DNA of 64,000 nt from Crenobacter caeni. Lineage in GTDB: Bacteria > Pseudomonadota > Gammaproteobacteria > Burkholderiales > Chromobacteriaceae. The notes beneath the pieces were generated by a model that saw nothing but the letters and a program-made list of their open reading frames with translations, did no database searches and had not been told where the DNA came from. Below are positions 1 to 64,000 of this stretch, piece by piece. The stretch lies in the NCBI RefSeq assembly GCF_010435965.1, contig NZ_JAAGAA010000009.1, positions 62,001 through 126,000 on the forward strand. The letters are read 5' to 3'. Both the position numbers and the translations under genes were made by a program. The stretch's first letter is position 1; every line of letters begins with the position of its first letter.

Positions 1-32
1 TTCAACTGCCAATTTCGTATGAGAGGAACATC

Positions 33-134
33 ATGCAAGACCTTATCTGGCTGACGGGAGCAGGGCTGCTGTATCTGGCCGCCTACGGCCTGACCGCCGC
101 CTACGACAGTTTGATGTTCAGGAGGGCGCCATGA
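33..134 (+). CDS. Small membrane ORF upstream of kdpF
   Basis: A 33-residue ORF beginning MQDLIWLTG, with one hydrophobic stretch (about residues 4-21) followed by a charged C-terminus (FRRAP). A GAGGAAC ribosome-binding-like sequence lies 5-12 bases before the ATG. Its stop overlaps the kdpF start (ATGA), which implies translational coupling to the kdp operon. It is too short for standard gene callers. Tiny membrane ORFs just ahead of kdpF occur in other bacteria but have no assigned function that I know. That it is a real single-pass accessory peptide of the Kdp complex is inference from the coupling and the membrane-like sequence. Confidence 0.55.
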   Translation: MQDLIWLTGAGLLYLAAYGLTAAYDSLMFRRAP

Positions 135-220
135 ATCTGATGATGTGGCTGTCCGGAGCCATGGCGCTGGGCTTGGGTGTCTGGCTGGTATACGCGCTCC
201 TGAACGCGGAGGACATCTAA
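131..220 (+). CDS. kdpF: K+-transporting ATPase small subunit KdpF
   Basis: A 29-residue single-span membrane peptide ending [10 protein letters not shown], which matches the conserved C-terminal signature of KdpF (VYALINAE in E. coli, also 29 residues). KdpF stabilises the KdpFABC complex in the inner membrane. Its start overlaps the stop of the preceding 33-residue ORF, and its stop is followed by kdpA after one base, so the three are tightly coupled. The AGGAGG sequence at 120-125 serves as its ribosome binding site. Confidence 0.9.
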
Positions 221-221
221 G

Positions 222-1910
222 ATGATTTCCTTCTCCTTGTTGATGGCGCTGTTCATGGCGCTGCTCACCCTGAGCGTGCGGCCTATGGGCGCCTGGATGG
301 CTCCGCTGGCCGCCGGCAGTCTGCCATCGCGATGGCAGGCACTCGATGCGTGGCTGCTCAAGCTGTTCGGTGTTGACGGACGAGGCATGAACTGGCGCGA
401 ATATGCGCTGGCGGTGCTGACGTTCAGCCTGCTGGGGCTGCTGGCTCTGTATGCGCTGCAGCGACTGCAGGGCGTGTTGCCACTCAATCCGCAGCAGATG
501 GGGGCAGTGGAGGCCGGTTCGGCATTCAATACCGCGGTGAGCTTCGTCACCAATACAAACTGGCAGGGTTATGCCGGTGAAAGCACCATGAGTTACCTCA
601 CCCAGATGCTGGGTCTGGCAGTTCAGAACTTTCTGTCCGCCGCGACGGGCATTGCCGTGGCGTTTGCGCTGATGCGGGGTTTTGCCCGCCGCGAAAGCGC
701 CGATCTTGGCAACTTCTGGGCCGATGTGCTGCGTGTGTCGGTATACCTGCTGCTGCCCTTGTCCTGTGTGCTGGCCCTGCTGCTGGTCAGCCAGGGGGTG
801 CTGCAGAATCTGTCCGGCTACATCAGCTTCACGGGGCTGTCCGGCCAGGTGCAGACGCTGGCCATGGGGCCGGTGGCCTCGCAGGAAGCCATCAAGATGC
901 TGGGCACCAATGGTGGCGGCTTCTTTAACGCCAACTCGGCACACCCGTTCGAAAATCCGAGCGACCTATCCAACCTGCTGCAGATGCTGGCCATCTTCCT
1001 GATTCCGGCCGGGCTCACGCATACCTTTGGCCGTATGGTGGGCGACAAGCGTCAGGGCTGGGCCATTTACCTTGCCATGAGCGTGATGTTCGTGGCCGCA
1101 GCCTACGCGCTTGCGTACTTCGAGCTGCAGGGCAACCCGCTGCTGACGGCTCTGGGCGTAGAGAGCGTTGCCGGCAACATGGAGGGCAAAGAAATCCGCT
1201 TTGGCGTGGTCGGCAGTGCGCTGTTTGCCACCATTACGACCGCCGCCAGCTGTGGTGCAGTGAACGCGATGCACGACTCTTTTACCGCGCTGGGCGGCAT
1301 GGTGCCGATGTGGCTGATGCAGCTAGGCGAGGTGGTGTTCGGCGGGGTGGGTTCCGGTCTGTACGGCATGCTGATCTTCGCCGTATTGGCTGTTTTTATT
1401 GCCGGCCTGATGGTTGGCAGAACACCTGAATATCTTGGCAAGAAGATCGAAGCTTTCGAGATGAAAATGGTGGCGCTGGTCATTCTGGTAACGCCCCTGC
1501 TGGTATTGCTGGGCACCGCAGTCGCCGTCGTGGCGGCACCAGGGCTGGCAGGACTGGCCAACCCGGGCGCACACGGTTTTTCCGAAGTGTTGTACGCGTT
1601 TTCATCCGCCGCCAACAACAACGGCAGCGCATTTGCCGGCCTGTCTGCCAATACGGCGTTCTACAACGCGCTACTGGGTATTGCCATGTGGTTCGGCCGC
1701 TTCGCCATCATCGTGCCCGTGCTGGCTCTGGCCGGTTCATTGGCCGCCAAGAAAACACTGCCGCAGACCGCGGGGAGCATGCCCACCCATGGTGCTTTGT
1801 TCGTCGCGCTGCTGGTCGGCAGCGTGCTGCTGGTCGGTGCACTGACCTATCTGCCGGCCCTGGCGCTGGGGCCGATTGTCGAGCACCTGACCATCTGGTC
1901 CGGCCGTTAG
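222..1910 (+). CDS. kdpA: K+-transporting ATPase channel-like subunit KdpA
   Basis: 562 residues, close to the usual length of about 557. KdpA is the K+-selective, channel-related subunit of the high-affinity Kdp pump. It carries four pore-loop repeats that select K+ from the periplasm. Visible here are many hydrophobic spans and pore-loop motifs such as [14 protein letters not shown], the [18 protein letters not shown] segment, and [13 protein letters not shown] near residue 465. The ATG at 222 follows kdpF by one base. It is the first large gene of kdpFABC and is followed after 10 bases by kdpB. No truncation or missing region was seen. Confidence 0.97.
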
Positions 1911-1920
1911 GAGAGCCAAC

Positions 1921-4059
1921 ATGAGTCACAAGAAAATGGTTTTGCCGCTGTTCGACGCGCAGTTGTTGCGTCCTGCCCTGCTCGACAGCGTGCGTAAGCT
2001 GGCACCGCGCGAGCAACTGAAAAATCCGGTGATGTTCGTGGTGTACCTGGGCAGCATGCTGTGCAGCGTACTGTGGGTGATGGCCTTGCTGGGAAAGGGC
2101 GACGCGCCGGCTTGGCTTACCGGCAGCATCGCAGTGTGGCTGTGGTTCACCGTCCTGTTCGCCAACTTTGCGGAAGCGCTGGCCGAAGGACGCAGCAAGG
2201 CCCAGGCCGCGAGCCTGAAAGGGCTGCGCCAGGCCACTTGGGCCAAGAAATTGGCGGCACCGCATTGCCATGGCGCCAAGCTCGCGCTGGTGGAGTCTAC
2301 CGATCTGCGCAAGGGCGACGTTGTCGTAGTACAGGCCGGTGAGGTGATTCCCTGCGACGGCGAGGTGATCGAAGGCATTGCCTCGGTCGACGAGTCGGCC
2401 ATTACTGGCGAGTCGGCGCCGGTGATTCGCGAGTCCGGCGGCGATTTCAGCTCGGTGACCGGCGGCACCCGCGTGCTGTCCGACTGGATCGTGGTGCGCG
2501 CCACCGTCAACCCGGGCGAGACCTTTATCGACCGCATGATCGCCATGGTGGAAGGAGCCAAGCGGCGCAAGACGCCGAATGAGGTCGCGCTGACCATTCT
2601 GCTGCTGGCGTTGACCCTGGTATTCCTGCTGGTGACGGTGACGCTGCTGCCGTTCTCGGTGTATAGCGTGGACGCTGCCGGTAGCGGCGAGGTGATCTCG
2701 CTGCCGGTGCTGCTGGCGCTGCTGGTATGCCTGATCCCGACCACCATCGGCGGCTTGTTGTCAGCCATTGGCGTGGCCGGCATGAGCCGGCTGATGGCGG
2801 CCAACGTCATCGCCACTTCCGGCCGTGCGGTGGAGGCGGCCGGCGACGTGGATGTGTTGCTGCTGGACAAGACTGGCACGATTACCTTCGGCAACCGCCA
2901 GGCATCGGCCTTCCTGCCGGCTCCCGGCATCAGTCAGAACCAGTTGGCGGAAGCCGCCTGGCTGGCCTCGCTGGCGGACGATACCCCGGAAGGCAAGAGC
3001 ATCGTATTGCTGGCGCAGCAGCAAACCCGCGCCGTGGCCCCGCGCCACGACGGCGTGCTGAGCGAAAGCCAACTGGGGCAGGGCACCTTGCAGGCGCTGC
3101 ACCAGGGTCTGGAACCGCCCGGGGCCAGCTTCGTTCCGTTCACCGCACAATCGCGCATGTCCGGTGTCAACGTGGCCGGGCGCCAGATCCGCAAGGGGGC
3201 GGTGGACGCCATCCGCCGCTATGCGGAAATGCTGGGCGGCACGCTGGAAGACGCTGTTAACAGCGCCGCCGACAAGGTGGCCAGCCGTGGCAGTACGCCG
3301 CTGGTGGTGGCCGAAGGGGCCCGGGTGCTGGGCGTGGTGGAACTCAAGGACGTGGTGAAACCTGGCATCCGCGAACGTTTCGCCCAACTGCGGCAGATGG
3401 GGATCAAGACAGTGATGATTACCGGCGACAACCGGCTCACCGCTGCCGCCATTGCCGCCGAAGCCGGGGTAGACGACTTTCTGGCCGAGGCCACTCCGGA
3501 AAACAAGCTGAAGATGATTCGCGACTACCAGGCGCGCGGCCAGCTGGTCGCCATGACTGGCGACGGCACCAACGATGCGCCCGCGCTGGCGCAGGCCGAT
3601 GTGGCGGTGGCGATGAACAGCGGTACCCAGGCAGCACGTGAGGCGGCCAATATGGTGGATCTGGATTCCAGCCCCACCAAGCTGATCGAAGTGGTGGAAA
3701 TCGGCAAGCAGATGCTGATGACGCGTGGGGCGCTGACGACCTTCAGCCTGGCCAACGACGTGGCCAAGTACTTCGCCATCATTCCGGCTGCCTTTGCCGC
3801 CACCTATCCACAACTGGGCTTGCTCAACGTGATGCAGCTGGCCAGTCCCGCTTCGGCATTGCTGTCGGCGGTGATCTTCAATGCGCTGATCATCATCGCG
3901 TTGATCCCGCTGGCGCTCAGGGGGGTGCGTTACCGGGCGTTGGGGGCTGATGCGCTGCTCAAGCGCAACCTGCTGGTCTATGGCTTGGGTGGCCTGTTGC
4001 TGCCTTTCGTCGGCATCAAGCTGATCGACCTGATCCTGGTTGCATTGGGGCTGGTGTAA
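1921..4059 (+). CDS. kdpB: K+-transporting P-type ATPase subunit KdpB
   Basis: 712 residues; the catalytic P-type ATPase subunit of the Kdp pump, which hydrolyses ATP to drive K+ import. The actuator-domain TGES motif lies in [12 protein letters not shown]. The phosphorylation motif DKTGT has its Asp at about residue 316. The hinge motif [16 protein letters not shown] is present, as are the flanking membrane helices. AGGAGAG at 1910-1916 sets the ATG at 1921. It lies between kdpA and kdpC in the usual order, and all catalytic motifs look intact. Confidence 0.98.
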
Positions 4060-4105
4060 ACAGCATGCGGTCCGTCACGGCGGACGCTGCATAAGGAGCA
4101 AGAGC

Positions 4106-4702
4106 ATGAATATCGCAATCGAACAGCAACAGGGCCGCGACAAGGCTGGTGTGTGGGGGCCGGCGGCACGGATGCTGCTTGGGCTGAGTCTGCTGCTGGG
4201 CATCGCCTATCCGTTGGCGGTGACCGGCGTGGCGCAAGTGCTGATGCCGCATGCGGCAAACGGCTCGCTGATCGTCAAGGATGGCAAGACCGTCGGCTCG
4301 GCGCTGATCGGCCAGAATTTCCAGCGGGCCGATGAATTCTGGAGCCGGCCGTCCGCCACCGGCGGCAGTGCCTACAATGGCGCCGGCTCGGGCGGCAGCA
4401 ACCTGGGCCCGTCCAACCCGGCGCTGCACAAGGTCGTGGCGGAACGCATCGCCGCGCTGAAGGCGGCCGGGCCGGTGCCGGTCGGGCCCGTGCCGCAGGA
4501 TCTGGTCACGGCCTCCGCCAGCGGTCTTGACCCGCATATCAGCCTGGCGGCGGCGCTGTACCAGATTCCGCGGGTGGCACAGCAGCGCAAGCTCGATGCA
4601 GCCAGGCTGCGCGCGCTCATCGATGCCCATACCGAGCATGGCTGGTTCGGCGATAATGCCCGTGTCAACGTGCTGCAACTGAATATGGCGCTGCCGCGCT
4701 GA
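4106..4702 (+). CDS. kdpC: K+-transporting ATPase subunit KdpC
   Basis: 198 residues. There is one N-terminal membrane helix (about residues 16-38) and a periplasmic domain with the typical KdpC blocks: GQNFQRADEFWSRPSAT, YNGAGSGGSNLGPSNP and DLVTASASGLDPHIS. KdpC assists K+ binding and ATP use by KdpB. I chose the ATG at 4106 over an in-frame upstream ATG at 4040, because 4040 lies inside kdpB and AAGGAGC sits 6-12 bases before 4106. It is the last gene of kdpFABC, and kdpD begins 95 bp later. Confidence 0.96.
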   Translation: MNIAIEQQQGRDKAGVWGPAARMLLGLSLLLGIAYPLAVTGVAQVLMPHAANGSLIVKDGKTVGSALIGQNFQRADEFWSRPSATGGSAYNGAGSGGSNLGPSNPALHKVVAERIAALKAAGPVPVGPVPQDLVTASASGLDPHISLAAALYQIPRVAQQRKLDAARLRALIDAHTEHGWFGDNARVNVLQLNMALPR

Positions 4703-4797
4703 ACCGCCAGATGCAATAGCCGGCCTGCAGCCGCCTTTGACGCGGCGTGCGGGCCTTTTCCGTGCATGCCATCAATTTTGAACCGATGTAACCGATC

Positions 4798-7422
4798 ATG
4801 ACTGACGACGATCGCCGCCCCGATCCAGATGCTTTGCTCGCCTCGTTGCCGCCTGCGCGTGGGCGACTCAAGCTGTTCTTTGGTGCCGCACCCGGCGTGG
4901 GCAAAACCTACGCCATGCTGGCCGAGGCGCAGGAGAAGCGTGCCGCGGGCCTGGATGTGGTGGTTGGCTGGGTGGATACGCACGGCCGCGCCGAGACCGA
5001 GGCGATGCTGTCCGGGCTGGAGCAGTTGCCACGCCTCAAGCGTGAACATCGGGATTGCGAACTGGATGCTTTCGACCTGGATGCCGCGCTGGCGAGGCGG
5101 CCTGCCATCCTCGTGGTCGACGAACTGCCGCACAGCAACGCCCCCGGCTGCCGCCACCCCAAGCGCTGGCAGGACGTAGAAGAGTTGCTGGCTGCAGGTA
5201 TCGACGTATACAGCGCGATGAACGTGCAGCATCTGGATAGCCTCAACGATGTGGTCAGCCGCGTCACGGGCGTGGTGGTGAGCGAGACCGTGCCGGACCA
5301 TGTGTTCGATCAAGCCGATGAAGTGCGGCTGGTGGACTTGCCGCCGGACGATCTGCTGCAAAGGTTGGCCGCCGGCAAGGTCTACCTGCCCGAAGTGGCG
5401 CAGCGCGCCGCCGCCAACTTTTTCCGCAAGGGAAACCTGATCGCGCTGCGCGAACTGGCACTGCGACGGCTGGCAGACCGGGTGGACAGCCAGATCCGCG
5501 CTCAGCGTGCGATCCAGGACCACACGCCGGTTTCCGGCAGCAACTTCGGACTGTTGCTGTTGATCGATGATGACGGCAACGAGGACGCTATCCGGCAGTG
5601 CGCCCGGCTGGCGCGGGCGCTGGAAGCGCCGTGGCACGCGATATGGCTGGACGATGGTCGCCAGCATGACGCCGTGCACGATCAGGTGCAGGCGGCGTTG
5701 AAGCTGGCTGCCGAGCAGGGGGCCGTCACGCTGGTGCAGTCCGGTCGGGACAACGCCCGCCTGCTGGCCGATTACGTGCGGCGCCACAATCTGTCGCTGC
5801 TGGCTTTGCACCGGCAGTCGTATCCGACACGGCTGTTGAGGACGTTAAAGCGGCAGGTGCCAGAACTACACGTGCTGCTGCTGGCCTCCCCGGACAGGCA
5901 CACGGACCGCAAGCCTTTGCGTCTGGGTTGGCCATTGCGGGGCTGGTGGCAGACCGTGTTGCTGTGTCTGCTGGTGACTGTGGTGGCGTTGCCGTTGCGC
6001 GGCCTCTTGGAGCCGGCCAACCAGGTGATGCTGTATTTGCTTGTGGTGCTGTGGAGTGCAGTGCGTTATGGCCGGGCTCCGGCGGCACTGGCCGCCGTGC
6101 TGGCGGTGGGCTTGTTCGATTTCTTTCTGGTGCCGCCCTATCTCACTTTTGCGGTGTCCGATGTGCAGTACCTGATCACCTTTGCGGTGATGCTGGTCGT
6201 CGGCCTGGTGGCCGGGCAACTGGTCGCCAGCCAGCGGCAGAGCGCCGATATGGCTCAGCAGCGCGAGGCGCATACCCGCATCCTGTTCGAGTTATCGCGC
6301 GATTTGGGCCAGGCGCTGCTCGAAGAGCAGGTCGGGGAGGCTACGGCGCGCTACCTGCACAGCGGCTTGGGCGCGCGCATCGACCTGTGGCGACCGGTGG
6401 GGGAGGACGATCACTTGCAGCCGCAGCAGCAGAGCCTGCCAGGGACGGATAGTGCCATCGTGCGCTGGTGTTTCGACCACGGAGAGGCCGCCGGGCAGGG
6501 CACCACCACTTTGCCCAACTCTCCGCTGCTGTACCTGCCGCTGAAGGCGCCGATGCGCACGCGTGGGGTGCTGGTGCTGTCGTTGCCGCAGCCGGCGCAG
6601 CTATCCGACTTCGCTACCCGCCGGCTGTGCGAGGCCGTGGCCGCATTGGCGGCGCAGACGCTGGAACGACTGCATTACATCGATGTGGCGCAGCAGACGC
6701 TGCTGAATATGGAGGCCGAACGCATGCGCCATTCCTTGCTGGCCGCGTTGTCGCACGACCTGCGCACGCCACTTACCGCCCTGACCGGCAACACCGAGAC
6801 CTTGGCACGCAAGCTGCAGCGTGCGGGTTCTCCGTTTTCCGACGACGTGTTGCTGCTACAGCAGCAGGGTCAGCGCATTGCGCGGCTGGTGACCAACCTG
6901 CTGGAGATGGCTCAACTGCAAGTCGGCAGCATGACTCTGAAAAAGGAGTGGTTGCCGGTGGAGGAACTGGTGGGCGGTGCGATCGCCGCGCTGGGCGGTG
7001 CGCTGGACGGGCATATCCTGCGTACAGACATCGAACCGGACTGTCCTCTGATCCATGGCGACCCGGTACTGCTGGAGCGGCTGCTGGTGAACCTGGTGGA
7101 GAATGCGGCCAAGTACAGCCGTGCCGGCAGTGAGATCCGTATCCGTTGCGCCGGAGAGAACGGCTGCATCGTGCTGCGGGTTGCTGACCAAGGCGTCGGC
7201 TTACCGCCAGGCGACATTGGCTGGCTGTTCCACGCCTTTAGCCGTGGGAACCGCGAATCCAGCGTCAGCGGGGTAGGGCTTGGTCTGGCGATATGCCGTA
7301 CCATTGCCGATGCGCACGAGGCGAGGCTGGAGGCCGAGAACCTGCCAGGGGGAGGTGCCTGCTTCACCCTGACGCTGCCGTTGCTGGCGCAGCCGTCGCT
7401 GGATTTTCCGCAGGAGAACTGA
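4798..7422 (+). CDS. kdpD: Sensor histidine kinase KdpD
   Basis: 874 residues, against about 894 in E. coli. The domain order is: N-terminal KdpD domain with Walker A GAAPGVGKT (about residue 30) and DELPHSNAPG; a USP-like region (about 250-370); a cluster of four membrane helices (about 395-480); a GAF-like region; and a HisKA domain with ALSHDLRTPLT (phosphoacceptor His about residue 653). The ATPase domain has NLVENAAKYS, DQGVGLPP and GVGLGLAIC. The protein senses low K+ or osmotic stress and phosphorylates KdpE. It stops one base before kdpE starts, so the two are coupled. Confidence 0.96.
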   Translation: MTDDDRRPDPDALLASLPPARGRLKLFFGAAPGVGKTYAMLAEAQEKRAAGLDVVVGWVDTHGRAETEAMLSGLEQLPRLKREHRDCELDAFDLDAALARRPAILVVDELPHSNAPGCRHPKRWQDVEELLAAGIDVYSAMNVQHLDSLNDVVSRVTGVVVSETVPDHVFDQADEVRLVDLPPDDLLQRLAAGKVYLPEVAQRAAANFFRKGNLIALRELALRRLADRVDSQIRAQRAIQDHTPVSGSNFGLLLLIDDDGNEDAIRQCARLARALEAPWHAIWLDDGRQHDAVHDQVQAALKLAAEQGAVTLVQSGRDNARLLADYVRRHNLSLLALHRQSYPTRLLRTLKRQVPELHVLLLASPDRHTDRKPLRLGWPLRGWWQTVLLCLLVTVVALPLRGLLEPANQVMLYLLVVLWSAVRYGRAPAALAAVLAVGLFDFFLVPPYLTFAVSDVQYLITFAVMLVVGLVAGQLVASQRQSADMAQQREAHTRILFELSRDLGQALLEEQVGEATARYLHSGLGARIDLWRPVGEDDHLQPQQQSLPGTDSAIVRWCFDHGEAAGQGTTTLPNSPLLYLPLKAPMRTRGVLVLSLPQPAQLSDFATRRLCEAVAALAAQTLERLHYIDVAQQTLLNMEAERMRHSLLAALSHDLRTPLTALTGNTETLARKLQRAGSPFSDDVLLLQQQGQRIARLVTNLLEMAQLQVGSMTLKKEWLPVEELVGGAIAALGGALDGHILRTDIEPDCPLIHGDPVLLERLLVNLVENAAKYSRAGSEIRIRCAGENGCIVLRVADQGVGLPPGDIGWLFHAFSRGNRESSVSGVGLGLAICRTIADAHEARLEAENLPGGGACFTLTLPLLAQPSLDFPQEN

Positions 7423-7423
7423 A

Positions 7424-8119
<696 letters not shown>

Positions 8120-8277
8120 TCCGCCGCACGGGTGGCGGTGACTGCATGCCCAGTAGTGCTGCAATACAGCATGGCATCTTGCTGACGTGAGCGGGTAGGA
8201 ATATGCTCCGCGCAAATGCTGATGCCATGCTGTTTTGTGTGGCAGGCTTATTCTCCTTCCTGCCTCCAAGGATGCTC

Positions 8278-10143
8278 ATGCAGTCCACCCACAATAAAGC
8301 CACGTTTGGCATCACGCTGGCGGCTCTAGGCGTTGTCTATGGCGACATTGGCACCAGTCCGCTGTACACCCTGAAAGAGTGTTTCAACATTGGCGCGCTG
8401 CCGCTGCAACCGGCGAATATCCTTGGCATCCTGTCCCTGGTGTTCTGGGCCATCCTGCTGGTGGTCACCTGCAAGTACGTCATGCTTGTGTTGCGCGCTG
8501 ACAAGAAGGGCGAAGGCGGCATCATGGTTTTGATGGCGCAGTCCTGGGCCTATCTGAGCCGCAAGTCCCGTCGCAAGGCCATGCTGCTTGGTTTGATTGG
8601 CGCCTCCTTGTTCTACGGCGACGCCATCATCACGCCAGCCATGTCCGTGCTGTCTGCTGCAGAAGGGTTGAAGCTGGTCAGCCCGACGCTCGACCCCTAT
8701 GTGCTTCCCCTGGCCCTCGTCATCCTGATCGCGCTCTTCCTGATCCAGAAGCACGGCACCGCCAGTGTTGGCAAACTGTTCGGGCCGATCATCGTGGTCT
8801 GGTTTACCGTGCTTGGGCTGTGGGGGACGCTGGCGATTGTGCAACGCCCTGAAGTGCTGCTGGCGGCTAATCCCTGGTATGCGATCAACTTTTTGCTGAC
8901 GCACGGTTGGGCCGCTTTTCTGCCGCTAGGCGCGGTGGTATTGGCTCTGACCGGGGCGGAGGCACTGTACGCAGACATGGGGCATTTCGGCAGGAAACCG
9001 ATCGAGATCGCCTGGCTGGGCCTGGTCATGCCCGGGCTGCTGCTCAATTATTTTGGCCAGGGGGCCTTGCTGTTGGCCAACCCGAGCGCGATTGAAAACC
9101 CGTTTTACTTGCTGGCACCCAAATGGGGGCTACTGCCGATGATCGGCTTGGCCACGGCGGCCACCATCATCGCGTCGCAAGCCGTCATCTCGGGCGCCTA
9201 CTCGCTGAGCCAGCAGGCCATCCAGCTGGGCTTCAGTCCGCGCATGTCCATCCAGCACACTTCTGACCGTGAGATTGGCCAGATCTACATGCCGTTCGTC
9301 AACTGGGCGCTGCTGGCTGCGGTGATCGTGGTCATCGTCGGCTTCAAGTCCTCGGCGAATCTCGCGGCGGCCTATGGCATCGCCGTGACCGGCACCATGG
9401 TCATCACCACCATGCTGCTATACGTCGTCATGCGCTTGAATTGGCGCTGGCCCCTGTGGCTGGCTGGCAGCGTGACGGCGCTCTTCTTGTGCATTGACTT
9501 GGTGTTTTTCTCCTCCAACCTGCTGAAAGTGGCGCACGGGGGCTGGCTGCCGCTGTTGATCGGCATTGTGATACTCGTGTTGTTCCTGACCTGGAAACGC
9601 GGACGCGAGCTGCTGATGCAGCGGCTGGACGAGCAGGCCATTCCGCTGGAGAGCTTCATCGAGAATATGGAGGTATCGTCGCCGACCCGCGTACCAGGCA
9701 CGGCCGTCTTCATGACCAGCTCTAGCCATGGCGTGCCCCATGCGCTGCTGCACAACCTCAAGCACAACAAAGTGCTGCACGATCGTATCGTGCTGCTGAC
9801 CGTACGCACCCGTGAAGAGCCCTTTGTGGCGCCCGCTGACCGGCTGGCCGTCAAACGCTTGTCGGCGTCGTTCTGGCAAGTCATCGCCGAATACGGGTAC
9901 AAGGAGACCCCCAACGTCAACGAACTGCTTGAGCTTGCCGAGGTGCATGGTCTCGCCTTCGAGGTGATGGATACTTCGTTCTTCCTGTCGCGCGAATCGC
10001 TGATTTCGACCGAACGCCCCGGCATGGCACGCTGGCGAGAAAAGCTGTTCGTGTGGATGAGCAAGAATGCCCTCAAGGCAACGGACTTTTTCCAGATCCC
10101 CGCCAACCGTGTCGTCGAGCTGGGCTCTCAGATCGAGTTGTAA
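8278..10143 (+). CDS. kup: Low-affinity K+ uptake protein Kup
   Basis: 621 residues (E. coli Kup has 622). A K+/H+ symporter of the inner membrane. The N-terminal block LAALGVVYGDIGTSPLYTLKECF is diagnostic, about 12 hydrophobic spans follow, and the cytoplasmic C-terminal domain ends with a Kup-like FFLSRESLIST motif. I chose the ATG at 8278 because AAGGA lies five bases upstream and the N-terminus then matches E. coli Kup. The open frame extends up to 8203 and a second ATG lies at 8272. It sits 158 bp after kdpE, clustering constitutive and inducible K+ uptake together. A hairpin at 10160-10195 follows. Confidence 0.95.
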   Translation: MQSTHNKATFGITLAALGVVYGDIGTSPLYTLKECFNIGALPLQPANILGILSLVFWAILLVVTCKYVMLVLRADKKGEGGIMVLMAQSWAYLSRKSRRKAMLLGLIGASLFYGDAIITPAMSVLSAAEGLKLVSPTLDPYVLPLALVILIALFLIQKHGTASVGKLFGPIIVVWFTVLGLWGTLAIVQRPEVLLAANPWYAINFLLTHGWAAFLPLGAVVLALTGAEALYADMGHFGRKPIEIAWLGLVMPGLLLNYFGQGALLLANPSAIENPFYLLAPKWGLLPMIGLATAATIIASQAVISGAYSLSQQAIQLGFSPRMSIQHTSDREIGQIYMPFVNWALLAAVIVVIVGFKSSANLAAAYGIAVTGTMVITTMLLYVVMRLNWRWPLWLAGSVTALFLCIDLVFFSSNLLKVAHGGWLPLLIGIVILVLFLTWKRGRELLMQRLDEQAIPLESFIENMEVSSPTRVPGTAVFMTSSSHGVPHALLHNLKHNKVLHDRIVLLTVRTREEPFVAPADRLAVKRLSASFWQVIAEYGYKETPNVNELLELAEVHGLAFEVMDTSFFLSRESLISTERPGMARWREKLFVWMSKNALKATDFFQIPANRVVELGSQIEL

Positions 10144-10159
10144 GGTTGGCGAACTTAGG

Positions 10160-10195
10160 AGGAGTGCTCCGACAAGAAATTTTGTCGGCACTCCT
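10160..10195 (+). terminator. Hairpin downstream of kup
   Basis: Two stacked stems: AGGAGTG with CACTCCT, then, after a 2-nt bulge, CCGACAA with TTGTCGG around a 6-nt loop. It starts 17 bases after the kup stop. There is no long T-run, so it could be a weak terminator or an mRNA-stabilising hairpin. Confidence 0.6.
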
Positions 10196-10340
10196 TGCCT
10201 GCAACAGTGCCGGTTACCGGTCGGTGACCGCCCAGATCCATCGGATCTTCTGACTGCTCGTCCCTAGCCTGCGGCTTCATCTCGTGCCAGTGATCAGCCC
10301 TTCAATACGCCTGCAGTGCCCCGTCCAAAATGGCCAGTGC

Positions 10341-10880
10341 TTACCGGGCTGCGAAGTCCTGCAAATCGTGGGCAATCTCTTGCCACTGTTCGGTGCAGAT
10401 CGGGACCCTGGCCAGATAGCGGACAAAAAAGGCGCCTTCTGCGGCCAGAAAGGCCATACGCAGATGCCTTTCTTCGTCGGTTTTCGCCGAGAAGTCACCC
10501 ATGCGGTCTGCGTACCAGTGCATGACTCCATCCATCCTGCTGTCGGTGCTCGCCAGTGCGGCGAGCGTCGCAGCCAGGCGACTGTTCGCATCTTCAGGCG
10601 GAGCAAGCATGGTCTGGATGTGGGCACGAACTCGATCACGCAAAGTGGGGGTTTCACCCGCACGTTGTTCAAACGCCATCCTCTCCTGCTGCAACCATCG
10701 CTCAAGCAGTGCCTCGATCATGCCTTCCCGGCTGGCGAACACCGATTGCACCGTGGCCTTGGAAAGACCGGAGGTCGTCGCCACCGCGCCGAACGAGAGA
10801 CCGGAGGGGCCCGAGGTGAACACGACTTGCTCGACGGAGTCCAGTAAGCGCTCACGGTCTACGGTTCGGGGTCTCGTCAC
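10341..10880 (-). CDS. TetR-family transcriptional regulator
   Basis: 179 residues. The N-terminal TetR helix-turn-helix covers about residues 8-52 (LDSVEQVVFTSG, FGAVATTSGLSKATVQSVFASREGMIEALL). The C-terminal ligand-binding part includes a TetR_C-type segment (RMDGVMHWYADRMGDF, AFLAAEGAFFVRYLA). It is transcribed divergently from the SugE-like exporter at 10941, with a perfect 14-bp palindrome at 10907-10920 between them. This is the classic layout for a repressor of an adjacent efflux gene and of itself. The ligand is unknown; a cationic compound would fit the SMR neighbour (inference). Confidence 0.88.
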   Translation of the reverse strand: MTRPRTVDRERLLDSVEQVVFTSGPSGLSFGAVATTSGLSKATVQSVFASREGMIEALLERWLQQERMAFEQRAGETPTLRDRVRAHIQTMLAPPEDANSRLAATLAALASTDSRMDGVMHWYADRMGDFSAKTDEERHLRMAFLAAEGAFFVRYLARVPICTEQWQEIAHDLQDFAAR

Positions 10881-10906
10881 TTTTCATTGCTCCGCTGTCT
10901 TGTTAC

Positions 10907-10920
10907 GATACGATCGTATC
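10907..10920. promoter_or_regulatory. Palindromic operator between tetR and SMR gene
   Basis: GATACGATCGTATC is a perfect 14-bp palindrome in the 60-bp divergent intergenic region. It lies 20 bp from the exporter ATG and 26 bp from the tetR start. Its length and symmetry fit a TetR-family operator; binding is inferred from position only. Confidence 0.7.
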
Positions 10921-10940
10921 TTAACAGGGAAGTGCCTGCG

Positions 10941-11264
10941 ATGTTCATGAGCTGGATTTACCTTTTTCTTGCCGGCCTTCTTGAAATAGGCTGGCCAATC
11001 GGCCTGAAAATGGCACAGGATCCCGCTACGCGGGTTCTTGGCATCGCCACGGCGATTTTTTTCATGGCAGCAAGCGGAGCCCTGCTCTGGCTATCCCAGA
11101 GGCACATCCCGATTGGTACCGCGTATGCGGTCTGGACTGGCATCGGAGGCGCAGGGACTTTCCTTGTCGGGGTGCTGTATTACGGTGACCCGGCAACTTT
11201 TGCCCGCTTCATGGGCGTCGGGCTGATCATCGCCGGAGTCGTGACGCTCAAATTGGCGCACTAA
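10941..11264 (+). CDS. sugE: SMR-family exporter (SugE/Gdx type)
   Basis: 107 residues with four hydrophobic spans. The membrane-embedded Glu lies in AGLLEIGWPIGLK, and the block PIGTAYAVWTGIGGAGTFLVG matches the SugE/Gdx branch more closely than EmrE (the Gdx-type E-x-x-W-x-x-x-L-K pattern is present). Gdx proteins export guanidinium in exchange for protons; related members export quaternary ammonium compounds. No guanidine riboswitch leader is evident. Instead, a divergent TetR gene and a palindrome suggest protein-mediated control. An alternative start is the ATG at 10947 (MSWIY). The exact substrate is uncertain. Confidence 0.88.
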   Translation: MFMSWIYLFLAGLLEIGWPIGLKMAQDPATRVLGIATAIFFMAASGALLWLSQRHIPIGTAYAVWTGIGGAGTFLVGVLYYGDPATFARFMGVGLIIAGVVTLKLAH

Positions 11265-11306
11265 GTTACACGGCAAGCTGCCAGCTTGCCCTGGCACCAA
11301 GCAACA

Positions 11307-11339
11307 AACCGCCCCGCAGGCGCTCCCTGCGGGGCGGTT
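11307..11339 (+). terminator. Terminator-like hairpin after SMR gene
   Basis: A 13-bp stem (AACCGCCCCGCAG with CTGCGGGGCGGTT) around a 7-nt loop, 43 bases after the SMR stop. It is symmetrical, so it could act in either direction. A smaller 8-bp hairpin at 11272-11290 precedes it. Confidence 0.7.
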
Positions 11340-11721
11340 CCATTCAAGCCAGCAACAACCGCGGGGCTGTTCACACGATTGAATCTTCTTGCGCCCGTCG
11401 CCGACGGCTGAGCGGTAGTGTCAGCAGGCTCTGGAGGGCGGCAAGAACGTGGCTTTTCGATGGACTCCACCACCTTGCATGCGAAGAGGCGGCCGGCAGT
11501 GGCATTGCGGTGTCTGTACAGTTTCCGCGCTCACCTTTGTGGCGGTTTTTGCATTTCGGCTGCGCGGAAAATTTTGCAGGAGGGGAAGGGCGGCCGGTGT
11601 GGAGGCTTATGCAGCGTGCGGGTGCGCGCAGAAGGGGGGGGCGCTGCTGGCCTGCGGGGTAGCGTCTTCCAAAAGTAAGCCGCTGAGTAACCAGCTAGGG
11701 ATTTTTTGAGCCGGAAACGGA
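11340..11721. other. Gene-poor interval before tRNA-Arg
   Basis: About 380 bp in which no convincing gene was found. Two overlapping 86-residue frames (11418-11678 and 11449-11709) are Cys/Arg/Gly-rich, lack ribosome binding sites and resemble no family I know. Composition is mixed, with G-runs at 11633-11641. It may be the decayed edge of an insertion next to the tRNA (inference). Confidence 0.4.
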
Positions 11722-11754
11722 CAAGGGCTTGCGCTGTGTAAACGCAAGCCCTTG
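11722..11754 (-). terminator. Hairpin downstream of tRNA-Arg
   Basis: A 12-bp stem (CAAGGGCTTGCG with CGCAAGCCCTTG) around a 9-nt loop, 7 bases beyond the tRNA 3' end on the minus strand. It probably ends tRNA-Arg transcription. Confidence 0.7.
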
Positions 11755-11761
11755 ATTTATC

Positions 11762-11838
11762 TGGCGCACCCGACAGGGATCGAACCTGTGACCTTCAGCT
11801 TCGGAAACTGACACTCTATCCAACTGAGCTACGGATGC
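11762..11838 (-). tRNA. tRNA-Arg (CCG)
   Basis: A 77-nt cloverleaf including encoded CCA. The acceptor stem is GCATCCG/CGGGTGC, the D-stem GCTC/GAGT and the anticodon stem TCAGT/GCTGA. The loop TTCCGAA gives anticodon CCG (reads CGG). The T-arm is ACAGG TTCGATC CCTGT. All stems pair. It marks the visible composition boundary between the K+ block and the core block. Confidence 0.97.
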
Positions 11839-11895
11839 TGTGCTATCGAGGCGCGATGATAGCCCAGCTTCTTCCTACAGTCCAGCATGGTTTTC

Positions 11896-11924
11896 TTTCC
11901 TTGCAGATGCAGTTTGCGTATAAT
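11896..11924 (+). promoter_or_regulatory. Probable promoter of cytochrome c gene
   Basis: A perfect TATAAT at 11919-11924 with a TG two bases upstream. A weak -35 (TTTCCT, 11896-11901) lies 17 bp before it. It is 45 bp ahead of the cytochrome ATG and reads away from tRNA-Arg. Confidence 0.5.
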
Positions 11925-11969
11925 TGCCGGCGATTGTAATTGTCATTTTATTTCTCCAGGCGAGGCTGT

Positions 11970-12728
11970 ATGAGCAACGAAAACAAGATGGCTCCCGCAC
12001 AGATCATCAAGGTGCTGGTAGGCATCATCGTCTTTGTCGTGGTGGCGATTTACCTCCTGGCCAAGCTGGCCACCAGCGGCTTTGACGTCAACGCCGAAGT
12101 CATGACCAAGGAAGCCGTGGCCGCCCGCCTGAAGCCGGTCGGCGACTCCGTCGCCGGCGACCCGCCGGGCTCGCGTACCGGCGAGGGCATCTACAAGGCG
12201 CTATGCGCGTCGTGCCACGCGGCTGGCCTGGCCGGCTCGCCCAAGTTCGGCGACGCCGCGGCCTGGGCGCCGCGCATCGCGCAGGGCGAGGCAACGCTGT
12301 TCACCCACGCGATCAATGGCTTCAACGCGATGCCGGCGCGCGGTGGTGGTGCCGACCTGACCGACGACGAAGTGAAGCGCGCGGTGGTGTACATCGCCAA
12401 CAATTCCGGTGCCAAGTTCGCCGAGCCGGCCGCCGGTGCCGCCGCGGGCGCTTCCGCGCCGGCCGGTGCCGTGGCGGCCGCCGACCCGGCGGTGGTCGGC
12501 AAGAAGATTTACGACTCGGCTTGCGTTGCCTGCCACGCGGCAGGGGTTGCCGGTGCGCCGAAGTTCGGCGACAAGGCCGCGTGGGCGCCGCGCATCGCCA
12601 AGGGCGAGGACGCGCTGGTCGCCTCCGGCATCAAGGGTCTGAACGCGATGCCGCCCAAGGGCACCTTCGCCGGCCCGGACGCCGAATTCAAGGCCGCCGT
12701 GCAGTACATGGTGAACGCCGCCAAGTAA
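11970..12728 (+). CDS. Membrane-anchored dihaem cytochrome c (c5-type)
   Basis: 252 residues. An uncleaved N-terminal membrane helix (about residues 11-33) anchors two repeated haem domains, with CASCH at about residue 79 and CVACH at about residue 185. Each is followed by a near-identical block (SPKFGDAAAWAPRIAQGE and APKFGDKAAWAPRIAKGE) and an axial-Met segment (GFNAMPARGG, GLNAMPPKGT). The two halves are joined by an Ala/Pro/Gly-rich linker. It resembles periplasm-facing cytochrome c4/c5 electron carriers that feed terminal oxidases. I chose the ATG at 11970 because the 10 codons before it in this frame have no coding character. Confidence 0.9.
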   Translation: MSNENKMAPAQIIKVLVGIIVFVVVAIYLLAKLATSGFDVNAEVMTKEAVAARLKPVGDSVAGDPPGSRTGEGIYKALCASCHAAGLAGSPKFGDAAAWAPRIAQGEATLFTHAINGFNAMPARGGGADLTDDEVKRAVVYIANNSGAKFAEPAAGAAAGASAPAGAVAAADPAVVGKKIYDSACVACHAAGVAGAPKFGDKAAWAPRIAKGEDALVASGIKGLNAMPPKGTFAGPDAEFKAAVQYMVNAAK

Positions 12729-12743
12729 GGCTGCTTTGCCAGA

Positions 12744-12772
12744 GAAAACGCCGCGCATCGCGCGGCGTTTTC
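12744..12772. terminator. Bidirectional terminator between cytochrome and rep
   Basis: A 13-bp perfect stem (GAAAACGCCGCGC with GCGCGGCGTTTTC) around an ATC loop, with A-tract and T-tract inside the arms. It can serve both convergent genes. Confidence 0.85.
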
Positions 12773-12794
12773 TATTTGGGCGAGAGAGGCGGCT

Positions 12795-14798
<2,004 letters not shown>

Positions 14799-14893
14799 CG
14801 GCGGGCGGGAGAGGTGGTGCGGGTGGGCATTCTAGCACGCCCCCTTGCGGTATCATGGCCACAGACAAACGACTCCCGCTTGCAAGGCCTGCC

Positions 14894-15712
14894 ATGTCCA
14901 CCTACGCCATCGGCGATATCCAGGGTTGCTACCAGCCCCTGCTCGACTTGTTGCAACGCATCGACTTCAGCCCGTCGCGCGACACGCTGTGGCTGACCGG
15001 TGACCTGGTCAACCGCGGGCCGGGCTCGCTCGACGTGCTGCGCTGGGCGTTCCGCCACCAGGATTCGCTGCACATGGTGCTCGGCAACCACGACCTGCAC
15101 CTCTTGGCCGTGGCCGAGGGCTACGGCCGCTTGGGCAAGAGCGACACCCTCACGCCCATCCTCGACGCATCCGACGGCAAGCTGATGCTCGACTGGCTGC
15201 GCTGCCAGCCGCTGATGCTGTACGACGGCGAGTGGGCGATGGTGCACGCGGGCCTGTTGCCGCAGTGGGACATCGAGAAGGCGCTCGACCTGGCCGAAGA
15301 AGTCGAGGAGACGCTTGCCGGCAAGGACTACCGGCGTTTCCTCTCCAGGATGTACGGCAACAAGCCCGCGCGCTGGAGCGACGAGCTGCGCGGCGTCGAC
15401 CGCATGCGTTTGACGGTCAACGCGATGACGCGGATGCGGCTGATCGGGCGCGACGGCGAGATCGACTTTGCGTTCAAGGGCGAACTGGCGGACGCGCCGG
15501 CCAACCTTGTGCCCTGGTTTGACGCGCCGGGACGCAAGAGCGCCGGCACGCCTATCGTGTGCGGGCACTGGTCGGCGCTCGGCCTGCGGCTGGAAGAAGA
15601 CGTGTGCGCGATCGACAGCGGCTGCCTGTGGGGTGGCAGCCTGACCGCGCTCAGGCTGGAGGACAGGCAGGTGTTCGCCCAGCCTTGCCCGGCGTTCCGC
15701 TCTATCGGCTGA
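14894..15712 (+). CDS. apaH: Diadenosine tetraphosphatase ApaH
   Basis: 272 residues (E. coli 280). A metallophosphatase that splits Ap4A symmetrically into two ADP. The phosphoesterase motifs are present: GDIQGCYQPL, GDLVNRGPGS and GNHDLHLLA, then the C-terminal CGHWSALGL and DSGCLWGG. I chose the ATG at 14894 because the protein then begins MSTYAIGDIQGC, as ApaH does; an upstream in-frame ATG exists at 14855. Unusually for this gene, it stands alone rather than with ksgA. It ends one base before the converging plsC. Confidence 0.96.
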   Translation: MSTYAIGDIQGCYQPLLDLLQRIDFSPSRDTLWLTGDLVNRGPGSLDVLRWAFRHQDSLHMVLGNHDLHLLAVAEGYGRLGKSDTLTPILDASDGKLMLDWLRCQPLMLYDGEWAMVHAGLLPQWDIEKALDLAEEVEETLAGKDYRRFLSRMYGNKPARWSDELRGVDRMRLTVNAMTRMRLIGRDGEIDFAFKGELADAPANLVPWFDAPGRKSAGTPIVCGHWSALGLRLEEDVCAIDSGCLWGGSLTALRLEDRQVFAQPCPAFRSIG

Positions 15713-15713
15713 T

Positions 15714-16538
15714 TCAGTTCGCCGCGAGCGCCGGGTCGGTGGCCTGGTCGCACGGCGCTTCTGCGCACTCTTCGGCAAGCCCCAGCGCGGCGAGGATTTC
15801 GGCGCGCGCGGCGGCCGACAGCTCGAAGCGGGTGGCGAGCCCCGGCGCGCCGGCCTGCAGGCGTTGGCCGTAGATGAGCTCGATGGTCAGGTGCCGGGTC
15901 GCGAGCAGGCGGCCCAGCGTCTGGGCGATGGTCGCCTCGCCGATGAAGGCGACCCTGTCGGTCAGCGCGCCCGTCTCGTCCAGGTAGCGGATCGCCACCG
16001 GCTGCACGCGGCTGCCGGCGATCATCGCCGACTCGAACAGGGACGACTTGAATGGCAACAGGCCGAAGCCGTCGCTGGTCGTCCCTTCCGGAAACACCGA
16101 CATGCAGCCACCCTGCTCGAGCGCCTCGGCCAGCTGGCCGTTGACGCGGCTGGCGTCGCGGCGGTTGCTGCGGTCGATGAACAGCGTGCCGCCGTTGGCG
16201 GCCATCCAGCCGATGGCGGGCCACGAACGGATTTCCTTCTTGGCGACGAAGCGCGACACCGTCCCGCCGGACAGCGCGATGATGTCCAGCCACGACACAT
16301 GGTTGGCGACCAGCAGCGTGTTGGCCGGGTAGAAGCCCGGGTTGTCGCCGCGGATGGCCAGCCTGACGCCGAAGATGTCGAGCATCTTGCGCGCCCACGC
16401 GCGGGTGATCACCGCACGCTCGGGGTTGGTCAGGCGGGGGTAGCGCATGGCGAGGATCAGCGCGCCGTGCAGCACGTGCAGCAGCATGCGGGTCAGGCGC
16501 CAGGCGCGCACGAGATACGGGGTGGTCTGGGTGCTCAC
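15714..16538 (-). CDS. plsC: 1-acyl-sn-glycerol-3-phosphate acyltransferase
   Basis: 274 residues. The HX4D catalytic motif is in NHVSWLD (about residue 79) and the substrate motif in FPEGTTSDG (about residue 150). A hydrophobic N-terminal segment associates it with the inner membrane. It adds the second acyl chain to lysophosphatidic acid in phospholipid synthesis. It lies 32 bp downstream of mutM on the same strand, suggesting co-transcription. A closely related lysophospholipid acyltransferase acting on ornithine lipids cannot be excluded. Confidence 0.88.
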   Translation of the reverse strand: MSTQTTPYLVRAWRLTRMLLHVLHGALILAMRYPRLTNPERAVITRAWARKMLDIFGVRLAIRGDNPGFYPANTLLVANHVSWLDIIALSGGTVSRFVAKKEIRSWPAIGWMAANGGTLFIDRSNRRDASRVNGQLAEALEQGGCMSVFPEGTTSDGFGLLPFKSSLFESAMIAGSRVQPVAIRYLDETGALTDRVAFIGEATIAQTLGRLLATRHLTIELIYGQRLQAGAPGLATRFELSAAARAEILAALGLAEECAEAPCDQATDPALAAN

Positions 16539-16570
16539 GAGGGTTTGGCGGGATCAGGCAAAGGCGCACT

Positions 16571-17389
16571 CTAGCATGGCTGGCAATGCGGGCAAAAGAA
16601 CGCGGTCCGCTGCGCGAGGCGCAAGGCGCGGATCGGCGTGCCGCAGCGGTGGCAGGGCAGGCCGGTGCGCCCGTACACGAAATACTGCTGCTGGAAGTAG
16701 CCGGGCTTGCCGACGGCGTCGACAAAGTCACGCAGCGTGCTGCCGCCGGCGGCGATGGCGCGGGTGAGCACGTCGCGCACCGCCTCGGCGAGCCGGTGGC
16801 AGGTGTCGCGGTCAAGTTCGCACGCCGCGCGTGCCGGGTGGACGCCGGCGATGAACAGCGCTTCGTTCGCGTAGATATTGCCGACGCCGACCACCAGCGC
16901 GTTGTCCATCAGCGCGACCTTGATCGCGCCGGATCGCTTGCGCGTCGCCGTGTACAGCACGTCGCCGTCGAAGGCCCCGGACAGCGGTTCGGGGCCGAGG
17001 CGGGACAGCAGCGGGTGGGTGCGGGCGTCACCGTACTGCCACAGCACCGCGCCGAAGCGGCGCGGGTCGCGGTAGCGCAGGGTGTGGCCGCCATCGAGCA
17101 CGATGTCCACATGGTCGTGCTTCTCGGGCGGGGTGCCGGTGTCGACGAAACGCAGGCTGCCGGACATGCCCAGATGAATGATCAGCGTGCCCTGCGCGCA
17201 TTCGATCAACAAATACTTGGCGCGGCGCGCGACGCGTTCGATGCGCTGTCCGGTGAGGATGGCCGGCAGGTCGGGCGGCACTGGCCAGCGCAAGGCGCCG
17301 TTGCGCACGACGACGTCGCGCACGGTGGCGCCTGTGAGCAACGCTTCGACGCCGCGGCGGGTAGTTTCGACTTCTGGCAGTTCTGGCAT
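16571..17389 (-). CDS. mutM: Formamidopyrimidine-DNA glycosylase
   Basis: 272 residues (E. coli Fpg 269). It excises 8-oxoguanine and formamidopyrimidines and nicks the strand. The N-terminal MPELPEVETTRRGVE contains the catalytic Pro2 and Glu3, IIHLGMSGSLRF follows, and the C-terminal zinc finger is CHRCG...FFCPHC. The ATG at 17389 gives the required mature Pro N-terminus. It is divergent from the TPR lipoprotein gene and upstream of plsC. Confidence 0.97.
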   Translation of the reverse strand: MPELPEVETTRRGVEALLTGATVRDVVVRNGALRWPVPPDLPAILTGQRIERVARRAKYLLIECAQGTLIIHLGMSGSLRFVDTGTPPEKHDHVDIVLDGGHTLRYRDPRRFGAVLWQYGDARTHPLLSRLGPEPLSGAFDGDVLYTATRKRSGAIKVALMDNALVVGVGNIYANEALFIAGVHPARAACELDRDTCHRLAEAVRDVLTRAIAAGGSTLRDFVDAVGKPGYFQQQYFVYGRTGLPCHRCGTPIRALRLAQRTAFFCPHCQPC

Positions 17390-17441
17390 GCTGAGCCTCC
17401 GGTGGACGACATGCTATTCTAGGCGCTTAACGGGAAACCCT

Positions 17442-19163
17442 ATGAAAACGTATTTTTCCTTGTGCGTGTCCTTGTCGGCGCTCGTGCTTTCCGGCTGCGC
17501 CCAGTTGCATGCGCCTGCCAAGCCCGCCGCGCCGGCAGCGGCAGTGCCGGCCGCGACCGAGGCGAAGCTGCCTCTGCACCCGCTGACGCCACAGATCGTC
17601 TACGGCGTACTCGCCAGCGAACTGGCCGCGCAGCGCGGCGCGTCGGCGGTGTCCGCCGCCACCTACCTTGAACTCGCGCGCGAGCTGAACGACCCGCGTC
17701 TGGCGCGGCGCGCGGCCGAGTTTGCGATGCTCGCCGGCCAACTGGGGACGGCGACGCAGGCGCTTCAGAAGTGGGTCGAGCTCGAGCCCGATTCCGAAAC
17801 CGCGCGCGAACAGCTGCTGGTCGCGCAGTTGCGCGGGGGCAAACTCTCGGAAAGCGAGGCGCTGGTCACGGGCCTGCTGGCCGACCACCCCGAGCGCGCG
17901 GCCGCGGTGTTCGTGCAACTGGCGCGCCTCACTTCGCGGCAGAGCGACCCGAACCAGGCGTACGCGCTGGTGCGCAGGCTGGCCACGCCGTTTCCCGAGC
18001 TGCCCGAGGCGCGCTTCGCGGTGCTGTCGGCGGCGGCCGAGGCGGGTGACAACCAGGCGGTGGCCGCCGAATTCGATACGCTCGCCCGCGTCGCCCCGCG
18101 CTGGGATCTGCCGGTTGCCTGGCAGGTCGACCGCCTGCGCCAGAAGGACAACGACGCGGCGCTGGCCTTCCTTGCGCGCGAACTCGCCCGCCGCCCGCAA
18201 GCCGGCGTCGAGCTGCAGCTCGCGTACCCGCGGCTTCTGGTGAATGGCAAGCGCTTCCCCGAGGCGCGCGACGCGTTTGCCACCGCACTCGGGCGCAACC
18301 CGGGCAACCCCGACATTCTCTACGCGCTGGGCCTGCTCTCGTTCCAGTTGCGCGACCTTACCGCCGCAGGCCCCTACCTCGAGCAGGCGCTCGCGGGTGG
18401 CCACCCCGAGGCCGACTACCTGCGCCTGACGCTTGGTCAATTGGCCGAGGCGAACAAGGCGCCGCAGGACGCGCGCAAGTGGTACACGCTGGTCGGCCCC
18501 GGCCAGCACTACCTGTCGGCGCAAGTGCGGTTGGCTGCGCTCGACCTGAAGGATGGCGACGTCGACGCGGTGCTCGCGCGCATGGGCTCGCTCGACGCGA
18601 CGGCGGCCGAACAGGTGCAGCTGGTGCTCTACCAGTCGCAGTTCGCCCGCGAGGCTGGACGGCTGGACCTGGCCGAGCGCTACCTCGATACGGCGCTCGC
18701 CAGCCAGCCGGACAGCCCCGAACTCCTGTACGAGCGCGCGCTGGTGTTGGAGCAAAGGGGCGACTACAAGGCCGCCGAGCGCGACCTGCGCGCCTACCTC
18801 AAACAGAAGGCCGACGACGCGCAGGGGCTGAACGCGTTGGGCTACCTGCTCGTCAACCGCACCAGCCGCCACGCCGAGGGGCTGCGTCTGGTCGAGCAGG
18901 CGCTCAGGGCCGACCCGGACAACCCGATGATCCTCGACAGCATGGGCTGGGCGCTGTTCAAGACCGGCCGCAGCGCCGAAGCCTTGCCCTACCTCGAGCG
19001 GGCGTACAAGGCGATGCCCGACCCCGAGGTCGCCGCGCACCTGGGCGAAGTGCTGTGGACGCTCGGCCGGCGCGCCGAGGCGCGCCAGCTGTGGCAGGCC
19101 GAACGCGCGAAGGCGCCGGACCACCCGGTGTTGCTCGAAACCATGCGGCGCTTCGTGCCATGA
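17442..19163 (+). CDS. TPR-repeat lipoprotein
   Basis: 573 residues. The N-terminal lipoprotein signal is MKTYFSLCVSLSALVLSGC, with lipobox LSGC and modified Cys at about residue 19. The rest is a chain of TPR-like helical repeats (for example YALGLLSFQLRDLTAAGPYLEQAL, LDSMGWALFKTGRSAEALPYLERAY). Such proteins are scaffolds in the outer-membrane periplasmic leaflet; proteins of this type commonly precede lolB. The stop overlaps the lolB ATG (ATGA), so the pair is translationally coupled and may act together in lipoprotein or envelope handling (inference). The long upstream extension of the frame back to 17178 overlaps divergent mutM and was rejected. Confidence 0.85.
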   Translation: MKTYFSLCVSLSALVLSGCAQLHAPAKPAAPAAAVPAATEAKLPLHPLTPQIVYGVLASELAAQRGASAVSAATYLELARELNDPRLARRAAEFAMLAGQLGTATQALQKWVELEPDSETAREQLLVAQLRGGKLSESEALVTGLLADHPERAAAVFVQLARLTSRQSDPNQAYALVRRLATPFPELPEARFAVLSAAAEAGDNQAVAAEFDTLARVAPRWDLPVAWQVDRLRQKDNDAALAFLARELARRPQAGVELQLAYPRLLVNGKRFPEARDAFATALGRNPGNPDILYALGLLSFQLRDLTAAGPYLEQALAGGHPEADYLRLTLGQLAEANKAPQDARKWYTLVGPGQHYLSAQVRLAALDLKDGDVDAVLARMGSLDATAAEQVQLVLYQSQFAREAGRLDLAERYLDTALASQPDSPELLYERALVLEQRGDYKAAERDLRAYLKQKADDAQGLNALGYLLVNRTSRHAEGLRLVEQALRADPDNPMILDSMGWALFKTGRSAEALPYLERAYKAMPDPEVAAHLGEVLWTLGRRAEARQLWQAERAKAPDHPVLLETMRRFVP

Positions 19164-19726
19164 AGCGCGCCCTGTTCCGCGCGGCGCTCGTTGCGCTGCC
19201 GCTGATGCTTGGCGCGTGCGCGACGCAGGTCGCGTTCCGCCCGCAGCAGGAACTGGTGGCAGACGCGCCGTTCGCGCTGTCCGGCCGCCTGTCGGTGCAG
19301 GTCGACGGCAAGGGTCAGCTCGCGCAGTTCGACTGGACGCACGCCGCCGGGCGCGACGCGCTGTCGGTCAACACGCCGTTGGGCAACACCGTCGCGCGGG
19401 TGACCCGCGATGCTGCGGGTGTGGTGCTGGAGGCAGACGGCAAGCGCTGGCAGGCGGAAGACGTCGAGACGCTGACCGAACAGGTGCTCGGCTGGCCGCT
19501 GCCGCTGGCCAACCTAGTATGGTGGGTGCGCGGGCACCGCGCGCCGGGCGTGCCGGCCGTGACGCTGCCCGATGGTGCGCTCGAGCAGCAGGGCTGGCAG
19601 ATCCGTTTCACCGCAGACGAGGCCGGTTCTGCCTACCCGCGGCGCATCGAACTCTCGCGCGATGGCATCGTGCTGCGCATCGTCGCCAGCCAGTGGCGGC
19701 CGTACCCGCTGGCCGTCACGCCGTAA
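19160..19726 (+). CDS. lolB: Outer-membrane lipoprotein receptor LolB
   Basis: 188 residues. The lipoprotein signal MKRALFRAALVALPLMLGAC has lipobox LGAC. Conserved LolB blocks follow: FALSGRLSVQ, FDWTHAAGRDALSVNTPLGNTVA, GWPLPLANLVWWVRG and the C-terminal PRRIELSRDGIVLRIVASQW. LolB takes lipoproteins from the carrier LolA and inserts them in the outer membrane. It overlaps the preceding TPR gene by four bases and lies 39 bp before ispE, the usual LolB-IspE arrangement. Confidence 0.93.
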   Translation: MKRALFRAALVALPLMLGACATQVAFRPQQELVADAPFALSGRLSVQVDGKGQLAQFDWTHAAGRDALSVNTPLGNTVARVTRDAAGVVLEADGKRWQAEDVETLTEQVLGWPLPLANLVWWVRGHRAPGVPAVTLPDGALEQQGWQIRFTADEAGSAYPRRIELSRDGIVLRIVASQWRPYPLAVTP

Positions 19727-19765
19727 GGGCCGGCGCCTCCCCCATATAGATACCTGTAGATACGC

Positions 19766-20614
19766 ATGTCCAACTACCTTGCCTTTCCCGCGCCGGCCAA
19801 GCTGAATCTCGAGCTGCGCGTCGTCGGCCGCCGCGCAGACGGCTACCACCTGCTCGATACCGACTTCGTCTTTATCGACCGCGCCGACACCGTCGAGCTC
19901 GCGTTGCGTGACGACGGCCAAGTGGTGCTCGACAACCCGATCGCCGGCGTGCCGGCCGAGTCCGACCTGACGGTGCGCGCGGCGCGCCTGCTTAAAGAGG
20001 CGAGCGGCTGCGCACAGGGGGTGAACATCCGCCTGACCAAGCGCATCCCGATGGGCGGGGGGCTGGGCGGCGGCAGTTCGGACGCGGCGACCGTGCTGAT
20101 CGCGCTCAACCGCCTGTGGGGCTGCGGCCTGGGGCGCGACGCGCTGATGGCGCTTGGCGTGCAACTGGGCGCCGACGTGCCTGTCTTCATTTTCGGGCGT
20201 GCCGCACGCGCTCAGGGTATCGGTGAGAAACTCAATGAAATCAAGGTGCCCGAGGCATGGTATGTGGTATTGAAACCACCAGTAAATGTGCCTACGGCAG
20301 ATATTTTCAAAAATTTCGCGCAAAGGGTGTTGACAGGAAAAACCGGTTTCTCCATAATTCGAGTCCTCCAAACGACACAGCAAAAACAAAACGATTTGCA
20401 GTCAGTTGTTTGTGAGATGTACCCGGTGGTGAACGAAGCGCTGAATAACTTGGCGCAGTACGGTTCGCCGCTGATGACCGGCTCCGGTAGTTGTGTATTT
20501 CTGGAGTGCGGGTCGCAGAGCCAGGCAAACAAGATTTTCGAGGCAGTGTCGAAGAAATTCGACGGGTTCGTCGCCAAGGGTTTACAGGCGCATCCGTTGT
20601 TCGACAAGGTCTGA
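19766..20614 (+). CDS. ispE: 4-diphosphocytidyl-2-C-methylerythritol kinase
   Basis: 282 residues, GHMP kinase. It phosphorylates CDP-ME in the non-mevalonate isoprenoid pathway. The N-terminal PAPAKLNLELRVVGRRADGYHLL, the ATP loop IPMGGGLGGGSSDAATVL and the C-terminal PLMTGSGSCVFL motif are intact. The first about 450 bases are very GC-rich. From about 20220 to 20430 the codon use becomes much more AT-rich (for example FKNFAQRVLTGKTG), and a strong promoter is embedded there. It lies 39 bp after lolB and 10 bp before tRNA-Gln. Confidence 0.95.
   Translation: MSNYLAFPAPAKLNLELRVVGRRADGYHLLDTDFVFIDRADTVELALRDDGQVVLDNPIAGVPAESDLTVRAARLLKEASGCAQGVNIRLTKRIPMGGGLGGGSSDAATVLIALNRLWGCGLGRDALMALGVQLGADVPVFIFGRAARAQGIGEKLNEIKVPEAWYVVLKPPVNVPTADIFKNFAQRVLTGKTGFSIIRVLQTTQQKQNDLQSVVCEMYPVVNEALNNLAQYGSPLMTGSGSCVFLECGSQSQANKIFEAVSKKFDGFVAKGLQAHPLFDKV
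20330..20358 (+). promoter_or_regulatory. Sigma-70-like promoter inside ispE
   Basis: A perfect -35 TTGACA at 20330-20335, a 17-bp spacer and a -10 CATAAT at 20353-20358 (5 of 6). It lies in the AT-rich part of ispE and reads toward tRNA-Gln and prs. Predicted start is near 20365. Activity is inferred from consensus match only. Confidence 0.65.
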
Positions 20615-20624
20615 AGCAGTTTAC

Positions 20625-20699
20625 TGGGGAGTCGCCAAGTGGTAAGGCACCGGATTTTGATTCCGGCATTCGTAGGTTCGATCCCTACCTCCTCAGCCA
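20625..20699 (+). tRNA. tRNA-Gln (TTG)
   Basis: A 75-nt cloverleaf including encoded CCA. The acceptor stem is TGGGGAG/CTCCTCA, the anticodon loop TTTTGAT gives TTG (reads CAA/CAG), and the T-arm is GTAGG TTCGATC CCTAC. It sits between ispE and prs, a common proteobacterial order. Confidence 0.97.
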
Positions 20700-20705
20700 G
20701 ATCCA

Positions 20706-20738
20706 AAAAAGCGTGTAAGGAACCCTTACACGCTTTTT
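20706..20738 (+). terminator. Intrinsic terminator after tRNA-Gln
   Basis: A 15-bp stem (arms 20706-20720 and 20724-20738) with an AAC loop and T-tract in the descending arm. It lies between tRNA-Gln and prs, so prs needs either read-through or its own start. Confidence 0.88.
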
Positions 20739-20770
20739 CTTTGTTCAGCTCAGTGACAGGCGAATTGGCG

Positions 20771-21754
20771 ATGGCGGCTTACGACAGCTTGATGGTATTT
20801 ACCGGGACCGCAAACCCGGAACTGGCTCAGAATGTAGTCAAGCATCTGGACATTTCGATGGGGCGTGCCGACGTCGGCAAGTTCAGTGACGGCGAAGTGG
20901 CCGTCGAGCTGCTGGAAAACGTGCGCGGCCGCGACGTGTTCATCCTGCAGTCGACCTGCGCGCCGACCAACGACAACCTGATGGAAATCCTGACCATGGC
21001 CGACGCGCTCAAGCGTGCGTCCGCCGGCCGGATTACCGCGGCGATTCCGTACTTCGGCTACGCGCGCCAGGACCGTCGTCCGCGTTCGGCCCGCGTGCCG
21101 ATCACCGCCAAACTGGTCGCAAACATGCTGACCAGCGCCGGTATCGACCGCGTGCTGACCGTCGACCTGCACGCCGACCAGATCCAGGGCTTCTTCGACA
21201 TGCCGGTGGACAACGTCTACGCGACGCCGGTGCTGCTCAAAGACATCCGCGCGCAGCGCATCGAAGACCTGATCGTGGTCAGCCCGGACGTTGGCGGCGT
21301 GGTGCGTGCGCGTGCCGTCGCCAAGGCGCTGAACACCGACCTCGCGATCATCGACAAGCGCCGCCCGAAGGCCAACGTCGCCGAGGTCATGAACATCATC
21401 GGTGACGTATCCGGCCGTACCTGCCTGATCGTCGACGACATGATCGACACCGCCAACACGCTGTGCAAGGCCGCGTCCGCGCTGAAAGAGCGCGGCGCCG
21501 AGCGCGTGCTCGCCTATGCGACGCACGCCGTGTTCTCCGGCCAGGCGGTCGACCGCATCAATAATTCGGACATCGACCAGGTGGTGGTGACGGACACCAT
21601 CCCGCTGTCGGCCCAGGCACGCCAGAGCAGCCGCATCCGCGTCTGCTCGATCGCCGGACTGATCGCCGAGACCCTGCGCCGCATCAACAACGAAGAGTCG
21701 GTGTCCTACCTCTTCAACGAGGATCTGGTTTCGACAGGCGCCTGCCTGCCGTAA
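20771..21754 (+). CDS. prs: Ribose-phosphate pyrophosphokinase
   Basis: 327 residues. It makes PRPP from ribose-5-phosphate and ATP for nucleotide, His and Trp synthesis. The signature [15 protein letters not shown], the flexible-loop [18 protein letters not shown] and the PRPP-binding [14 protein letters not shown] are intact. The ATG at 20771 gives the standard N-terminus [19 protein letters not shown]. The frame is open upstream through the tRNA terminator, which cannot be coding. It is followed by rplY after 64 bp. Confidence 0.97.
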
Positions 21755-21818
21755 ACGGTTCGCCCGCTGGTCGCGGCGGGCGGATCGAATTCAACCCTGA
21801 AATAAACGGAGTATTTCC

Positions 21819-22394
21819 ATGGCTTACGAACTGATTGCTGCCAAGCGCGAAGAGATGGGTACGGGTGCGAGCCGCCGCCTGCGTCACGCTGGCAAGGTGC
21901 CGGCTGTCGTTTACGGCGACAACAAGGACGCCGTGTCCCTGACCCTGGACCACAACACCCTGTTCTACGCGCTGAAAGAAGAAGCTTTCCACGCCAGCGT
22001 GCTGGATCTGGTGATCGACGGCGCCAAAGAAGCCGTGCTGCTGCGCGACTTCCAGATGCACCCGTACAAGGCGCAAGTCATGCACATCGACTTCCAGCGC
22101 GTGAACCCGAACGAAAAAGTGCACGTGAAGGTTCCGCTGCACTTCGTCGGCGCCGACGTCTGCCCGGCTGTCAAGCAGCAGAGCGGTAGCGTGACCCACG
22201 TGACCACCGAAGTCGAAGTTCGCTCGCTGCCGGCTGCACTGCCGTCCTTCGTCGAAGTCGACCTGTCGGCCATGTCCGCTGGCACCATCCTGCACCTGTC
22301 CGACCTGAAACTGCCGGAAGGCGTTGAACTGGTTGCACTGGCGCGTGGCGAAAACGCGACCGTGGCTACCGCCACCGGTATCGCTGCCGAATAA
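21819..22394 (+). CDS. rplY: 50S ribosomal protein L25/CTC
   Basis: 191 residues, the long CTC form. The N-terminal 5S rRNA-binding L25 domain (about residues 1-92) contains SRRLRHAGKVPAVVYG and MHIDFQRVNPNEKV. A C-terminal beta domain follows (about 95-185). E. coli L25 has only the first domain (94 residues). GGAG at 21809-21812 precedes the ATG at 21819. It lies between prs and pth, the usual order, with a terminator following. Confidence 0.96.
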   Translation: MAYELIAAKREEMGTGASRRLRHAGKVPAVVYGDNKDAVSLTLDHNTLFYALKEEAFHASVLDLVIDGAKEAVLLRDFQMHPYKAQVMHIDFQRVNPNEKVHVKVPLHFVGADVCPAVKQQSGSVTHVTTEVEVRSLPAALPSFVEVDLSAMSAGTILHLSDLKLPEGVELVALARGENATVATATGIAAE

Positions 22395-22411
22395 TCGCTT
22401 TCGGCCAAGCC

Positions 22412-22451
22412 AGGCTCGCCGCGTCCCGTCCGGGAGGCTGCGAGCCTTTTT
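22412..22451 (+). terminator. Terminator after rplY
   Basis: Outer stem AGGCTCGC with GCGAGCCT, around an inner GC-rich loop, then TTTTTC. It lies 18 bp after the rplY stop. Confidence 0.8.
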
Positions 22452-22491
22452 CATGGCCGGCGCGATCCGGCCACACGCCTGGAGGTAGAAG

Positions 22492-23076
22492 ATGTCCGCC
22501 ATCCGCCTGATCGTCGGCCTGGGCAACCCGGGGGCCGACTACGAGAAGACCCGGCACAACGCCGGTTTCTGGTTTGTCGACGAGGCTGCCTGGCAATTGA
22601 AGGCACCGCAACTCGGCCCCGAGGGCAAGTTCTTCGGCGAGGCCAGCCGGGTGCGCCTCGCGCACGGCGACGTCTGGCTGCTCAAGCCGTCGACCTTCAT
22701 GAACCTGTCCGGCCAGGCGGTCGGCGCCTTGGCGCGCTTTTACAAGATCGCGCCGGAAGAGGTGCTGGTCGTGCACGACGAGCTCGACCTCGCGCCGGGT
22801 GTCGCACGCTTCAAGCAGGGCGGCGGACACGGCGGGCATAACGGCCTGAAGGACATCATCGCCAAGCTCGGCTCGCCCAACTTCTGGCGGCTGCGTCTGG
22901 GTATCGGCCACCCGGGCGACCGCGCCGAGGTGGTCAACTTCGTGCTGAAGAAGCCGCGTGCCGAAGAGCAGCAGGCAATCGACGACGCGATGCGCGCAGC
23001 ACTCGCCGTGCTGCCGCAGGCGCTAGGCGGCGACATGGCCGGCGCGATGCAGGCGCTGCACACCGCCGCCAAGTGA
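22492..23076 (+). CDS. pth: Peptidyl-tRNA hydrolase
   Basis: 194 residues (E. coli 194). It frees tRNA from prematurely released peptidyl-tRNA. The blocks [21 protein letters not shown] (with the catalytic His), [22 protein letters not shown] and [10 protein letters not shown] are intact. GGAGG at 22482-22486 precedes the ATG. The stop overlaps the GTG start of the acetyltransferase gene. Confidence 0.97.
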
Positions 23077-23579
23077 GCGGGCTGAGCATCCGTCCATTCC
23101 GCGTGGCGGACGCGCTGGCCTTGCGCGAGGTGTTTGCCTCGTCGGTGCACGGCCTCGCCTGTCGCGACTACACGCCGGCGCAGTGCAGGGCGTGGGCCCC
23201 CGTGCTGGACGCCAAGGCGCAGCACGCCTGGTGCGAGGCGATGGCGCGCCGCCAGCCTTTCGTCGTCGAAGTTGGCGGGGTGATCGCCGCCTACGCCGAC
23301 TTGCAGGACGACGGCCTGATCGACCACTTCTTTGTCGCTGCTCCGTACGCGGGGCAGGGCATAGGCCGCCGCCTGCTTGGGCACTTGCAGGCCGAGGCCA
23401 CCGCGCGGGGGCTGCCCCGGGTGTATGCCGACGTCAGCCTGTGCGCCGAGGCGCTGTTCGCGCACCTGGGGTTTGAGGTCGAGGCAAGACGTCTGGTGTT
23501 GCTGCGCGATGAGACGTTCGCCAACGCCCGCATGGCGTGGCCGGTGCCGGCGCTTGCGCACGGCGAAGGCCGGCCCTGA
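23073..23579 (+). CDS. GNAT-family N-acetyltransferase
   Basis: 168 residues with a GTG start overlapping the pth stop by four bases, so it is translationally coupled. The acetyl-CoA-binding motif A is [31 protein letters not shown] (Q-x-x-G-x-G/A pattern). The C-terminal [30 protein letters not shown] is like YafP/ElaA-type members. The substrate is unknown. It lies between pth and ychF, which are often direct neighbours, so it is an insertion into that conserved pair. Confidence 0.85.
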
Positions 23580-23651
23580 CAGTGCTACAATCCGCAACAT
23601 TCAGCGCCGGCCGGCCGGGCGGGCGCCCATTGATTTGAAAAAGGAATTCCC

Positions 23652-24743
23652 ATGAGTCTGCAATGCGGCATCGTCGGCCTGCCCAACGTCGGCAAGTCGA
23701 CCCTGTTCAACGCCCTGACCAAGGCCGGCATCGAAGCGGCCAACTACCCGTTCTGCACCATCGAGCCCAACGTCGGCATCGTCGAGGTGCCGGACCCGCG
23801 CCTGGCCGCGCTGTCCGCCATCATCAACCCGCAGAAGGTCCAGCCGGCCATCGTCGAGTTCGTCGACATCGCGGGCCTGGTCGCCGGCGCGTCCAAGGGG
23901 GAAGGCCTGGGCAACCAGTTCCTCGCCAACATCCGCGAGACCGACGCCATTGTCAACGTGGTGCGCTGCTTCGACGACGACAACGTGATCCACGTCGCCG
24001 GCAAGGTCGACCCGCTGGCCGACCTGGAAACCATCGGCATCGAACTGGCGCTGGCCGACCTGTCCGCGGTTGAAAAGGCGATCGTGCGCGAGAACAAGAA
24101 GGGCCGCTCCGGCGACAAGGACGCGCAGAAGCTGGTCGCGCTGCTGGAAAAACTGGTGCCGCACCTGAACGAAGGCAAGCCGGTACGCGCGTTCAAGCTG
24201 GATGCCGACGACCGCGCCATGCTCAAGCCCTTGTGCCTGCTGACCATCAAGCCGGCGATGTACGTCGCCAACGTGGCCGAGGACGGCTTCGACAACAACC
24301 CGCACCTGGACAAGCTCAAGGCGCTGGCCGAGGCCGAAGGCGCGCCGGTGGTCGCGGTGTGTGCGGCGATCGAATCCGAAATCGCCGACCTCGAGGAAGA
24401 AGACAAGGCCGAATTCCTCGCCGACATGGGGCTGGAAGAGCCGGGCCTGAACCGTCTGATCCGCGCCGCGTACAAGCTGCTGGGCCTGCAGACCTATTTC
24501 ACCGCCGGGGTGAAGGAAGTGCGCGCCTGGACCATCCACGTCGGCGACACCGCGCCGCAGGCGGCCGGCGTGATCCACACCGACTTCGAGCGCGGCTTCA
24601 TCCGCGCGCAGACCATCGCCTACGACGATTTCATCGCCTACGGCGGCGAGGCCAAGGCCAAGGAAGCCGGCAAGATGCGCTCGGAAGGCAAGGAATACGT
24701 GGTGCAAGACGGCGACGTGATGAACTTCCTGTTCAACGTGTAA
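23652..24743 (+). CDS. ychF: Redox-responsive P-loop ATPase YchF
   Basis: 363 residues (E. coli 363). An Obg-family NTPase that prefers ATP and binds ribosomes. It has G1 [15 protein letters not shown]3 DIAGLV, the G2-region [14 protein letters not shown] and a C-terminal TGS domain ([29 protein letters not shown]). AAGGAA at 23640-23645 precedes the ATG. A perfect terminator follows. Confidence 0.97.
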
Positions 24744-24770
24744 GCCGCGCCGTTTGGCAAACCATGCAAG

Positions 24771-24794
24771 AACCACCCCGCGGGGTGGTTTTTT
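24771..24794 (+). terminator. Terminator after ychF
   Basis: A 20-bp perfect palindrome (AACCACCCCG/CGGGGTGGTT) followed by TTTT, 27 bp after the ychF stop. Confidence 0.88.
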
Positions 24795-24865
24795 CGTATC
24801 TGCGTGTCGCGTTTGACTGGGGTAGGGTGCTGGAGGGCGCACGGTCGATTTGTTATATTGCGCTT

Positions 24866-24881
24866 TCGCAAATATTTGCGA
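24866..24881. promoter_or_regulatory. Perfect 16-bp palindrome before transporter genes
   Basis: TCGCAAATATTTGCGA is a perfect palindrome 21 bp ahead of the first possible ATG of the binding-protein gene. It nearly fills the 17-18-bp spacer between a TTGCGC -35-like hexamer and a TATTAA -10-like hexamer. This is an ideal place for a repressor. The cognate regulator is not in the window. Confidence 0.6.
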
Positions 24882-24902
24882 TATTAAATAACTATTAGAT
24901 AT

Positions 24903-25697
24903 ATGGATATGGCTATGAAACGACTGATCCCCATCCTGCTCTCTGCCTTGCTGGCCGGCCAGGCCCTCGCCGCCGACCTGATCGACACCGTCCGCCAGCG
25001 CGGCACGCTGAAGATCGCGCTGGAAGGCACCTATCCGCCGTTCAACTACCGCGAAGGCAAGACGCTGACCGGCTTCGAGGTCGAACTCGGCCAGGAACTC
25101 GCGCGCCGGCTCGGCGTGCGCCCCGAATTCGTTACCGGCGAATGGAGCGGCCTGCTCGCCGGCCTGCAAGGCGGCAAGTTCGACGTGGTGATGAACCAGG
25201 TCGCGGTCAACGAGGCACGAGAGCGCGTGTTCGACTTCAGCCGCCCGTACACCATCTCCAGCGCGCAGCTGGTGGTGCGTAAAAATGAGACGCGCACGCT
25301 GTCGGGTGCCAACCTCAAGGGCACCAAGGTCGGTGTCGGCCAGGGCAGCAACTACGCGGACCTCGCGCGCCGCTTGGACGGGGTCGAGGTCAAGGTCTAC
25401 CCGGGCGCGCCCGAGTACCTGCAGGACTTGGCCAGCGGCCGCATCGACGCCGCGCTCAACGACAGCCTGCTGATCCCGTTCGCGATCCGCGAGTCGCGAC
25501 TGCCGCTGAAGGCTGGCGCGCCGGTCGGCAGCACGGCGACGATGGCGATCCCGTTCGCCAAGGGCAACCCGGGCTTCAAGCGCGCGATCGACCAGGCGCT
25601 GTTGGCCATGCAGCAGGACGGCAGCTTTGCCCGCATCTCGAACAAGTGGTTCGGCCAGGACGTCTCGCAGCCGCCGGCCGCGCGCAAGGCCGACTAA
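24903..25697 (+). CDS. Amino-acid (cystine-type) ABC binding protein
   Basis: 264 residues. A signal peptide (MKRLIPILLSALLAGQALA) precedes an SBP family 3 fold: GTLKIALEGTYPPFNYREG, LTGFEVELGQELARRLG, WSGLLAGLQGGKFDVVMNQV and RVFDFSRPYTISSAQLVV. The WSGLLAGL...DVVMNQV block resembles FliY/TcyJ cystine-binding proteins. Three in-frame ATGs occur (24903, 24909, 24915). The last gives the cleanest signal peptide and has a GGA 7 bases upstream, so 24915 may be the true start. It is followed after 37 bp by a matching permease. No ATPase gene follows, so the transporter must borrow one from elsewhere. Confidence 0.9.
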   Translation: MDMAMKRLIPILLSALLAGQALAADLIDTVRQRGTLKIALEGTYPPFNYREGKTLTGFEVELGQELARRLGVRPEFVTGEWSGLLAGLQGGKFDVVMNQVAVNEARERVFDFSRPYTISSAQLVVRKNETRTLSGANLKGTKVGVGQGSNYADLARRLDGVEVKVYPGAPEYLQDLASGRIDAALNDSLLIPFAIRESRLPLKAGAPVGSTATMAIPFAKGNPGFKRAIDQALLAMQQDGSFARISNKWFGQDVSQPPAARKAD

Positions 25698-25734
25698 TGT
25701 CAAAGCACCCGGGCCCTGACCAAAGGATGCGTGG

Positions 25735-26397
25735 ATGCCCCTGACCGAACTGATGGCGCTGGCGTGGCCGATGCTGTTGCAAGGCACGTTCTATACGCTC
25801 GTATTCGCCTTTTCGAGCATGGTGCTCGGCCTAGCGCTGGGTTTTGTGGTCGCCTTGCTGCGCGTCGCGCGCGTGCCGGTGCTGGGCGCACTCGCGGCCT
25901 TCTACGTCAGCCTGATGCGCGGCACGCCGCTCTTGGTGCAGATCTTCGTGATCTACTACGGGCTGCCGTCGGCCGGCGTCGAGTTCGACCCGGTGACGGC
26001 CGGCGTACTGGCGCTGACGCTGAACGTCGCCGCCTACCTGTCCGAGAGCATGCGCGGCGCGATCGCCGGCGTCGGCGCCGGGCAGTGGGCGGCCGCCCGT
26101 TCGCTGGGCTTCACCTGGTGGCAGGGCATGCGCTTCATCATCGCGCCGCAGGCGCTGCGCCTGGCGGTGCCCAGCCTGTCCAACAGCCTGATCTCGCTGA
26201 TCAAGGACACCTCGCTGGTCTCGGTGATCACCGTCAGCGAGCTGATGCTGTCGACCAAGGAGCTGATCGCGCAGACCTTCGAGCCCTTGCCGCTCTATCT
26301 GATGGCCGCGCTGATCTACTGGGCGCTGTGCGGCGCGTTCGAGCTGGCGCAGCGCTACCTCGAGCGGCGGCTTGCCTTGCCCGGCCACCGCGAGTGA
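25735..26397 (+). CDS. Amino-acid ABC transporter permease
   Basis: 220 residues, HisM/YecS (TcyL)-type inner-membrane permease. It has about five hydrophobic spans. The N-terminal LLQGTFYTLVFAFSSMVLGLALG and the EAA-loop region AARSLGFTWWQGMRFIIAPQALRLAVPSLSN are typical of polar amino-acid permeases. AAGGA lies 8 bases before the ATG at 25735. It pairs with the binding protein just upstream; the usual ATP-binding partner (TcyN/YecC-like) is missing from the window. Confidence 0.92.
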   Translation: MPLTELMALAWPMLLQGTFYTLVFAFSSMVLGLALGFVVALLRVARVPVLGALAAFYVSLMRGTPLLVQIFVIYYGLPSAGVEFDPVTAGVLALTLNVAAYLSESMRGAIAGVGAGQWAAARSLGFTWWQGMRFIIAPQALRLAVPSLSNSLISLIKDTSLVSVITVSELMLSTKELIAQTFEPLPLYLMAALIYWALCGAFELAQRYLERRLALPGHRE

Positions 26398-26480
26398 TGG
26401 CACAAATTGGGCAATGACCATGCTATAGGCATTGTTTAGGGCGTTAGAATGTCGGCTCGACCGACTTTCTGCGCCCGCCC

Positions 26481-27434
26481 ATGCGTCCGCTGACCCGCCG
26501 CGCTTTCCTGTCCGCCCCGCTTGCGCTCTCGACGTCCGCGTGCGTGCGCACCCGACCGCCGCTGGTGGTCGCGACCAACCGCTGGATCGGCTACGAACCC
26601 TTCTACATCGCGCGCGAACTGAATGCCTACCCGGGGCGCGCACCGCATCTGGTCGAGTTCGGTTCGGCGTCCGAAGTGGTGCGCGCGCTTGCCAGCGGCG
26701 TGATCGACGCCGGCGCGCTGACGCTGGACGAAGCGCTGCAGCTGATGCAGCACAACCCGGATATCGCGGTCGCTCTGGTCCTCGACGAATCGTTCGGCGC
26801 CGACGCGCTGGTCGCCTCCGGCGGCCTCGCATCGGCGGCCGAGCTGCGCGGGCGTCGCGTCGGCGCCGACAGCCTGGCGCTCGGTGCCTTCATGCTGGGG
26901 CGAGCGCTGCAGCACGGCGGCCTCGCGCCGTCCGACGTGACGCTTGTCCATGTCTCCTACGAAGCACAACTCAAGGCGCTGGACTCGGGCGAGGTCGACG
27001 CGCTGGTGACCTTCGAGCCGGTGCTGGGGCAATTGACGGCGCGCGGCGCACGCGTGCTGTTCGACAGCAGCGACATTCCCGGTGAAGTGGTCGACGTGCT
27101 GGTCGTCCGCCAGCAGGCGCTGGCCGACCGCGACGGGCGGCTGGTCTCGCTGCTGCAGGGCTGGTTTGCCGGGTGCGACGCGCTGCTGGGCAGCGAGCCT
27201 GCCGCGCTGGCGGCGGTCGCCGCGCGCCAGCAGATTCCGCCTGGAGAGGTCAAGCCGGCCTTGCAGCGGCTGCGCTTTCCCAGCCTGCACGAAAACCGTC
27301 ACCGTTTCGCAGAAAAGGCCACCTTGCTCGCGTCGATGCGCCGCATGCACGCGCTGCTGGCAGGCTTCGGCCTGGTGGAGGGCGCGCCGCCAAGCGGCCG
27401 CCAGATCGTGTCCCTGCCGGAGGTCCTTGCATGA
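26481..27434 (+). CDS. NMT1-like periplasmic binding protein, Tat-type
   Basis: 317 residues. The N-terminus MRPLTRRAFLSAPLALSTSAC contains a good Tat motif (TRRAFLS) and ends in a possible lipidation Cys. The body is an SBP of the nitrate/taurine/thiamine-precursor (NMT1/SsuA-like) class: VATNRWIGYEPFYIAREL, FGSASEVVRALASGVIDAGALTLDEAL, VDALVTFEPVLGQL. No ABC permease or ATPase lies beside it. Instead the stop overlaps the ATG of a GGDEF-EAL membrane protein (ATGA), so the two are made together. I infer a ligand-sensing partner for that enzyme rather than a transport component. The ligand is unknown. Confidence 0.85.
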   Translation: MRPLTRRAFLSAPLALSTSACVRTRPPLVVATNRWIGYEPFYIARELNAYPGRAPHLVEFGSASEVVRALASGVIDAGALTLDEALQLMQHNPDIAVALVLDESFGADALVASGGLASAAELRGRRVGADSLALGAFMLGRALQHGGLAPSDVTLVHVSYEAQLKALDSGEVDALVTFEPVLGQLTARGARVLFDSSDIPGEVVDVLVVRQQALADRDGRLVSLLQGWFAGCDALLGSEPAALAAVAARQQIPPGEVKPALQRLRFPSLHENRHRFAEKATLLASMRRMHALLAGFGLVEGAPPSGRQIVSLPEVLA

Positions 27435-30214
27435 GCCGCTGGTTGACCCGCTACCCCTTGCGCCTGGCGATGCCGGTCGCGCTGCTGTTGCTCGGTACGC
27501 TGTTGCTGGGCGGATTCTGGTGGATGCACTGGCAGCAGACTCGTGACGACGTGCTGGCACACGCGCGCGCGCAGGCGGGGCGCAGCGTCGAGCAGGTGCA
27601 GGGCATCGTCGCCGAGGAGTTGGCGCGCGGTGCCTTGCCGCAGGTGCAAAGGCTGATCGCCGCGGTCAGCGTCGACCCCGCCATTCGCCGCATCCTGCTG
27701 GTGACCCCGGGAGGGGAGGTGCTCGCGGCCAACCGGCTCGCCTGGGTCGGCCGGCCGCTGGCTACGCTTGGCGGGATGGCCGGCGTGCTGGACTCCGCCG
27801 CGGCACGTTCGGCGCTCAGCGCGCAGCGTCTGGAGTACGGGGAGGCAGGGGATGGCGTGATCCTAGTGCTCGCCGGTGTGCTGCAGCGGGCCGCGCCCGG
27901 ATTGCTGCGTTCGGACGAGACGGCGCTACTGGTCTACGAACTGGACGTCTCCGACCGCCTCGCGGCGACCCGCGCGCTGGCGCTCGAGCGCGCACTGGAG
28001 AGCGTCCTGTTGCTGGTGCTGGCTGCGCTGGCCCTTTATTTTGCGTTCTTCCGCACCCTCGCGCGGCGCAGCCACGCGCTCGACCTGGTGCTACAGCGCA
28101 TCGCCGGCGGCGAGTTCGGCCTGCAGCCCGACCCCGACGGGAACGACGAATTTTCCGCGCTGGCGCGTCGTGTCGGCTGGCTGTCGACGCGGCTCGCGGC
28201 GATGCGCGACGCGGTGGACGAACGCGAGCAGGCGCTGCGCGCGGCGTCCGCCAGTTACCGCGCGCTGTTCGACAACAGCCCGGACGGGCTGGTCGCGTTC
28301 GGGCGCGACGGCCGCGCGGTGCTGGCCAACCAGGCCGCGACCCGCCTGCTGGGCGGCACGGCGACGCAGGCGATCCGGGCCGACGCGCTTGGCTTGCCTG
28401 ACGGGGTGTGGGACGCGTTCTGCACCGCGTCCGGCGGCGTCCGCGAGCTGGAGAGCCGGCTCGCGACGGGTTGCGAAGTCGAGCTGACGATGATCAACGC
28501 GCTCGCGAGCGAGGCGGCGGTGCTCTGGTGCCGCCTGCACGATTTGACCGCCGAGCGCGCCGCGCAGACCGGGCAGCGTCTGGCGCGGCGGGTGTTCGAG
28601 GACGCGGGCGAGGGCATCTTCATCGCAGACGCCAGCGGGCAACTGATCGACGCCAACCCCTCGTTCGCGGCGATGGCCGGGTGCGCCCCTGCCCAGCTGT
28701 GCAGGGAGACGCTGGACGCGCTGTTCGACCCGGCCGGCCTGGCCGCGCGCGTCGACGACAGCGGGCATTGGCACGGCCAGGTTTCGTTCAGGCTCGGTGG
28801 CGGGCGGCCGACGCCGCCGCTGCACCTGTCGCTGGCGGCAAGCCTGGACGCGCAGGGGCGGCTGACCCACTACATTGGCCTCGCCAGCGACATTACCGAA
28901 CAAGTGGCGGCCGAGCGGCGATTGCAGCAGATCGCCGACCACGACGCGCTGACCGGCCTGCTCAGCCGTCCTGCGTTCAAGCGCGAGCTCGACTTGCGCC
29001 TCGCCCGTTCTTCATACGGACGGATCGCCTTCGTCGACCTCAACCGCTTCAAGCAGATCAACGACGCGCTCGGCCACTCGGTCGGCGATGCGGTGCTGCG
29101 CGAAGTCGCGCACCGCCTGCGCGACGCCTTGCCCGCCGGCGGGCTGGCTGCGCGGCAAGGGGGGGACGAGTTCTTGCTCGCCCTGCCCGAGTTCGACGAC
29201 GCGGACGGCAGCCGCTGGGCGGGGGCACTCGCGCATGCACTGGAGGCGGTCATCCACGTCGAGGGCCGTTACCACCTGAACCTGTCGTGCAGTATCGGCT
29301 TTGCGCGCTGGCCGGAAGACGGCGCCGATGCCGATACGCTGATCCGCCACGCCGACATCACCATGTATTTCGCCAAGGCGGCCGGCCCCGGCCGTTACGA
29401 GGTGTTCGCGCCAGAGATGCGCGCGCAGATGGAACGCCGCGCGCGGGTCGAGGCGGCCCTGCACGAAGCGCTCGCGGCCGGGCAGTTCTCGCTGTTCGTG
29501 CAGCCACAGCGCGCGCTGGGCAGCGGCAATACCTGCGGCGCGGAACTGTTGCTGCGCTGGCTGCACCCCGAACTCGGGCAGGTCAGCCCGGCCGAGTTCA
29601 TCCCGCTGGCCGAGGACAGCGGCCTGATCTCCGTGATCGGCGCGTGGGTGCTGCAGCAGGGATGCCTGCTGGCGGCCGCCTGGCGCGAGCAGGGCTGGCG
29701 CGGCAGCGTGTCGGTCAACGTGTCGGCCCTGCAACTGCGTTCGGCGCCGCTGATCGAACAGGTCGACCGCGCGCTGCTCGCCAGCGCGCTGCCGGCCGAG
29801 GCCCTGACCATCGAGCTGACCGAGTCGGTGCTGATGGACGACGTCGACGCGACGGCCGACGTGCTCTTGGCACTGGCCCGGCGCGGCGTGCGCGTCTCGA
29901 TCGACGACTTCGGCACCGGCTACTCCAGCCTCGCCTACCTGCAGCGGTTGCCCCTGCACGAACTGAAGATCGACCGTGCCTTCGTCTCCGGCATCGGCAT
30001 CGACGGGCACAGCGAGGCGATCATCGAGACGGTGCTGGCGATGGCCGGCACGCTGGGGATGGAGACGGTCGCCGAGGGGGTGGAAACGGCCGCTCAGGCG
30101 GCCTTCCTAGCCAAACTGGGCTGCGACGCGATCCAGGGTTACTGGCTGGCGCGGCCGATGCCGGTCGCCGAGTTCCCGCGTTGGCTGGCCGCGGCGCCGG
30201 CGTACAGCCCTTAG
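27431..30214 (+). CDS. PAS-PAS-GGDEF-EAL c-di-GMP enzyme
   Basis: 927 residues, inner membrane. TM1 is at about 13-33, a periplasmic sensor region spans about 35-178, TM2 is about 187-205, then a HAMP-like linker, two PAS-like domains (about 275-380 and 395-495), a GGDEF domain (ARQGGDEFLL intact, about residues 576-581) and an EAL domain. The EAL signature reads ELLLRW instead of EALLRW. The other EAL-domain landmarks (INVS-like VNVSALQLR, ELTESVLMDD, IDDFGTGYSSLAYLQ, LKIDRAFV, AEGVET) are present. It may make or break cyclic-di-GMP. The ATG at 27431 overlaps the binding-protein stop, suggesting that ligand binding controls this enzyme. Confidence 0.9.
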   Translation: MSRWLTRYPLRLAMPVALLLLGTLLLGGFWWMHWQQTRDDVLAHARAQAGRSVEQVQGIVAEELARGALPQVQRLIAAVSVDPAIRRILLVTPGGEVLAANRLAWVGRPLATLGGMAGVLDSAAARSALSAQRLEYGEAGDGVILVLAGVLQRAAPGLLRSDETALLVYELDVSDRLAATRALALERALESVLLLVLAALALYFAFFRTLARRSHALDLVLQRIAGGEFGLQPDPDGNDEFSALARRVGWLSTRLAAMRDAVDEREQALRAASASYRALFDNSPDGLVAFGRDGRAVLANQAATRLLGGTATQAIRADALGLPDGVWDAFCTASGGVRELESRLATGCEVELTMINALASEAAVLWCRLHDLTAERAAQTGQRLARRVFEDAGEGIFIADASGQLIDANPSFAAMAGCAPAQLCRETLDALFDPAGLAARVDDSGHWHGQVSFRLGGGRPTPPLHLSLAASLDAQGRLTHYIGLASDITEQVAAERRLQQIADHDALTGLLSRPAFKRELDLRLARSSYGRIAFVDLNRFKQINDALGHSVGDAVLREVAHRLRDALPAGGLAARQGGDEFLLALPEFDDADGSRWAGALAHALEAVIHVEGRYHLNLSCSIGFARWPEDGADADTLIRHADITMYFAKAAGPGRYEVFAPEMRAQMERRARVEAALHEALAAGQFSLFVQPQRALGSGNTCGAELLLRWLHPELGQVSPAEFIPLAEDSGLISVIGAWVLQQGCLLAAAWREQGWRGSVSVNVSALQLRSAPLIEQVDRALLASALPAEALTIELTESVLMDDVDATADVLLALARRGVRVSIDDFGTGYSSLAYLQRLPLHELKIDRAFVSGIGIDGHSEAIIETVLAMAGTLGMETVAEGVETAAQAAFLAKLGCDAIQGYWLARPMPVAEFPRWLAAAPAYSP

Positions 30215-30218
30215 ACGA

Positions 30219-30249
30219 TTCGCCCGTTTTTTGCCAGTTTTCGGGCGAA
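30219..30249 (+). terminator. Hairpin after GGDEF-EAL gene
   Basis: TTCGCCCG pairs with CGGGCGAA around a T-rich loop, starting 5 bases after the stop. The T-run lies in the loop rather than after the stem, so terminator function is uncertain. Confidence 0.5.
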
Positions 30250-30374
30250 AACTTGATAATAAGCAAATTATTTAATAGCCAACTTCTGCATAGTAGGGGC
30301 CGACCTCAAGGCACCGCATCCCGGTGCGGCGCCGTGCACGTCATTCGAACCGAGTTCACCTCATGGAGAGAAGC

Positions 30375-31469
30375 ATGCGTAAGTTGGCATTTGCAGTCAG
30401 TCTGGCCCTCGGCAGTGTTGCCGCCCACGCCGCCACCGTATACACCGGCGACAAGGTACAGGGCGTCCCCGTCATTTCCCAACTCGACATTGCCGACCTC
30501 GCGCCGGGCAAGACGCACCGCTTCATGTTCCAGGGCACCACCGACGGTATCGGCCAGCACTTCTACGTGCCGGTGGTCGTCGCCAAGGGGGCCAAGGCCG
30601 GCCCCAAGCTGGTGCTCAACAGCGGCAACCACGGTGACGAAGTGAACGGCATCCGCGCCGTGCAGAAGGTGATGGCCGGCCTCGACGCCGCCAAACTCTC
30701 CGGCACCGTCGTCGCGGTAACCGGCTCCAACCCCAACGCGATCAACCGCGTGACCCGCGAGTGGGCGAGCTACAACGACGGCGGCGCGTCGACCAACTTC
30801 AACCGCCTGTTCCCCGGCAAGGAAAAGGGCACCGCGCCCGAGCAGCACGCATGGCTGATGTGGAACAAGCTGTGGCAGGGTAACGTCGACTACGTGCTCG
30901 ACTTCCATACCCAGTCCACCGGCACCGACTTCCCCTTCTTCATCTACGCCGACTACCGCGACCCGCGCGTCGAGCGCATCGCCGAGCTGTTCCCGGCCGA
31001 CCAGATCAAGAAGGACCCGGGCGAGAAGGGCTCGACCGAGACCGAATTCGTCAGCGCCAAGATCCCGGCGGTGACGCTGGAGCTGGGTTCGCCGCGCAAA
31101 TTCGACGCGGACATGATCGCCCGCGGCGTGGAAGGCACCCGCAACGTGATGGTCGACCTGAAGATGATCGACGGCAAGATCGGCCGCACCGCCAAGACCG
31201 CCAAGACCTTCGTCGGCAACGACATGACGACCGTCCGTGCCGAGCAGGGCGGCTACGCCGAGATCCTGGTTAAGCTGGGCGACATGGTGAAGAAGGACCA
31301 GGTGGTGGCCCGCCAGCTCAACGTGTTCGGCGACACCGTCAAGGAGTACAAGGCGCCGGCCGACGGCAAGGTGCTCTCCACCGGTACCGACGCGGTGCGC
31401 GAGCCGCGCGCGACGCTGGTGCGTCTGCTGATCCAGAACCCGGACGCCAAGTGCGACAAGGGCTGCTAA
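30375..31469 (+). CDS. Secreted AstE/AspA-family zinc hydrolase
   Basis: 364 residues. A signal peptide (MRKLAFAVSLALGSVAAHAA) precedes an M14-like succinylglutamate desuccinylase/aspartoacylase domain. The zinc ligands are visible in GNHGDEVNGI (H-x-x-E) and VLDFHTQSTG (His), with a catalytic Glu candidate in VTLELGSP. The C-terminal part (about 290-355) is a small beta domain resembling a lipoyl-like fold (VKLGDMVKKDQVV, YKAPADGKVLSTG). Export to the periplasm is unlike cytoplasmic AstE, so the substrate is probably an acylated amino acid or peptide outside the cytoplasm (inference). The ATG at 30375 follows GGAGAG; an ATG at 30363 is possible but less well placed. Confidence 0.85.
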   Translation: MRKLAFAVSLALGSVAAHAATVYTGDKVQGVPVISQLDIADLAPGKTHRFMFQGTTDGIGQHFYVPVVVAKGAKAGPKLVLNSGNHGDEVNGIRAVQKVMAGLDAAKLSGTVVAVTGSNPNAINRVTREWASYNDGGASTNFNRLFPGKEKGTAPEQHAWLMWNKLWQGNVDYVLDFHTQSTGTDFPFFIYADYRDPRVERIAELFPADQIKKDPGEKGSTETEFVSAKIPAVTLELGSPRKFDADMIARGVEGTRNVMVDLKMIDGKIGRTAKTAKTFVGNDMTTVRAEQGGYAEILVKLGDMVKKDQVVARQLNVFGDTVKEYKAPADGKVLSTGTDAVREPRATLVRLLIQNPDAKCDKGC

Positions 31470-31487
31470 GCCTTTTTTGCTCCGTGC

Positions 31488-31514
31488 AAGCCCGCCGTCC
31501 GGCGGGCTTTTTGC
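31488..31514 (+). terminator. Terminator after zinc hydrolase gene
   Basis: A 9-bp stem AAGCCCGCC/GGCGGGCTT with a GTCC loop and T-run, 18 bases after the stop. Confidence 0.87.
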
Positions 31515-31565
31515 TTTTCGGGCGCGCCATCTAGACTGAAAGCACTTTCAGGCAAGGAGAGGGCG

Positions 31566-31964
31566 ATGGGACTTCTGGATCAACTGGCCGGCGCGGCGGG
31601 CGCAGGCGGGGGCGAGGGGCAGGGCATGGCCGGCGTGCTGGGCTCGCTGCTCGAACAAAACGGCGGCCTCTCCGGCCTGATCGACAAGTTCGGCCAACAG
31701 GGCTTAGGCGACGCGGCCGCGTCGTGGATGTCGACCGGCGAGAACCAGCCCATCAGCGCCGAGCAGATCGAGTCGGTGCTGGGCGGCACCCAACTGGGCG
31801 AGCTGGCCGGGCGTTTCGGGCTCGACAGCGCGACCATCGCGCAGGGCCTCTCCACGGCGTTGCCGCTGATGGTCGACAAGCTGACGCCGGACGGGCAGGT
31901 GCCGCAAGGCGGCGATTTGCTCTCGCAGGGTGTCGGCTTGCTCAAGGGCCTGTTCGGGCGCTAG
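31566..31964 (+). CDS. YidB-like DUF937 protein
   Basis: 132 residues, equal to E. coli YidB. It starts MGLLDQLAGAAG and has the family blocks LLEQNGGLSGLIDKFGQQGLGDAAASWMSTGENQPIS and ISAEQIESVLGG, with a C-terminal LTPDGQVPQGGDLLSQGVGLLKGLFGR. The function of DUF937/YidB proteins is not established. AGGAGAG at 31555-31561 precedes the ATG, and a small hairpin (arms CTGAAAG/CTTTCAG, 31536-31551) lies just upstream. A second, diverged copy follows after 9 bases, so they form a two-gene operon. Confidence 0.88.
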   Translation: MGLLDQLAGAAGAGGGEGQGMAGVLGSLLEQNGGLSGLIDKFGQQGLGDAAASWMSTGENQPISAEQIESVLGGTQLGELAGRFGLDSATIAQGLSTALPLMVDKLTPDGQVPQGGDLLSQGVGLLKGLFGR

Positions 31965-31973
31965 GAGGACGGG

Positions 31974-32369
31974 ATGAAGTGCTTCGACCGTTTGGGTGAA
32001 CTGAGCAACGGCGAGCCGCGGCACGACGCGGCGATGCGGGCGCTGGCGGCGTTGGTTGACGACCACGGGGGCTTGGCCGGCCTCGGCCAGCGTTTCCGCG
32101 ATATCGGCCTCGGAACCGAGCTTGATTCGTGGCTCGCCAGCGGCGAGAACCTGCCGATCACGGCCGCCGACGTGTACGTCGCGCTGGGCGAGGGCGCGGT
32201 TGAACAGTTCGCCGACATGACCGAGACCACCTCGCTCGCCGCGGCACGGCTGATGGCCGACTCGCTGCCCGAGCTCTTCGACCGGCTGACCCCAGGCGGC
32301 GTGCTGCCGGAGTCGGACGACGCGATCACCCGCTGGTTTTCCGCGCTGGGCGTACTGTTCGAACGCTAG
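31974..32369 (+). CDS. Diverged second DUF937 protein
   Basis: 131 residues. It shares the layout of the preceding YidB-like protein: HGGLAGLGQRFRDIGLGTELDSWLASGENLPIT aligns with the GGLSGLIDKFGQQGLG...WMSTGENQPIS block, and ELFDRLTPGGVLPESDD with LVDKLTPDGQVPQGGD. The N-terminus differs (MKCFDRLGELSNG), with no Gly-rich tail. This is a tandem duplication followed by divergence. GGAGGACGGG precedes the ATG. Function unknown; a heteromeric partnership with its neighbour is a guess. Confidence 0.82.
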   Translation: MKCFDRLGELSNGEPRHDAAMRALAALVDDHGGLAGLGQRFRDIGLGTELDSWLASGENLPITAADVYVALGEGAVEQFADMTETTSLAAARLMADSLPELFDRLTPGGVLPESDDAITRWFSALGVLFER

Positions 32370-32396
32370 GCGGGGTTACAATCGCGGCAGGACCCG

Positions 32397-32424
32397 ACAC
32401 GGCCCATCCGGGCCGTGTTTTTAT
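32397..32424 (+). terminator. Terminator after DUF937 pair
   Basis: A 9-bp stem ACACGGCCC/GGGCCGTGT with an ATCC loop, followed by a T-run, 28 bp after the stop. Confidence 0.87.
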
Positions 32425-32502
32425 TGGCTATGTCGTAATTAAAAGTTGTGGTGCTGTTGCTGACAGCGCTGGCTGTTATTGCGTCAGCCTCCCTTCCGCG
32501 TA

Positions 32503-32678
32503 GGCTCGCGCCGGCAACAAAGGCGCTGGCGAGGTTTTAAGCTGGCCCTTGTTCGAGCGATTCGACGGTAGCGAATCGCGAGTTGGCCAGCGCCTCGCCA
32601 GGGTCTTTGTTGACGGGGAAGTCGCGAGCCTTCGGGGGCGTTTGGGATGCAAGGGGCTTGTCGCTACAAGCCCCTTGC
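32503..32678. repeat. Nested inverted-repeat element
   Basis: The 423-bp gap between the DUF937 pair and the flavoprotein gene holds a nested palindromic structure. Outer arms GGCTCGCG (32503-32510) and CGCGAGCC (32623-32630). Next, arms 32515-32534 and 32593-32612 pair at 17 of 20 positions. Then GCTGGCC (32541-32547) pairs with GGCCAGC (32585-32591), and GCGATTCG with CGAATCGC at 32557-32579. A separate 13-bp hairpin (32649-32661 with 32666-32678, CGCT loop) follows. No gene is evident in this stretch. It could be a MITE-like or BIME-like intergenic repeat, or a transcribed RNA. Confidence 0.6.
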
Positions 32679-32792
32679 CCGTTCGCCGCGCGGAAGCGGC
32701 ACTCAAACAGGTCCGCGCAGCGGACACAAAACCTGGGCTCAACCCACCAACTTACAATTGGGATATCAGCTTTTGATTTTCGGAAAGATTGC

Positions 32793-34034
32793 ATGACTTC
32801 CAGCAGCACACCCCGCGCGGTGGTGATCGGCGGCGGCCCGGCCGGGCTGATGGCCGCCGAGCGCATCGCCGCGGCCGGTTTCGAGTGCGCGGTGTACGAC
32901 GCGATGCCGTCGGTCGGGCGCAAGTTCCTGCTCGCTGGCGTCGGCGGGCTCAACATCACGCACAGTGAGCCGTGGCCGGCTTTTGTCGAGCGTTACGGCG
33001 AGCGTGCCGACGTGCTCAGGCCGTGGCTGGACGCCTTCGATAACCGGATGCTCTGCGACTGGGTACACGCGCTGGGCGTCGACACCTTCGTCGGCAGCTC
33101 GGGCAAGGTGTTCCCCAGCCAGATGAAGGCGGCGCCGCTGTTGCGCGCGTGGCTCGCCCGCCTGCGCGGCGCCGGCGTGGCGTTCCACCCGCGCGCGCGC
33201 TGGCAGGGTTGGGCGGACGACGGCGTGCTGTGCTTCGATACGCCCGAGGGCCGGCAGTCGGTGACCGCCGACGCGGTGGTGCTGGCCTTGGGCGGCGGCA
33301 GCTGGAAGAAGCTCGGTTCGGACGGCGCGTGGGTGGAGCTGCTTGAGCAGGCCGGCGTCGCGGTGGCGCCGCTTGCGCCGTCCAACTGCGGCTTCGAGCG
33401 ACGCTGGTCGGACTTCTTGCTCGAGCGTTTCGCCGGCGAGGCGGTCAAGTCGGTTGGTTTGGCGGTTGCGGACGCCCACGGCAAGCTGGCGTTCCGGCGC
33501 GCGGGTTTCGTGATCAGCCGCTACGGCGTCGAGGGCGGTGGAGTGTACGCGCTGTCGGCGCGCTTGCGCGACGCGATCGAGCGGGACGGGCATGCGACGC
33601 TGTGGGTCGATTTGCTGCCTGATTTCAGCCCTGAGCGGGTGGCGGCCGAACTGGCCCGCCCGCGCGGCGCCCGTTCGCTCGCCAGCCACCTGCAAAGCCG
33701 GCTGGGGCTCAAGGGCGTGCGCATGGCGCTGGTGCACGAGTGCCTGGACAAGGCGACCATCGCCGAGCCGGCTCGGCTCGCCGCCGCGCTCAAGGCCTTG
33801 CCGATCAGGCTTGACGCGCCACGCCCGCTCGATGAGGCGATCAGCAGCGCGGGCGGCGTGCGTTTCGACGAACTGGATGGCCAGCTGATGCTAAGAAAGC
33901 GCCCCGGCGTGTTCTGCGCGGGCGAGATGCTCGACTGGGAGGCGCCGACCGGCGGCTATTTGCTGACCGCGTGCTTCGCGACCGGCCGCGCCGCCGGCGA
34001 CGGAGCCGCGCGTTACCTGCGGGCACGGACCTAG
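32793..34034 (+). CDS. HI0933-family FAD-dependent oxidoreductase
   Basis: 413 residues. The N-terminal dinucleotide-binding motif is VVIGGGPAGLMAAERIAAAG. The family block MPSVGRKFLLAGVGGLNITHSE and the C-terminal FCAGEMLDWEAPTGGYLLTACFATGRAAGDGAA place it in the HI0933/BaiN-like flavoprotein group (the shorter TIGR03862-type). The electron donor and substrate are unknown. I chose the ATG at 32793 (MTSSSTPRAVVIGGG). The frame is open back to 32583 but overlaps the palindromic element and has no coding character. It ends four bases into the converging nlpD gene. Confidence 0.9.
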   Translation: MTSSSTPRAVVIGGGPAGLMAAERIAAAGFECAVYDAMPSVGRKFLLAGVGGLNITHSEPWPAFVERYGERADVLRPWLDAFDNRMLCDWVHALGVDTFVGSSGKVFPSQMKAAPLLRAWLARLRGAGVAFHPRARWQGWADDGVLCFDTPEGRQSVTADAVVLALGGGSWKKLGSDGAWVELLEQAGVAVAPLAPSNCGFERRWSDFLLERFAGEAVKSVGLAVADAHGKLAFRRAGFVISRYGVEGGGVYALSARLRDAIERDGHATLWVDLLPDFSPERVAAELARPRGARSLASHLQSRLGLKGVRMALVHECLDKATIAEPARLAAALKALPIRLDAPRPLDEAISSAGGVRFDELDGQLMLRKRPGVFCAGEMLDWEAPTGGYLLTACFATGRAAGDGAARYLRART

Positions 34035-34726
34035 TTCAGGTAGGGCAACGGGTCGACCGCCTGGCCGCGCACGCGCACTTCGAAGTGCAGCTTGACGCGG
34101 TCGGCGCCGCTAGAACCCGCGGTCGCGATCTGCTGGCCGCGTCGCACCGTCTGCCCTTCGCCGACCAACAGGCGCTGGTTGTGCGCGTACGCGGTCAGGT
34201 GGTGCTCGTCGTGCTTGACGATCAGCAGGTTGCCGTAGGCGCGGATGCCTTGGCCCGCGTAGACGACCTTGCCCGGCGACGCGACGCGCACCGGGTCTCC
34301 CAGCTTGGCGGCGATATCGACGCCCTTGTTGCGGCTAGAGAAGCGCGCGATCAGCGGACCCTTGAGAGGCCAGTCGAGCTTGATGGCCGGGCGTGCCGGG
34401 GCGGGTTTTGGCGGATTAACCGGGCGGCCGGCACTCGGGCGCTTGGGCGCTGTGGAGACGGACGGGGAGCCTGCGTAAGTCGGCGGCGGGATTACCCTGA
34501 GCACCTGGCCTGCGTTGAGCTCGGCCGGGTTGGCGATGCGGTTCCAGCGCGTGAGTTCGGCGACGCTGCGCCCGTGGCGGCGCGCGATGCTGAAGAGGGT
34601 GTCGCCGGGCTGTACCCGGTAGTGGCCGGCGCTGACGGGCGGGTACGCGCTCGTCCCAGCGCAGGCGGTGAGCAAGGCGGCGAGCGAAAGCGGGACGAGG
34701 CGAAGCAGGGCAGAGCGGAACAGCAT
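34031..34726 (-). CDS. nlpD: LysM/M23 lipoprotein NlpD
   Basis: 231 residues. The lipoprotein signal ends LAALLTAC. A LysM domain covers about residues 36-79 (HYRVQPGDTLFSIARRHGRSVAELTRWN) and a C-terminal LytM/M23 domain about 125-230. The M23 domain lacks the catalytic His of the first zinc motif (NKGVDIAAKLGD where an active enzyme has H-x-x-x-D), though YAHN and LHFEVR remain. This matches NlpD, a catalytically inactive activator of the amidase AmiC in septal peptidoglycan splitting. Usual neighbours of nlpD (pcm/surE, rpoS) are absent, so it may be a paralogue. Confidence 0.85.
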   Translation of the reverse strand: MLFRSALLRLVPLSLAALLTACAGTSAYPPVSAGHYRVQPGDTLFSIARRHGRSVAELTRWNRIANPAELNAGQVLRVIPPPTYAGSPSVSTAPKRPSAGRPVNPPKPAPARPAIKLDWPLKGPLIARFSSRNKGVDIAAKLGDPVRVASPGKVVYAGQGIRAYGNLLIVKHDEHHLTAYAHNQRLLVGEGQTVRRGQQIATAGSSGADRVKLHFEVRVRGQAVDPLPYLN

Positions 34727-34761
34727 CGGCCAATTCTACACTGCGTCCCCTTCAGAACGGA

Positions 34762-34788
34762 CAAGGCGCCGGATAAACCGGCGCCTTG
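34762..34788 (-). terminator. Hairpin between gltD and nlpD
   Basis: CAAGGCGCCGG pairs with CCGGCGCCTTG around a 5-nt loop (11-bp stem), 41 bp beyond the gltD stop on the minus strand. The T-tail is poor (TGTCCGTT), so it is a possible terminator only. Confidence 0.6.
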
Positions 34789-34829
34789 CTTGCGCAGGAT
34801 CAAGCGGGCGGGGCGAAGCCCGCGCCGCC

Positions 34830-36248
<1,419 letters not shown>

Positions 36249-36291
36249 CTATTCCTTGCCGGCGCCCGCGGCAGGCGGGCGCCGTCCGCGG

Positions 36292-39200
36292 TCAGTCTTT
36301 CAACAGGGATTCCAGCTTCGCCGCCTTGGGCTTGACGAGCCAGAAGTAGTCGACGTAGTCGTCGAAGTTCTCCAGCATCGCGCGGCCGGTCTCGGAACCG
36401 GTCAGCTCGACATGCTTGGCGATCTTCTCCAGCAGGAAGGCGCGGTACATGCCCATCGCCTCACCGTTGATCAGGTGGATGTCGACCAGTTCGTTGTTGT
36501 AGCGGTACGGGAAGCGCTCGTTCCTGTCGTAGACGAAGGCGAAGCCGCCGGTCATGCCCGCGCCGAAGTTGTAGCCGGTCTCGCCCAGCACGACGACGGT
36601 GCCGCCGGTCATGTACTCGCAGCAGTGGTCGCCCGCGCCCTCGATCACCGCCAGCGCGCCCGAGTTGCGTACGGCGAAGCGCTCGCCCGCGACGCCCGCC
36701 GCGAACAGCTGGCCGCCGGTCGCGCCGTACAGACAGGTGTTGCCGATGATGATGGACTCGCTCGCCTTGTAGCTCGCGGCTTTGGGCGGGTAGATCACCA
36801 CGCGGCCGCCGGCCATGCCCTTGCCGACGTAGTCGTTGGCATCGCCTTCCAGTTCGAGGTGCAGCCCTGGCGCGTTCCACACGCCCAGGCTCTGGCCGGC
36901 CGAGCCGGTCAGCTTGACCTTCAGGCAGCCGAACGGCAGGCCTTCGGCGCCGTGCACGCGGGCGATCTCGCCGGAGAGGCGCGCGCCGATCGAGCGGTGG
37001 ATATTCTCGACCGGATACTCGAGCTGCAGCATCTGCTTGGCCGCGATCGCACCCTTCGCGTCGGAAAGCATCTGCTGCGCAAGCTCGCCCTTGTCAAACG
37101 AGGGGTTGGACTCGCTGACGCAGAAGCGCGGCTCGCTGTCCGGCACCTGGCCCAGGCTGATCAGCGGGGCGAGGTCGAGCTTCTGCTGCTTGGCGGTCTC
37201 GCCCTCGGCAAGCTCGATCAGGTCCATGCGGCCGATCAGCTCTTCCATGCTGCGCACGCCCAGCTTGGCCATCCATTCGCGCGTCTCGCGGGCGATGAAC
37301 AGGAAGTAGTTCATCACCATCTCGGGCAGGCCGATGAAGTACTTCGAGCGCAGCTTCACTTCCTGGGTGGCGACGCCGGTCGCGCAGTTGTTCAGGTGGC
37401 AGATGCGCAGGTACTTGCAGCCGAGCGCGACCATCGGGCCGGTGCCGAAGCCGAAGCTCTCGGCGCCGAGCGCGGCGGCCTTGACCACGTCAAGACCGGT
37501 CTTCAGGCCGCCGTCGGTCTGCACGCGCACGCGGCCGCGCAGGCCGTTGGCACGCAGCACCTGCTGCGCCTCGGACAGGCCCAGCTCCCACGGCGTGCCG
37601 GCGTATTTGACCGAGGTCAGCGGCGATGCGCCGGTGCCGCCGTCGTAGCCGGAGATGGTGATCAGGTCGGCGTAGGCCTTGGCCACGCCGGCGGCAACGG
37701 TGCCGACGCCCGGTTCGGCAACCAGCTTGACCGAAACCAGCGCCGACGGGTTGACTTCCTTCAGGTCGAAGATCAGCTGCGCTAGGTCTTCGATCGAGTA
37801 GATGTCGTGGTGCGGCGGCGGCGAGATCAGGCTGACGCCTTCCTTGGCGTGGCGCAGGCGGGCGATCAGGCCGGACACCTTGTCGCCCGGCAGCTGGCCG
37901 CCTTCGCCGGGCTTGGCGCCCTGTGCGACCTTGATCTGCAGCACCTCGGCGTTGACCAGGTAGTGCGGGGTGACGCCGAAGCGGCCGGAAGCCACCTGCT
38001 TGATCTTCGACATCTTCTCGGTGCCGTAGCGCGCCGCGTCTTCGCCGCCTTCGCCGCTGTTGGAGCGGCCGCCCAGGCGGTTCATCGCGATCGCCAGCGC
38101 CTCGTGCGCCTCGGGCGAGAGCGCGCCCAGCGACATGCCGGCGGAGTCGAAGCGCTTGAGGATGGCCTCGATCGGCTCGACCTCGTCCAGCGGGATCGGC
38201 GTCGGCGCGAGCTTGAGCTGCATCAGGTCGCGGAACATGGCGACCGGGCGGGTGTTCACCAGGTGCGCGTAGGTCTGGTACGCGTCGTAGTCGTCGTTCT
38301 GTACTGCCTTTTGCAGCATGGTGACGACGTCCGGGTTGTACGCGTGGTACTCCTCGCCGTGCACGTACTTGAGCAGGCCGCCCTGCGTCAGCGGACGCAT
38401 CGGGTTGAACGCGTAGCGGGACAGTTTCTTCTGATCGTCCTCGAAGTCGTCGAAGCTGGCGCCGCCGATGCGCGAGACGGTGCCCTTCAGGCACAGCTCG
38501 ACCACGTCGCCGTGTACGCCGACCGCTTCAAAAAGCTGGGCGCCGCGGTAGGACGCGATGGTCGAGATGCCCATCTTGGAGAGCACCTTCAACAGGCCCT
38601 TGTTGATGCCCTTGCGGTAGTGCTGCAGCGCCTCGTTGACCTTGCACTTGACCTCGCCGCTTTGCACCAGCTCGATGATGCTCTGGTAGGCGAGGTAGGG
38701 GTAGACCGCGGTCGCGCCGTAGCCGATCAGGCACGCCATCTGGTGCGCGTCGCGCACGGTGCCGGTCTCGACCACGATATTGGTCTTGCAGCGCAGGCCG
38801 GCGTCGATCAGCGCGTGGTGTACCGCGCCGGTCGCGAACAGCGCGTGGATGGGCAGGCGGTTCGCGGTGAGGTTGCGGTCGGACAGCACGACGACGACCG
38901 TTCCTTCGCGCACCGCGTCGGTCACGTGGCGGGCGAGGCGGCGCAGCGCGTCTTCCAGCGCGCCTTCGGCCGGGTCGTAGCACAGGTCGAAGCTGGTCGA
39001 CTTCAGGTAGGCCTCGGGGCGGGTGGTGACGCGCACGAACTTCTCGTGGCTGAGCACCGGGCTGCGCACTTCGAGGCGCTTGGCGTGCTCGGCGCTCTCT
39101 TCGAACATATTGCGCTCGGGGCCGAACACCGAGTTGAGCGACATCACCACCGCCTCGCGGATCGGGTCGATCGGCGGGTTGGTCACCTGTGCGAACTGCT

Positions 39201-40740
39201 GGCGCAGGTAGTCGTATGGAGAGCGCACCTTCTGGCTGAGCACCGCCATCGGGGTGTCGTCGCCCATCGAGCCGACCGCCTCCTGGCCGTCCTCGGCGAG
39301 CACGCGCAGGATCTGGTCGCGCTCCTCGAAGCTCAGGTTGAACAGCTTCTGCAGCGTCAGCAGTTGCTGCTTGGGCATCGCCTCGAGCTGGCTGTCGTCC
39401 TCGATGGAGAGCTCGAGATACTGCGCGGACTCCTTGATCCACTGGCGGTACGGCTTGGCGCTCTTGAGCTGGGCGTCGATCTGTTCGGGCAGCAAGAGCT
39501 CGCCGGTGGCCAGATCGGCCGCGAACAGCTGGCCGGGCTTGACGCGGCCCTTCCTGACCACGTCTTCGGGCTTGTAGTCCCACACGCCGACTTCGGACGC
39601 GATGGTCAGCACGTTGTCTTTTGTCAGCACCCAGCGCGCCGGGCGCAGGCCGTTGCGGTCGAGCATGCACGCCGCGTAGCGGCCGTCGGTCAGCACGATG
39701 CCGGCCGGGCCGTCCCACGGCTCCATGTGCATCGAGTTGAATTCGTAGAACGCGCGCAGGTCCTTGTCGGTCGAGTCGACGTTCTGCCACGCTGGGGGCA
39801 CCAACAGGCGCAGCGCGCGGAACAGCGGGATGCCGCCCATCAGCAGGCCTTCGAGCATGTTGTCGAGGCTCATCGAGTCGGAGCCGTCGGTCTGCACGAT
39901 GGGGCGCACCGCGTCCATGTCGAGGTGCTCGGACGCCATGATGCGTTCGCGTGCGCGCGCCCAGTTGCGGTTGCCCTGCACGGTGTTGATCTCGCCGTTG
40001 TGCGCGAGGAAGCGGAACGGCTGCGCGAGCTTCCACTGCGGCCAGGTATTGGTCGAGAAGCGCTGGTGGAACACCGCCAGGCTGGACTCGAAGCGCGGGT
40101 CCTTCAGGTCGAGGTAGAACTCGGGCAGGTTGTCCGGCGTGACCAGGCCCTTGTACGACAGCGTGTGCGGCGACAGCGTCGGCAGGTAGAAGTAGGCGTC
40201 GTCGGCCTTGTTCGCCTTCTCGGCCATGCGGCGTGCCATATACAGGCGGCGCTGGAAGGTCGGCTCGTCCATGCCGAACGGGCAGTTGACGAAGACCTGG
40301 ACCATCGCCGGCAGGGTCTCCAGCGCGACTTTGCCGCAGGCGTCGGTATTGACCGGCACCGTGCGGAAGCCGGCGACCTCGAGCGACTGCTCTTCGAGGT
40401 ATTCCTTGAGGCGGCGCAGGCTCTTCTGGCCGGCGGCCTCGTCAGGGTGGTGGAACACCAGCCCCGCAGCGTACACTGCCTTGAGCGAGAGCCCCGCTTC
40501 CTGCGCGACCGCGCGCAAAAAGCCGTCCGGTTTGCGGAAGAGGAGGCCGCAGCCGTCGCCCGACTTGCCGTCGGCGGCGACCGCGCCGCGGTGCGTCAGT
40601 TTGGCGAGCGAGGAGATCGCGGTGCCGACCAGCCAGTGGCTGGGCTTGTCGTCCAGCTGGGCGATCAGGCCGAAACCGCAGCTGTCCTGCTCGAAGTCCG
40701 GGCGATACAACGTGCCCGCTAGCCAGCGCTGTCTGTCCAT
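36292..40740 (-). CDS. gltB: Glutamate synthase large subunit
   Basis: 1482 residues. It converts glutamine plus 2-oxoglutarate to two glutamates in ammonia assimilation. Cys21 (in [12 protein letters not shown]) becomes the N-terminal nucleophile of the glutaminase domain after loss of a 20-residue propeptide. The central domain precedes the FMN-binding synthase domain ([46 protein letters not shown]). The 3Fe-4S motif [15 protein letters not shown] is intact, and the C-terminal GXGXG beta-helix domain follows. It is the first gene of gltBD and is transcribed divergently from the phospholipase-D gene across about 250 bp. Confidence 0.98.
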
Positions 40741-40989
40741 GTGGGTTGCCTGCTATTAATGTGAAACGAATGACTTGATTCTAAAGTCATAAGTGGCAAG
40801 GCCGCAACACGTATTTGTGCGGTGCGAAATGCAATACAAAACAGTAACTTGCGTGATTTTTACGGGGTTTCCCTAAGGCGCATTGATGCAGTTGCATTTG
40901 TGTTTTTGAGACGCCGGTTTTAATTATGGCGACGGTTTGACCGGGCGCAGTGACGCCTGTCATCAATTGTGTTGCGCATATTGTCAGAC

Positions 40990-42573
40990 ATGGAAATACC
41001 TGATCCCGCCGAAGGCATGGCCGGCCGCGCGCTCGCCGAGCAGGCGCTGTCGCGCGCGGCCGGCACGCCCCTGCTCGGCGGCAACCGCGCGCAGCTGCTG
41101 TACGACAGCGGCGAGAATTTCCCGGCATGGCTTGAAGCGATCCACGCCGCCCGCACGAGCGTCTACATCGAGATGTACCTGTTCGCCGACGACGCATTCG
41201 GCCGTACCCTGCGCGACGCGCTGGCCGAACGCGCGCGCGCAGGCGTCGAAGTGCGCTTGCTGGTTGACTGGTTCGGCTGCGCGCGCGAGTGCCTGGCCGG
41301 GTTTTTCCGGCCGCTGCAGGCCGCGGGCGCCCAGGTGCGTGCCTACAACCCGCCGTCGCTGTCGGTCGGGCTTGGCTTTGTCGGGCGCAACCACCGAAAG
41401 CAGATCATCGTCGACGCCGCCCGGGTGTTCGTCGGCGGCCTGTGTGCGAGCAGCCGCTGGGAAGGGGACGCTAGCGCCGGCGTCGAGCCGTGGCGCGATA
41501 CCGGCGTGGTGCTGGCAGGGCCGGTGCTCGCCGAGGCGCTCGCCGCGTTTTCCGACAGCTGGGTTAGTTGCGGCGGCGAGCCGCTGCCGGCGGCCAGCGT
41601 GCCTGCGGCACAAGGCGGCGTCGCCGCGCGGCTGATCGCGACGACCCCCAGCCGCGCCAACCTGATGCGGCTCGACCTGATGATCGCGGCGTTCGCCCGC
41701 GAGACGCTGTGGATTACCGACGCCTACTTCATGGCGACCGGCACCTACCTCTCGGCGCTGCAGAACGCCGCGCGCGACGGCGTCGACGTGCGCCTGCTGG
41801 TACCGCGCTCGAGCGATATCGGCTGGATCGCGACGGTGTCGCGCACCCAGTACCGGCCACTGTTGGAGGCCGGCGTGCGGGTGTTCGAGTGGAACGGGCC
41901 GATGATCCACGCCAAGACCGCGGTCGCCGACGCGCGCTGGGCACGCATCGGTTCGAGCAACCTCAACGTGTCGAGCTGGCTCGCCAACCGCGAACTGGAC
42001 GTGTCGATCGAGGATGCAGCGCTCGCCGGCGAGCTCGCCGCGCGTTTCTACCAGGACCTTGACCACGCGACCGAGGTGGTGCTCGGCGGCAAGCGCGGCC
42101 GCCCGGTACTGTCGCAGCCCAGGCGCGGCGACGGGGTGCCTCTGCTCAATCCGGTGGCGGGCGCGGTGCGCGCGCGTGCGACCGCCCGCGCCGCCGCGCG
42201 GCAAGCCGCGCGCATCGGCGACACGCTGGGCGCGGTGGTGCGCGGCACGCGCGAGCTGGAGGCGAGCGAGGCGTCGGCCTTGCTGACGCTGGGCGCGTCG
42301 CTCATGCTGGTGGCGATCGCGGTCGGCTTCTTCCCGTGGCTGGCCGCCGCCCCCGTCCTGTTGCTGCTATCGTTGGGCGGGGTGACCATTGTTGCGCGTT
42401 CGCTACAGCTGTACCGCCAGCGGCGTGCGTGCGCGGACGCCGCTGCGGGCTACAAAAATGCTGCGGTACAGGGCGGAAAACCGGCCAAAATAGGCCGCGG
42501 GGAGGCCGTCGCCAGCGAAGCTGCCGCCCACGCTGCGGATCAGGTCTTTACACGGGACGACACGCGTCTATAA
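40990..42573 (+). CDS. ClsB-like cardiolipin synthase/PLD-family protein
   Basis: 527 residues. Two phospholipase-D HKD motifs are present: NHRKQIIVD (about residue 136) and IHAKTAVAD (about residue 308), each followed by a Gly/Ser-rich block (GGLCASS, GSSNLN). The C-terminal part (about 430-475) has two hydrophobic spans, then a basic tail. This resembles cardiolipin synthase B (which joins phosphatidylglycerol or related lipids) with an added membrane tail; other PLD-type lipid transferases are possible. The frame also offers a GTG at 40969 and a TTG at 40972, and no clear ribosome site decides between them. The 3' end contains the promoter of the next gene. Confidence 0.82.
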   Translation: MEIPDPAEGMAGRALAEQALSRAAGTPLLGGNRAQLLYDSGENFPAWLEAIHAARTSVYIEMYLFADDAFGRTLRDALAERARAGVEVRLLVDWFGCARECLAGFFRPLQAAGAQVRAYNPPSLSVGLGFVGRNHRKQIIVDAARVFVGGLCASSRWEGDASAGVEPWRDTGVVLAGPVLAEALAAFSDSWVSCGGEPLPAASVPAAQGGVAARLIATTPSRANLMRLDLMIAAFARETLWITDAYFMATGTYLSALQNAARDGVDVRLLVPRSSDIGWIATVSRTQYRPLLEAGVRVFEWNGPMIHAKTAVADARWARIGSSNLNVSSWLANRELDVSIEDAALAGELAARFYQDLDHATEVVLGGKRGRPVLSQPRRGDGVPLLNPVAGAVRARATARAAARQAARIGDTLGAVVRGTRELEASEASALLTLGASLMLVAIAVGFFPWLAAAPVLLLLSLGGVTIVARSLQLYRQRRACADAAAGYKNAAVQGGKPAKIGRGEAVASEAAAHAADQVFTRDDTRL

Positions 42574-42574
42574 T
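42547..42574 (+). promoter_or_regulatory. Strong promoter of the decarboxylase leader
   Basis: -35 TTTACA (42547-42552), a 16-bp spacer, and a perfect -10 TATAAT (42569-42574). It overlaps the last codons of the ClsB-like gene. Predicted start is near 42581, giving a leader of about 370 nt before the decarboxylase ATG. Confidence 0.8.
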
Positions 42575-42580
42575 GCGCGC

Positions 42581-42949
42581 CCACAGGGTTATTCGAAGGC
42601 GGGCCGCCAAGGCCTGCCCTAAGCCGGCAGACGTGTGAGATGGCTAGCCATCCGGGGCGGACCGCGGTGCAAAGCTCCCAAATGAACCGGCGTGGTAGCG
42701 CCGGAATTTGACGTGACAACGCGCCTCAAGGCCAGCCTTCCCGGGCGGCGGCTCCGCAAGGAGCGCTCGTACAGAACTGTGCCCCAACGCGCACCGAGTG
42801 ACACTTCTGGCGTTCGCGCCGAAGGCCGCAAGGCGTTACAGGTGCCCGGCCCCGACTCCGCCCGCAGGCGGGGGACGACCCCATCCTTGCCGTAGTGCGA
42901 CTTCGCCCGACGCCTGGTGTCCTGGATTCATTCCCAAGGGGACTCAGGT
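42581..42949 (+). ncRNA. Structured 5' leader of decarboxylase gene
   Basis: About 370 nt with no substantial ORF between a near-consensus promoter and the decarboxylase ATG. It is full of compact hairpins: GATGGCTAGCCATC (42639-42652), CCGGCG/CGCCGG (42687-42704), GCTCC-GCAA-GGAGC (42751-42764, GNRA loop), GGCG-TTCG-CGCC (42809-42820), GCC-GCAA-GGC (42825-42834, GNRA loop) and a 7-bp CTCCGCC/GGCGGGG helix (42856-42873). Hallmarks of RNase P RNA and tmRNA are absent. I could not match it to a riboswitch class known to me. It may regulate the decarboxylase in response to an amino acid, polyamine, pH or metal (inference). A 9-codon ORF with two adjacent Arg codons (42682-42711) lies inside. Confidence 0.6.
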
Positions 42950-45205
42950 ATGCGTTTTCGTTTTCCCATCGTCGTCATCGACGAAGACTTCCGTTCCGAG
43001 AACACCAGCGGCTCCGGCATCCGCGAGCTCGCGTCCGCCATTGAAGAGCGCGGCATGGAGGTGGTCGGCTACACCAGCTACGGCGACCTGACCGCGTTCG
43101 CGCAGCAGCAAAGCCGCGCTGCCGGCTTCATCCTCTCCATCGACGACGAGGAATTCCAGACGCAGGACAGCACCGACGCCGCGCTGGGCAAGCTGTACGG
43201 CTTCGTCGCCGAGATCCGCCGCCGCAACCCGGACATCCCGGTCTACCTGTACGGCGAGACGCGCACCGCGCGCCATATCCCGAACGACATCCTGCGCGAG
43301 CTGCACGGCTTCATCCACATGCACGAGGACACGCCGGACTTCGTCGCCCGCCACATCATCCGCGAGGCCAAGTCCTACCTCGACAGCCTGGCACCGCCGT
43401 TCTTCCGCGCGCTGGTCGACTACGCCAACGACGGCTCGTATTCCTGGCACTGCCCGGGCCACTCCGGCGGCGTCGCCTTCCTGAAGAGCCCGGTCGGCCA
43501 GATGTTCCACCAGTTCTTCGGCGAGAACATGCTGCGCGCCGACGTGTGCAACGCGGTGGATGAGCTGGGCCAGCTGCTCGACCACACCGGCCCGGTGGCA
43601 GCCAGTGAGCACAACGCCGCGCGCATCTTCAGCTGCGACCACCTGTTCTTCGTCACCAACGGCACCTCGACCTCGAACAAGATCGTCTGGCACAGCACCG
43701 TCGCCGCCGGCGACATCGTGCTGGTCGACCGCAACTGCCACAAGTCCAACCTGCACGCGATCATGATGACCGGCGCGATCCCTGTGTTCCTGATGCCGAC
43801 GCGCAACCACTACGGCATCATCGGCCCGATCCCGAAGAGCGAGTTCTCGCTGGAGAACATCCGCCGCAAGATCCTGGCCAACCCGTTCGCGCGCGAGGCG
43901 CTCGAGAAGAACCCGGACGCCAAGCCGCGCATCCTGACCATCACCCAGTCGACCTACGACGGCATCCTGTACAACGTCGAGGAGATCAAGAGCCTGCTCG
44001 ACGGCGAAGTCGACACCCTGCACTTCGACGAAGCCTGGCTGCCGCACGCGAGCTTCCACGACTTCTACGGCGACTTCCACGCCATCGGCGAGGACCGCCC
44101 GCGCTGCAAGGAGTCGATGATCTTCTCGACCCAGTCGACCCACAAGCTGTTGGCCGGTTTGAGCCAGGCGTCGCAGATCCTGGTGCAGGACCCGCAGAAC
44201 CGTCAGCTGGACGTGCCTTCCTTCAACGAGGCGTACCTGATGCACACCTCGACCAGCCCGCAGTACGCGATCATCGCCAGCTGCGACGTCGCCGCTGCGA
44301 TGATGGAACAGCCGGGCGGGCGGGCGCTGGTCGAGGAGTCGCTGGTCGAGGCGCTGGACTTCCGCCGCGCGATGCGCAAGGTGGACGAGGAGTACGGCAG
44401 CGACTGGTGGTTCCGCGTGTGGGGCCCGCAGGCGCTGTCCGACGACGGCATCTGCGACCCGGCCGAATGGCAGCTCAAGCCCGAGGAGCGCTGGCACGGC
44501 TTCGCAGGCATCGAGGAAGGCTTCAACCTGCTCGACCCGATCAAGGCGACCCTGCTCACCCCGGGCCTAGATGTCGACGGCAGCTTCGAGGAGATGGGCA
44601 TCCCGGCGGCCATCGTCACCAAGTACCTGACCGAGCACGGCGTGGTGGTCGAGAAGACCGGCCTCTACAGCTTCTTCATCATGTTCACCATCGGCATCAC
44701 CAAGGGCCGCTGGAACACGCTGATCTCGCTGCTGCAGCAGTTCAAGGACGACTTCGACAAGAACCAGCCGATGTGGCGCATCATGCCGGAGTTCGTCGCC
44801 AAGCACCCGCAGTACGAGCGGGTGGGCCTGCGCGACCTGTGCCAGAAGATCCACCAGCTGTACGCGCGCCACGACATCGCGCGGCTGACTACCGAGATCT
44901 ACCTGTCCGAGATGGAGCCGGCGATGAAGCCGTCCGACGCGTTCTCGCGCATGGCGCATCGCGATATCGAGCGGGTGCCGGTCGACGAACTGCTCGGCCG
45001 CGTCACCGCCGTGCTGCTGACGCCTTACCCGCCAGGCATCCCGCTGCTGATCCCGGGCGAGCGCTTCAACAGCACCATCGTCGACTATCTGAAGTTCGTG
45101 CAGGACTTCAACCGCGAGCTGCCGGGCTTCGAGACCGACGTGCACGGCCTGGTGCCGACCGAGGTCGACGGACGCAAGGTGTACTGCGTCGACTGCGTGC
45201 GTTAA
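42950..45205 (+). CDS. Arg/Lys/Orn decarboxylase, AdiA-like
   Basis: 751 residues (E. coli AdiA 755). A PLP enzyme of the fold-I bacterial decarboxylase family. The N-terminal wing (flavodoxin-like) begins MRFRFPIVVIDEDF. The core has HCPGHSGGVAFLKSPVG, VTNGTSTSNKIV, DRNCHKSNLHAIM, HFDEAW and the PLP Lys in STQSTHKLLAGLSQAS. The C-terminal TPYPPGIPLLIPGE is present. By eye the middle and C-terminal sequence is closer to arginine decarboxylase AdiA than to lysine (LdcC) or ornithine (SpeC/F) forms, but specificity is not certain. It makes agmatine or another amine for acid resistance or polyamines. GGGGACTCAG lies just before the ATG. No antiporter gene is adjacent. Confidence 0.93.
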   Translation: MRFRFPIVVIDEDFRSENTSGSGIRELASAIEERGMEVVGYTSYGDLTAFAQQQSRAAGFILSIDDEEFQTQDSTDAALGKLYGFVAEIRRRNPDIPVYLYGETRTARHIPNDILRELHGFIHMHEDTPDFVARHIIREAKSYLDSLAPPFFRALVDYANDGSYSWHCPGHSGGVAFLKSPVGQMFHQFFGENMLRADVCNAVDELGQLLDHTGPVAASEHNAARIFSCDHLFFVTNGTSTSNKIVWHSTVAAGDIVLVDRNCHKSNLHAIMMTGAIPVFLMPTRNHYGIIGPIPKSEFSLENIRRKILANPFAREALEKNPDAKPRILTITQSTYDGILYNVEEIKSLLDGEVDTLHFDEAWLPHASFHDFYGDFHAIGEDRPRCKESMIFSTQSTHKLLAGLSQASQILVQDPQNRQLDVPSFNEAYLMHTSTSPQYAIIASCDVAAAMMEQPGGRALVEESLVEALDFRRAMRKVDEEYGSDWWFRVWGPQALSDDGICDPAEWQLKPEERWHGFAGIEEGFNLLDPIKATLLTPGLDVDGSFEEMGIPAAIVTKYLTEHGVVVEKTGLYSFFIMFTIGITKGRWNTLISLLQQFKDDFDKNQPMWRIMPEFVAKHPQYERVGLRDLCQKIHQLYARHDIARLTTEIYLSEMEPAMKPSDAFSRMAHRDIERVPVDELLGRVTAVLLTPYPPGIPLLIPGERFNSTIVDYLKFVQDFNRELPGFETDVHGLVPTEVDGRKVYCVDCVR

Positions 45206-45231
45206 GCGCTGGCTGCAGATAGCAGTTAAAG

Positions 45232-45259
45232 AGGGTGGCCGCTTGGCCGCCCTTTTTTT
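45232..45259 (+). terminator. Terminator after decarboxylase
   Basis: A 9-bp stem AGGGTGGCC/GGCCGCCCT with a GCTT loop, then a run of seven Ts, 27 bp after the stop. Confidence 0.9.
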
Positions 45260-45430
45260 GCGCGTGCGGCCTTGCCTTGGCGCGGTACAGGTGGGCGCAG
45301 GCGAGCTTCGGGCCGGGCATGGCAGGAAGCGGAATGTCCTGTCGGGCTGCTAGGGGGGTGGGCGAAGAGGAGGGTTCGCGGTAGCCGGCAGAAGAGGGCG
45401 GCACCGGCAATGAGAGCCGACGGAGGAAAA

Positions 45431-45460
45431 AACAAAACCCCGCCGAAGTTTGGCGGGGTT
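45431..45460 (-). terminator. Terminator after fadD-type gene
   Basis: Read on the minus strand: AACCCCGCC, a 7-nt loop, GGCGGGGTT, then TTGTTTTTT. It lies 21 bp beyond the acyl-CoA ligase stop. Between it and the decarboxylase terminator (45260-45430) I see no gene. Confidence 0.88.
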
Positions 45461-45480
45461 GGCGGGACGGTTTGGCGTGC

Positions 45481-47241
<1,761 letters not shown>

Positions 47242-47362
47242 GCGAAATCGGGTTCGAATGCGAAAGGACGCACCATATCCCCATTCGCCAATGCTGTAAA
47301 GCCTTGATCCGAGGCGGATTTGTCCGATATCAAGCTGGAATCGGCAACAAGTCCGCGTTAGA

Positions 47363-47380
47363 ACGATACCGTGTGGTATC
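47363..47380. promoter_or_regulatory. Inverted repeats in fadD-metC divergent gap
   Basis: CGATACC and GGTATCG flank GTGT, followed on the plus strand by a run of seven As. A second, perfect 10-bp palindrome CAAACGTTTG lies at 47423-47432, 23 bp before the metC-type ATG. Either may be an operator for the divergent genes. The first could instead be a minor terminator. Confidence 0.4.
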
Positions 47381-47454
47381 GAAAAAAATGTGGCCGGCAG
47401 GCAAGTCCTCGCCCGGACTGTTCAAACGTTTGACTTATAAATCCGAGGGTTAAG

Positions 47455-48597
47455 ATGAAGTTTTCCACCCGCGCCGTCCATGCAGGCTACGACCATCACG
47501 GCCACCGCAACGCGGTGATGCCGCCGATCTACCAGACCTCGGTGTTTGCCTTCGACGAGATCGGCGAGGCACGCGATTTTTCGTACGCGCGCAGCGGAAC
47601 GCCGACCCGCGCCGCGCTGGAGGGGGCGCTGGCCAGCCTCGAAAACGCCCAGCACGGCATGGCGTTTGCCAGCGGGATGGCGGCGATCGACGCCGTGCTG
47701 CGCGCGTGCCTCAAGCCCGGCGACGAGGTGGTCGCGGTGGCCGACTTGTACGGCGGTGCCTGGCGGCTGCTGACCCGGGTGATGGTGCCGTGGGGCGTCA
47801 AGGTGAGCTTCGTCGACCTGACCGACCCGGCGCGGCTGGAGGCGGCGCTGAACCCGGCGGTCAAGCTGGTGTGGCTGGAATCGCCGACCAACCCGCTCCT
47901 CAATCTGGTCGACATCGCCGCGCTGTCGGCGATTGCCCGCGCACACGGCGTGCCGGTCGCCGTCGACAACACCTTCGCGACGCCCTACCTGCAGAATCCG
48001 CTCGACCTGGGCGCCGATATCGTCGTCCATTCGGCGACCAAATACCTCGGTGGCCACTCCGACGTGTTGCTGGGCCTGGTTGCGGTCAACGACGACAAGC
48101 TGTTCCAGGCGATTCGCTTCGTGCAGAACTCTGCCGGCAACGTGCCTGGCCCGCAGGACTGTTTCCTCTGCCTGCGCGGCATCAAGACGCTGGCGCTGCG
48201 CATGCAGCGCCACTGTGAGAACGCACTACAGGCCGCGCGCTTCCTTAGAGAGCATCCGGCGGTGGAGAAGGTGTTCTACCCGGGGCTCTCCGACCATCCG
48301 CAGCACGCGCTGGCCGCGCGGCAGATGCGCGCGTTCGGCGGCATCGTGTCGATCTATCTAAAGGAAGACACGCGCGAGGCGGCCAACCGTGTCGCGACAT
48401 CATTAAAGCTGTTTGCGCTCGCCGAGTCGCTGGGCGGGGTCGAGTCGCTCATCAACCATAGCTGGACGATGTCGCACGGCTCGCTGCCACCTGCTGACAA
48501 GCAGGCGCTTGGCCTGCGGGAAGGCGGCCTGCGCCTGTCGCTCGGCGTCGAGGATATCGACGACCTGCTGGCAGACCTTGCGCAGGCGCTGGGCTGA
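47455..48597 (+). CDS. Cystathionine gamma-synthase/lyase family enzyme
   Basis: 380 residues, Cys/Met-metabolism PLP enzyme. It has YARSGTPTRAALEGALASLE, FASGMAAIDAVLRACL, WLESPTNPLLNLVDI, AVDNTFATPYLQNPLDLGADIVVHSATKYLGGHSD (PLP Lys in SATK) and the C-terminal GGVESLINHSWTMSHGSLP. The family includes MetB, MetC, MetZ and cystathionine gamma-lyase, and the sequence alone does not settle which reaction is run. It acts in transsulfuration or methionine synthesis in the cytosol. GAGG lies about 7-10 bases before the ATG. Confidence 0.9.
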   Translation: MKFSTRAVHAGYDHHGHRNAVMPPIYQTSVFAFDEIGEARDFSYARSGTPTRAALEGALASLENAQHGMAFASGMAAIDAVLRACLKPGDEVVAVADLYGGAWRLLTRVMVPWGVKVSFVDLTDPARLEAALNPAVKLVWLESPTNPLLNLVDIAALSAIARAHGVPVAVDNTFATPYLQNPLDLGADIVVHSATKYLGGHSDVLLGLVAVNDDKLFQAIRFVQNSAGNVPGPQDCFLCLRGIKTLALRMQRHCENALQAARFLREHPAVEKVFYPGLSDHPQHALAARQMRAFGGIVSIYLKEDTREAANRVATSLKLFALAESLGGVESLINHSWTMSHGSLPPADKQALGLREGGLRLSLGVEDIDDLLADLAQALG

Positions 48598-48679
48598 GGC
48601 GGATGGCGGGGCAGAGCTTGTGCGCGCGGGGCGCTGCCCCGACAATGGTTTTATCCGACCAAAACGCTAAGGAATAACC

Positions 48680-49456
48680 ATGAGCGCACCCGCCACCGAA
48701 TCCTTCACCCGAGAAACCGTGCTGTGGCGTCAGCGCTGGAGCGACAAGCTGTTCAGCTTCCGCATCAGCCGGCCGGACAACTGGCGCTTTACCGCCGGTC
48801 AGTTCGCCCGCATCGGGCTGGAAGACGGCGCGGGAAAGGTCTGGCGTGCGTATTCGATGGTGAACGCTGAGTGGGACGACTACCTCGAGTTCTACTCGAT
48901 CGTCGTCCCCGACGGCCTGCTGACGCCGCGGCTGTCCCGACTGGAAGTGGGCGACACGTTGCTGCTCGACGCGCGTGCCAACGGCTTCTTCACCGCCGAC
49001 CGCTTGCCCGACGGCGAGGTGCTGTGGCTGCTCGCCACCGGCACCGGCCTCGCGCCCTACCTCTCCATCCTGCAGCTACCCGCCACCTGGCAACGCTTCG
49101 GCGCGATCCGCCTGGTGCACGGCGTGCGCGACGCGGCGGATCTCAACTACCGGGACTTCATCGCCCAACTGCCGAACCACCCGCTGTGGCAGGCGCACGC
49201 GCACAAGTTCGGCTACCTGCCGGTGGTCACCCGCGACGCGATGCCGAGCGTGCTGTCGGCCAGGCTGCCGCAACTGATCGAAAATGGCGAACTCGCGCGC
49301 GCGGCGGGCGTGCCGCTGGAACCCGCAGGGGGGCGGGTGATGATCTGCGGCAACCCGAAGATGGTCGCCGATACCTTCCGCACGCTGGTCGCGCAAGGCT
49401 TCAAGCTGTCGCGCCTGCGCGAGCCCGCGCAGGTGGTGTTGGAGAACGGGTGGTAG
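48680..49456 (+). CDS. fpr: Ferredoxin/flavodoxin--NADP+ reductase
   Basis: 258 residues (E. coli Fpr 248). FAD and NADPH domains are visible: FRISRPDNWRFTAGQFARIGL, VWRAYSMVNAEWDDYLEFYSI (FAD), LLATGTGLAPYLSIL (NADPH) and VMICGNPKMVADTFRTL. It shuttles electrons between NADPH and ferredoxin or flavodoxin. AAGGA lies 8-12 bases before the ATG. It lies 82 bp after the metC-type gene and may be co-transcribed. Confidence 0.95.
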   Translation: MSAPATESFTRETVLWRQRWSDKLFSFRISRPDNWRFTAGQFARIGLEDGAGKVWRAYSMVNAEWDDYLEFYSIVVPDGLLTPRLSRLEVGDTLLLDARANGFFTADRLPDGEVLWLLATGTGLAPYLSILQLPATWQRFGAIRLVHGVRDAADLNYRDFIAQLPNHPLWQAHAHKFGYLPVVTRDAMPSVLSARLPQLIENGELARAAGVPLEPAGGRVMICGNPKMVADTFRTLVAQGFKLSRLREPAQVVLENGW

Positions 49457-49527
49457 GCTTGAGGCTGCGTGCGCCTTGTCTATAGTGCGTGGGCGGTCGA
49501 TGTGACCGGTTGATAAGGAGCAGCACC

Positions 49528-49863
49528 ATGTACCAGAAACTGGCCGCTTTGCTCGGCGCACTCTTGCTGTCCGCCTCGGCGCTGGCCGCCGTCAACCTCA
49601 ACAGCGCCAGCCAGGCCGAACTCGAGGCGCTCAACGGCATCGGCCCCGCCAAGGCCAAGGCCATCGTCGACTATCGCACGAAGAACGGCCCGTTCAAGAG
49701 CGTCGACGACCTCAACAAGGTGCCGGGCATCGGCGACAAGACCATGGAAGCCTTGCGCAAGGACGTGACGGTTGGCGGAGGAATGGCCAAACCGGCGACA
49801 GCGCCGGCGGCCAAGCCACCCGCGGCGGCTGCGGGCGCCAAACCAGCAGCGCCCAAGCCCTGA
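49528..49863 (+). CDS. ComEA-like helix-hairpin-helix DNA-binding protein
   Basis: 111 residues. A signal peptide (MYQKLAALLGALLLSASALA) precedes a double helix-hairpin-helix domain: VNLNSASQAELEALNGIGPAKAKAIVDYR and FKSVDDLNKVPGIGDKTMEALR. It ends in an Ala/Pro/Lys-rich tail. Such periplasmic proteins bind incoming DNA in natural transformation (ComEA, ComE of Neisseria), though short ComEA-like proteins are not all competence factors. AAGGAG lies about 10 bases before the ATG. A terminator follows at once. Confidence 0.9.
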   Translation: MYQKLAALLGALLLSASALAAVNLNSASQAELEALNGIGPAKAKAIVDYRTKNGPFKSVDDLNKVPGIGDKTMEALRKDVTVGGGMAKPATAPAAKPPAAAAGAKPAAPKP

Positions 49864-49869
49864 ACGCAG

Positions 49870-49895
49870 AACCGGCCCGCATGGGCCGGTTTTTT
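49870..49895 (+). terminator. Terminator after ComEA-like gene
   Basis: AACCGGCCC/GGGCCGGTT with a GCAT loop, then Ts, 7 bp after the stop. Confidence 0.9.
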
Positions 49896-50013
49896 ATGTT
49901 TGCGTTACCGCCGCACGTAGTGCCAAGGGGTGCGGGTGCTGGCGCGATGATTTAGAATTGCCAGCAGGTCAATTCTTTATTCATATCTACGCAAGCATTT
50001 TTGGGATGATTTC

Positions 50014-51165
50014 ATGTTGTTGACGATTTTCTTCTGTTCGCTGTTGGCCTCGCTGGCGGTTGGTATCCTGCTGATCCGCACCCAGCACCTGCACGCCAAA
50101 CTGTCGATGGACCACGACTTGGGCGGCGTGCAGAAATTCCACGCCACCCCCACCCCGCGCATCGGCGGCATTCCGATGCTGGGCGGTTTGCTGGCGGGCG
50201 GCGCGGTGCTGATGTGGGCGCCGCAGGCGGATCGCGCGCTGTTCTGGGACGTGCTGCTGGCCGCCGCGCCTGTGTTTGTCGCCGGTCTGGTTGAAGACCT
50301 GACCAAGAAGGTGAGCCCGCTGGTGCGTCTGCTGGCCGCGTTTGCGTCGGCGGCGATCGCGCTGTTCAGCGTGAATGCGGTGCTGCCGGGCGTCGGCATT
50401 CCGGGGCTGGACCAGCTGCTCAGCGCACTGCCTGTGCTGGCGATGGTGCTGACGGTGTTTGCCGTCGGTGGCGTGTGCCATTCGGTGAACATCATCGACG
50501 GCTACAACGGGCTGATGGGCGGCGTGGTGCTGTTTGCGTCTGCCGCCATTGCCTATGTTTCACTGGCCGTCGGTGACATGCCGCTGCTGGCGGTCAGCCT
50601 GACGCTGGCAGGCAGCATGTTGGGGTTTCTGGTGTGGAACTTTCCGCGCGGGATGATCTTTGCCGGCGACGCCGGCGCGTATCTGGTCGGCTTCCTGCTG
50701 GCCGAACTCGCCGTGCTGCTGGTAGCGCGCCATCCCGGCGTGGTGTCTCCGTGGTTCCCGCTGCTGTTACTGATCTACCCGGTGTTCGAGACGCTGTTCT
50801 CGATCTGGCGCAAAAAGTTCGTGCGCAAGATGTCCCCCGGCCTGCCGGATGGTTTGCACTTTCACATGCTGGTGTACAAGCGGCTGGTGCGCTGGATGGT
50901 CGGCAGCAAGGAGGCCAAGCACCTGACCCGCCGTAACAGCCTGACCGCGCCTTACCTGTGGGGTGTCGCGCTGTTCTCGATCATGCCAGCCCTGCTGTTC
51001 TGGAAGGTGGAGTGGGCGCTGCAGTTATGCGCGTTGCTGTTTGTGGTGGGCTACGTGTGGGTATACCGTCGGCTGGTGACCTTCCGCGCACCGCGGGTGC
51101 TGGTGCTGCGCAAGGCCCGCCCACACGCCAAGCCGGCGCTGGTCAAGCACAACAAGGCTGCTTGA
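50014..51165 (+). CDS. WecA/MraY-like sugar-phosphate transferase
   Basis: 383 residues with about ten hydrophobic spans, glycosyltransferase family 4. The motifs KFHATPTPRIGGIPMLGG, VAGLVEDLTKK (DDxx(D/N)-type Asp region), HSVNIIDGYNGLMGG and MIFAGDAGAYLVGF match WecA/TagO/WbpL-type enzymes. They move HexNAc-1-P from UDP-sugar to undecaprenyl phosphate, the first step of O-antigen or capsule repeat synthesis. It lies next to the polysaccharide locus and converges on the truncated galU. The C-terminus is extended and basic (RKARPHAKPALVKHNK). Confidence 0.88.
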   Translation: MLLTIFFCSLLASLAVGILLIRTQHLHAKLSMDHDLGGVQKFHATPTPRIGGIPMLGGLLAGGAVLMWAPQADRALFWDVLLAAAPVFVAGLVEDLTKKVSPLVRLLAAFASAAIALFSVNAVLPGVGIPGLDQLLSALPVLAMVLTVFAVGGVCHSVNIIDGYNGLMGGVVLFASAAIAYVSLAVGDMPLLAVSLTLAGSMLGFLVWNFPRGMIFAGDAGAYLVGFLLAELAVLLVARHPGVVSPWFPLLLLIYPVFETLFSIWRKKFVRKMSPGLPDGLHFHMLVYKRLVRWMVGSKEAKHLTRRNSLTAPYLWGVALFSIMPALLFWKVEWALQLCALLFVVGYVWVYRRLVTFRAPRVLVLRKARPHAKPALVKHNKAA

Positions 51166-51191
51166 GACCGCATACGTAGCATACGTAGGAT

Positions 51192-51220
51192 CGGATAGCC
51201 GCCGGCAGGCGGCGTATCCG
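51192..51220. repeat. REP-like hairpin
   Basis: CGGATA-GCCGCC-GGCA-GGCGGC-(G)-TATCCG forms a 12-bp stem with one bulged G. It lies 26 bp after the WecA-like gene, next to a short tandem repeat (GCATACGTA twice, 51174-51190). It may terminate the WecA-like and galU transcripts. Confidence 0.5.
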
Positions 51221-51280
51221 GCGAATGCCGTGACGGCGTCTACGCCACTTCTCCCATCCAAGCCGAGCACCGGAAACCGG

Positions 51281-51315
51281 TGGGAGAAGGTGGCGCGCAG
51301 CGCCGGATGAAGGGG
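51281..51315. repeat. 33-nt dispersed repeat, copy A
   Basis: It begins TGGGAGAAGGTGGCGCGCAG and runs to the base before the galU stop codon. It recurs inverted at 62026-62058 with a single 1-nt difference. The same unit's first part also pairs imperfectly with CCACTTCTCCCA at 51245-51256, forming a hairpin. Confidence 0.75.
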
Positions 51316-51547
51316 TTACTTCACCAGCACCGGCTCTTCCTCCAGCAGTGCGGCGATGCCGTCTGTAAGCTGGATCTCGCCGCCCGCGCCGGGCTGGGTG
51401 GTCAGCAGCTTGTCGAAGATGCGCGGGGTGAGGATGTAGCGGCCGATCACCGCCAGGGTGGAAGGTGCCACGTCCGGGTGCGGCTTTTCGACGATGCTGG
51501 TCACCCGCTGCTGGCCGTTATCCTTGGCGACTTCGACAATCCCGTAC
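51316..51547 (-). pseudogene. galU: Truncated galU (C-terminal fragment)
   Basis: About 76 C-terminal residues of UTP-glucose-1-phosphate uridylyltransferase: [22 protein letters not shown] through [37 protein letters not shown] full GalU is near 290-300 residues, so about three quarters (including the nucleotide-binding N-terminus) is missing. The break is exactly at the end of the IS5-family element (51548). The N-terminal part is not found on the other side of the IS within this window. A functional galU must lie elsewhere if UDP-glucose is made. Confidence 0.9.
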
Positions 51548-52585
51548 GGCTTTGTTGCACAAATCTCCTGAAGGCTAGGCTTCCCCTTTCCCCAAACGCA
51601 GTTACCCCACGCGCACCGTAACTGGCCTGCCCAACTACGTGAAGCGGTTGAGCAGTGCCGCACGAATTTGCAACTCCGCCACCTGACGTTCAAACGTCCG
51701 CGCCATGACGCGCTCACCCAGCCGTTTGAAGCAGCGCATTTTCGTTTCGACCAGGCTACGCCGGTGGTAGCCACTCCAGCGTTTCCAGATCGTCGAGCCC
51801 AGCCTGCGGGTAGCACGTAGAATTTCGTTCCGCGCCCTGGCTCCCGCGCTATCCCCCTTCCACGGTCGACCATTCTTGCGAGCCGAGATGATGGCTTCGG
51901 CGTGACGTGCCGCAATGGCCGCGTGGCAGGCTTTGGTATCGTACGCGCCGTCAGCGCTGACGCTCGCAATCGGCTCGTCAGACGGGATCTGGTTGAGTAG
52001 CTCTGGCAACATCGGGGCGTCACCCACGCCGTTACCGGTCACTTCGATCGCGCGGATCTCCAGCGTCTCTGCATCGATCCCCAGATGCACCTTGCACCAC
52101 TGGCGCCGGTATTCGGCACCGTGTTTCTTGCGCTTCCACTCACCCTCGCCGAGAAACTGGATGCCCGTGCTGTCGATCAGCAGCTGAAGCCCTCGACCGT
52201 GTTGCTGAGCCGGGATTTTAACGGCGATCGAGTGTTGGCGACGGCTGAGGGTGCTGAAATTCGGCACTTGCCAGTCCAGACCTGCCAGTTTGATCAGGCT
52301 TTCGCTCAAGCCGATGGTCTGCCTCAACGCCAAGCCAAACAGGCATTTGACGGACAGGCAGAACTGGATGGCTACATCGCTGAAGGTTGCAGAGCGGCCG
52401 GGCTTGCCGGAAGGTTCGGCCTGCCATTGAAAGTTGGTGTCAAGCCAGATCAGAAGTGAGCCGCGCGCCTTGAGCGCGGCATCATACTTGGCCCCGTTGG
52501 TCGTCTTGTAGCGGGGCGGTGCGGGTTTACTCATGTCCGGATGCTACCTGACAAGGTCAGCGAGAGGGAGTTGTGCAACAAAGCC
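51548..52585 (-). mobile_element. IS5-family (IS903-type) insertion sequence
   Basis: 1038 bp bounded by inverted ends: GGCTTTGTTGCACAA at 51548-51562 and its exact complement at 52571-52585 (15 bp perfect). It contains one intact transposase gene. The flanks (ATCCCGTAC on the left, GGTTCAAAG on the right) are not a 9-bp target duplication. The host sequence was therefore rearranged after insertion, or one side was deleted. It separates truncated galU from an IS30 remnant. Confidence 0.9.
51635..52534 (-). CDS. IS5-family (IS903-type) transposase
   Basis: 299 residues. It starts [32 protein letters not shown], typical of the IS903 group. The DDE triad is visible as [19 protein letters not shown] and [16 protein letters not shown] (Y-(2)-R-(3)-E-type signature). 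The frame is intact, so the element may be active. The gene fills most of the element, with 87 bases to the left end and 51 to the right end. Confidence 0.93.
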
Positions 52586-52668
52586 GGTTCAAAGACGATA
52601 ACTGCGCCAGATGGCTGAGGATTTGCTCAACAAGAGGGCTTGCTGCTCACTTGGCAGCAGGTTTCTAG

Positions 52669-52878
52669 AAGCATCCGTACAGCTCTTGGCAGCGGGGCTG
52701 CAACGAGCATTTGAACGGCCTGGTGCGGCAATACTTCCCGAAAGGGAAGACAGATTTCACGAAAGTGACGCAGACGGACCTGGACGAGGTCGAGCGAAAG
52801 TTGAATCATCGACCGAGAAAACGGCTTGGCTGGCATTCGCCAGCCAAGGTCTTCCACGGAAGCAAGCCCTTGAATTGA
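52669..52878 (+). pseudogene. IS30-family transposase C-terminal remnant
   Basis: A reading frame without its own start encodes HPYSSWQRGCNEHLNGLVRQ, then YFPKGKTDF, LDEVERKLNHRPRKRLGW and HSPAKVFHGSKPLN. This is the C-terminal catalytic part of IS30-family transposases. An in-frame TAG at 52666-52668 and the loss of all upstream sequence show that it is dead. The end of this element may lie near 52910, after GTTGCACTTACTTTTTGAAT. The 80 bp between the IS5-family end and the remnant (52586-52665) match nothing I recognise. Confidence 0.85.
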
Positions 52879-52958
52879 AGGGCTTGCAGGGAGTTGCACT
52901 TACTTTTTGAATCCGGCTCCAGATGCGCTTGCGCAGATGGTCGTTGGGGATACGACAG

Positions 52959-53867
52959 TTATTTCATAATTAAAAATGAAATTGCTATTGCAAACTTATC
53001 CCGTAGTCGTCGTCTCATGTGTCGTGCATGGAAAATTAACCATAATCGATCTGCAAAATTAAACCTTTCCAGTTTCTTAATTGGCGCAGCTGCACTGCTT
53101 TCACAGAATGTAGCTGTAATTAATATCTGAGATCTGTAATTTCCCGAGCGGATTTTTCTAATTCTTGATAAGGCGGCTTTAAAGCCGCTATTAACACCGA
53201 TAACATTGCTCGCATGCTGCCTATAGAGCATTGATGGCATTGGATCAATATACCATGAATATCCTTTGCTACGTGCCCATGAGTAGATAGTCCAATCATG
53301 CAAATCTATAAGAGAAGAATCATTTTTTTTGTCTCGCAATGTATTTTGTAATTCCAATGCGAATTTTTTTGTTATTACATAGGTGCAGCCAGGACCCGCT
53401 GCTTCAAACATATAGTCCCATTTTGTCTGGGGTTGTGCTTTGTTGATTAGTTCCTGCCTGCCACTAGGCCAAAATGCAGTTACATTCGAAGAGTAGCAAT
53501 CTACGTTGTGCTCTTCAATTTTCGAAATGGCAGTAAATATTTTATCTGCTGACCATATGTCGTCTTGGTCAGACAAAGAAATATAATCAAAATTTTCTAA
53601 ATTTACACTAGCCAACAGTCGGAAGAAGTTTTGCCCAGCAGATCCACTTGATTTTATGTTTTGCAAAAATGTTATCTTGGGATTTGATTTTTTGAATTCA
53701 AAAATTTTCTCAATGGTTTTATCGGTGGACATATCATCACCAATAAAAATATTAATGACATGATCATCCGGTAGGCTTTGTTTTGTTATGGATGTTATCT
53801 GCTGTATTATATGCTTTTCGCCATTGAACGAGGCGATTATAACTCCAATGTTAATTGTCTTGTTCAT
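52959..53867 (-). CDS. Glycosyltransferase family 2
   Basis: 302 residues from the ATG at 53867 (a TTG at 53873 would add two). GT-A fold: INIGVIIASFNGEKHIIQQITSI, the nucleotide-binding IFIGDDMSTDKT and the DxD-like ISLSDQDDIWSADK. The C-terminal region (LHDWTIYSWARSKGYSWYIDPMPSMLYRQH) resembles rhamnosyltransferase-like family-2 enzymes. It is the last gene of the AT-rich cluster and is strongly AT-biased. It probably adds one sugar of the repeat unit on the cytoplasmic face. The donor is not known; dTDP-rhamnose is plausible given rfbCDA (inference). Confidence 0.88.
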   Translation of the reverse strand: MNKTINIGVIIASFNGEKHIIQQITSITKQSLPDDHVINIFIGDDMSTDKTIEKIFEFKKSNPKITFLQNIKSSGSAGQNFFRLLASVNLENFDYISLSDQDDIWSADKIFTAISKIEEHNVDCYSSNVTAFWPSGRQELINKAQPQTKWDYMFEAAGPGCTYVITKKFALELQNTLRDKKNDSSLIDLHDWTIYSWARSKGYSWYIDPMPSMLYRQHASNVIGVNSGFKAALSRIRKIRSGNYRSQILITATFCESSAAAPIKKLERFNFADRLWLIFHARHMRRRLRDKFAIAISFLIMK

Positions 53868-53874
53868 GTTCAAT

Positions 53875-54780
53875 CTATTTTGATGTTTTTAAATATAGGG
53901 CGACCAATAGCTTACGAGTTACGCGAAATAATAGCAGTGGAATTAAACACAAATAGTTCCCGTTTTCAATTTTGCACATTAAAGTCAAGTCAATGCGGTT
54001 GGATTTAAGGTGTAAATGCCGGATTCCGGTAAATTTAAATTGTTGTTCGACGTGTAGAGTTGCTATATCTTTTGGTATTATTAGTCGACCAGAAATATTC
54101 CTAGTTATCGATTTATTATGGATTCTGTATTCGGCCACGTGTTCATCTATATAGCTATAGTCACCTTGTTTAATTATTCTTAGGAATAGGCTCCTATCTT
54201 CTGCTATGTATCGAGTGTCTATCCCGCCCGCTTTCATTATCGCAGAACGCCTATACATCGTTACAGGGCCAACGAGAGACCAACGGAAAAATAATTCTTT
54301 TACTACTTGTTCGCCCGATTTGTTTTTAAAGTTCGCGCCATACAACTTCTTGGCTGCATCATCACTTAATATTTTATCTTCGCCATTAATAAGTTTTGCC
54401 TTACCAAAAACAGCAGCCGTATTATCGCTCGTAAACCCTTTTAAACGTGAAGTTATACTTGCTTTGTCTAGCTTGTCATCGCTAGCACAAAATGCAATAT
54501 ATTCACCATTCGATTCGTTGACAAGAGTCGAAAGCGTTTTTGTGATTCCATTGTTTATAGTTTTTTTGTGAGATAAATTCTCAAAATAATTTTTATTATT
54601 GATAGACCAGGTTTTTATGATTTCATATGAGCTATCTGTTGATCCATCATCAATGATTATTAATTCAATGCGGCCATAATCTTGATTTTTTAATGATTCC
54701 AAGCAAGTTTTTATATATTTTTGATGATTGTAGCAAGGTACAAGTATGCTAACTAATGGTTGATTTTTTTGTGATTTCAT
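53875..54780 (-). CDS. Glycosyltransferase family 2
   Basis: 301 residues. It has PLVSILVPCYNHQKYIKTCLESLKNQ, ELIIIDDGSTDSSYEII and the DxD-like IAFCASDDKLD, then WSLVGPVTMYRRSAIMKAGG and AEDRSLFLRIIKQG. A hydrophobic C-terminus (LCLIPLLLFRVTRKLLVALY) may anchor it to the membrane. Its start overlaps the upstream gene's end by 32 bases, so they are coupled. It is AT-rich like its neighbours. Sugar specificity is unknown. Confidence 0.88.
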   Translation of the reverse strand: MKSQKNQPLVSILVPCYNHQKYIKTCLESLKNQDYGRIELIIIDDGSTDSSYEIIKTWSINNKNYFENLSHKKTINNGITKTLSTLVNESNGEYIAFCASDDKLDKASITSRLKGFTSDNTAAVFGKAKLINGEDKILSDDAAKKLYGANFKNKSGEQVVKELFFRWSLVGPVTMYRRSAIMKAGGIDTRYIAEDRSLFLRIIKQGDYSYIDEHVAEYRIHNKSITRNISGRLIIPKDIATLHVEQQFKFTGIRHLHLKSNRIDLTLMCKIENGNYLCLIPLLLFRVTRKLLVALYLKTSK

Positions 54781-55918
54781 GTATGTATTCTTTCATTTTT
54801 TCTCTATATTGATATTCGCTGTATTTTATTGTGGCTTCATGGTGGCTTTTTTCTGTGTTGTTTAATAGGGTGTTTGTTTCAATGGAATCGCAGTAGTCGA
54901 GTGTTTGTATAATGGAGGAGCACGTCAACTCTTCTATTTCAATGCCAAAATCACCTATGTCTATGCCGCATTGTTTACTTACGATTGGAATTAATCCTCC
55001 GCGGCCCATTGCCGTTATTACGGATGTCGCGATCCCTTCTGAGCAAGAAGGCAGAATGACAAAGCATGAATCATTGATAATGGATTTGAATTTTGAAGAC
55101 TCTATATTGACAAACCCATGGATGTAAATGTTTTTGCCTATCGGCAAGTTGTTTAAAAAATAAGCTTCTTTAGATGTGTGTCCGCATACGTGTAATGTCC
55201 AATCTGGTCTTTTGGAAAATGCCTCGATAGTTATGTCTAAGCCTTTGTGAAGAAGACCATAGCTGCCAAACCATAAGGCGGTTTTTCTACTTTTTTCAAT
55301 TTGCTCAAGTGATTTGTTTGTGAAATCATTATTTGTATGATAGGTGGGGTTTATGCGATATATGTTTTTACAGCCATAATCTATGAAAGTTGATATTGTG
55401 TAGTCATTCCCAATGCATATAATCGCATCGGCAGCGTTTGCCGCAATGCCCCATCGATAGTCATTTATGCGCAAAGATTCGAGTGGTAGTTTTTTATATT
55501 TATTAAAATAATCAGTTAATCTTCCTAGGGAAGCATTGTTGCACTGCCATGGATGCGATCCAGTGGCATAAAATACACGAATAGCAGGGCTGAATGTTGC
55601 GGCTGCTTGAAATAAAGGAATTCCTTCTCCTATTATAAGATCGTACTTGGATAAGTCTAGTTTGCTAAATCTGTTATTGTTTTCGATGTCAACGTTATAA
55701 CCTAGTTCATCAAGGGCATTGGCCATGAATACAGATTCTTGATAGTTGGAGTGAGGCGTATAATTTTTCTTTTTGAAATGATAAGTGCTATATGAAATAA
55801 GTGCAGATTTGTTGTGTTTTTTATTGAATATGTTCAATATGGGGCGCTGAAAAATTCTTTCATAGATTGTCACAAAAGTTTGTTGTTTTTTTAACATTTC
55901 GATTATTTGCTGTAGCAT
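54749..55918 (-). CDS. Glycosyltransferase group 1 (GT4-like)
   Basis: 389 residues. A GT-B-like protein: the C-terminal half has ALWFGSYGLLHKGLDITIEAFSKRPDWTLHVCG, IYIHGFVNIESSKFKSII and the donor-binding CFVILPSCSEGIATSVITAMGRGGLIPIVS. The N-terminal half is diverged. It overlaps the next gene by 32 bases and touches wzx by one base, so the cluster is one transcription unit. AT-rich throughout. Donor and acceptor are unknown. Confidence 0.85.
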   Translation of the reverse strand: MLQQIIEMLKKQQTFVTIYERIFQRPILNIFNKKHNKSALISYSTYHFKKKNYTPHSNYQESVFMANALDELGYNVDIENNNRFSKLDLSKYDLIIGEGIPLFQAAATFSPAIRVFYATGSHPWQCNNASLGRLTDYFNKYKKLPLESLRINDYRWGIAANAADAIICIGNDYTISTFIDYGCKNIYRINPTYHTNNDFTNKSLEQIEKSRKTALWFGSYGLLHKGLDITIEAFSKRPDWTLHVCGHTSKEAYFLNNLPIGKNIYIHGFVNIESSKFKSIINDSCFVILPSCSEGIATSVITAMGRGGLIPIVSKQCGIDIGDFGIEIEELTCSSIIQTLDYCDSIETNTLLNNTEKSHHEATIKYSEYQYREKMKEYIHEITKKSTIS

Positions 55919-57138
55919 TACTTTTTTTCTCGGGTATGTATTATGTATAGTATAGATATGGAGGCGCTAGTGGCCCAGCCAATAGCTTGGCCGTATATGC
56001 CAGACTCCCATCCGGTGTTTAACTTTATTGTTAAAAAGCAAACCAAGGCTGAGGCAGTCCATTTAAGTGAGTATGCAATGCCTTTGCCATTTTTGATAAT
56101 GAATGTTGAAAGTGAGAAGTCAACGAATATTATGGGTGTAATTAGTATTGCAATGTTTAGGATTTCGGATGCCTGATTAAAGGAAAGGCCGAATATTAAA
56201 TTTATTAATTTGGTAGATATTAGCTGCGACAATAGTACTATCACAAGGGATGCAATCAGTAGTACGAGCGTTAGCTTAGTTATGTTTTTTAATGCTGAAT
56301 TTTTATTGTTGTAAACCATGCTTGGCGCTAGGATCGCTATGAAAAGTGTTGCTAGTGTTGGTATCAAATCAAAAATGCTCATTGCGGCAGTATAATGCCC
56401 GTATATTTCACTTTGTATTTTGTCTTTTAGCATTAGCCTATCCATTCTCATGAATGCATACATGAATATTAGTCCTGGCCAAAATTTGATTCCATCAATT
56501 AATAGTTTTGTGGCTATTGTTTTTTTGTAGTCCGTTAAGTTAAACCTGTATAGGGTATTGAGTTTTTTGTAAATATAAACGCAGGCAGTTGATGTGATTG
56601 CAGGCTCTACCAGGGATGCCAAGACAATGGCATTGTGGTTGAGTTCCAATTTTATGGCTGTATATATAAATGCTGTTTTCGCTAGTGATGCAGATATCCT
56701 AAATAAAGATGCTTTGTGTGTATTTCCAGTGGTATCTGAAAGGAATCTGAAAATGCCTAGGGGCTCTGAATATAGTATTGTTATTAATAATATGAATATA
56801 AAAGAAAAGCTTTCGCTGTTATTTGATTGCAGATATGTGTAAATTAATAATGTTATGTATACGGTGAATGATATAGCTGCCCGTAAAATTATAGAAGATG
56901 TTATGTATCTTTTATTTACGTCGCCCTTGCTGTTTAGTAATCTGTAGAATATTTCACCTGGAAAAAGCCAAGTTAAGCTGGTAGCTACTATTAAGACAGA
57001 TAGAGCGTATTGGTATGATCCAAAACTACTGACGCCAAAGTATTTAGCAATCCACCCTACGGTAATCATGGATAGTGTAAGTTGGACAAGCTTGTCTATT
57101 AGAGCCCAGGCAATGTTAACTATGTGATGCTTTGTCAT
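55918..57138 (-). CDS. wzx: Wzx-type O-antigen flippase
   Basis: 406 residues with about 12 hydrophobic spans. The N-terminal NIAWALIDKLVQLTLSMITVGWIAKYFGVSSFGSYQYALS is typical of Wzx/RfbX-type polysaccharide transporters. It flips the undecaprenyl-linked repeat unit to the periplasmic side. It shares one base with the genes on each side (55918 and 57138). AT-rich, as wzx genes usually are. Confidence 0.88.
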   Translation of the reverse strand: MTKHHIVNIAWALIDKLVQLTLSMITVGWIAKYFGVSSFGSYQYALSVLIVATSLTWLFPGEIFYRLLNSKGDVNKRYITSSIILRAAISFTVYITLLIYTYLQSNNSESFSFIFILLITILYSEPLGIFRFLSDTTGNTHKASLFRISASLAKTAFIYTAIKLELNHNAIVLASLVEPAITSTACVYIYKKLNTLYRFNLTDYKKTIATKLLIDGIKFWPGLIFMYAFMRMDRLMLKDKIQSEIYGHYTAAMSIFDLIPTLATLFIAILAPSMVYNNKNSALKNITKLTLVLLIASLVIVLLSQLISTKLINLIFGLSFNQASEILNIAILITPIIFVDFSLSTFIIKNGKGIAYSLKWTASALVCFLTIKLNTGWESGIYGQAIGWATSASISILYIIHTREKK

Positions 57139-58313
57139 TAATTGTTATTCTTTGCAGGATGTTTTTTGCTGTACCAAATTAATAAAAATTGAAATATTAT
57201 TGGAAGGGAAAGCAGCGGGTTGAAGAAGATTAAATAAAATACAGATTGTGCAATGATTGCATATTCCATGCAGTCTCTATTGTTTTTTATCCTGCACCAC
57301 TTGTATGAGGAGATCAGTCCAAGTAGTATGTTGAAAATTATTATTCCATGTGTCCCTAGGTCATTTACAATTGGTGCGTAGCCTGTGCTCATATTAAATG
57401 ATTCATGTACCAATATGTCAGTGGCCAAATCGGATTCTGCAAAAATAAATTTTTTTAAAACATTTGGCACCAAGCCTGATAATGTATTTGTCAATGAATA
57501 GTTTATGTGGCTAGTGTTTGCTATGTTTAATAAGTTATTAAAAGGTGTTGTTAGGTACATGTACGACCAAGTAAATTCGTTCGGAATCCATGCGGGGTAA
57601 TTTTCATTTATTTCAGCAAGCTCCATAAAAGAATTACTTGTTCCTTCATTAAAGGATCTTATGTTTCCAAGAGTTCCGAATATAAATGAAATAGTTATTG
57701 CTGCCATCGTTAATTTAACAAAGGTGATTACTTTTAAATTATTTGTTTTATATAGATATACAAAAAACAATTGTACGATAGATACCATTACTAAAAATCT
57801 ACTAAACATACATAGCATCCATATGAATAGAAAAATTATTTTATTAAGGTCCTTTTTTTCTTCAATATATTTTATGAAATAAACCATCAAAAGATATAGG
57901 TTTATGGAGTTAAGTATTCCATGTAGTCCAGAATAGCCATAATCTGCATAACCCCTACTGTCACCGGTTATGGCCCATGTAAGTGGGACTCCTTGCAAGG
58001 TAATGGCTTCAAATGTACTTCCAATTATTAGTGTGGTTAACAGTATTTTGATTTTTTTATTACTTATGGTTTGTGTTGTTATTGATTTTTTTGGTGGTGG
58101 TGTGAGCTTTTTATTTTTTGTTTTTAACAGTCCTGCTTGAGTTCCAACAATGGAGCCGAAAAGAAATGGTGTTATAAGATATATTATATAAAAGCTTATA
58201 TATTCTTCTGGGTTAAATATTAAAATGTTTGACCATTTTCCGGAGTAGAGGGCTATTACGGTAGACCAAACAATGAAAAATATAATAAATGGGTGCGTTA
58301 TAATTTTATTCAT
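57138..58313 (-). CDS. wzy: Wzy-type O-antigen polymerase
   Basis: 391 residues with about 10-11 hydrophobic spans and a large loop (about residues 215-300) between late helices, as in Wzy polymerases. There is little recognisable sequence, which is normal for wzy. The call rests on topology, AT-rich composition and position beside wzx and glycosyltransferases. It would join repeat units in the periplasm. It is the first gene of the AT-rich minus-strand set and starts right beside the decayed IS. Confidence 0.8.
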   Translation of the reverse strand: MNKIITHPFIIFFIVWSTVIALYSGKWSNILIFNPEEYISFYIIYLITPFLFGSIVGTQAGLLKTKNKKLTPPPKKSITTQTISNKKIKILLTTLIIGSTFEAITLQGVPLTWAITGDSRGYADYGYSGLHGILNSINLYLLMVYFIKYIEEKKDLNKIIFLFIWMLCMFSRFLVMVSIVQLFFVYLYKTNNLKVITFVKLTMAAITISFIFGTLGNIRSFNEGTSNSFMELAEINENYPAWIPNEFTWSYMYLTTPFNNLLNIANTSHINYSLTNTLSGLVPNVLKKFIFAESDLATDILVHESFNMSTGYAPIVNDLGTHGIIIFNILLGLISSYKWCRIKNNRDCMEYAIIAQSVFYLIFFNPLLSLPIIFQFLLIWYSKKHPAKNNN

Positions 58314-58328
58314 TTGCGATATTTTTTA

Positions 58329-59275
58329 TCATGGGGACGCGCTGAAAAAATACGCTCCAGCGCGGCACAGCGTCATCAACTGCGCGGCTTTCTTGGCCAG
58401 CCCCCGGTAACGGACTTTCTTCAAGCCAAACCGGTTCTTGATGATATGGAAGGGATGCTCAACCTTGGCACGGATGCGGACCTTGATGATTTCAAGCTGA
58501 TCACGCAACCGGTCGATTTCCTTGCCCATGTCCAGTGCGCGCCGCTTGCCGGGCCGCATCGCGATATTCCAGCGTACCTTGCCCTGGGCTTCCGGCCGTT
58601 TGCCAGCACCTTGATAGCCGGCATCCCCGTAGCCCTCCTGCTCGTCGCCATGTAGCAGTGCTTGTGCCTGGGTGACGTCATTCACGTTCGCCGTCGTGCC
58701 GATGACCGTGTGCACCAAGCCAGAGGCGGCATCCACCCCGATGTGTGCCTTCATGCCGAAGTGCCACTGTTGCCCTTCTTGGTCTGATGCATCTTGGGGT
58801 CGCGCTCGCCCTTCGCGTTCTTGGTTGAGGACGGTGCCGCGATGATCGTGGCGTCAACTATGGTGCCTTCGCGCAACATCAGGCCTTGGCTGGCCAGATG
58901 TGCTTTGATCGTGGCGAAGATGGTTTCGGTCAACTGATGCGTTTCGAGCAGGCGGCGGAACTTGAGCAGGGTGGTCGCATCGGGCGCCGACTCACGCCCT
59001 AGGTCGAGACCGACAAACTGACGGATGGCCCTTACTGTCGTAGAGCGCATCTTCTATACCCTCGTCGGACAGCCCCGGGCTCTGCTGCACGATGTACATG
59101 CGCAGCATCTTTTTCAGACGGATCGGCGGCGCCCGCCACCTTTCGGGTAGAACGGCGTCAGCGCCGCAAGCAGCTCGGACCACGGGGTGATTCGTTCCAG
59201 CTCTGCCAGGAAACGCTCACGCCGCGTTGTCTTGCGCTTCGCGGCATACTCCAGATCAGCAAAACTCTTCTGCAT
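58329..59275 (-). pseudogene. Frameshifted IS5-group transposase
   Basis: A decayed transposase in four segments: MQKSFADLEYAAKRKTTRRE...LTPFYPKGGG (59275-about 59130), PPIRLKKMLRMYIVQQSPGLSDEGIEDALYDS (to about 59045), AIRQFVGLDLGRESAPDATTLLKFRRLLE...HQTKKGN (to about 58765), then WHFGMKAHIGVDAASGLVHT...AGAYFFSASP (to 58329). Frames alternate, explained by three single-base indels: a lost C near 59130, an extra G near 59035 and a lost C near 58772. This is the IS5 subgroup, different from the IS903-type at 51548. Clear terminal repeats were not found. It is GC-rich, unlike the cluster it abuts. Confidence 0.85.
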
Positions 59276-59455
59276 CGGTCCGACCCATCCACATTCGTTC
59301 TCACTGCACAGATTTTCGCATTGCATCATGCGTCCGACACATCTCTGTCCGGATTAAATCAGCATGTCCTTAGCTATTGAGTCAATGATGATGTTTTGCC
59401 GTGAAACAGGCAAATCATGGCTTAATTTCGCGACATTGAGCTGTTCTGCGCAAGA

Positions 59456-60556
59456 TTACACCGAGCAAGCCCGTGCCGCGGCAATCGCTATGGAAACTTG
59501 TTCGTCATTCATGGTTGGTCCCATTGGCAGGCTGAGCACCTGCTGATGGATGCGTTCGGCGATCGGGAAGTCACCTTGCCGGTAAGCGAGCCCGGCGTAG
59601 GCCGGCTGCAGGTGCGGCGGGATCGGGTAGTGGATCATGGTGCCGATGCCATGCGCGGCCAATTGCTGCTGCAACTCGTCCCGCTTGGCGCTGCGCACAA
59701 CGTACAAGTGCCACACAGGGGTGGTGTCCGCCAATACCGTGGGCAGGGTCAGGCTGCAATCCTGCAGGCCTTGCTGGTACTGTGCGGCGATCTCCTGGCG
59801 ACGGCGGGTTTCGGCATCGAGATGCGGCAACTTGACGCGCAACAGCGCCGCCTGCAATTCGTCCAGCCGGCAATTGAAGCCCTGTAGTTCGTTGTGGTAC
59901 TTCTGCTGGGAGCCGTAGTTGGCGAGGACGCGTACCTTGTCGGCGAGTGCTGCATCGTGGGTGGTGACCGCGCCGGCGTCGCCCAAGGCCCCAAGATTCT
60001 TGCCAGGGTAGAAACTGAAGCCGGCGGCGTGGCCGAGGCTGCCAACCTTGCGCCCCTTGTACAGCGCACCATGTGCCTGCGCCGCATCTTCGATCACTTT
60101 CAGGCCGTGCCTGTCGGCGATGGCCATGATCGCGTCCATATCCGCCGGTTGGCCGTACAGGTGGACGGCGATGATGGCGCGGGTGCGCGGGGTGATCGCC
60201 GCCTCGATGCGGGCAGGGTCGATATTGCATGTGGCTTCGTCCGGCTCGACCGGCACCGGCGTCGCGCCGGCGTAGGTGGCGGCCAGCCAGGTGGCAATAT
60301 AGGTGTTGGACGGGACGATCACCTCGTCCCCCTCACCGATCCCCCACGCACGCAGGATCAGGTGCAGCGCGTCCAGGCCGTTGCTGACACCCACGGCGTG
60401 CGGCGTGCCGCAATAGTCGGCAAATTCCTGTTCGAAGGCCTTGACCTCTTGGCCGAGGATATACCAGCCGGAATCCAGCACGCGTTCAAAGGCTGCTTTC
60501 AATTCGTCACGGTGGGCGAGGTTTATGGCCTTGAGGTCGAGAAAGGTAATGTTCAT
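59456..60556 (-). CDS. fdtB: dTDP-3-amino-3,6-dideoxyhexose transaminase
   Basis: 366 residues, DegT/DnrJ/EryC1 family. It starts [48 protein letters not shown] and has the PLP Lys in [19 protein letters not shown]. With the adjacent ketoisomerase it would convert dTDP-3-keto-6-deoxyhexose to the 3-amino sugar, the FdtB (Fuc3N) or QdtB (Qui3N) step. It overlaps the acetyltransferase stop (ATGA). It has normal GC content, unlike the cluster beyond the IS. Between its stop and the IS remnant (59276-59455) no gene was seen. Confidence 0.9.
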
Positions 60557-61008
60557 TTTAAGTAGCGGATAATTTTTGCAGGATTGCCGATTACGAGTGC
60601 ATAGTCGGGTACATCTTTGGTAACGACACTACCAGCACCTACCATTGCGCCTGTTCCGATGGTGATGCCTGGAAGAATAGTTGCGTTCGCACCAATCGAA
60701 GCCGACTGCTTGATCAGTGTTCTTGAAAATTCGTCAGGATAATTCTTGGATCGCGGGTACTTGTCGTTTGAGAAGGTAACATTCGGACCAATGAAGACAT
60801 CGTCTTCAACGGTGGTTCCATCCCATAGCTGAACGCCACATTTGACGGTTACTCGATGGCCGATATCTACGTCGTTCTCAAAAAAACAGTGGGAACAGAT
60901 GTTGCAGTCATCTCCAATCCTTGCTTTGGGCAAAATGACTACAAACTGCCAAACATTGGTGTTTGTGCCTATTTGGCTAGACTGGACATCACTGAGTGGA
61001 TGAATCAT
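60553..61008 (-). CDS. Hexapeptide-repeat sugar N-acetyltransferase
   Basis: 151 residues from the ATG at 61008. A left-handed beta-helix enzyme: [63 protein letters not shown] and [37 protein letters not shown]. It would acetylate the 3-amino group made by FdtB, as FdtC or QdtC do, giving dTDP-Fuc3NAc or Qui3NAc. The frame is open to 61059, but that start would lie deep in fdtA; 61008 gives a 20-base overlap. It is somewhat less GC-rich than fdtB. Confidence 0.85.
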
Positions 61009-61402
61009 TTTTTGATCGCCCGATAAATTCTTCATGACTTCGGATGTAATCAGACTCATCGTAATGCGAATCCGCCAACACCATCAGCACGCAGTCTTCT
61101 GAGAAATCGTACATTTCCCGCCACATCATTGACTCGATCAGCAGGCCCTGTGCCGGGTTGTCCAGCAGTAGTTCGATTTGCTCTTGGCCGTTATCCAGAT
61201 GAAAACGGCACGAACCGCGTACGGCAATGACAAGTTGGGTCAGGTTCTTGTGGGCGTGAAAACCGCGCCGTACACCTTCCTTGGTGCCGAACAGGTAGTA
61301 GACGCGGCGGATGGTGAAGGGAACGTTCTTCTGGTCTTCCAGCGCGACCAGCGAGCCGCGTTCGTCACCGTGTTTTTGTAGCTGGATCAGCTTGATTTCC
61401 AT
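60989..61402 (-). CDS. fdtA: dTDP-4-keto-6-deoxyhexose 3,4-ketoisomerase
   Basis: 137 residues, cupin of the WxcM/FdtA type. [40 protein letters not shown] and the His-rich [28 protein letters not shown] are diagnostic. It moves the keto group of dTDP-4-keto-6-deoxyglucose from C4 to C3, the branch point away from rhamnose. FdtA and QdtA differ in C4 stereochemistry, which I cannot decide here. It lies 12 bp after rfbC and overlaps the acetyltransferase gene. Confidence 0.92.
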
Positions 61403-61414
61403 GTAGAACCTTTG

Positions 61415-61963
61415 CTAGTTGAACTTTTCGGCCTGTGTGAACGAAACGCCTTGTTCGTCCTTGGCAGATACGATCGGCGGCTGGCTAAGCGGCCAGCGGA
61501 TGGCGATGGCCGGGTCGTCCCAACGGATACATGCCTCCCCCTGCGGCGCGTAGTAATCGCTTGCCTTGTACAGCAACTCTGCCGTTTCGCTGAGCGTCAC
61601 AAAGCCGTGGGCGAAACCTTCCGGGATCCACAGCTGCCGCTTGTTGTCGGCTGACAGATTCACGCCAACCCAGTGACAAAAAGTCGGCGAGCCTGCGCGG
61701 ATATCGACGGCGACGTCGAACACTTCGCCTGCCGCGCAGCGCACTAGCTTGCCTTGCGCGTGCGGCGGGCGCTGGTAGTGCAGGCCGCGCAGGACGCCTT
61801 TGCTGGATTTGCTGTGGTTGTCTTGAACGAAAGTAACTTCACGGCCGATGGCCTGGTTGAAGCGTTGCTGGTTGAAGCTTTCGAAGAAGAAGCCGCGTTC
61901 GTCTTCGAAGACGCGGGGTTCGATGATCTTGACGTCGGGGATGGCGGTGTCGATGACGTTCAT
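61415..61963 (-). CDS. rfbC: dTDP-4-dehydrorhamnose 3,5-epimerase
   Basis: 182 residues (RmlC). It starts MNVIDTAIPDVKIIEPRVFEDERGFFFESFNQ, with LRGLHYQRPPHAQGKLVRC (catalytic His), VFDVAVDIRAGSPTFCHWVGV and WIPEGFAHGFVTLSE. It epimerises dTDP-4-keto-6-deoxyglucose at C3 and C5 for rhamnose. It is separated from rfbD by a 243-bp interval holding a repeat, rather than abutting it. Confidence 0.96.
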   Translation of the reverse strand: MNVIDTAIPDVKIIEPRVFEDERGFFFESFNQQRFNQAIGREVTFVQDNHSKSSKGVLRGLHYQRPPHAQGKLVRCAAGEVFDVAVDIRAGSPTFCHWVGVNLSADNKRQLWIPEGFAHGFVTLSETAELLYKASDYYAPQGEACIRWDDPAIAIRWPLSQPPIVSAKDEQGVSFTQAEKFN

Positions 61964-62025
61964 GGTGGCTTGTCTTTGCTTGTTTGATTGTCGCCGTCAG
62001 TTGGCGAATCTTTCATCTGGCGGCT

Positions 62026-62058
62026 CCCTCATCCGGCGCTGCGCGCCACCTTCTCCCA
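62026..62058. repeat. 33-nt dispersed repeat, copy B (inverted)
   Basis: The inverse complement of 51281-51314 with a single 1-nt deletion. It is followed by two GGGAGAAGG-containing hairpins (CCTTCTCCC-AGA-GGGAGAAGG at 62050-62070, and a related unit at 62096-62112). It lies in the rfbC-rfbD gap (61964-62206), which contains no gene. Such units are probably intergenic REP-like repeats. Confidence 0.75.
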
Positions 62059-62206
62059 GAGGGAGAAGGAATGTGGAGAAAGGCTCTGCGGAGCGTCTCC
62101 CTGAGGGAGAAGGATTTGGGCCGGTTCATTATTCGGCGCTTTCCGCCAGTTTTTTTCTCGGTGGTGGAACACGCCGCTTGGCAGCAGCTATCCCACGATG
62201 CTGGTT

Positions 62207-63142
62207 TTACAGCGGGCAGTGCTGGGTGTTGCTGGCGCGGGCACTTTGCTGGCTATGAAACAGCCGTTCGACTACATGCTCTACGCCGGCTTGCCACGGT
62301 GGCAGGGTGAGGCCGAAGGCGCGTTGCAGTTTGCTGCAGTCCAGCCGCGAGTTGGCCGGACGTCGGGCGGGCAGCGGGTAGTCTGCGGTCCCGATGGCGC
62401 GGATGGCGGCCGGGCCCAGTTGCAGCGGATAGCCCAGGCTGCGGGCATGGGCGATGGTGTGGCAGGCGTAGCCGTGCCAGCTGGTTTCGCCTTGCGCAGC
62501 CAGATGGTAGGTGCCGTAGTCGAAACGGTGGGTGGGGCGGCGGTAGTGGGTGATCAGCTGGGCGGTCACGTCGGCGATCAGCGCGGCGCTGGTGGGCGCG
62601 CCAATCTGGTCGGCCACCACGCTCAGGCTGTCGCGTTCGCTGGCGAGGCGCAGCATGGTCTTGAGGAAGTTGTTGCCGTGGGCTGCGTAGACCCAGCTGG
62701 TGCGCAGGATCAGGTGGTGGCCGGTGCGCGCGCGCACCGCCTGTTCGCCCAGCCATTTGCTGTGGGCGTAAACCGACTGCGGATACGGGGTGTCGTCTTC
62801 GGTCCATGCGCGATCGCCCGCACCGCCAAAGATGTAGTCGGTGCTGTAGTGGATCAGCAGGGCGTCGTTGGCGGCGCACCAGCGTGCCAGCACGCCGGGC
62901 GCGTGCGCGTTGATGGCGTGGGCCTGCGCGCATTCGCTTTCTGCGCGGTCGACGGCGGTATAGGCAGCTGGGTTGACGACGATCTGCGGGCTCAGCTCGT
63001 CCAGAGTGGCCAACATGGCGGCCTCGTCGGCCAGATCAAACTGTTCGCGGTTCAAGGCGAAGACTTCGCCCAGCGGTGCCAGTGCGCGGCGCAGTTCGAA
63101 GCCGAGCTGGCCGTTGGCACCGGTAATCAGGATGCGGCTCAT
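62207..63142 (-). CDS. rfbD: dTDP-4-dehydrorhamnose reductase
   Basis: 311 residues (RmlD). MSRILITGANGQLGFELRRAL holds the NADPH motif. VVNPAAYTAVDRAESE and the catalytic HYSTDYIFGG, SVYAHSKWLGEQ (YxxxK) and ILRTSWVYAAHG follow. It performs the last step to dTDP-L-rhamnose. I chose the ATG at 63142; an upstream in-frame ATG at 63178 gives an Arg-rich extension overlapping rfbA. It is 22 bp downstream of rfbA. Confidence 0.96.
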   Translation of the reverse strand: MSRILITGANGQLGFELRRALAPLGEVFALNREQFDLADEAAMLATLDELSPQIVVNPAAYTAVDRAESECAQAHAINAHAPGVLARWCAANDALLIHYSTDYIFGGAGDRAWTEDDTPYPQSVYAHSKWLGEQAVRARTGHHLILRTSWVYAAHGNNFLKTMLRLASERDSLSVVADQIGAPTSAALIADVTAQLITHYRRPTHRFDYGTYHLAAQGETSWHGYACHTIAHARSLGYPLQLGPAAIRAIGTADYPLPARRPANSRLDCSKLQRAFGLTLPPWQAGVEHVVERLFHSQQSARASNTQHCPL

Positions 63143-63164
63143 TCGTGCTTTCCGTCTGGTGGGC

Positions 63165-64000
63165 TTAGTGCTGCGCAATCAGCTGCAGTAGGTATTGGCC
63201 GTAGGCGTTTTTCTTGAGCGGGGTGGCCAGTTTTTCCACCTGCGCCGCGTCGATCCAGCCGCTAAGAAAAGCAATTTCTTCCGGACACGCCACCTTCAGC
63301 CCCTGCCGGCTTTCAATGGTGGCGATGAACTGGCTGGCTTCCAGCATCGATTCGTGGGTGCCGGTATCCAGCCACGCGTAGCCGCGGCCCATGGTCTGCA
63401 CGTCGAGCTGGCCTTGCTGCAGGTAGACGTTGTTGACGTCGGTGATTTCCAGTTCGCCGCGGTGCGAGGGCCGGATGGTCTTGGCGATGTCGACCACCTG
63501 CTCGTCGTAGAAATACAGGCCGGTGACGGCGTAATTGCTTTTCGGTTGCTTGGGCTTTTCTTCGATCGACAGCGCCTTGCCGCTGGCGTCGAACTCGACC
63601 ACGCCGTAACGCTCCGGGTCGTTCACGTGGTAGGCAAACACGCTGGCGCCGCTGGTTTTACTGTTGGCGTCTTGCAGTAGTTTGCTGAAGTCGTGGCCGT
63701 AGTAGATGTTGTCGCCGAGCACCAGCGCGGAGGGCGCGCCGTTAAGGAAGGCTTCGCCGATCAGGAAGGCCTGGGCGAGGCCATCCGGGCTGGGCTGTAC
63801 GGCGTAGCTCAACAGCAAGCCCCACTGGTTGCCGTCGCCCAGCAGTTGTTCGAAGCGCGGGGTGTCCTGCGGGGTGGAAATGATCAGGATGTCGCGGATG
63901 CCGGCGAGCAGCAGCGTGCTCAGCGGGTAGTAGATCATCGGCTTGTCGTAGATCGGCAGCAGTTGCTTGCTGACGGCGAGGGTGGCCGGGTAGAGACGGG
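63165..64000 (-). CDS. rfbA: Glucose-1-phosphate thymidylyltransferase (partial)
   Basis: RmlA, cut at its N-terminus by the window end; the C-terminus is complete. Readable from the edge: [20 protein letters not shown], then [55 protein letters not shown] and [14 protein letters not shown]. It makes dTDP-glucose from dTTP and glucose-1-phosphate, the precursor of both rhamnose and the fdt sugar. About 13-15 N-terminal residues (the nucleotide loop GGSGTR) should lie beyond base 64000, with rfbB probably upstream. Confidence 0.95.

Follow-up and report, generated by a model that had tools for sequence, protein, structure and literature searches.

Two overlapping genes in the window, the whole analysed stretch of 64,000 nucleotides, probably form a dedicated sense for a single extracellular solute that is made of two proteins, an NMT1-type solute-binding lipoprotein (SBP) and a membrane receptor with c-di-GMP output domains (Table 1). 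We propose that the lipoprotein would be exported, anchored to a membrane and close around its ligand, that the loaded (or empty) SBP would dock on the receptor's single-Cache domain in the periplasm, and that the second transmembrane helix (TM2) and a HAMP-like linker would relay the signal inward, where the PAS, GGDEF and EAL domains would alter c-di-GMP turnover. In relatives, the same SBP/sensor unit may drive histidine kinases instead.

Table 1. Features of the gene pair, in window coordinates
Feature	Position	Strand	Basis
NMT1-family (SsuA/TauA-like) solute-binding lipoprotein, 317 aa	26481..27434	+	ORF, Pfam, AF2 model
Export signal, residues 1-21: twin-arginine TRRAFL and lipobox ending at Cys21	26481..26543	+	sequence
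Trp35 codon, place of TauA Gln30 (sulfonate ligand)	26583..26585	+	profile alignment to 6ssy
Asp108 codon, place of TauA Glu106 (amine ligand)	26802..26804	+	profile alignment to 6ssy
Asp205 codon, place of TauA Asp205 (amine ligand)	27093..27095	+	profile alignment to 6ssy
ATGA overlap between SBP and receptor genes	27431..27434	+	same 4-nt overlap in 57/108 relatives
Receptor TM-sCache-TM-HAMP-PAS-PAS-GGDEF-EAL, 927 aa	27431..30214	+	ORF, Pfam
TM1, about residues 12-30	27464..27520	+	hydropathy scan; helix 10-65 in model
Periplasmic sensor, single Cache/PDC fold (modelled), about residues 35-180	27533..27970	+	AF2 model of residues 1-265
TM2, about residues 189-207	27995..28051	+	hydropathy scan; helix 174-225 in model
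HAMP-like linker, residues 208-256	28052..28198	+	Pfam HAMP 20.3 bits, below 25-bit cut-off
PAS 1, starting near residue 273, with approximate end	28247..28570	+	Pfam PAS families; TIGR00229 best stretch 273-314
PAS 2, residues 386-492	28586..28906	+	Pfam PAS_4/PAS
GGDEF domain, GGDEF motif intact	28934..29386	+	Pfam; motif and flank inspected
EAL domain with the full set of key catalytic residues	29453..30157	+	Pfam; residue check

The original prediction of an NMT1-like SBP gene overlapping the start of a c-di-GMP enzyme (ATGA) is borne out by both open reading frames, which share 4 nt when the receptor is read from its ATG, and by their Pfam matches. The same genome carries a second, paralogous overlapping NMT1-SBP/GGDEF-EAL pair (L003), and a whole-genome search with a profile of the SBP subfamily (E ≤ 1e-5) detected just these two members. 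The gene junction also proved to be conserved: among 108 pairs with a recognisable sensor, a sample drawn partly from the best 80 of 579 named loci, the overlap was exactly 4 nt in 57 and the junction lay between -60 and +20 nt in 101. Since the arrangement is repeated in the same genome and at the great majority of loci inspected, it is not due to chance. A scan for a sigma-70-like consensus, an uninformative type of search, detected no promoter-like site upstream of the SBP gene.

In Pfam the receptor matched PAS in two stretches, GGDEF (3e-35) and EAL (5e-65), with HAMP scoring below threshold at residues 208-256, in accordance with the membrane-bound PAS-PAS-GGDEF-EAL protein foreseen and adding to it a HAMP-like linker between TM2 and the PAS domains; HAMP scored above the Pfam cut-off in six of the nine related receptors scanned. 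No Cache family, nor any match at all, was found by Pfam for the periplasmic domain, and when a sensor profile was run on PDB sequences most matches were to HAMP, with very weak ones to CitA (E 0.24-0.33). The roughly 150-residue periplasmic part takes the form of a single Cache/PDC domain in the AF2 model of residues 1-265 (pLDDT 93.8), which matched the sensor domains of WalK, CitA, KinD, DctB and TlpQ at Z 12-15 and a WalK-YycH integrative model at Z 16.9 (about 11-17 overall). No RxxD inhibitory site was seen in the flank of the GGDEF motif. The receptor carries the key EAL residues E705, N763, E795, E798, D825, D826, K846, E882 and Q902, a list based in part on PMC9993111. Among 43 receptors, the EAL residues were kept in 42-43 and the GGDEF motif in 35; because every GGDEF-EAL member inspected has an intact EAL active site whereas several have a degenerate GGDEF motif, the core output of the receptor is predicted to be most likely phosphodiesterase activity.

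The SBP matched Pfam NMT1_2 (1.2e-13) and NMT1 (2.6e-10), both above the gathering cut-off, and its AF2 model (pLDDT 92.2) was closest in fold to TauA (Z 31.3, rmsd 2.4 over 285 residues), so that it combines the type II SBP fold and the family matches characteristic of NMT1/SsuA-like SBPs. The best NCBIfam model was SsuA_fam (2e-23, below its cut-off). A Tat-like signal had been predicted, and the twin-arginine, Tat-like motif TRRAFL is indeed present, with the arginine pair found in about 19-22 of the 29 rows of the order-level alignment A1 and rarely in alignment A4, whose rows were cut to at most 318 residues. However, the protein is a lipoprotein and not merely Tat-exported, since Cys21 is invariant in all 29 order-level relatives; it is also found in 50 of the 59 A4 rows.

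Recurrence was assessed in two sets of loci, namely 41 order-level relatives from the same order (window-SBP score above 139 bits) and the named loci, i.e., the best 80 of 579 matches listed for the peptide motif F[DS]S[STR]x[IM]PGE[IV]; some records are common to both (e.g., L057/L105, L062/L113 and L065/L128), and conservation in A4 at about positions 194-203 is by construction, the named loci having been picked by this pattern there. A sensor HMM built from 49 rows of the named-loci set and the window receptor matched the downstream gene in 35 of the 41 order-level loci, a mostly independent count, and in 73 of these best 80 of 579 named loci, which is partly circular since the HMM came from named-loci rows. 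In three further named loci a receptor with the sensor starts further downstream. Behind the SBP of L077 lies an EamA transporter instead of a receptor, and in the five order-level loci L072, L076, L078, L079 and L081 a fused PhnD-type binding domain replaces the Cache sensor (Pfam check on L076). Simple scripts using the longest frame, hydropathy and phmmer with our own domain queries gave the start of each receptor, its TM positions and its output label, with Pfam spot checks on nine receptors and one PhnD-type receptor. Of 399 genomes drawn from one order, no fewer than 29 hold receptor-type SBPs, as counted in searches that scored part of the candidates per genome (five each), and the record titles among the matches listed include Cyanobacteria, Aquificota, Nitrospinota, Planctomycetaceae, Acidobacteria, Bdellovibrionales and others.

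The outputs of 104 distinct pairs were histidine kinase in 50, GGDEF-EAL or EAL in 42 (with the EAL-only L167 counted here) and GGDEF in four, and eight were without an assigned label. On the SBP tree at least 13 switches between histidine kinase and c-di-GMP outputs were counted, compared to a mean of 32 in shuffled data. SBP and sensor distances were correlated with r = 0.79 (permutation maximum 0.09), and the correlation between pairs with different outputs was 0.57 (permutation maximum 0.12); a permutation test of this kind cannot tell co-evolution from joint vertical inheritance. This analysis covered 107 pairs, 104 after removal of repeats, drawn partly from the best 80 of 579 named loci; left out were L077 and L180, the loci with PhnD-type sensors, L112, L150 and L178 at contig ends, L114, L124 and L145 with receptor starts beyond the script window, the tandem-SBP loci L179, L182 and L183, one of the two tandem SBPs at L139, and any receptor shorter than 270 residues. 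Output switching together with correlated SBP and sensor distances indicates, at the level of sequence comparison, that the conserved unit is the binding protein plus the sensor and that the output domain is exchangeable. The suggestion of an independent ligand-sensing module is thereby supported: the unit recurs across many phyla wired to different outputs, and therefore has the look of a chemical sense that can be reused.

Direct binding of small molecules is common among Cache domains, and CitA, KinD and TlpQ are among the fold matches of the sensor. It might thus be that the Cache domain binds the ligand alone while the lipoprotein concentrates, sequesters or buffers it, with gene adjacency reflecting co-regulation. 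Moreover, four of the 26 strongest sensor matches in the 399 genomes (G228, G087, G223 and G189) lack an SBP of this kind in the roughly 5 kb flanking them on each side, nor was one detected elsewhere in their genomes at 1e-40 with five candidates scored in each, and because of these four cases the sensor can apparently exist without the SBP. We nevertheless regard this explanation as unlikely, as the divergence of the SBP tracks that of the sensor even where outputs differ, and as alignment A6 of the sensor contains not one invariant position, unlike what a conserved small-molecule pocket would give, whereas the cleft residues of the SBP are nearly invariant. A second alternative, that a transport SBP stands beside the receptor by chance and serves a distant ABC permease or the one upstream, draws on the neighbouring genes: a polar-amino-acid/cystine-type SBP (24903-25697) and a permease (25735-26397) on the same strand end 83 nt upstream of the NMT1 SBP, and this gene order is repeated in L045, a 91% identical relative. 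The claim that no ABC permease or ATPase lies nearby is hence not strictly correct for the permease; no ATPase frame was seen beside these genes in the ORF listing of 21-36 kb. However, the upstream permease has its own SBP of a different family (family 3) and belongs to another transporter type, and no cystine-type genes adjoin the paralogous pair; judged from L045 and the paralogous locus, this upstream pair was rejected as a general functional partner. The genome has 33 BPD_transp_1 matches, which leaves room for a distant partner, but its best SsuC-like permease (2e-22; the sole other match reached 3e-4) belongs to an nrtABC-like cluster that already encodes an SBP and an ATPase. The lack of an ABC partner also extends, for SsuC-type permeases, to relatives: receptor-type SBPs adjoin a receptor, and a SsuC-type permease was found in none of 121 loci (41 order-level and the best 80 of 579 named), whereas both permease and ATPase adjoin the SBP in 4 of 21 more distant relatives. 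A transport role is therefore highly improbable in our judgement, and the dedicated two-protein sense is preferred.

With regard to the ligand of this sense, family names such as SsuA_fam and the fold match to TauA would suggest a taurine-like sulfonate. In TauA, Gln30 is described as sulfonate ligand and Glu106 and Asp205 as amine ligands (PMC6906117, in excerpt). The carboxylates are retained in the receptor-type SBPs, Asp108 in 29/29 (A1) and 59/59 (A4) rows and Asp205 in 28/29 and 57/59, whereas Gln30 is replaced by Trp35 in 29/29 and 58/59 rows and the Thr132 position is mostly Leu or Val. Furthermore, closer relatives (140-270 bits vs 63 for TauA) often lie behind guanidine-I riboswitches, and a sulfonate is accordingly a poor candidate. 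By profile score, the nearest non-receptor relatives, which are SsuA_fam/ABC_peri_uca-like, are found directly behind such a riboswitch at 39 of 101 places, where they adjoin an ABC permease/ATPase or a fatty-acid-desaturase-like protein; in the Rfam scan of low-scoring loci, which covered 14 of 21, seven had guanidine-I, and L102 was added by a home-made model. Trp35, Ser104, Gly106, Asp108, Pro180 and Asp205 are common to the receptor-type SBP and the full-length rows of the riboswitch-linked alignment, some positions being absent from its fragmentary rows (L091:20, L092:17). The window SBP thus carries the acidic/aromatic cleft signature W35/S104/G106/D108/D205, whose role in guanidine binding is putative. 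It scored 82.1 bits against the ABC_peri_uca equivalog threshold of 333.9, below which the riboswitch-linked L094 and L100 (85.9 and 160.5 bits) also fall. Our leading guess for the ligand is a small amine or guanidinium-like cation, such as guanidine.

Unlike their riboswitch-linked relatives, receptor-type SBPs form their own clade and lie behind guanidine-I at none of 30 places. The riboswitch was not detected in the window or among the candidates scored in its genome, and its placement before receptor pairs was rejected, as none was found near the named loci (best 80 of 579), in a scan where four of seven non-receptor control loci gave matches, or in 43 order-level sources. Among the genomes with receptor-type SBPs, 5 of 29 had guanidine-I vs 3.6 expected (Fisher p 0.39), which gives no support for enrichment. 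That the pair is an extracellular guanidine/guanidino sensor, in which a guanidine-type lipoprotein would have parted from its ABC transporter and become linked to a single-Cache receptor domain before the pair spread over many phyla as exchangeable input for c-di-GMP enzymes and histidine kinases, is offered as a tentative idea that may well prove wrong. If true, guanidine outside the cell would steer biofilm formation or gene expression, and the kinship with the riboswitch-linked SBPs in any case names a concrete first candidate ligand.

To our knowledge, very few SBP-driven c-di-GMP receptors have been worked out. The NMT1-SBP/Cache receptor pair would represent a second solution to this task, structurally unrelated to NspS-MbaA, and because input is shared and outputs differ, screening one lipoprotein for its ligand could reveal what stimulates many kinases and c-di-GMP enzymes at once. 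A literature search of titles and abstract starts, with few subscription papers, retrieved no NMT1-family SBP paired with GGDEF/EAL proteins or kinases. By analogy, the pair may fall into the mechanistic class of SBP-activated receptors, where the SBP binds the sensor domain of the receptor; these are the subject of the Matilla et al. 2021 review named in excerpts of PMC9602780 and PMC11113362, which according to the former counts 13 SBP families. The pair shares with TauA/SsuA the fold, the family and the carboxylates at the amine-binding positions; it differs in the Trp replacing the sulfonate-coordinating Gln, in the lipid anchor, and in having a receptor as partner and no SsuC-type permease in the loci considered above. 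The comparison to NspS-MbaA made in the original prediction is apt as an analogy only. According to excerpts of PMC9993111, NspS-MbaA of Vibrio cholerae and Sinorhizobium meliloti, present in fewer than 1.4% of proteobacterial genomes, likewise has an SBP gene overlapping (by 3-16 bp in most species) that of a TM-periplasmic-TM-HAMP-GGDEF-EAL receptor with c-di-GMP output. NspS is PotD-like, whereas the window SBP belongs, as claimed, to a different family (NMT1_2, NMT1 and SsuA_fam matches, and no match to a polyamine-SBP family). Moreover, the periplasmic part of MbaA spans about 233 residues (24-256) and no PAS domains are described for it in these excerpts, compared to the smaller single-Cache sensor and two PAS domains of the window receptor, and relatives of the window pair, unlike NspS-MbaA, use histidine kinases as output.

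The NMT1-family solute-binding protein (SBP) gene and the receptor gene are joined by ATGA, in which the SBP stop codon overlaps the receptor ATG. In Pfam, the SBP matches NMT1_2 and NMT1, and the receptor PAS, PAS, GGDEF, EAL and, weakly, HAMP. The genome encodes a second such pair at locus L003, with 36% identity between the SBPs, a 4-nt gene overlap and a receptor whose GGDEF motif has decayed to TADEF. A whole-genome search with the SBP-subfamily profile (E ≤ 1e-5) recovered these two SBPs only.

Coordinates of both gene pairs and of the genes upstream of the window pair
Feature	Position	Strand	Remark
Cystine/polar-amino-acid type SBP	24903-25697	+	directly upstream of window pair
Permease, cystine/polar-amino-acid type	25735-26397	+	directly upstream of window pair
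NMT1-family binding protein, 317 residues	26481-27434	+	ORF
Receptor, 927 residues	27431-30214	+	ORF
Paralogous GGDEF-EAL protein	L003:5268-7712	-	4-nt overlap with SBP gene
Paralogous SBP	L003:7709-8698	-	36% SBP identity

The original prediction that no ABC permease lies nearby was not strictly accurate, since a permease adjoins the pair, but the transporter type differs from that of an NMT1 SBP. No ATPase gene was seen alongside this cystine-type SBP and permease, an arrangement also present in the 91% identical relative L045. Searching the genome for SsuC-like permeases gave a best match (C27, 2e-22) located in an nrtABC-like cluster having its own SBP and ATPase, and one more at 3e-4.

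Relatives of the SBP were found in 12 of 61 genomes of the family at 1e-20 and, by single-sequence search at 1e-25, in 49 of 399 genomes drawn from the order. The 5 kb flanks of every relative above 139 bits were collected (41 order-level loci, including the two own loci): the downstream gene encodes the sensor domain at 35, a fused PhnD-type receptor at five and an EamA transporter at one (L077). In a scan of named genomes, a sensor-bearing receptor lay within 200 nt at 73 of the best 80 of 579 matches and further downstream at 3; three of the remaining loci stop at a contig edge and L180 carries a kinase ORF in which no sensor was recognised. The titles of these best 80 include Cyanobacteria, Aquificota, Nitrospinota, Nitrospirota, Planctomycetaceae, Verrucomicrobia, Acidobacteria, Myxococcaceae, Bdellovibrionales and many Proteobacteria, many being MAG contigs of which single titles may be misbinned. 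The proposed gene pairing without ABC partners is supported: an SsuC-type permease was found at 0 of 121 loci (41 order-level plus best 80 of 579 named) and an ABC ATPase ORF at 8 of them, while among more distant relatives both occurred together at 4 of 21. Two tandem NMT1-type SBP genes precede one receptor at L139 (kinase) and at L179, L182 and L183 (GGDEF, titled picocyanobacteria).

In the model of receptor residues 1-265 (mean pLDDT 93.8), TM1 is a single long helix; it is followed by a mixed alpha/beta domain and then by TM2, which continues into a HAMP-like region. Its periplasmic part groups with single Cache/PDC domains (Foldseek, VIA-align on the predicted model), matching TlpQ (Z 15.0), WalK (Z 14.3, rmsd 2.4, 133 residues), KinD (12.9), CitA (about 12.6) and DctB (12.4). 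Nearly every receptor has its TM1 at about residue 10-15 and its TM2 at about 180-195. The outputs vary: among 104 distinct pairs, 50 end in a histidine kinase, 42 in GGDEF-EAL or EAL and 4 in GGDEF, and 8 are unassigned, including L075 and L082, where the receptor stops after PAS and the next gene is a kinase. The SBP tree requires at least 13 changes between kinase and c-di-GMP output and the sensor tree 10, where shuffled labels average 32; the sisters L067 (GGDEF-EAL) and L071 (kinase, Pfam-checked) exemplify one. Judged from these sequences, the pair is best described as a constant input, SBP plus sensor, with interchangeable outputs. SBP and sensor distances correlate (r=0.79; permutation maximum 0.09), also for unlike-output pairs only (r=0.57; maximum 0.12), which shows that the two genes travel together but does not imply contact between the proteins, because joint inheritance would produce the same correlation. 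In the window receptor the GGDEF motif is intact, no RxxD site was found ahead of it, and EAL has its full set of catalytic residues. As EAL residues are kept in 42-43 of 43 GGDEF-EAL receptors and the GGDEF motif in 35, phosphodiesterase would be the likelier constant activity.

With the sensor alone (same 399 genomes, E<1e-15), 22 of 26 matches adjoin a receptor-type SBP and four (L185-L188) do not; no receptor-type SBP was found elsewhere in the genomes of these four at 1e-40 (five candidates scored). At the weaker matches L191, L193, L194, L195, L197, L200 and L202 the preceding gene is PhnD-type-SBP-like. Such stand-alone genes directly 5' of Cache-type receptors, confirmed by Pfam at L191 and L193, suggest a parallel pairing in which a second SBP family is wired to related sensors. 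At L072, L076, L078, L079 and L081, an NMT1-type SBP gene precedes a receptor whose apparent PhnD-type periplasmic domain is fused to a kinase or GGDEF-EAL (Pfam: L076), apparently two SBP types within one sensor.

The comparison with NspS-MbaA made in the original prediction holds for the presumed working principle but not for SBP family and sensor size, in which the window pair differs. SBP-activated receptors are an established class (PMC9602780, PMC11113362). No description of the NMT1/single-Cache pairing was found in the literature searched, which took in few subscription papers and not the main review.

Because Cys21 is invariant in 29/29 order-level relatives and present in 50/59 of a wider set, the SBP is a lipoprotein; the predicted Tat-like signal was right in that many of the order-level relatives share a twin-arginine motif, and few members of the wider set do. 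Position +2 is occupied by Val rather than Asp; under the E. coli +2 rule this would favour the outer membrane, a placement given little weight. For the AlphaFold2 model of the SBP (mean pLDDT 92.2), the closest fold match is TauA (Z 31.3, rmsd 2.4, 285 residues). In TauA, Glu106 and Asp205 bind the amine and Gln30 the sulfonate (PMC6906117). By alignment the carboxylates are kept (Asp108, Asp205), Gln30 is replaced by Trp35, and the Thr132 position is mostly Leu/Val in SBP relatives, which together argue for a putatively cationic, non-sulfonate ligand.

Guanidine or a related small cation is the leading candidate ligand. The next-nearest SBP relatives score 140-270 bits with the receptor-SBP profile (TauA 63), and a guanidine-I riboswitch lies directly 5' of their genes at 7 of 14 loci in a first scan and 65-212 nt before them at 39 of 101 places in the 399 genomes. 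In Synechocystis, an SsuA_fam SBP, permease and ATPase are reported to occur in operons with a guanidinase controlled by a guanidine riboswitch (PMC8390497). Trp35, Ser104, Gly106, Asp108, Pro180 and Asp205 are common to full-length receptor-type and riboswitch-linked rows, and also occur in other relatives without known ligand. In the tree, receptor SBPs fall on their own side (support 97, 38/39 rows), opposite two riboswitch-linked groups. The riboswitch was found before receptor-type SBPs at 0 of 30 places in the 399 genomes, near none of the searched receptor loci (including the window; named loci the best 80 of 579) and nowhere in the window's genome, and genomes with receptor-type SBPs show no enrichment (5/29 observed, 3.6 expected). 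Weighing the riboswitch-linked kin against these nulls, we keep guanidine, or a similar small cation, as a lead, though a rather unlikely one.

At L088, L090, L092, L094, L097, L101 and L102, the SBP gene, of one NMT1-type subfamily, precedes a gene for a fatty-acid-desaturase-like membrane protein (Pfam FA_desaturase at L094, L101); the SBP genes of L092, L094, L097, L101 and L102 lie directly behind guanidine-I riboswitches. The desaturase-like protein might be a di-iron enzyme with guanidine as its substrate. Elsewhere in the window, 52000-58500 is of low GC (0.34-0.46 mid-stretch), with ORFs read as flippase, polymerase and glycosyltransferases, and is probably a horizontally acquired surface-polysaccharide island. 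A galU-like gene may be interrupted at 51316-52534, where a transposase-like ORF overlaps or adjoins what looks like its C-terminal portion.
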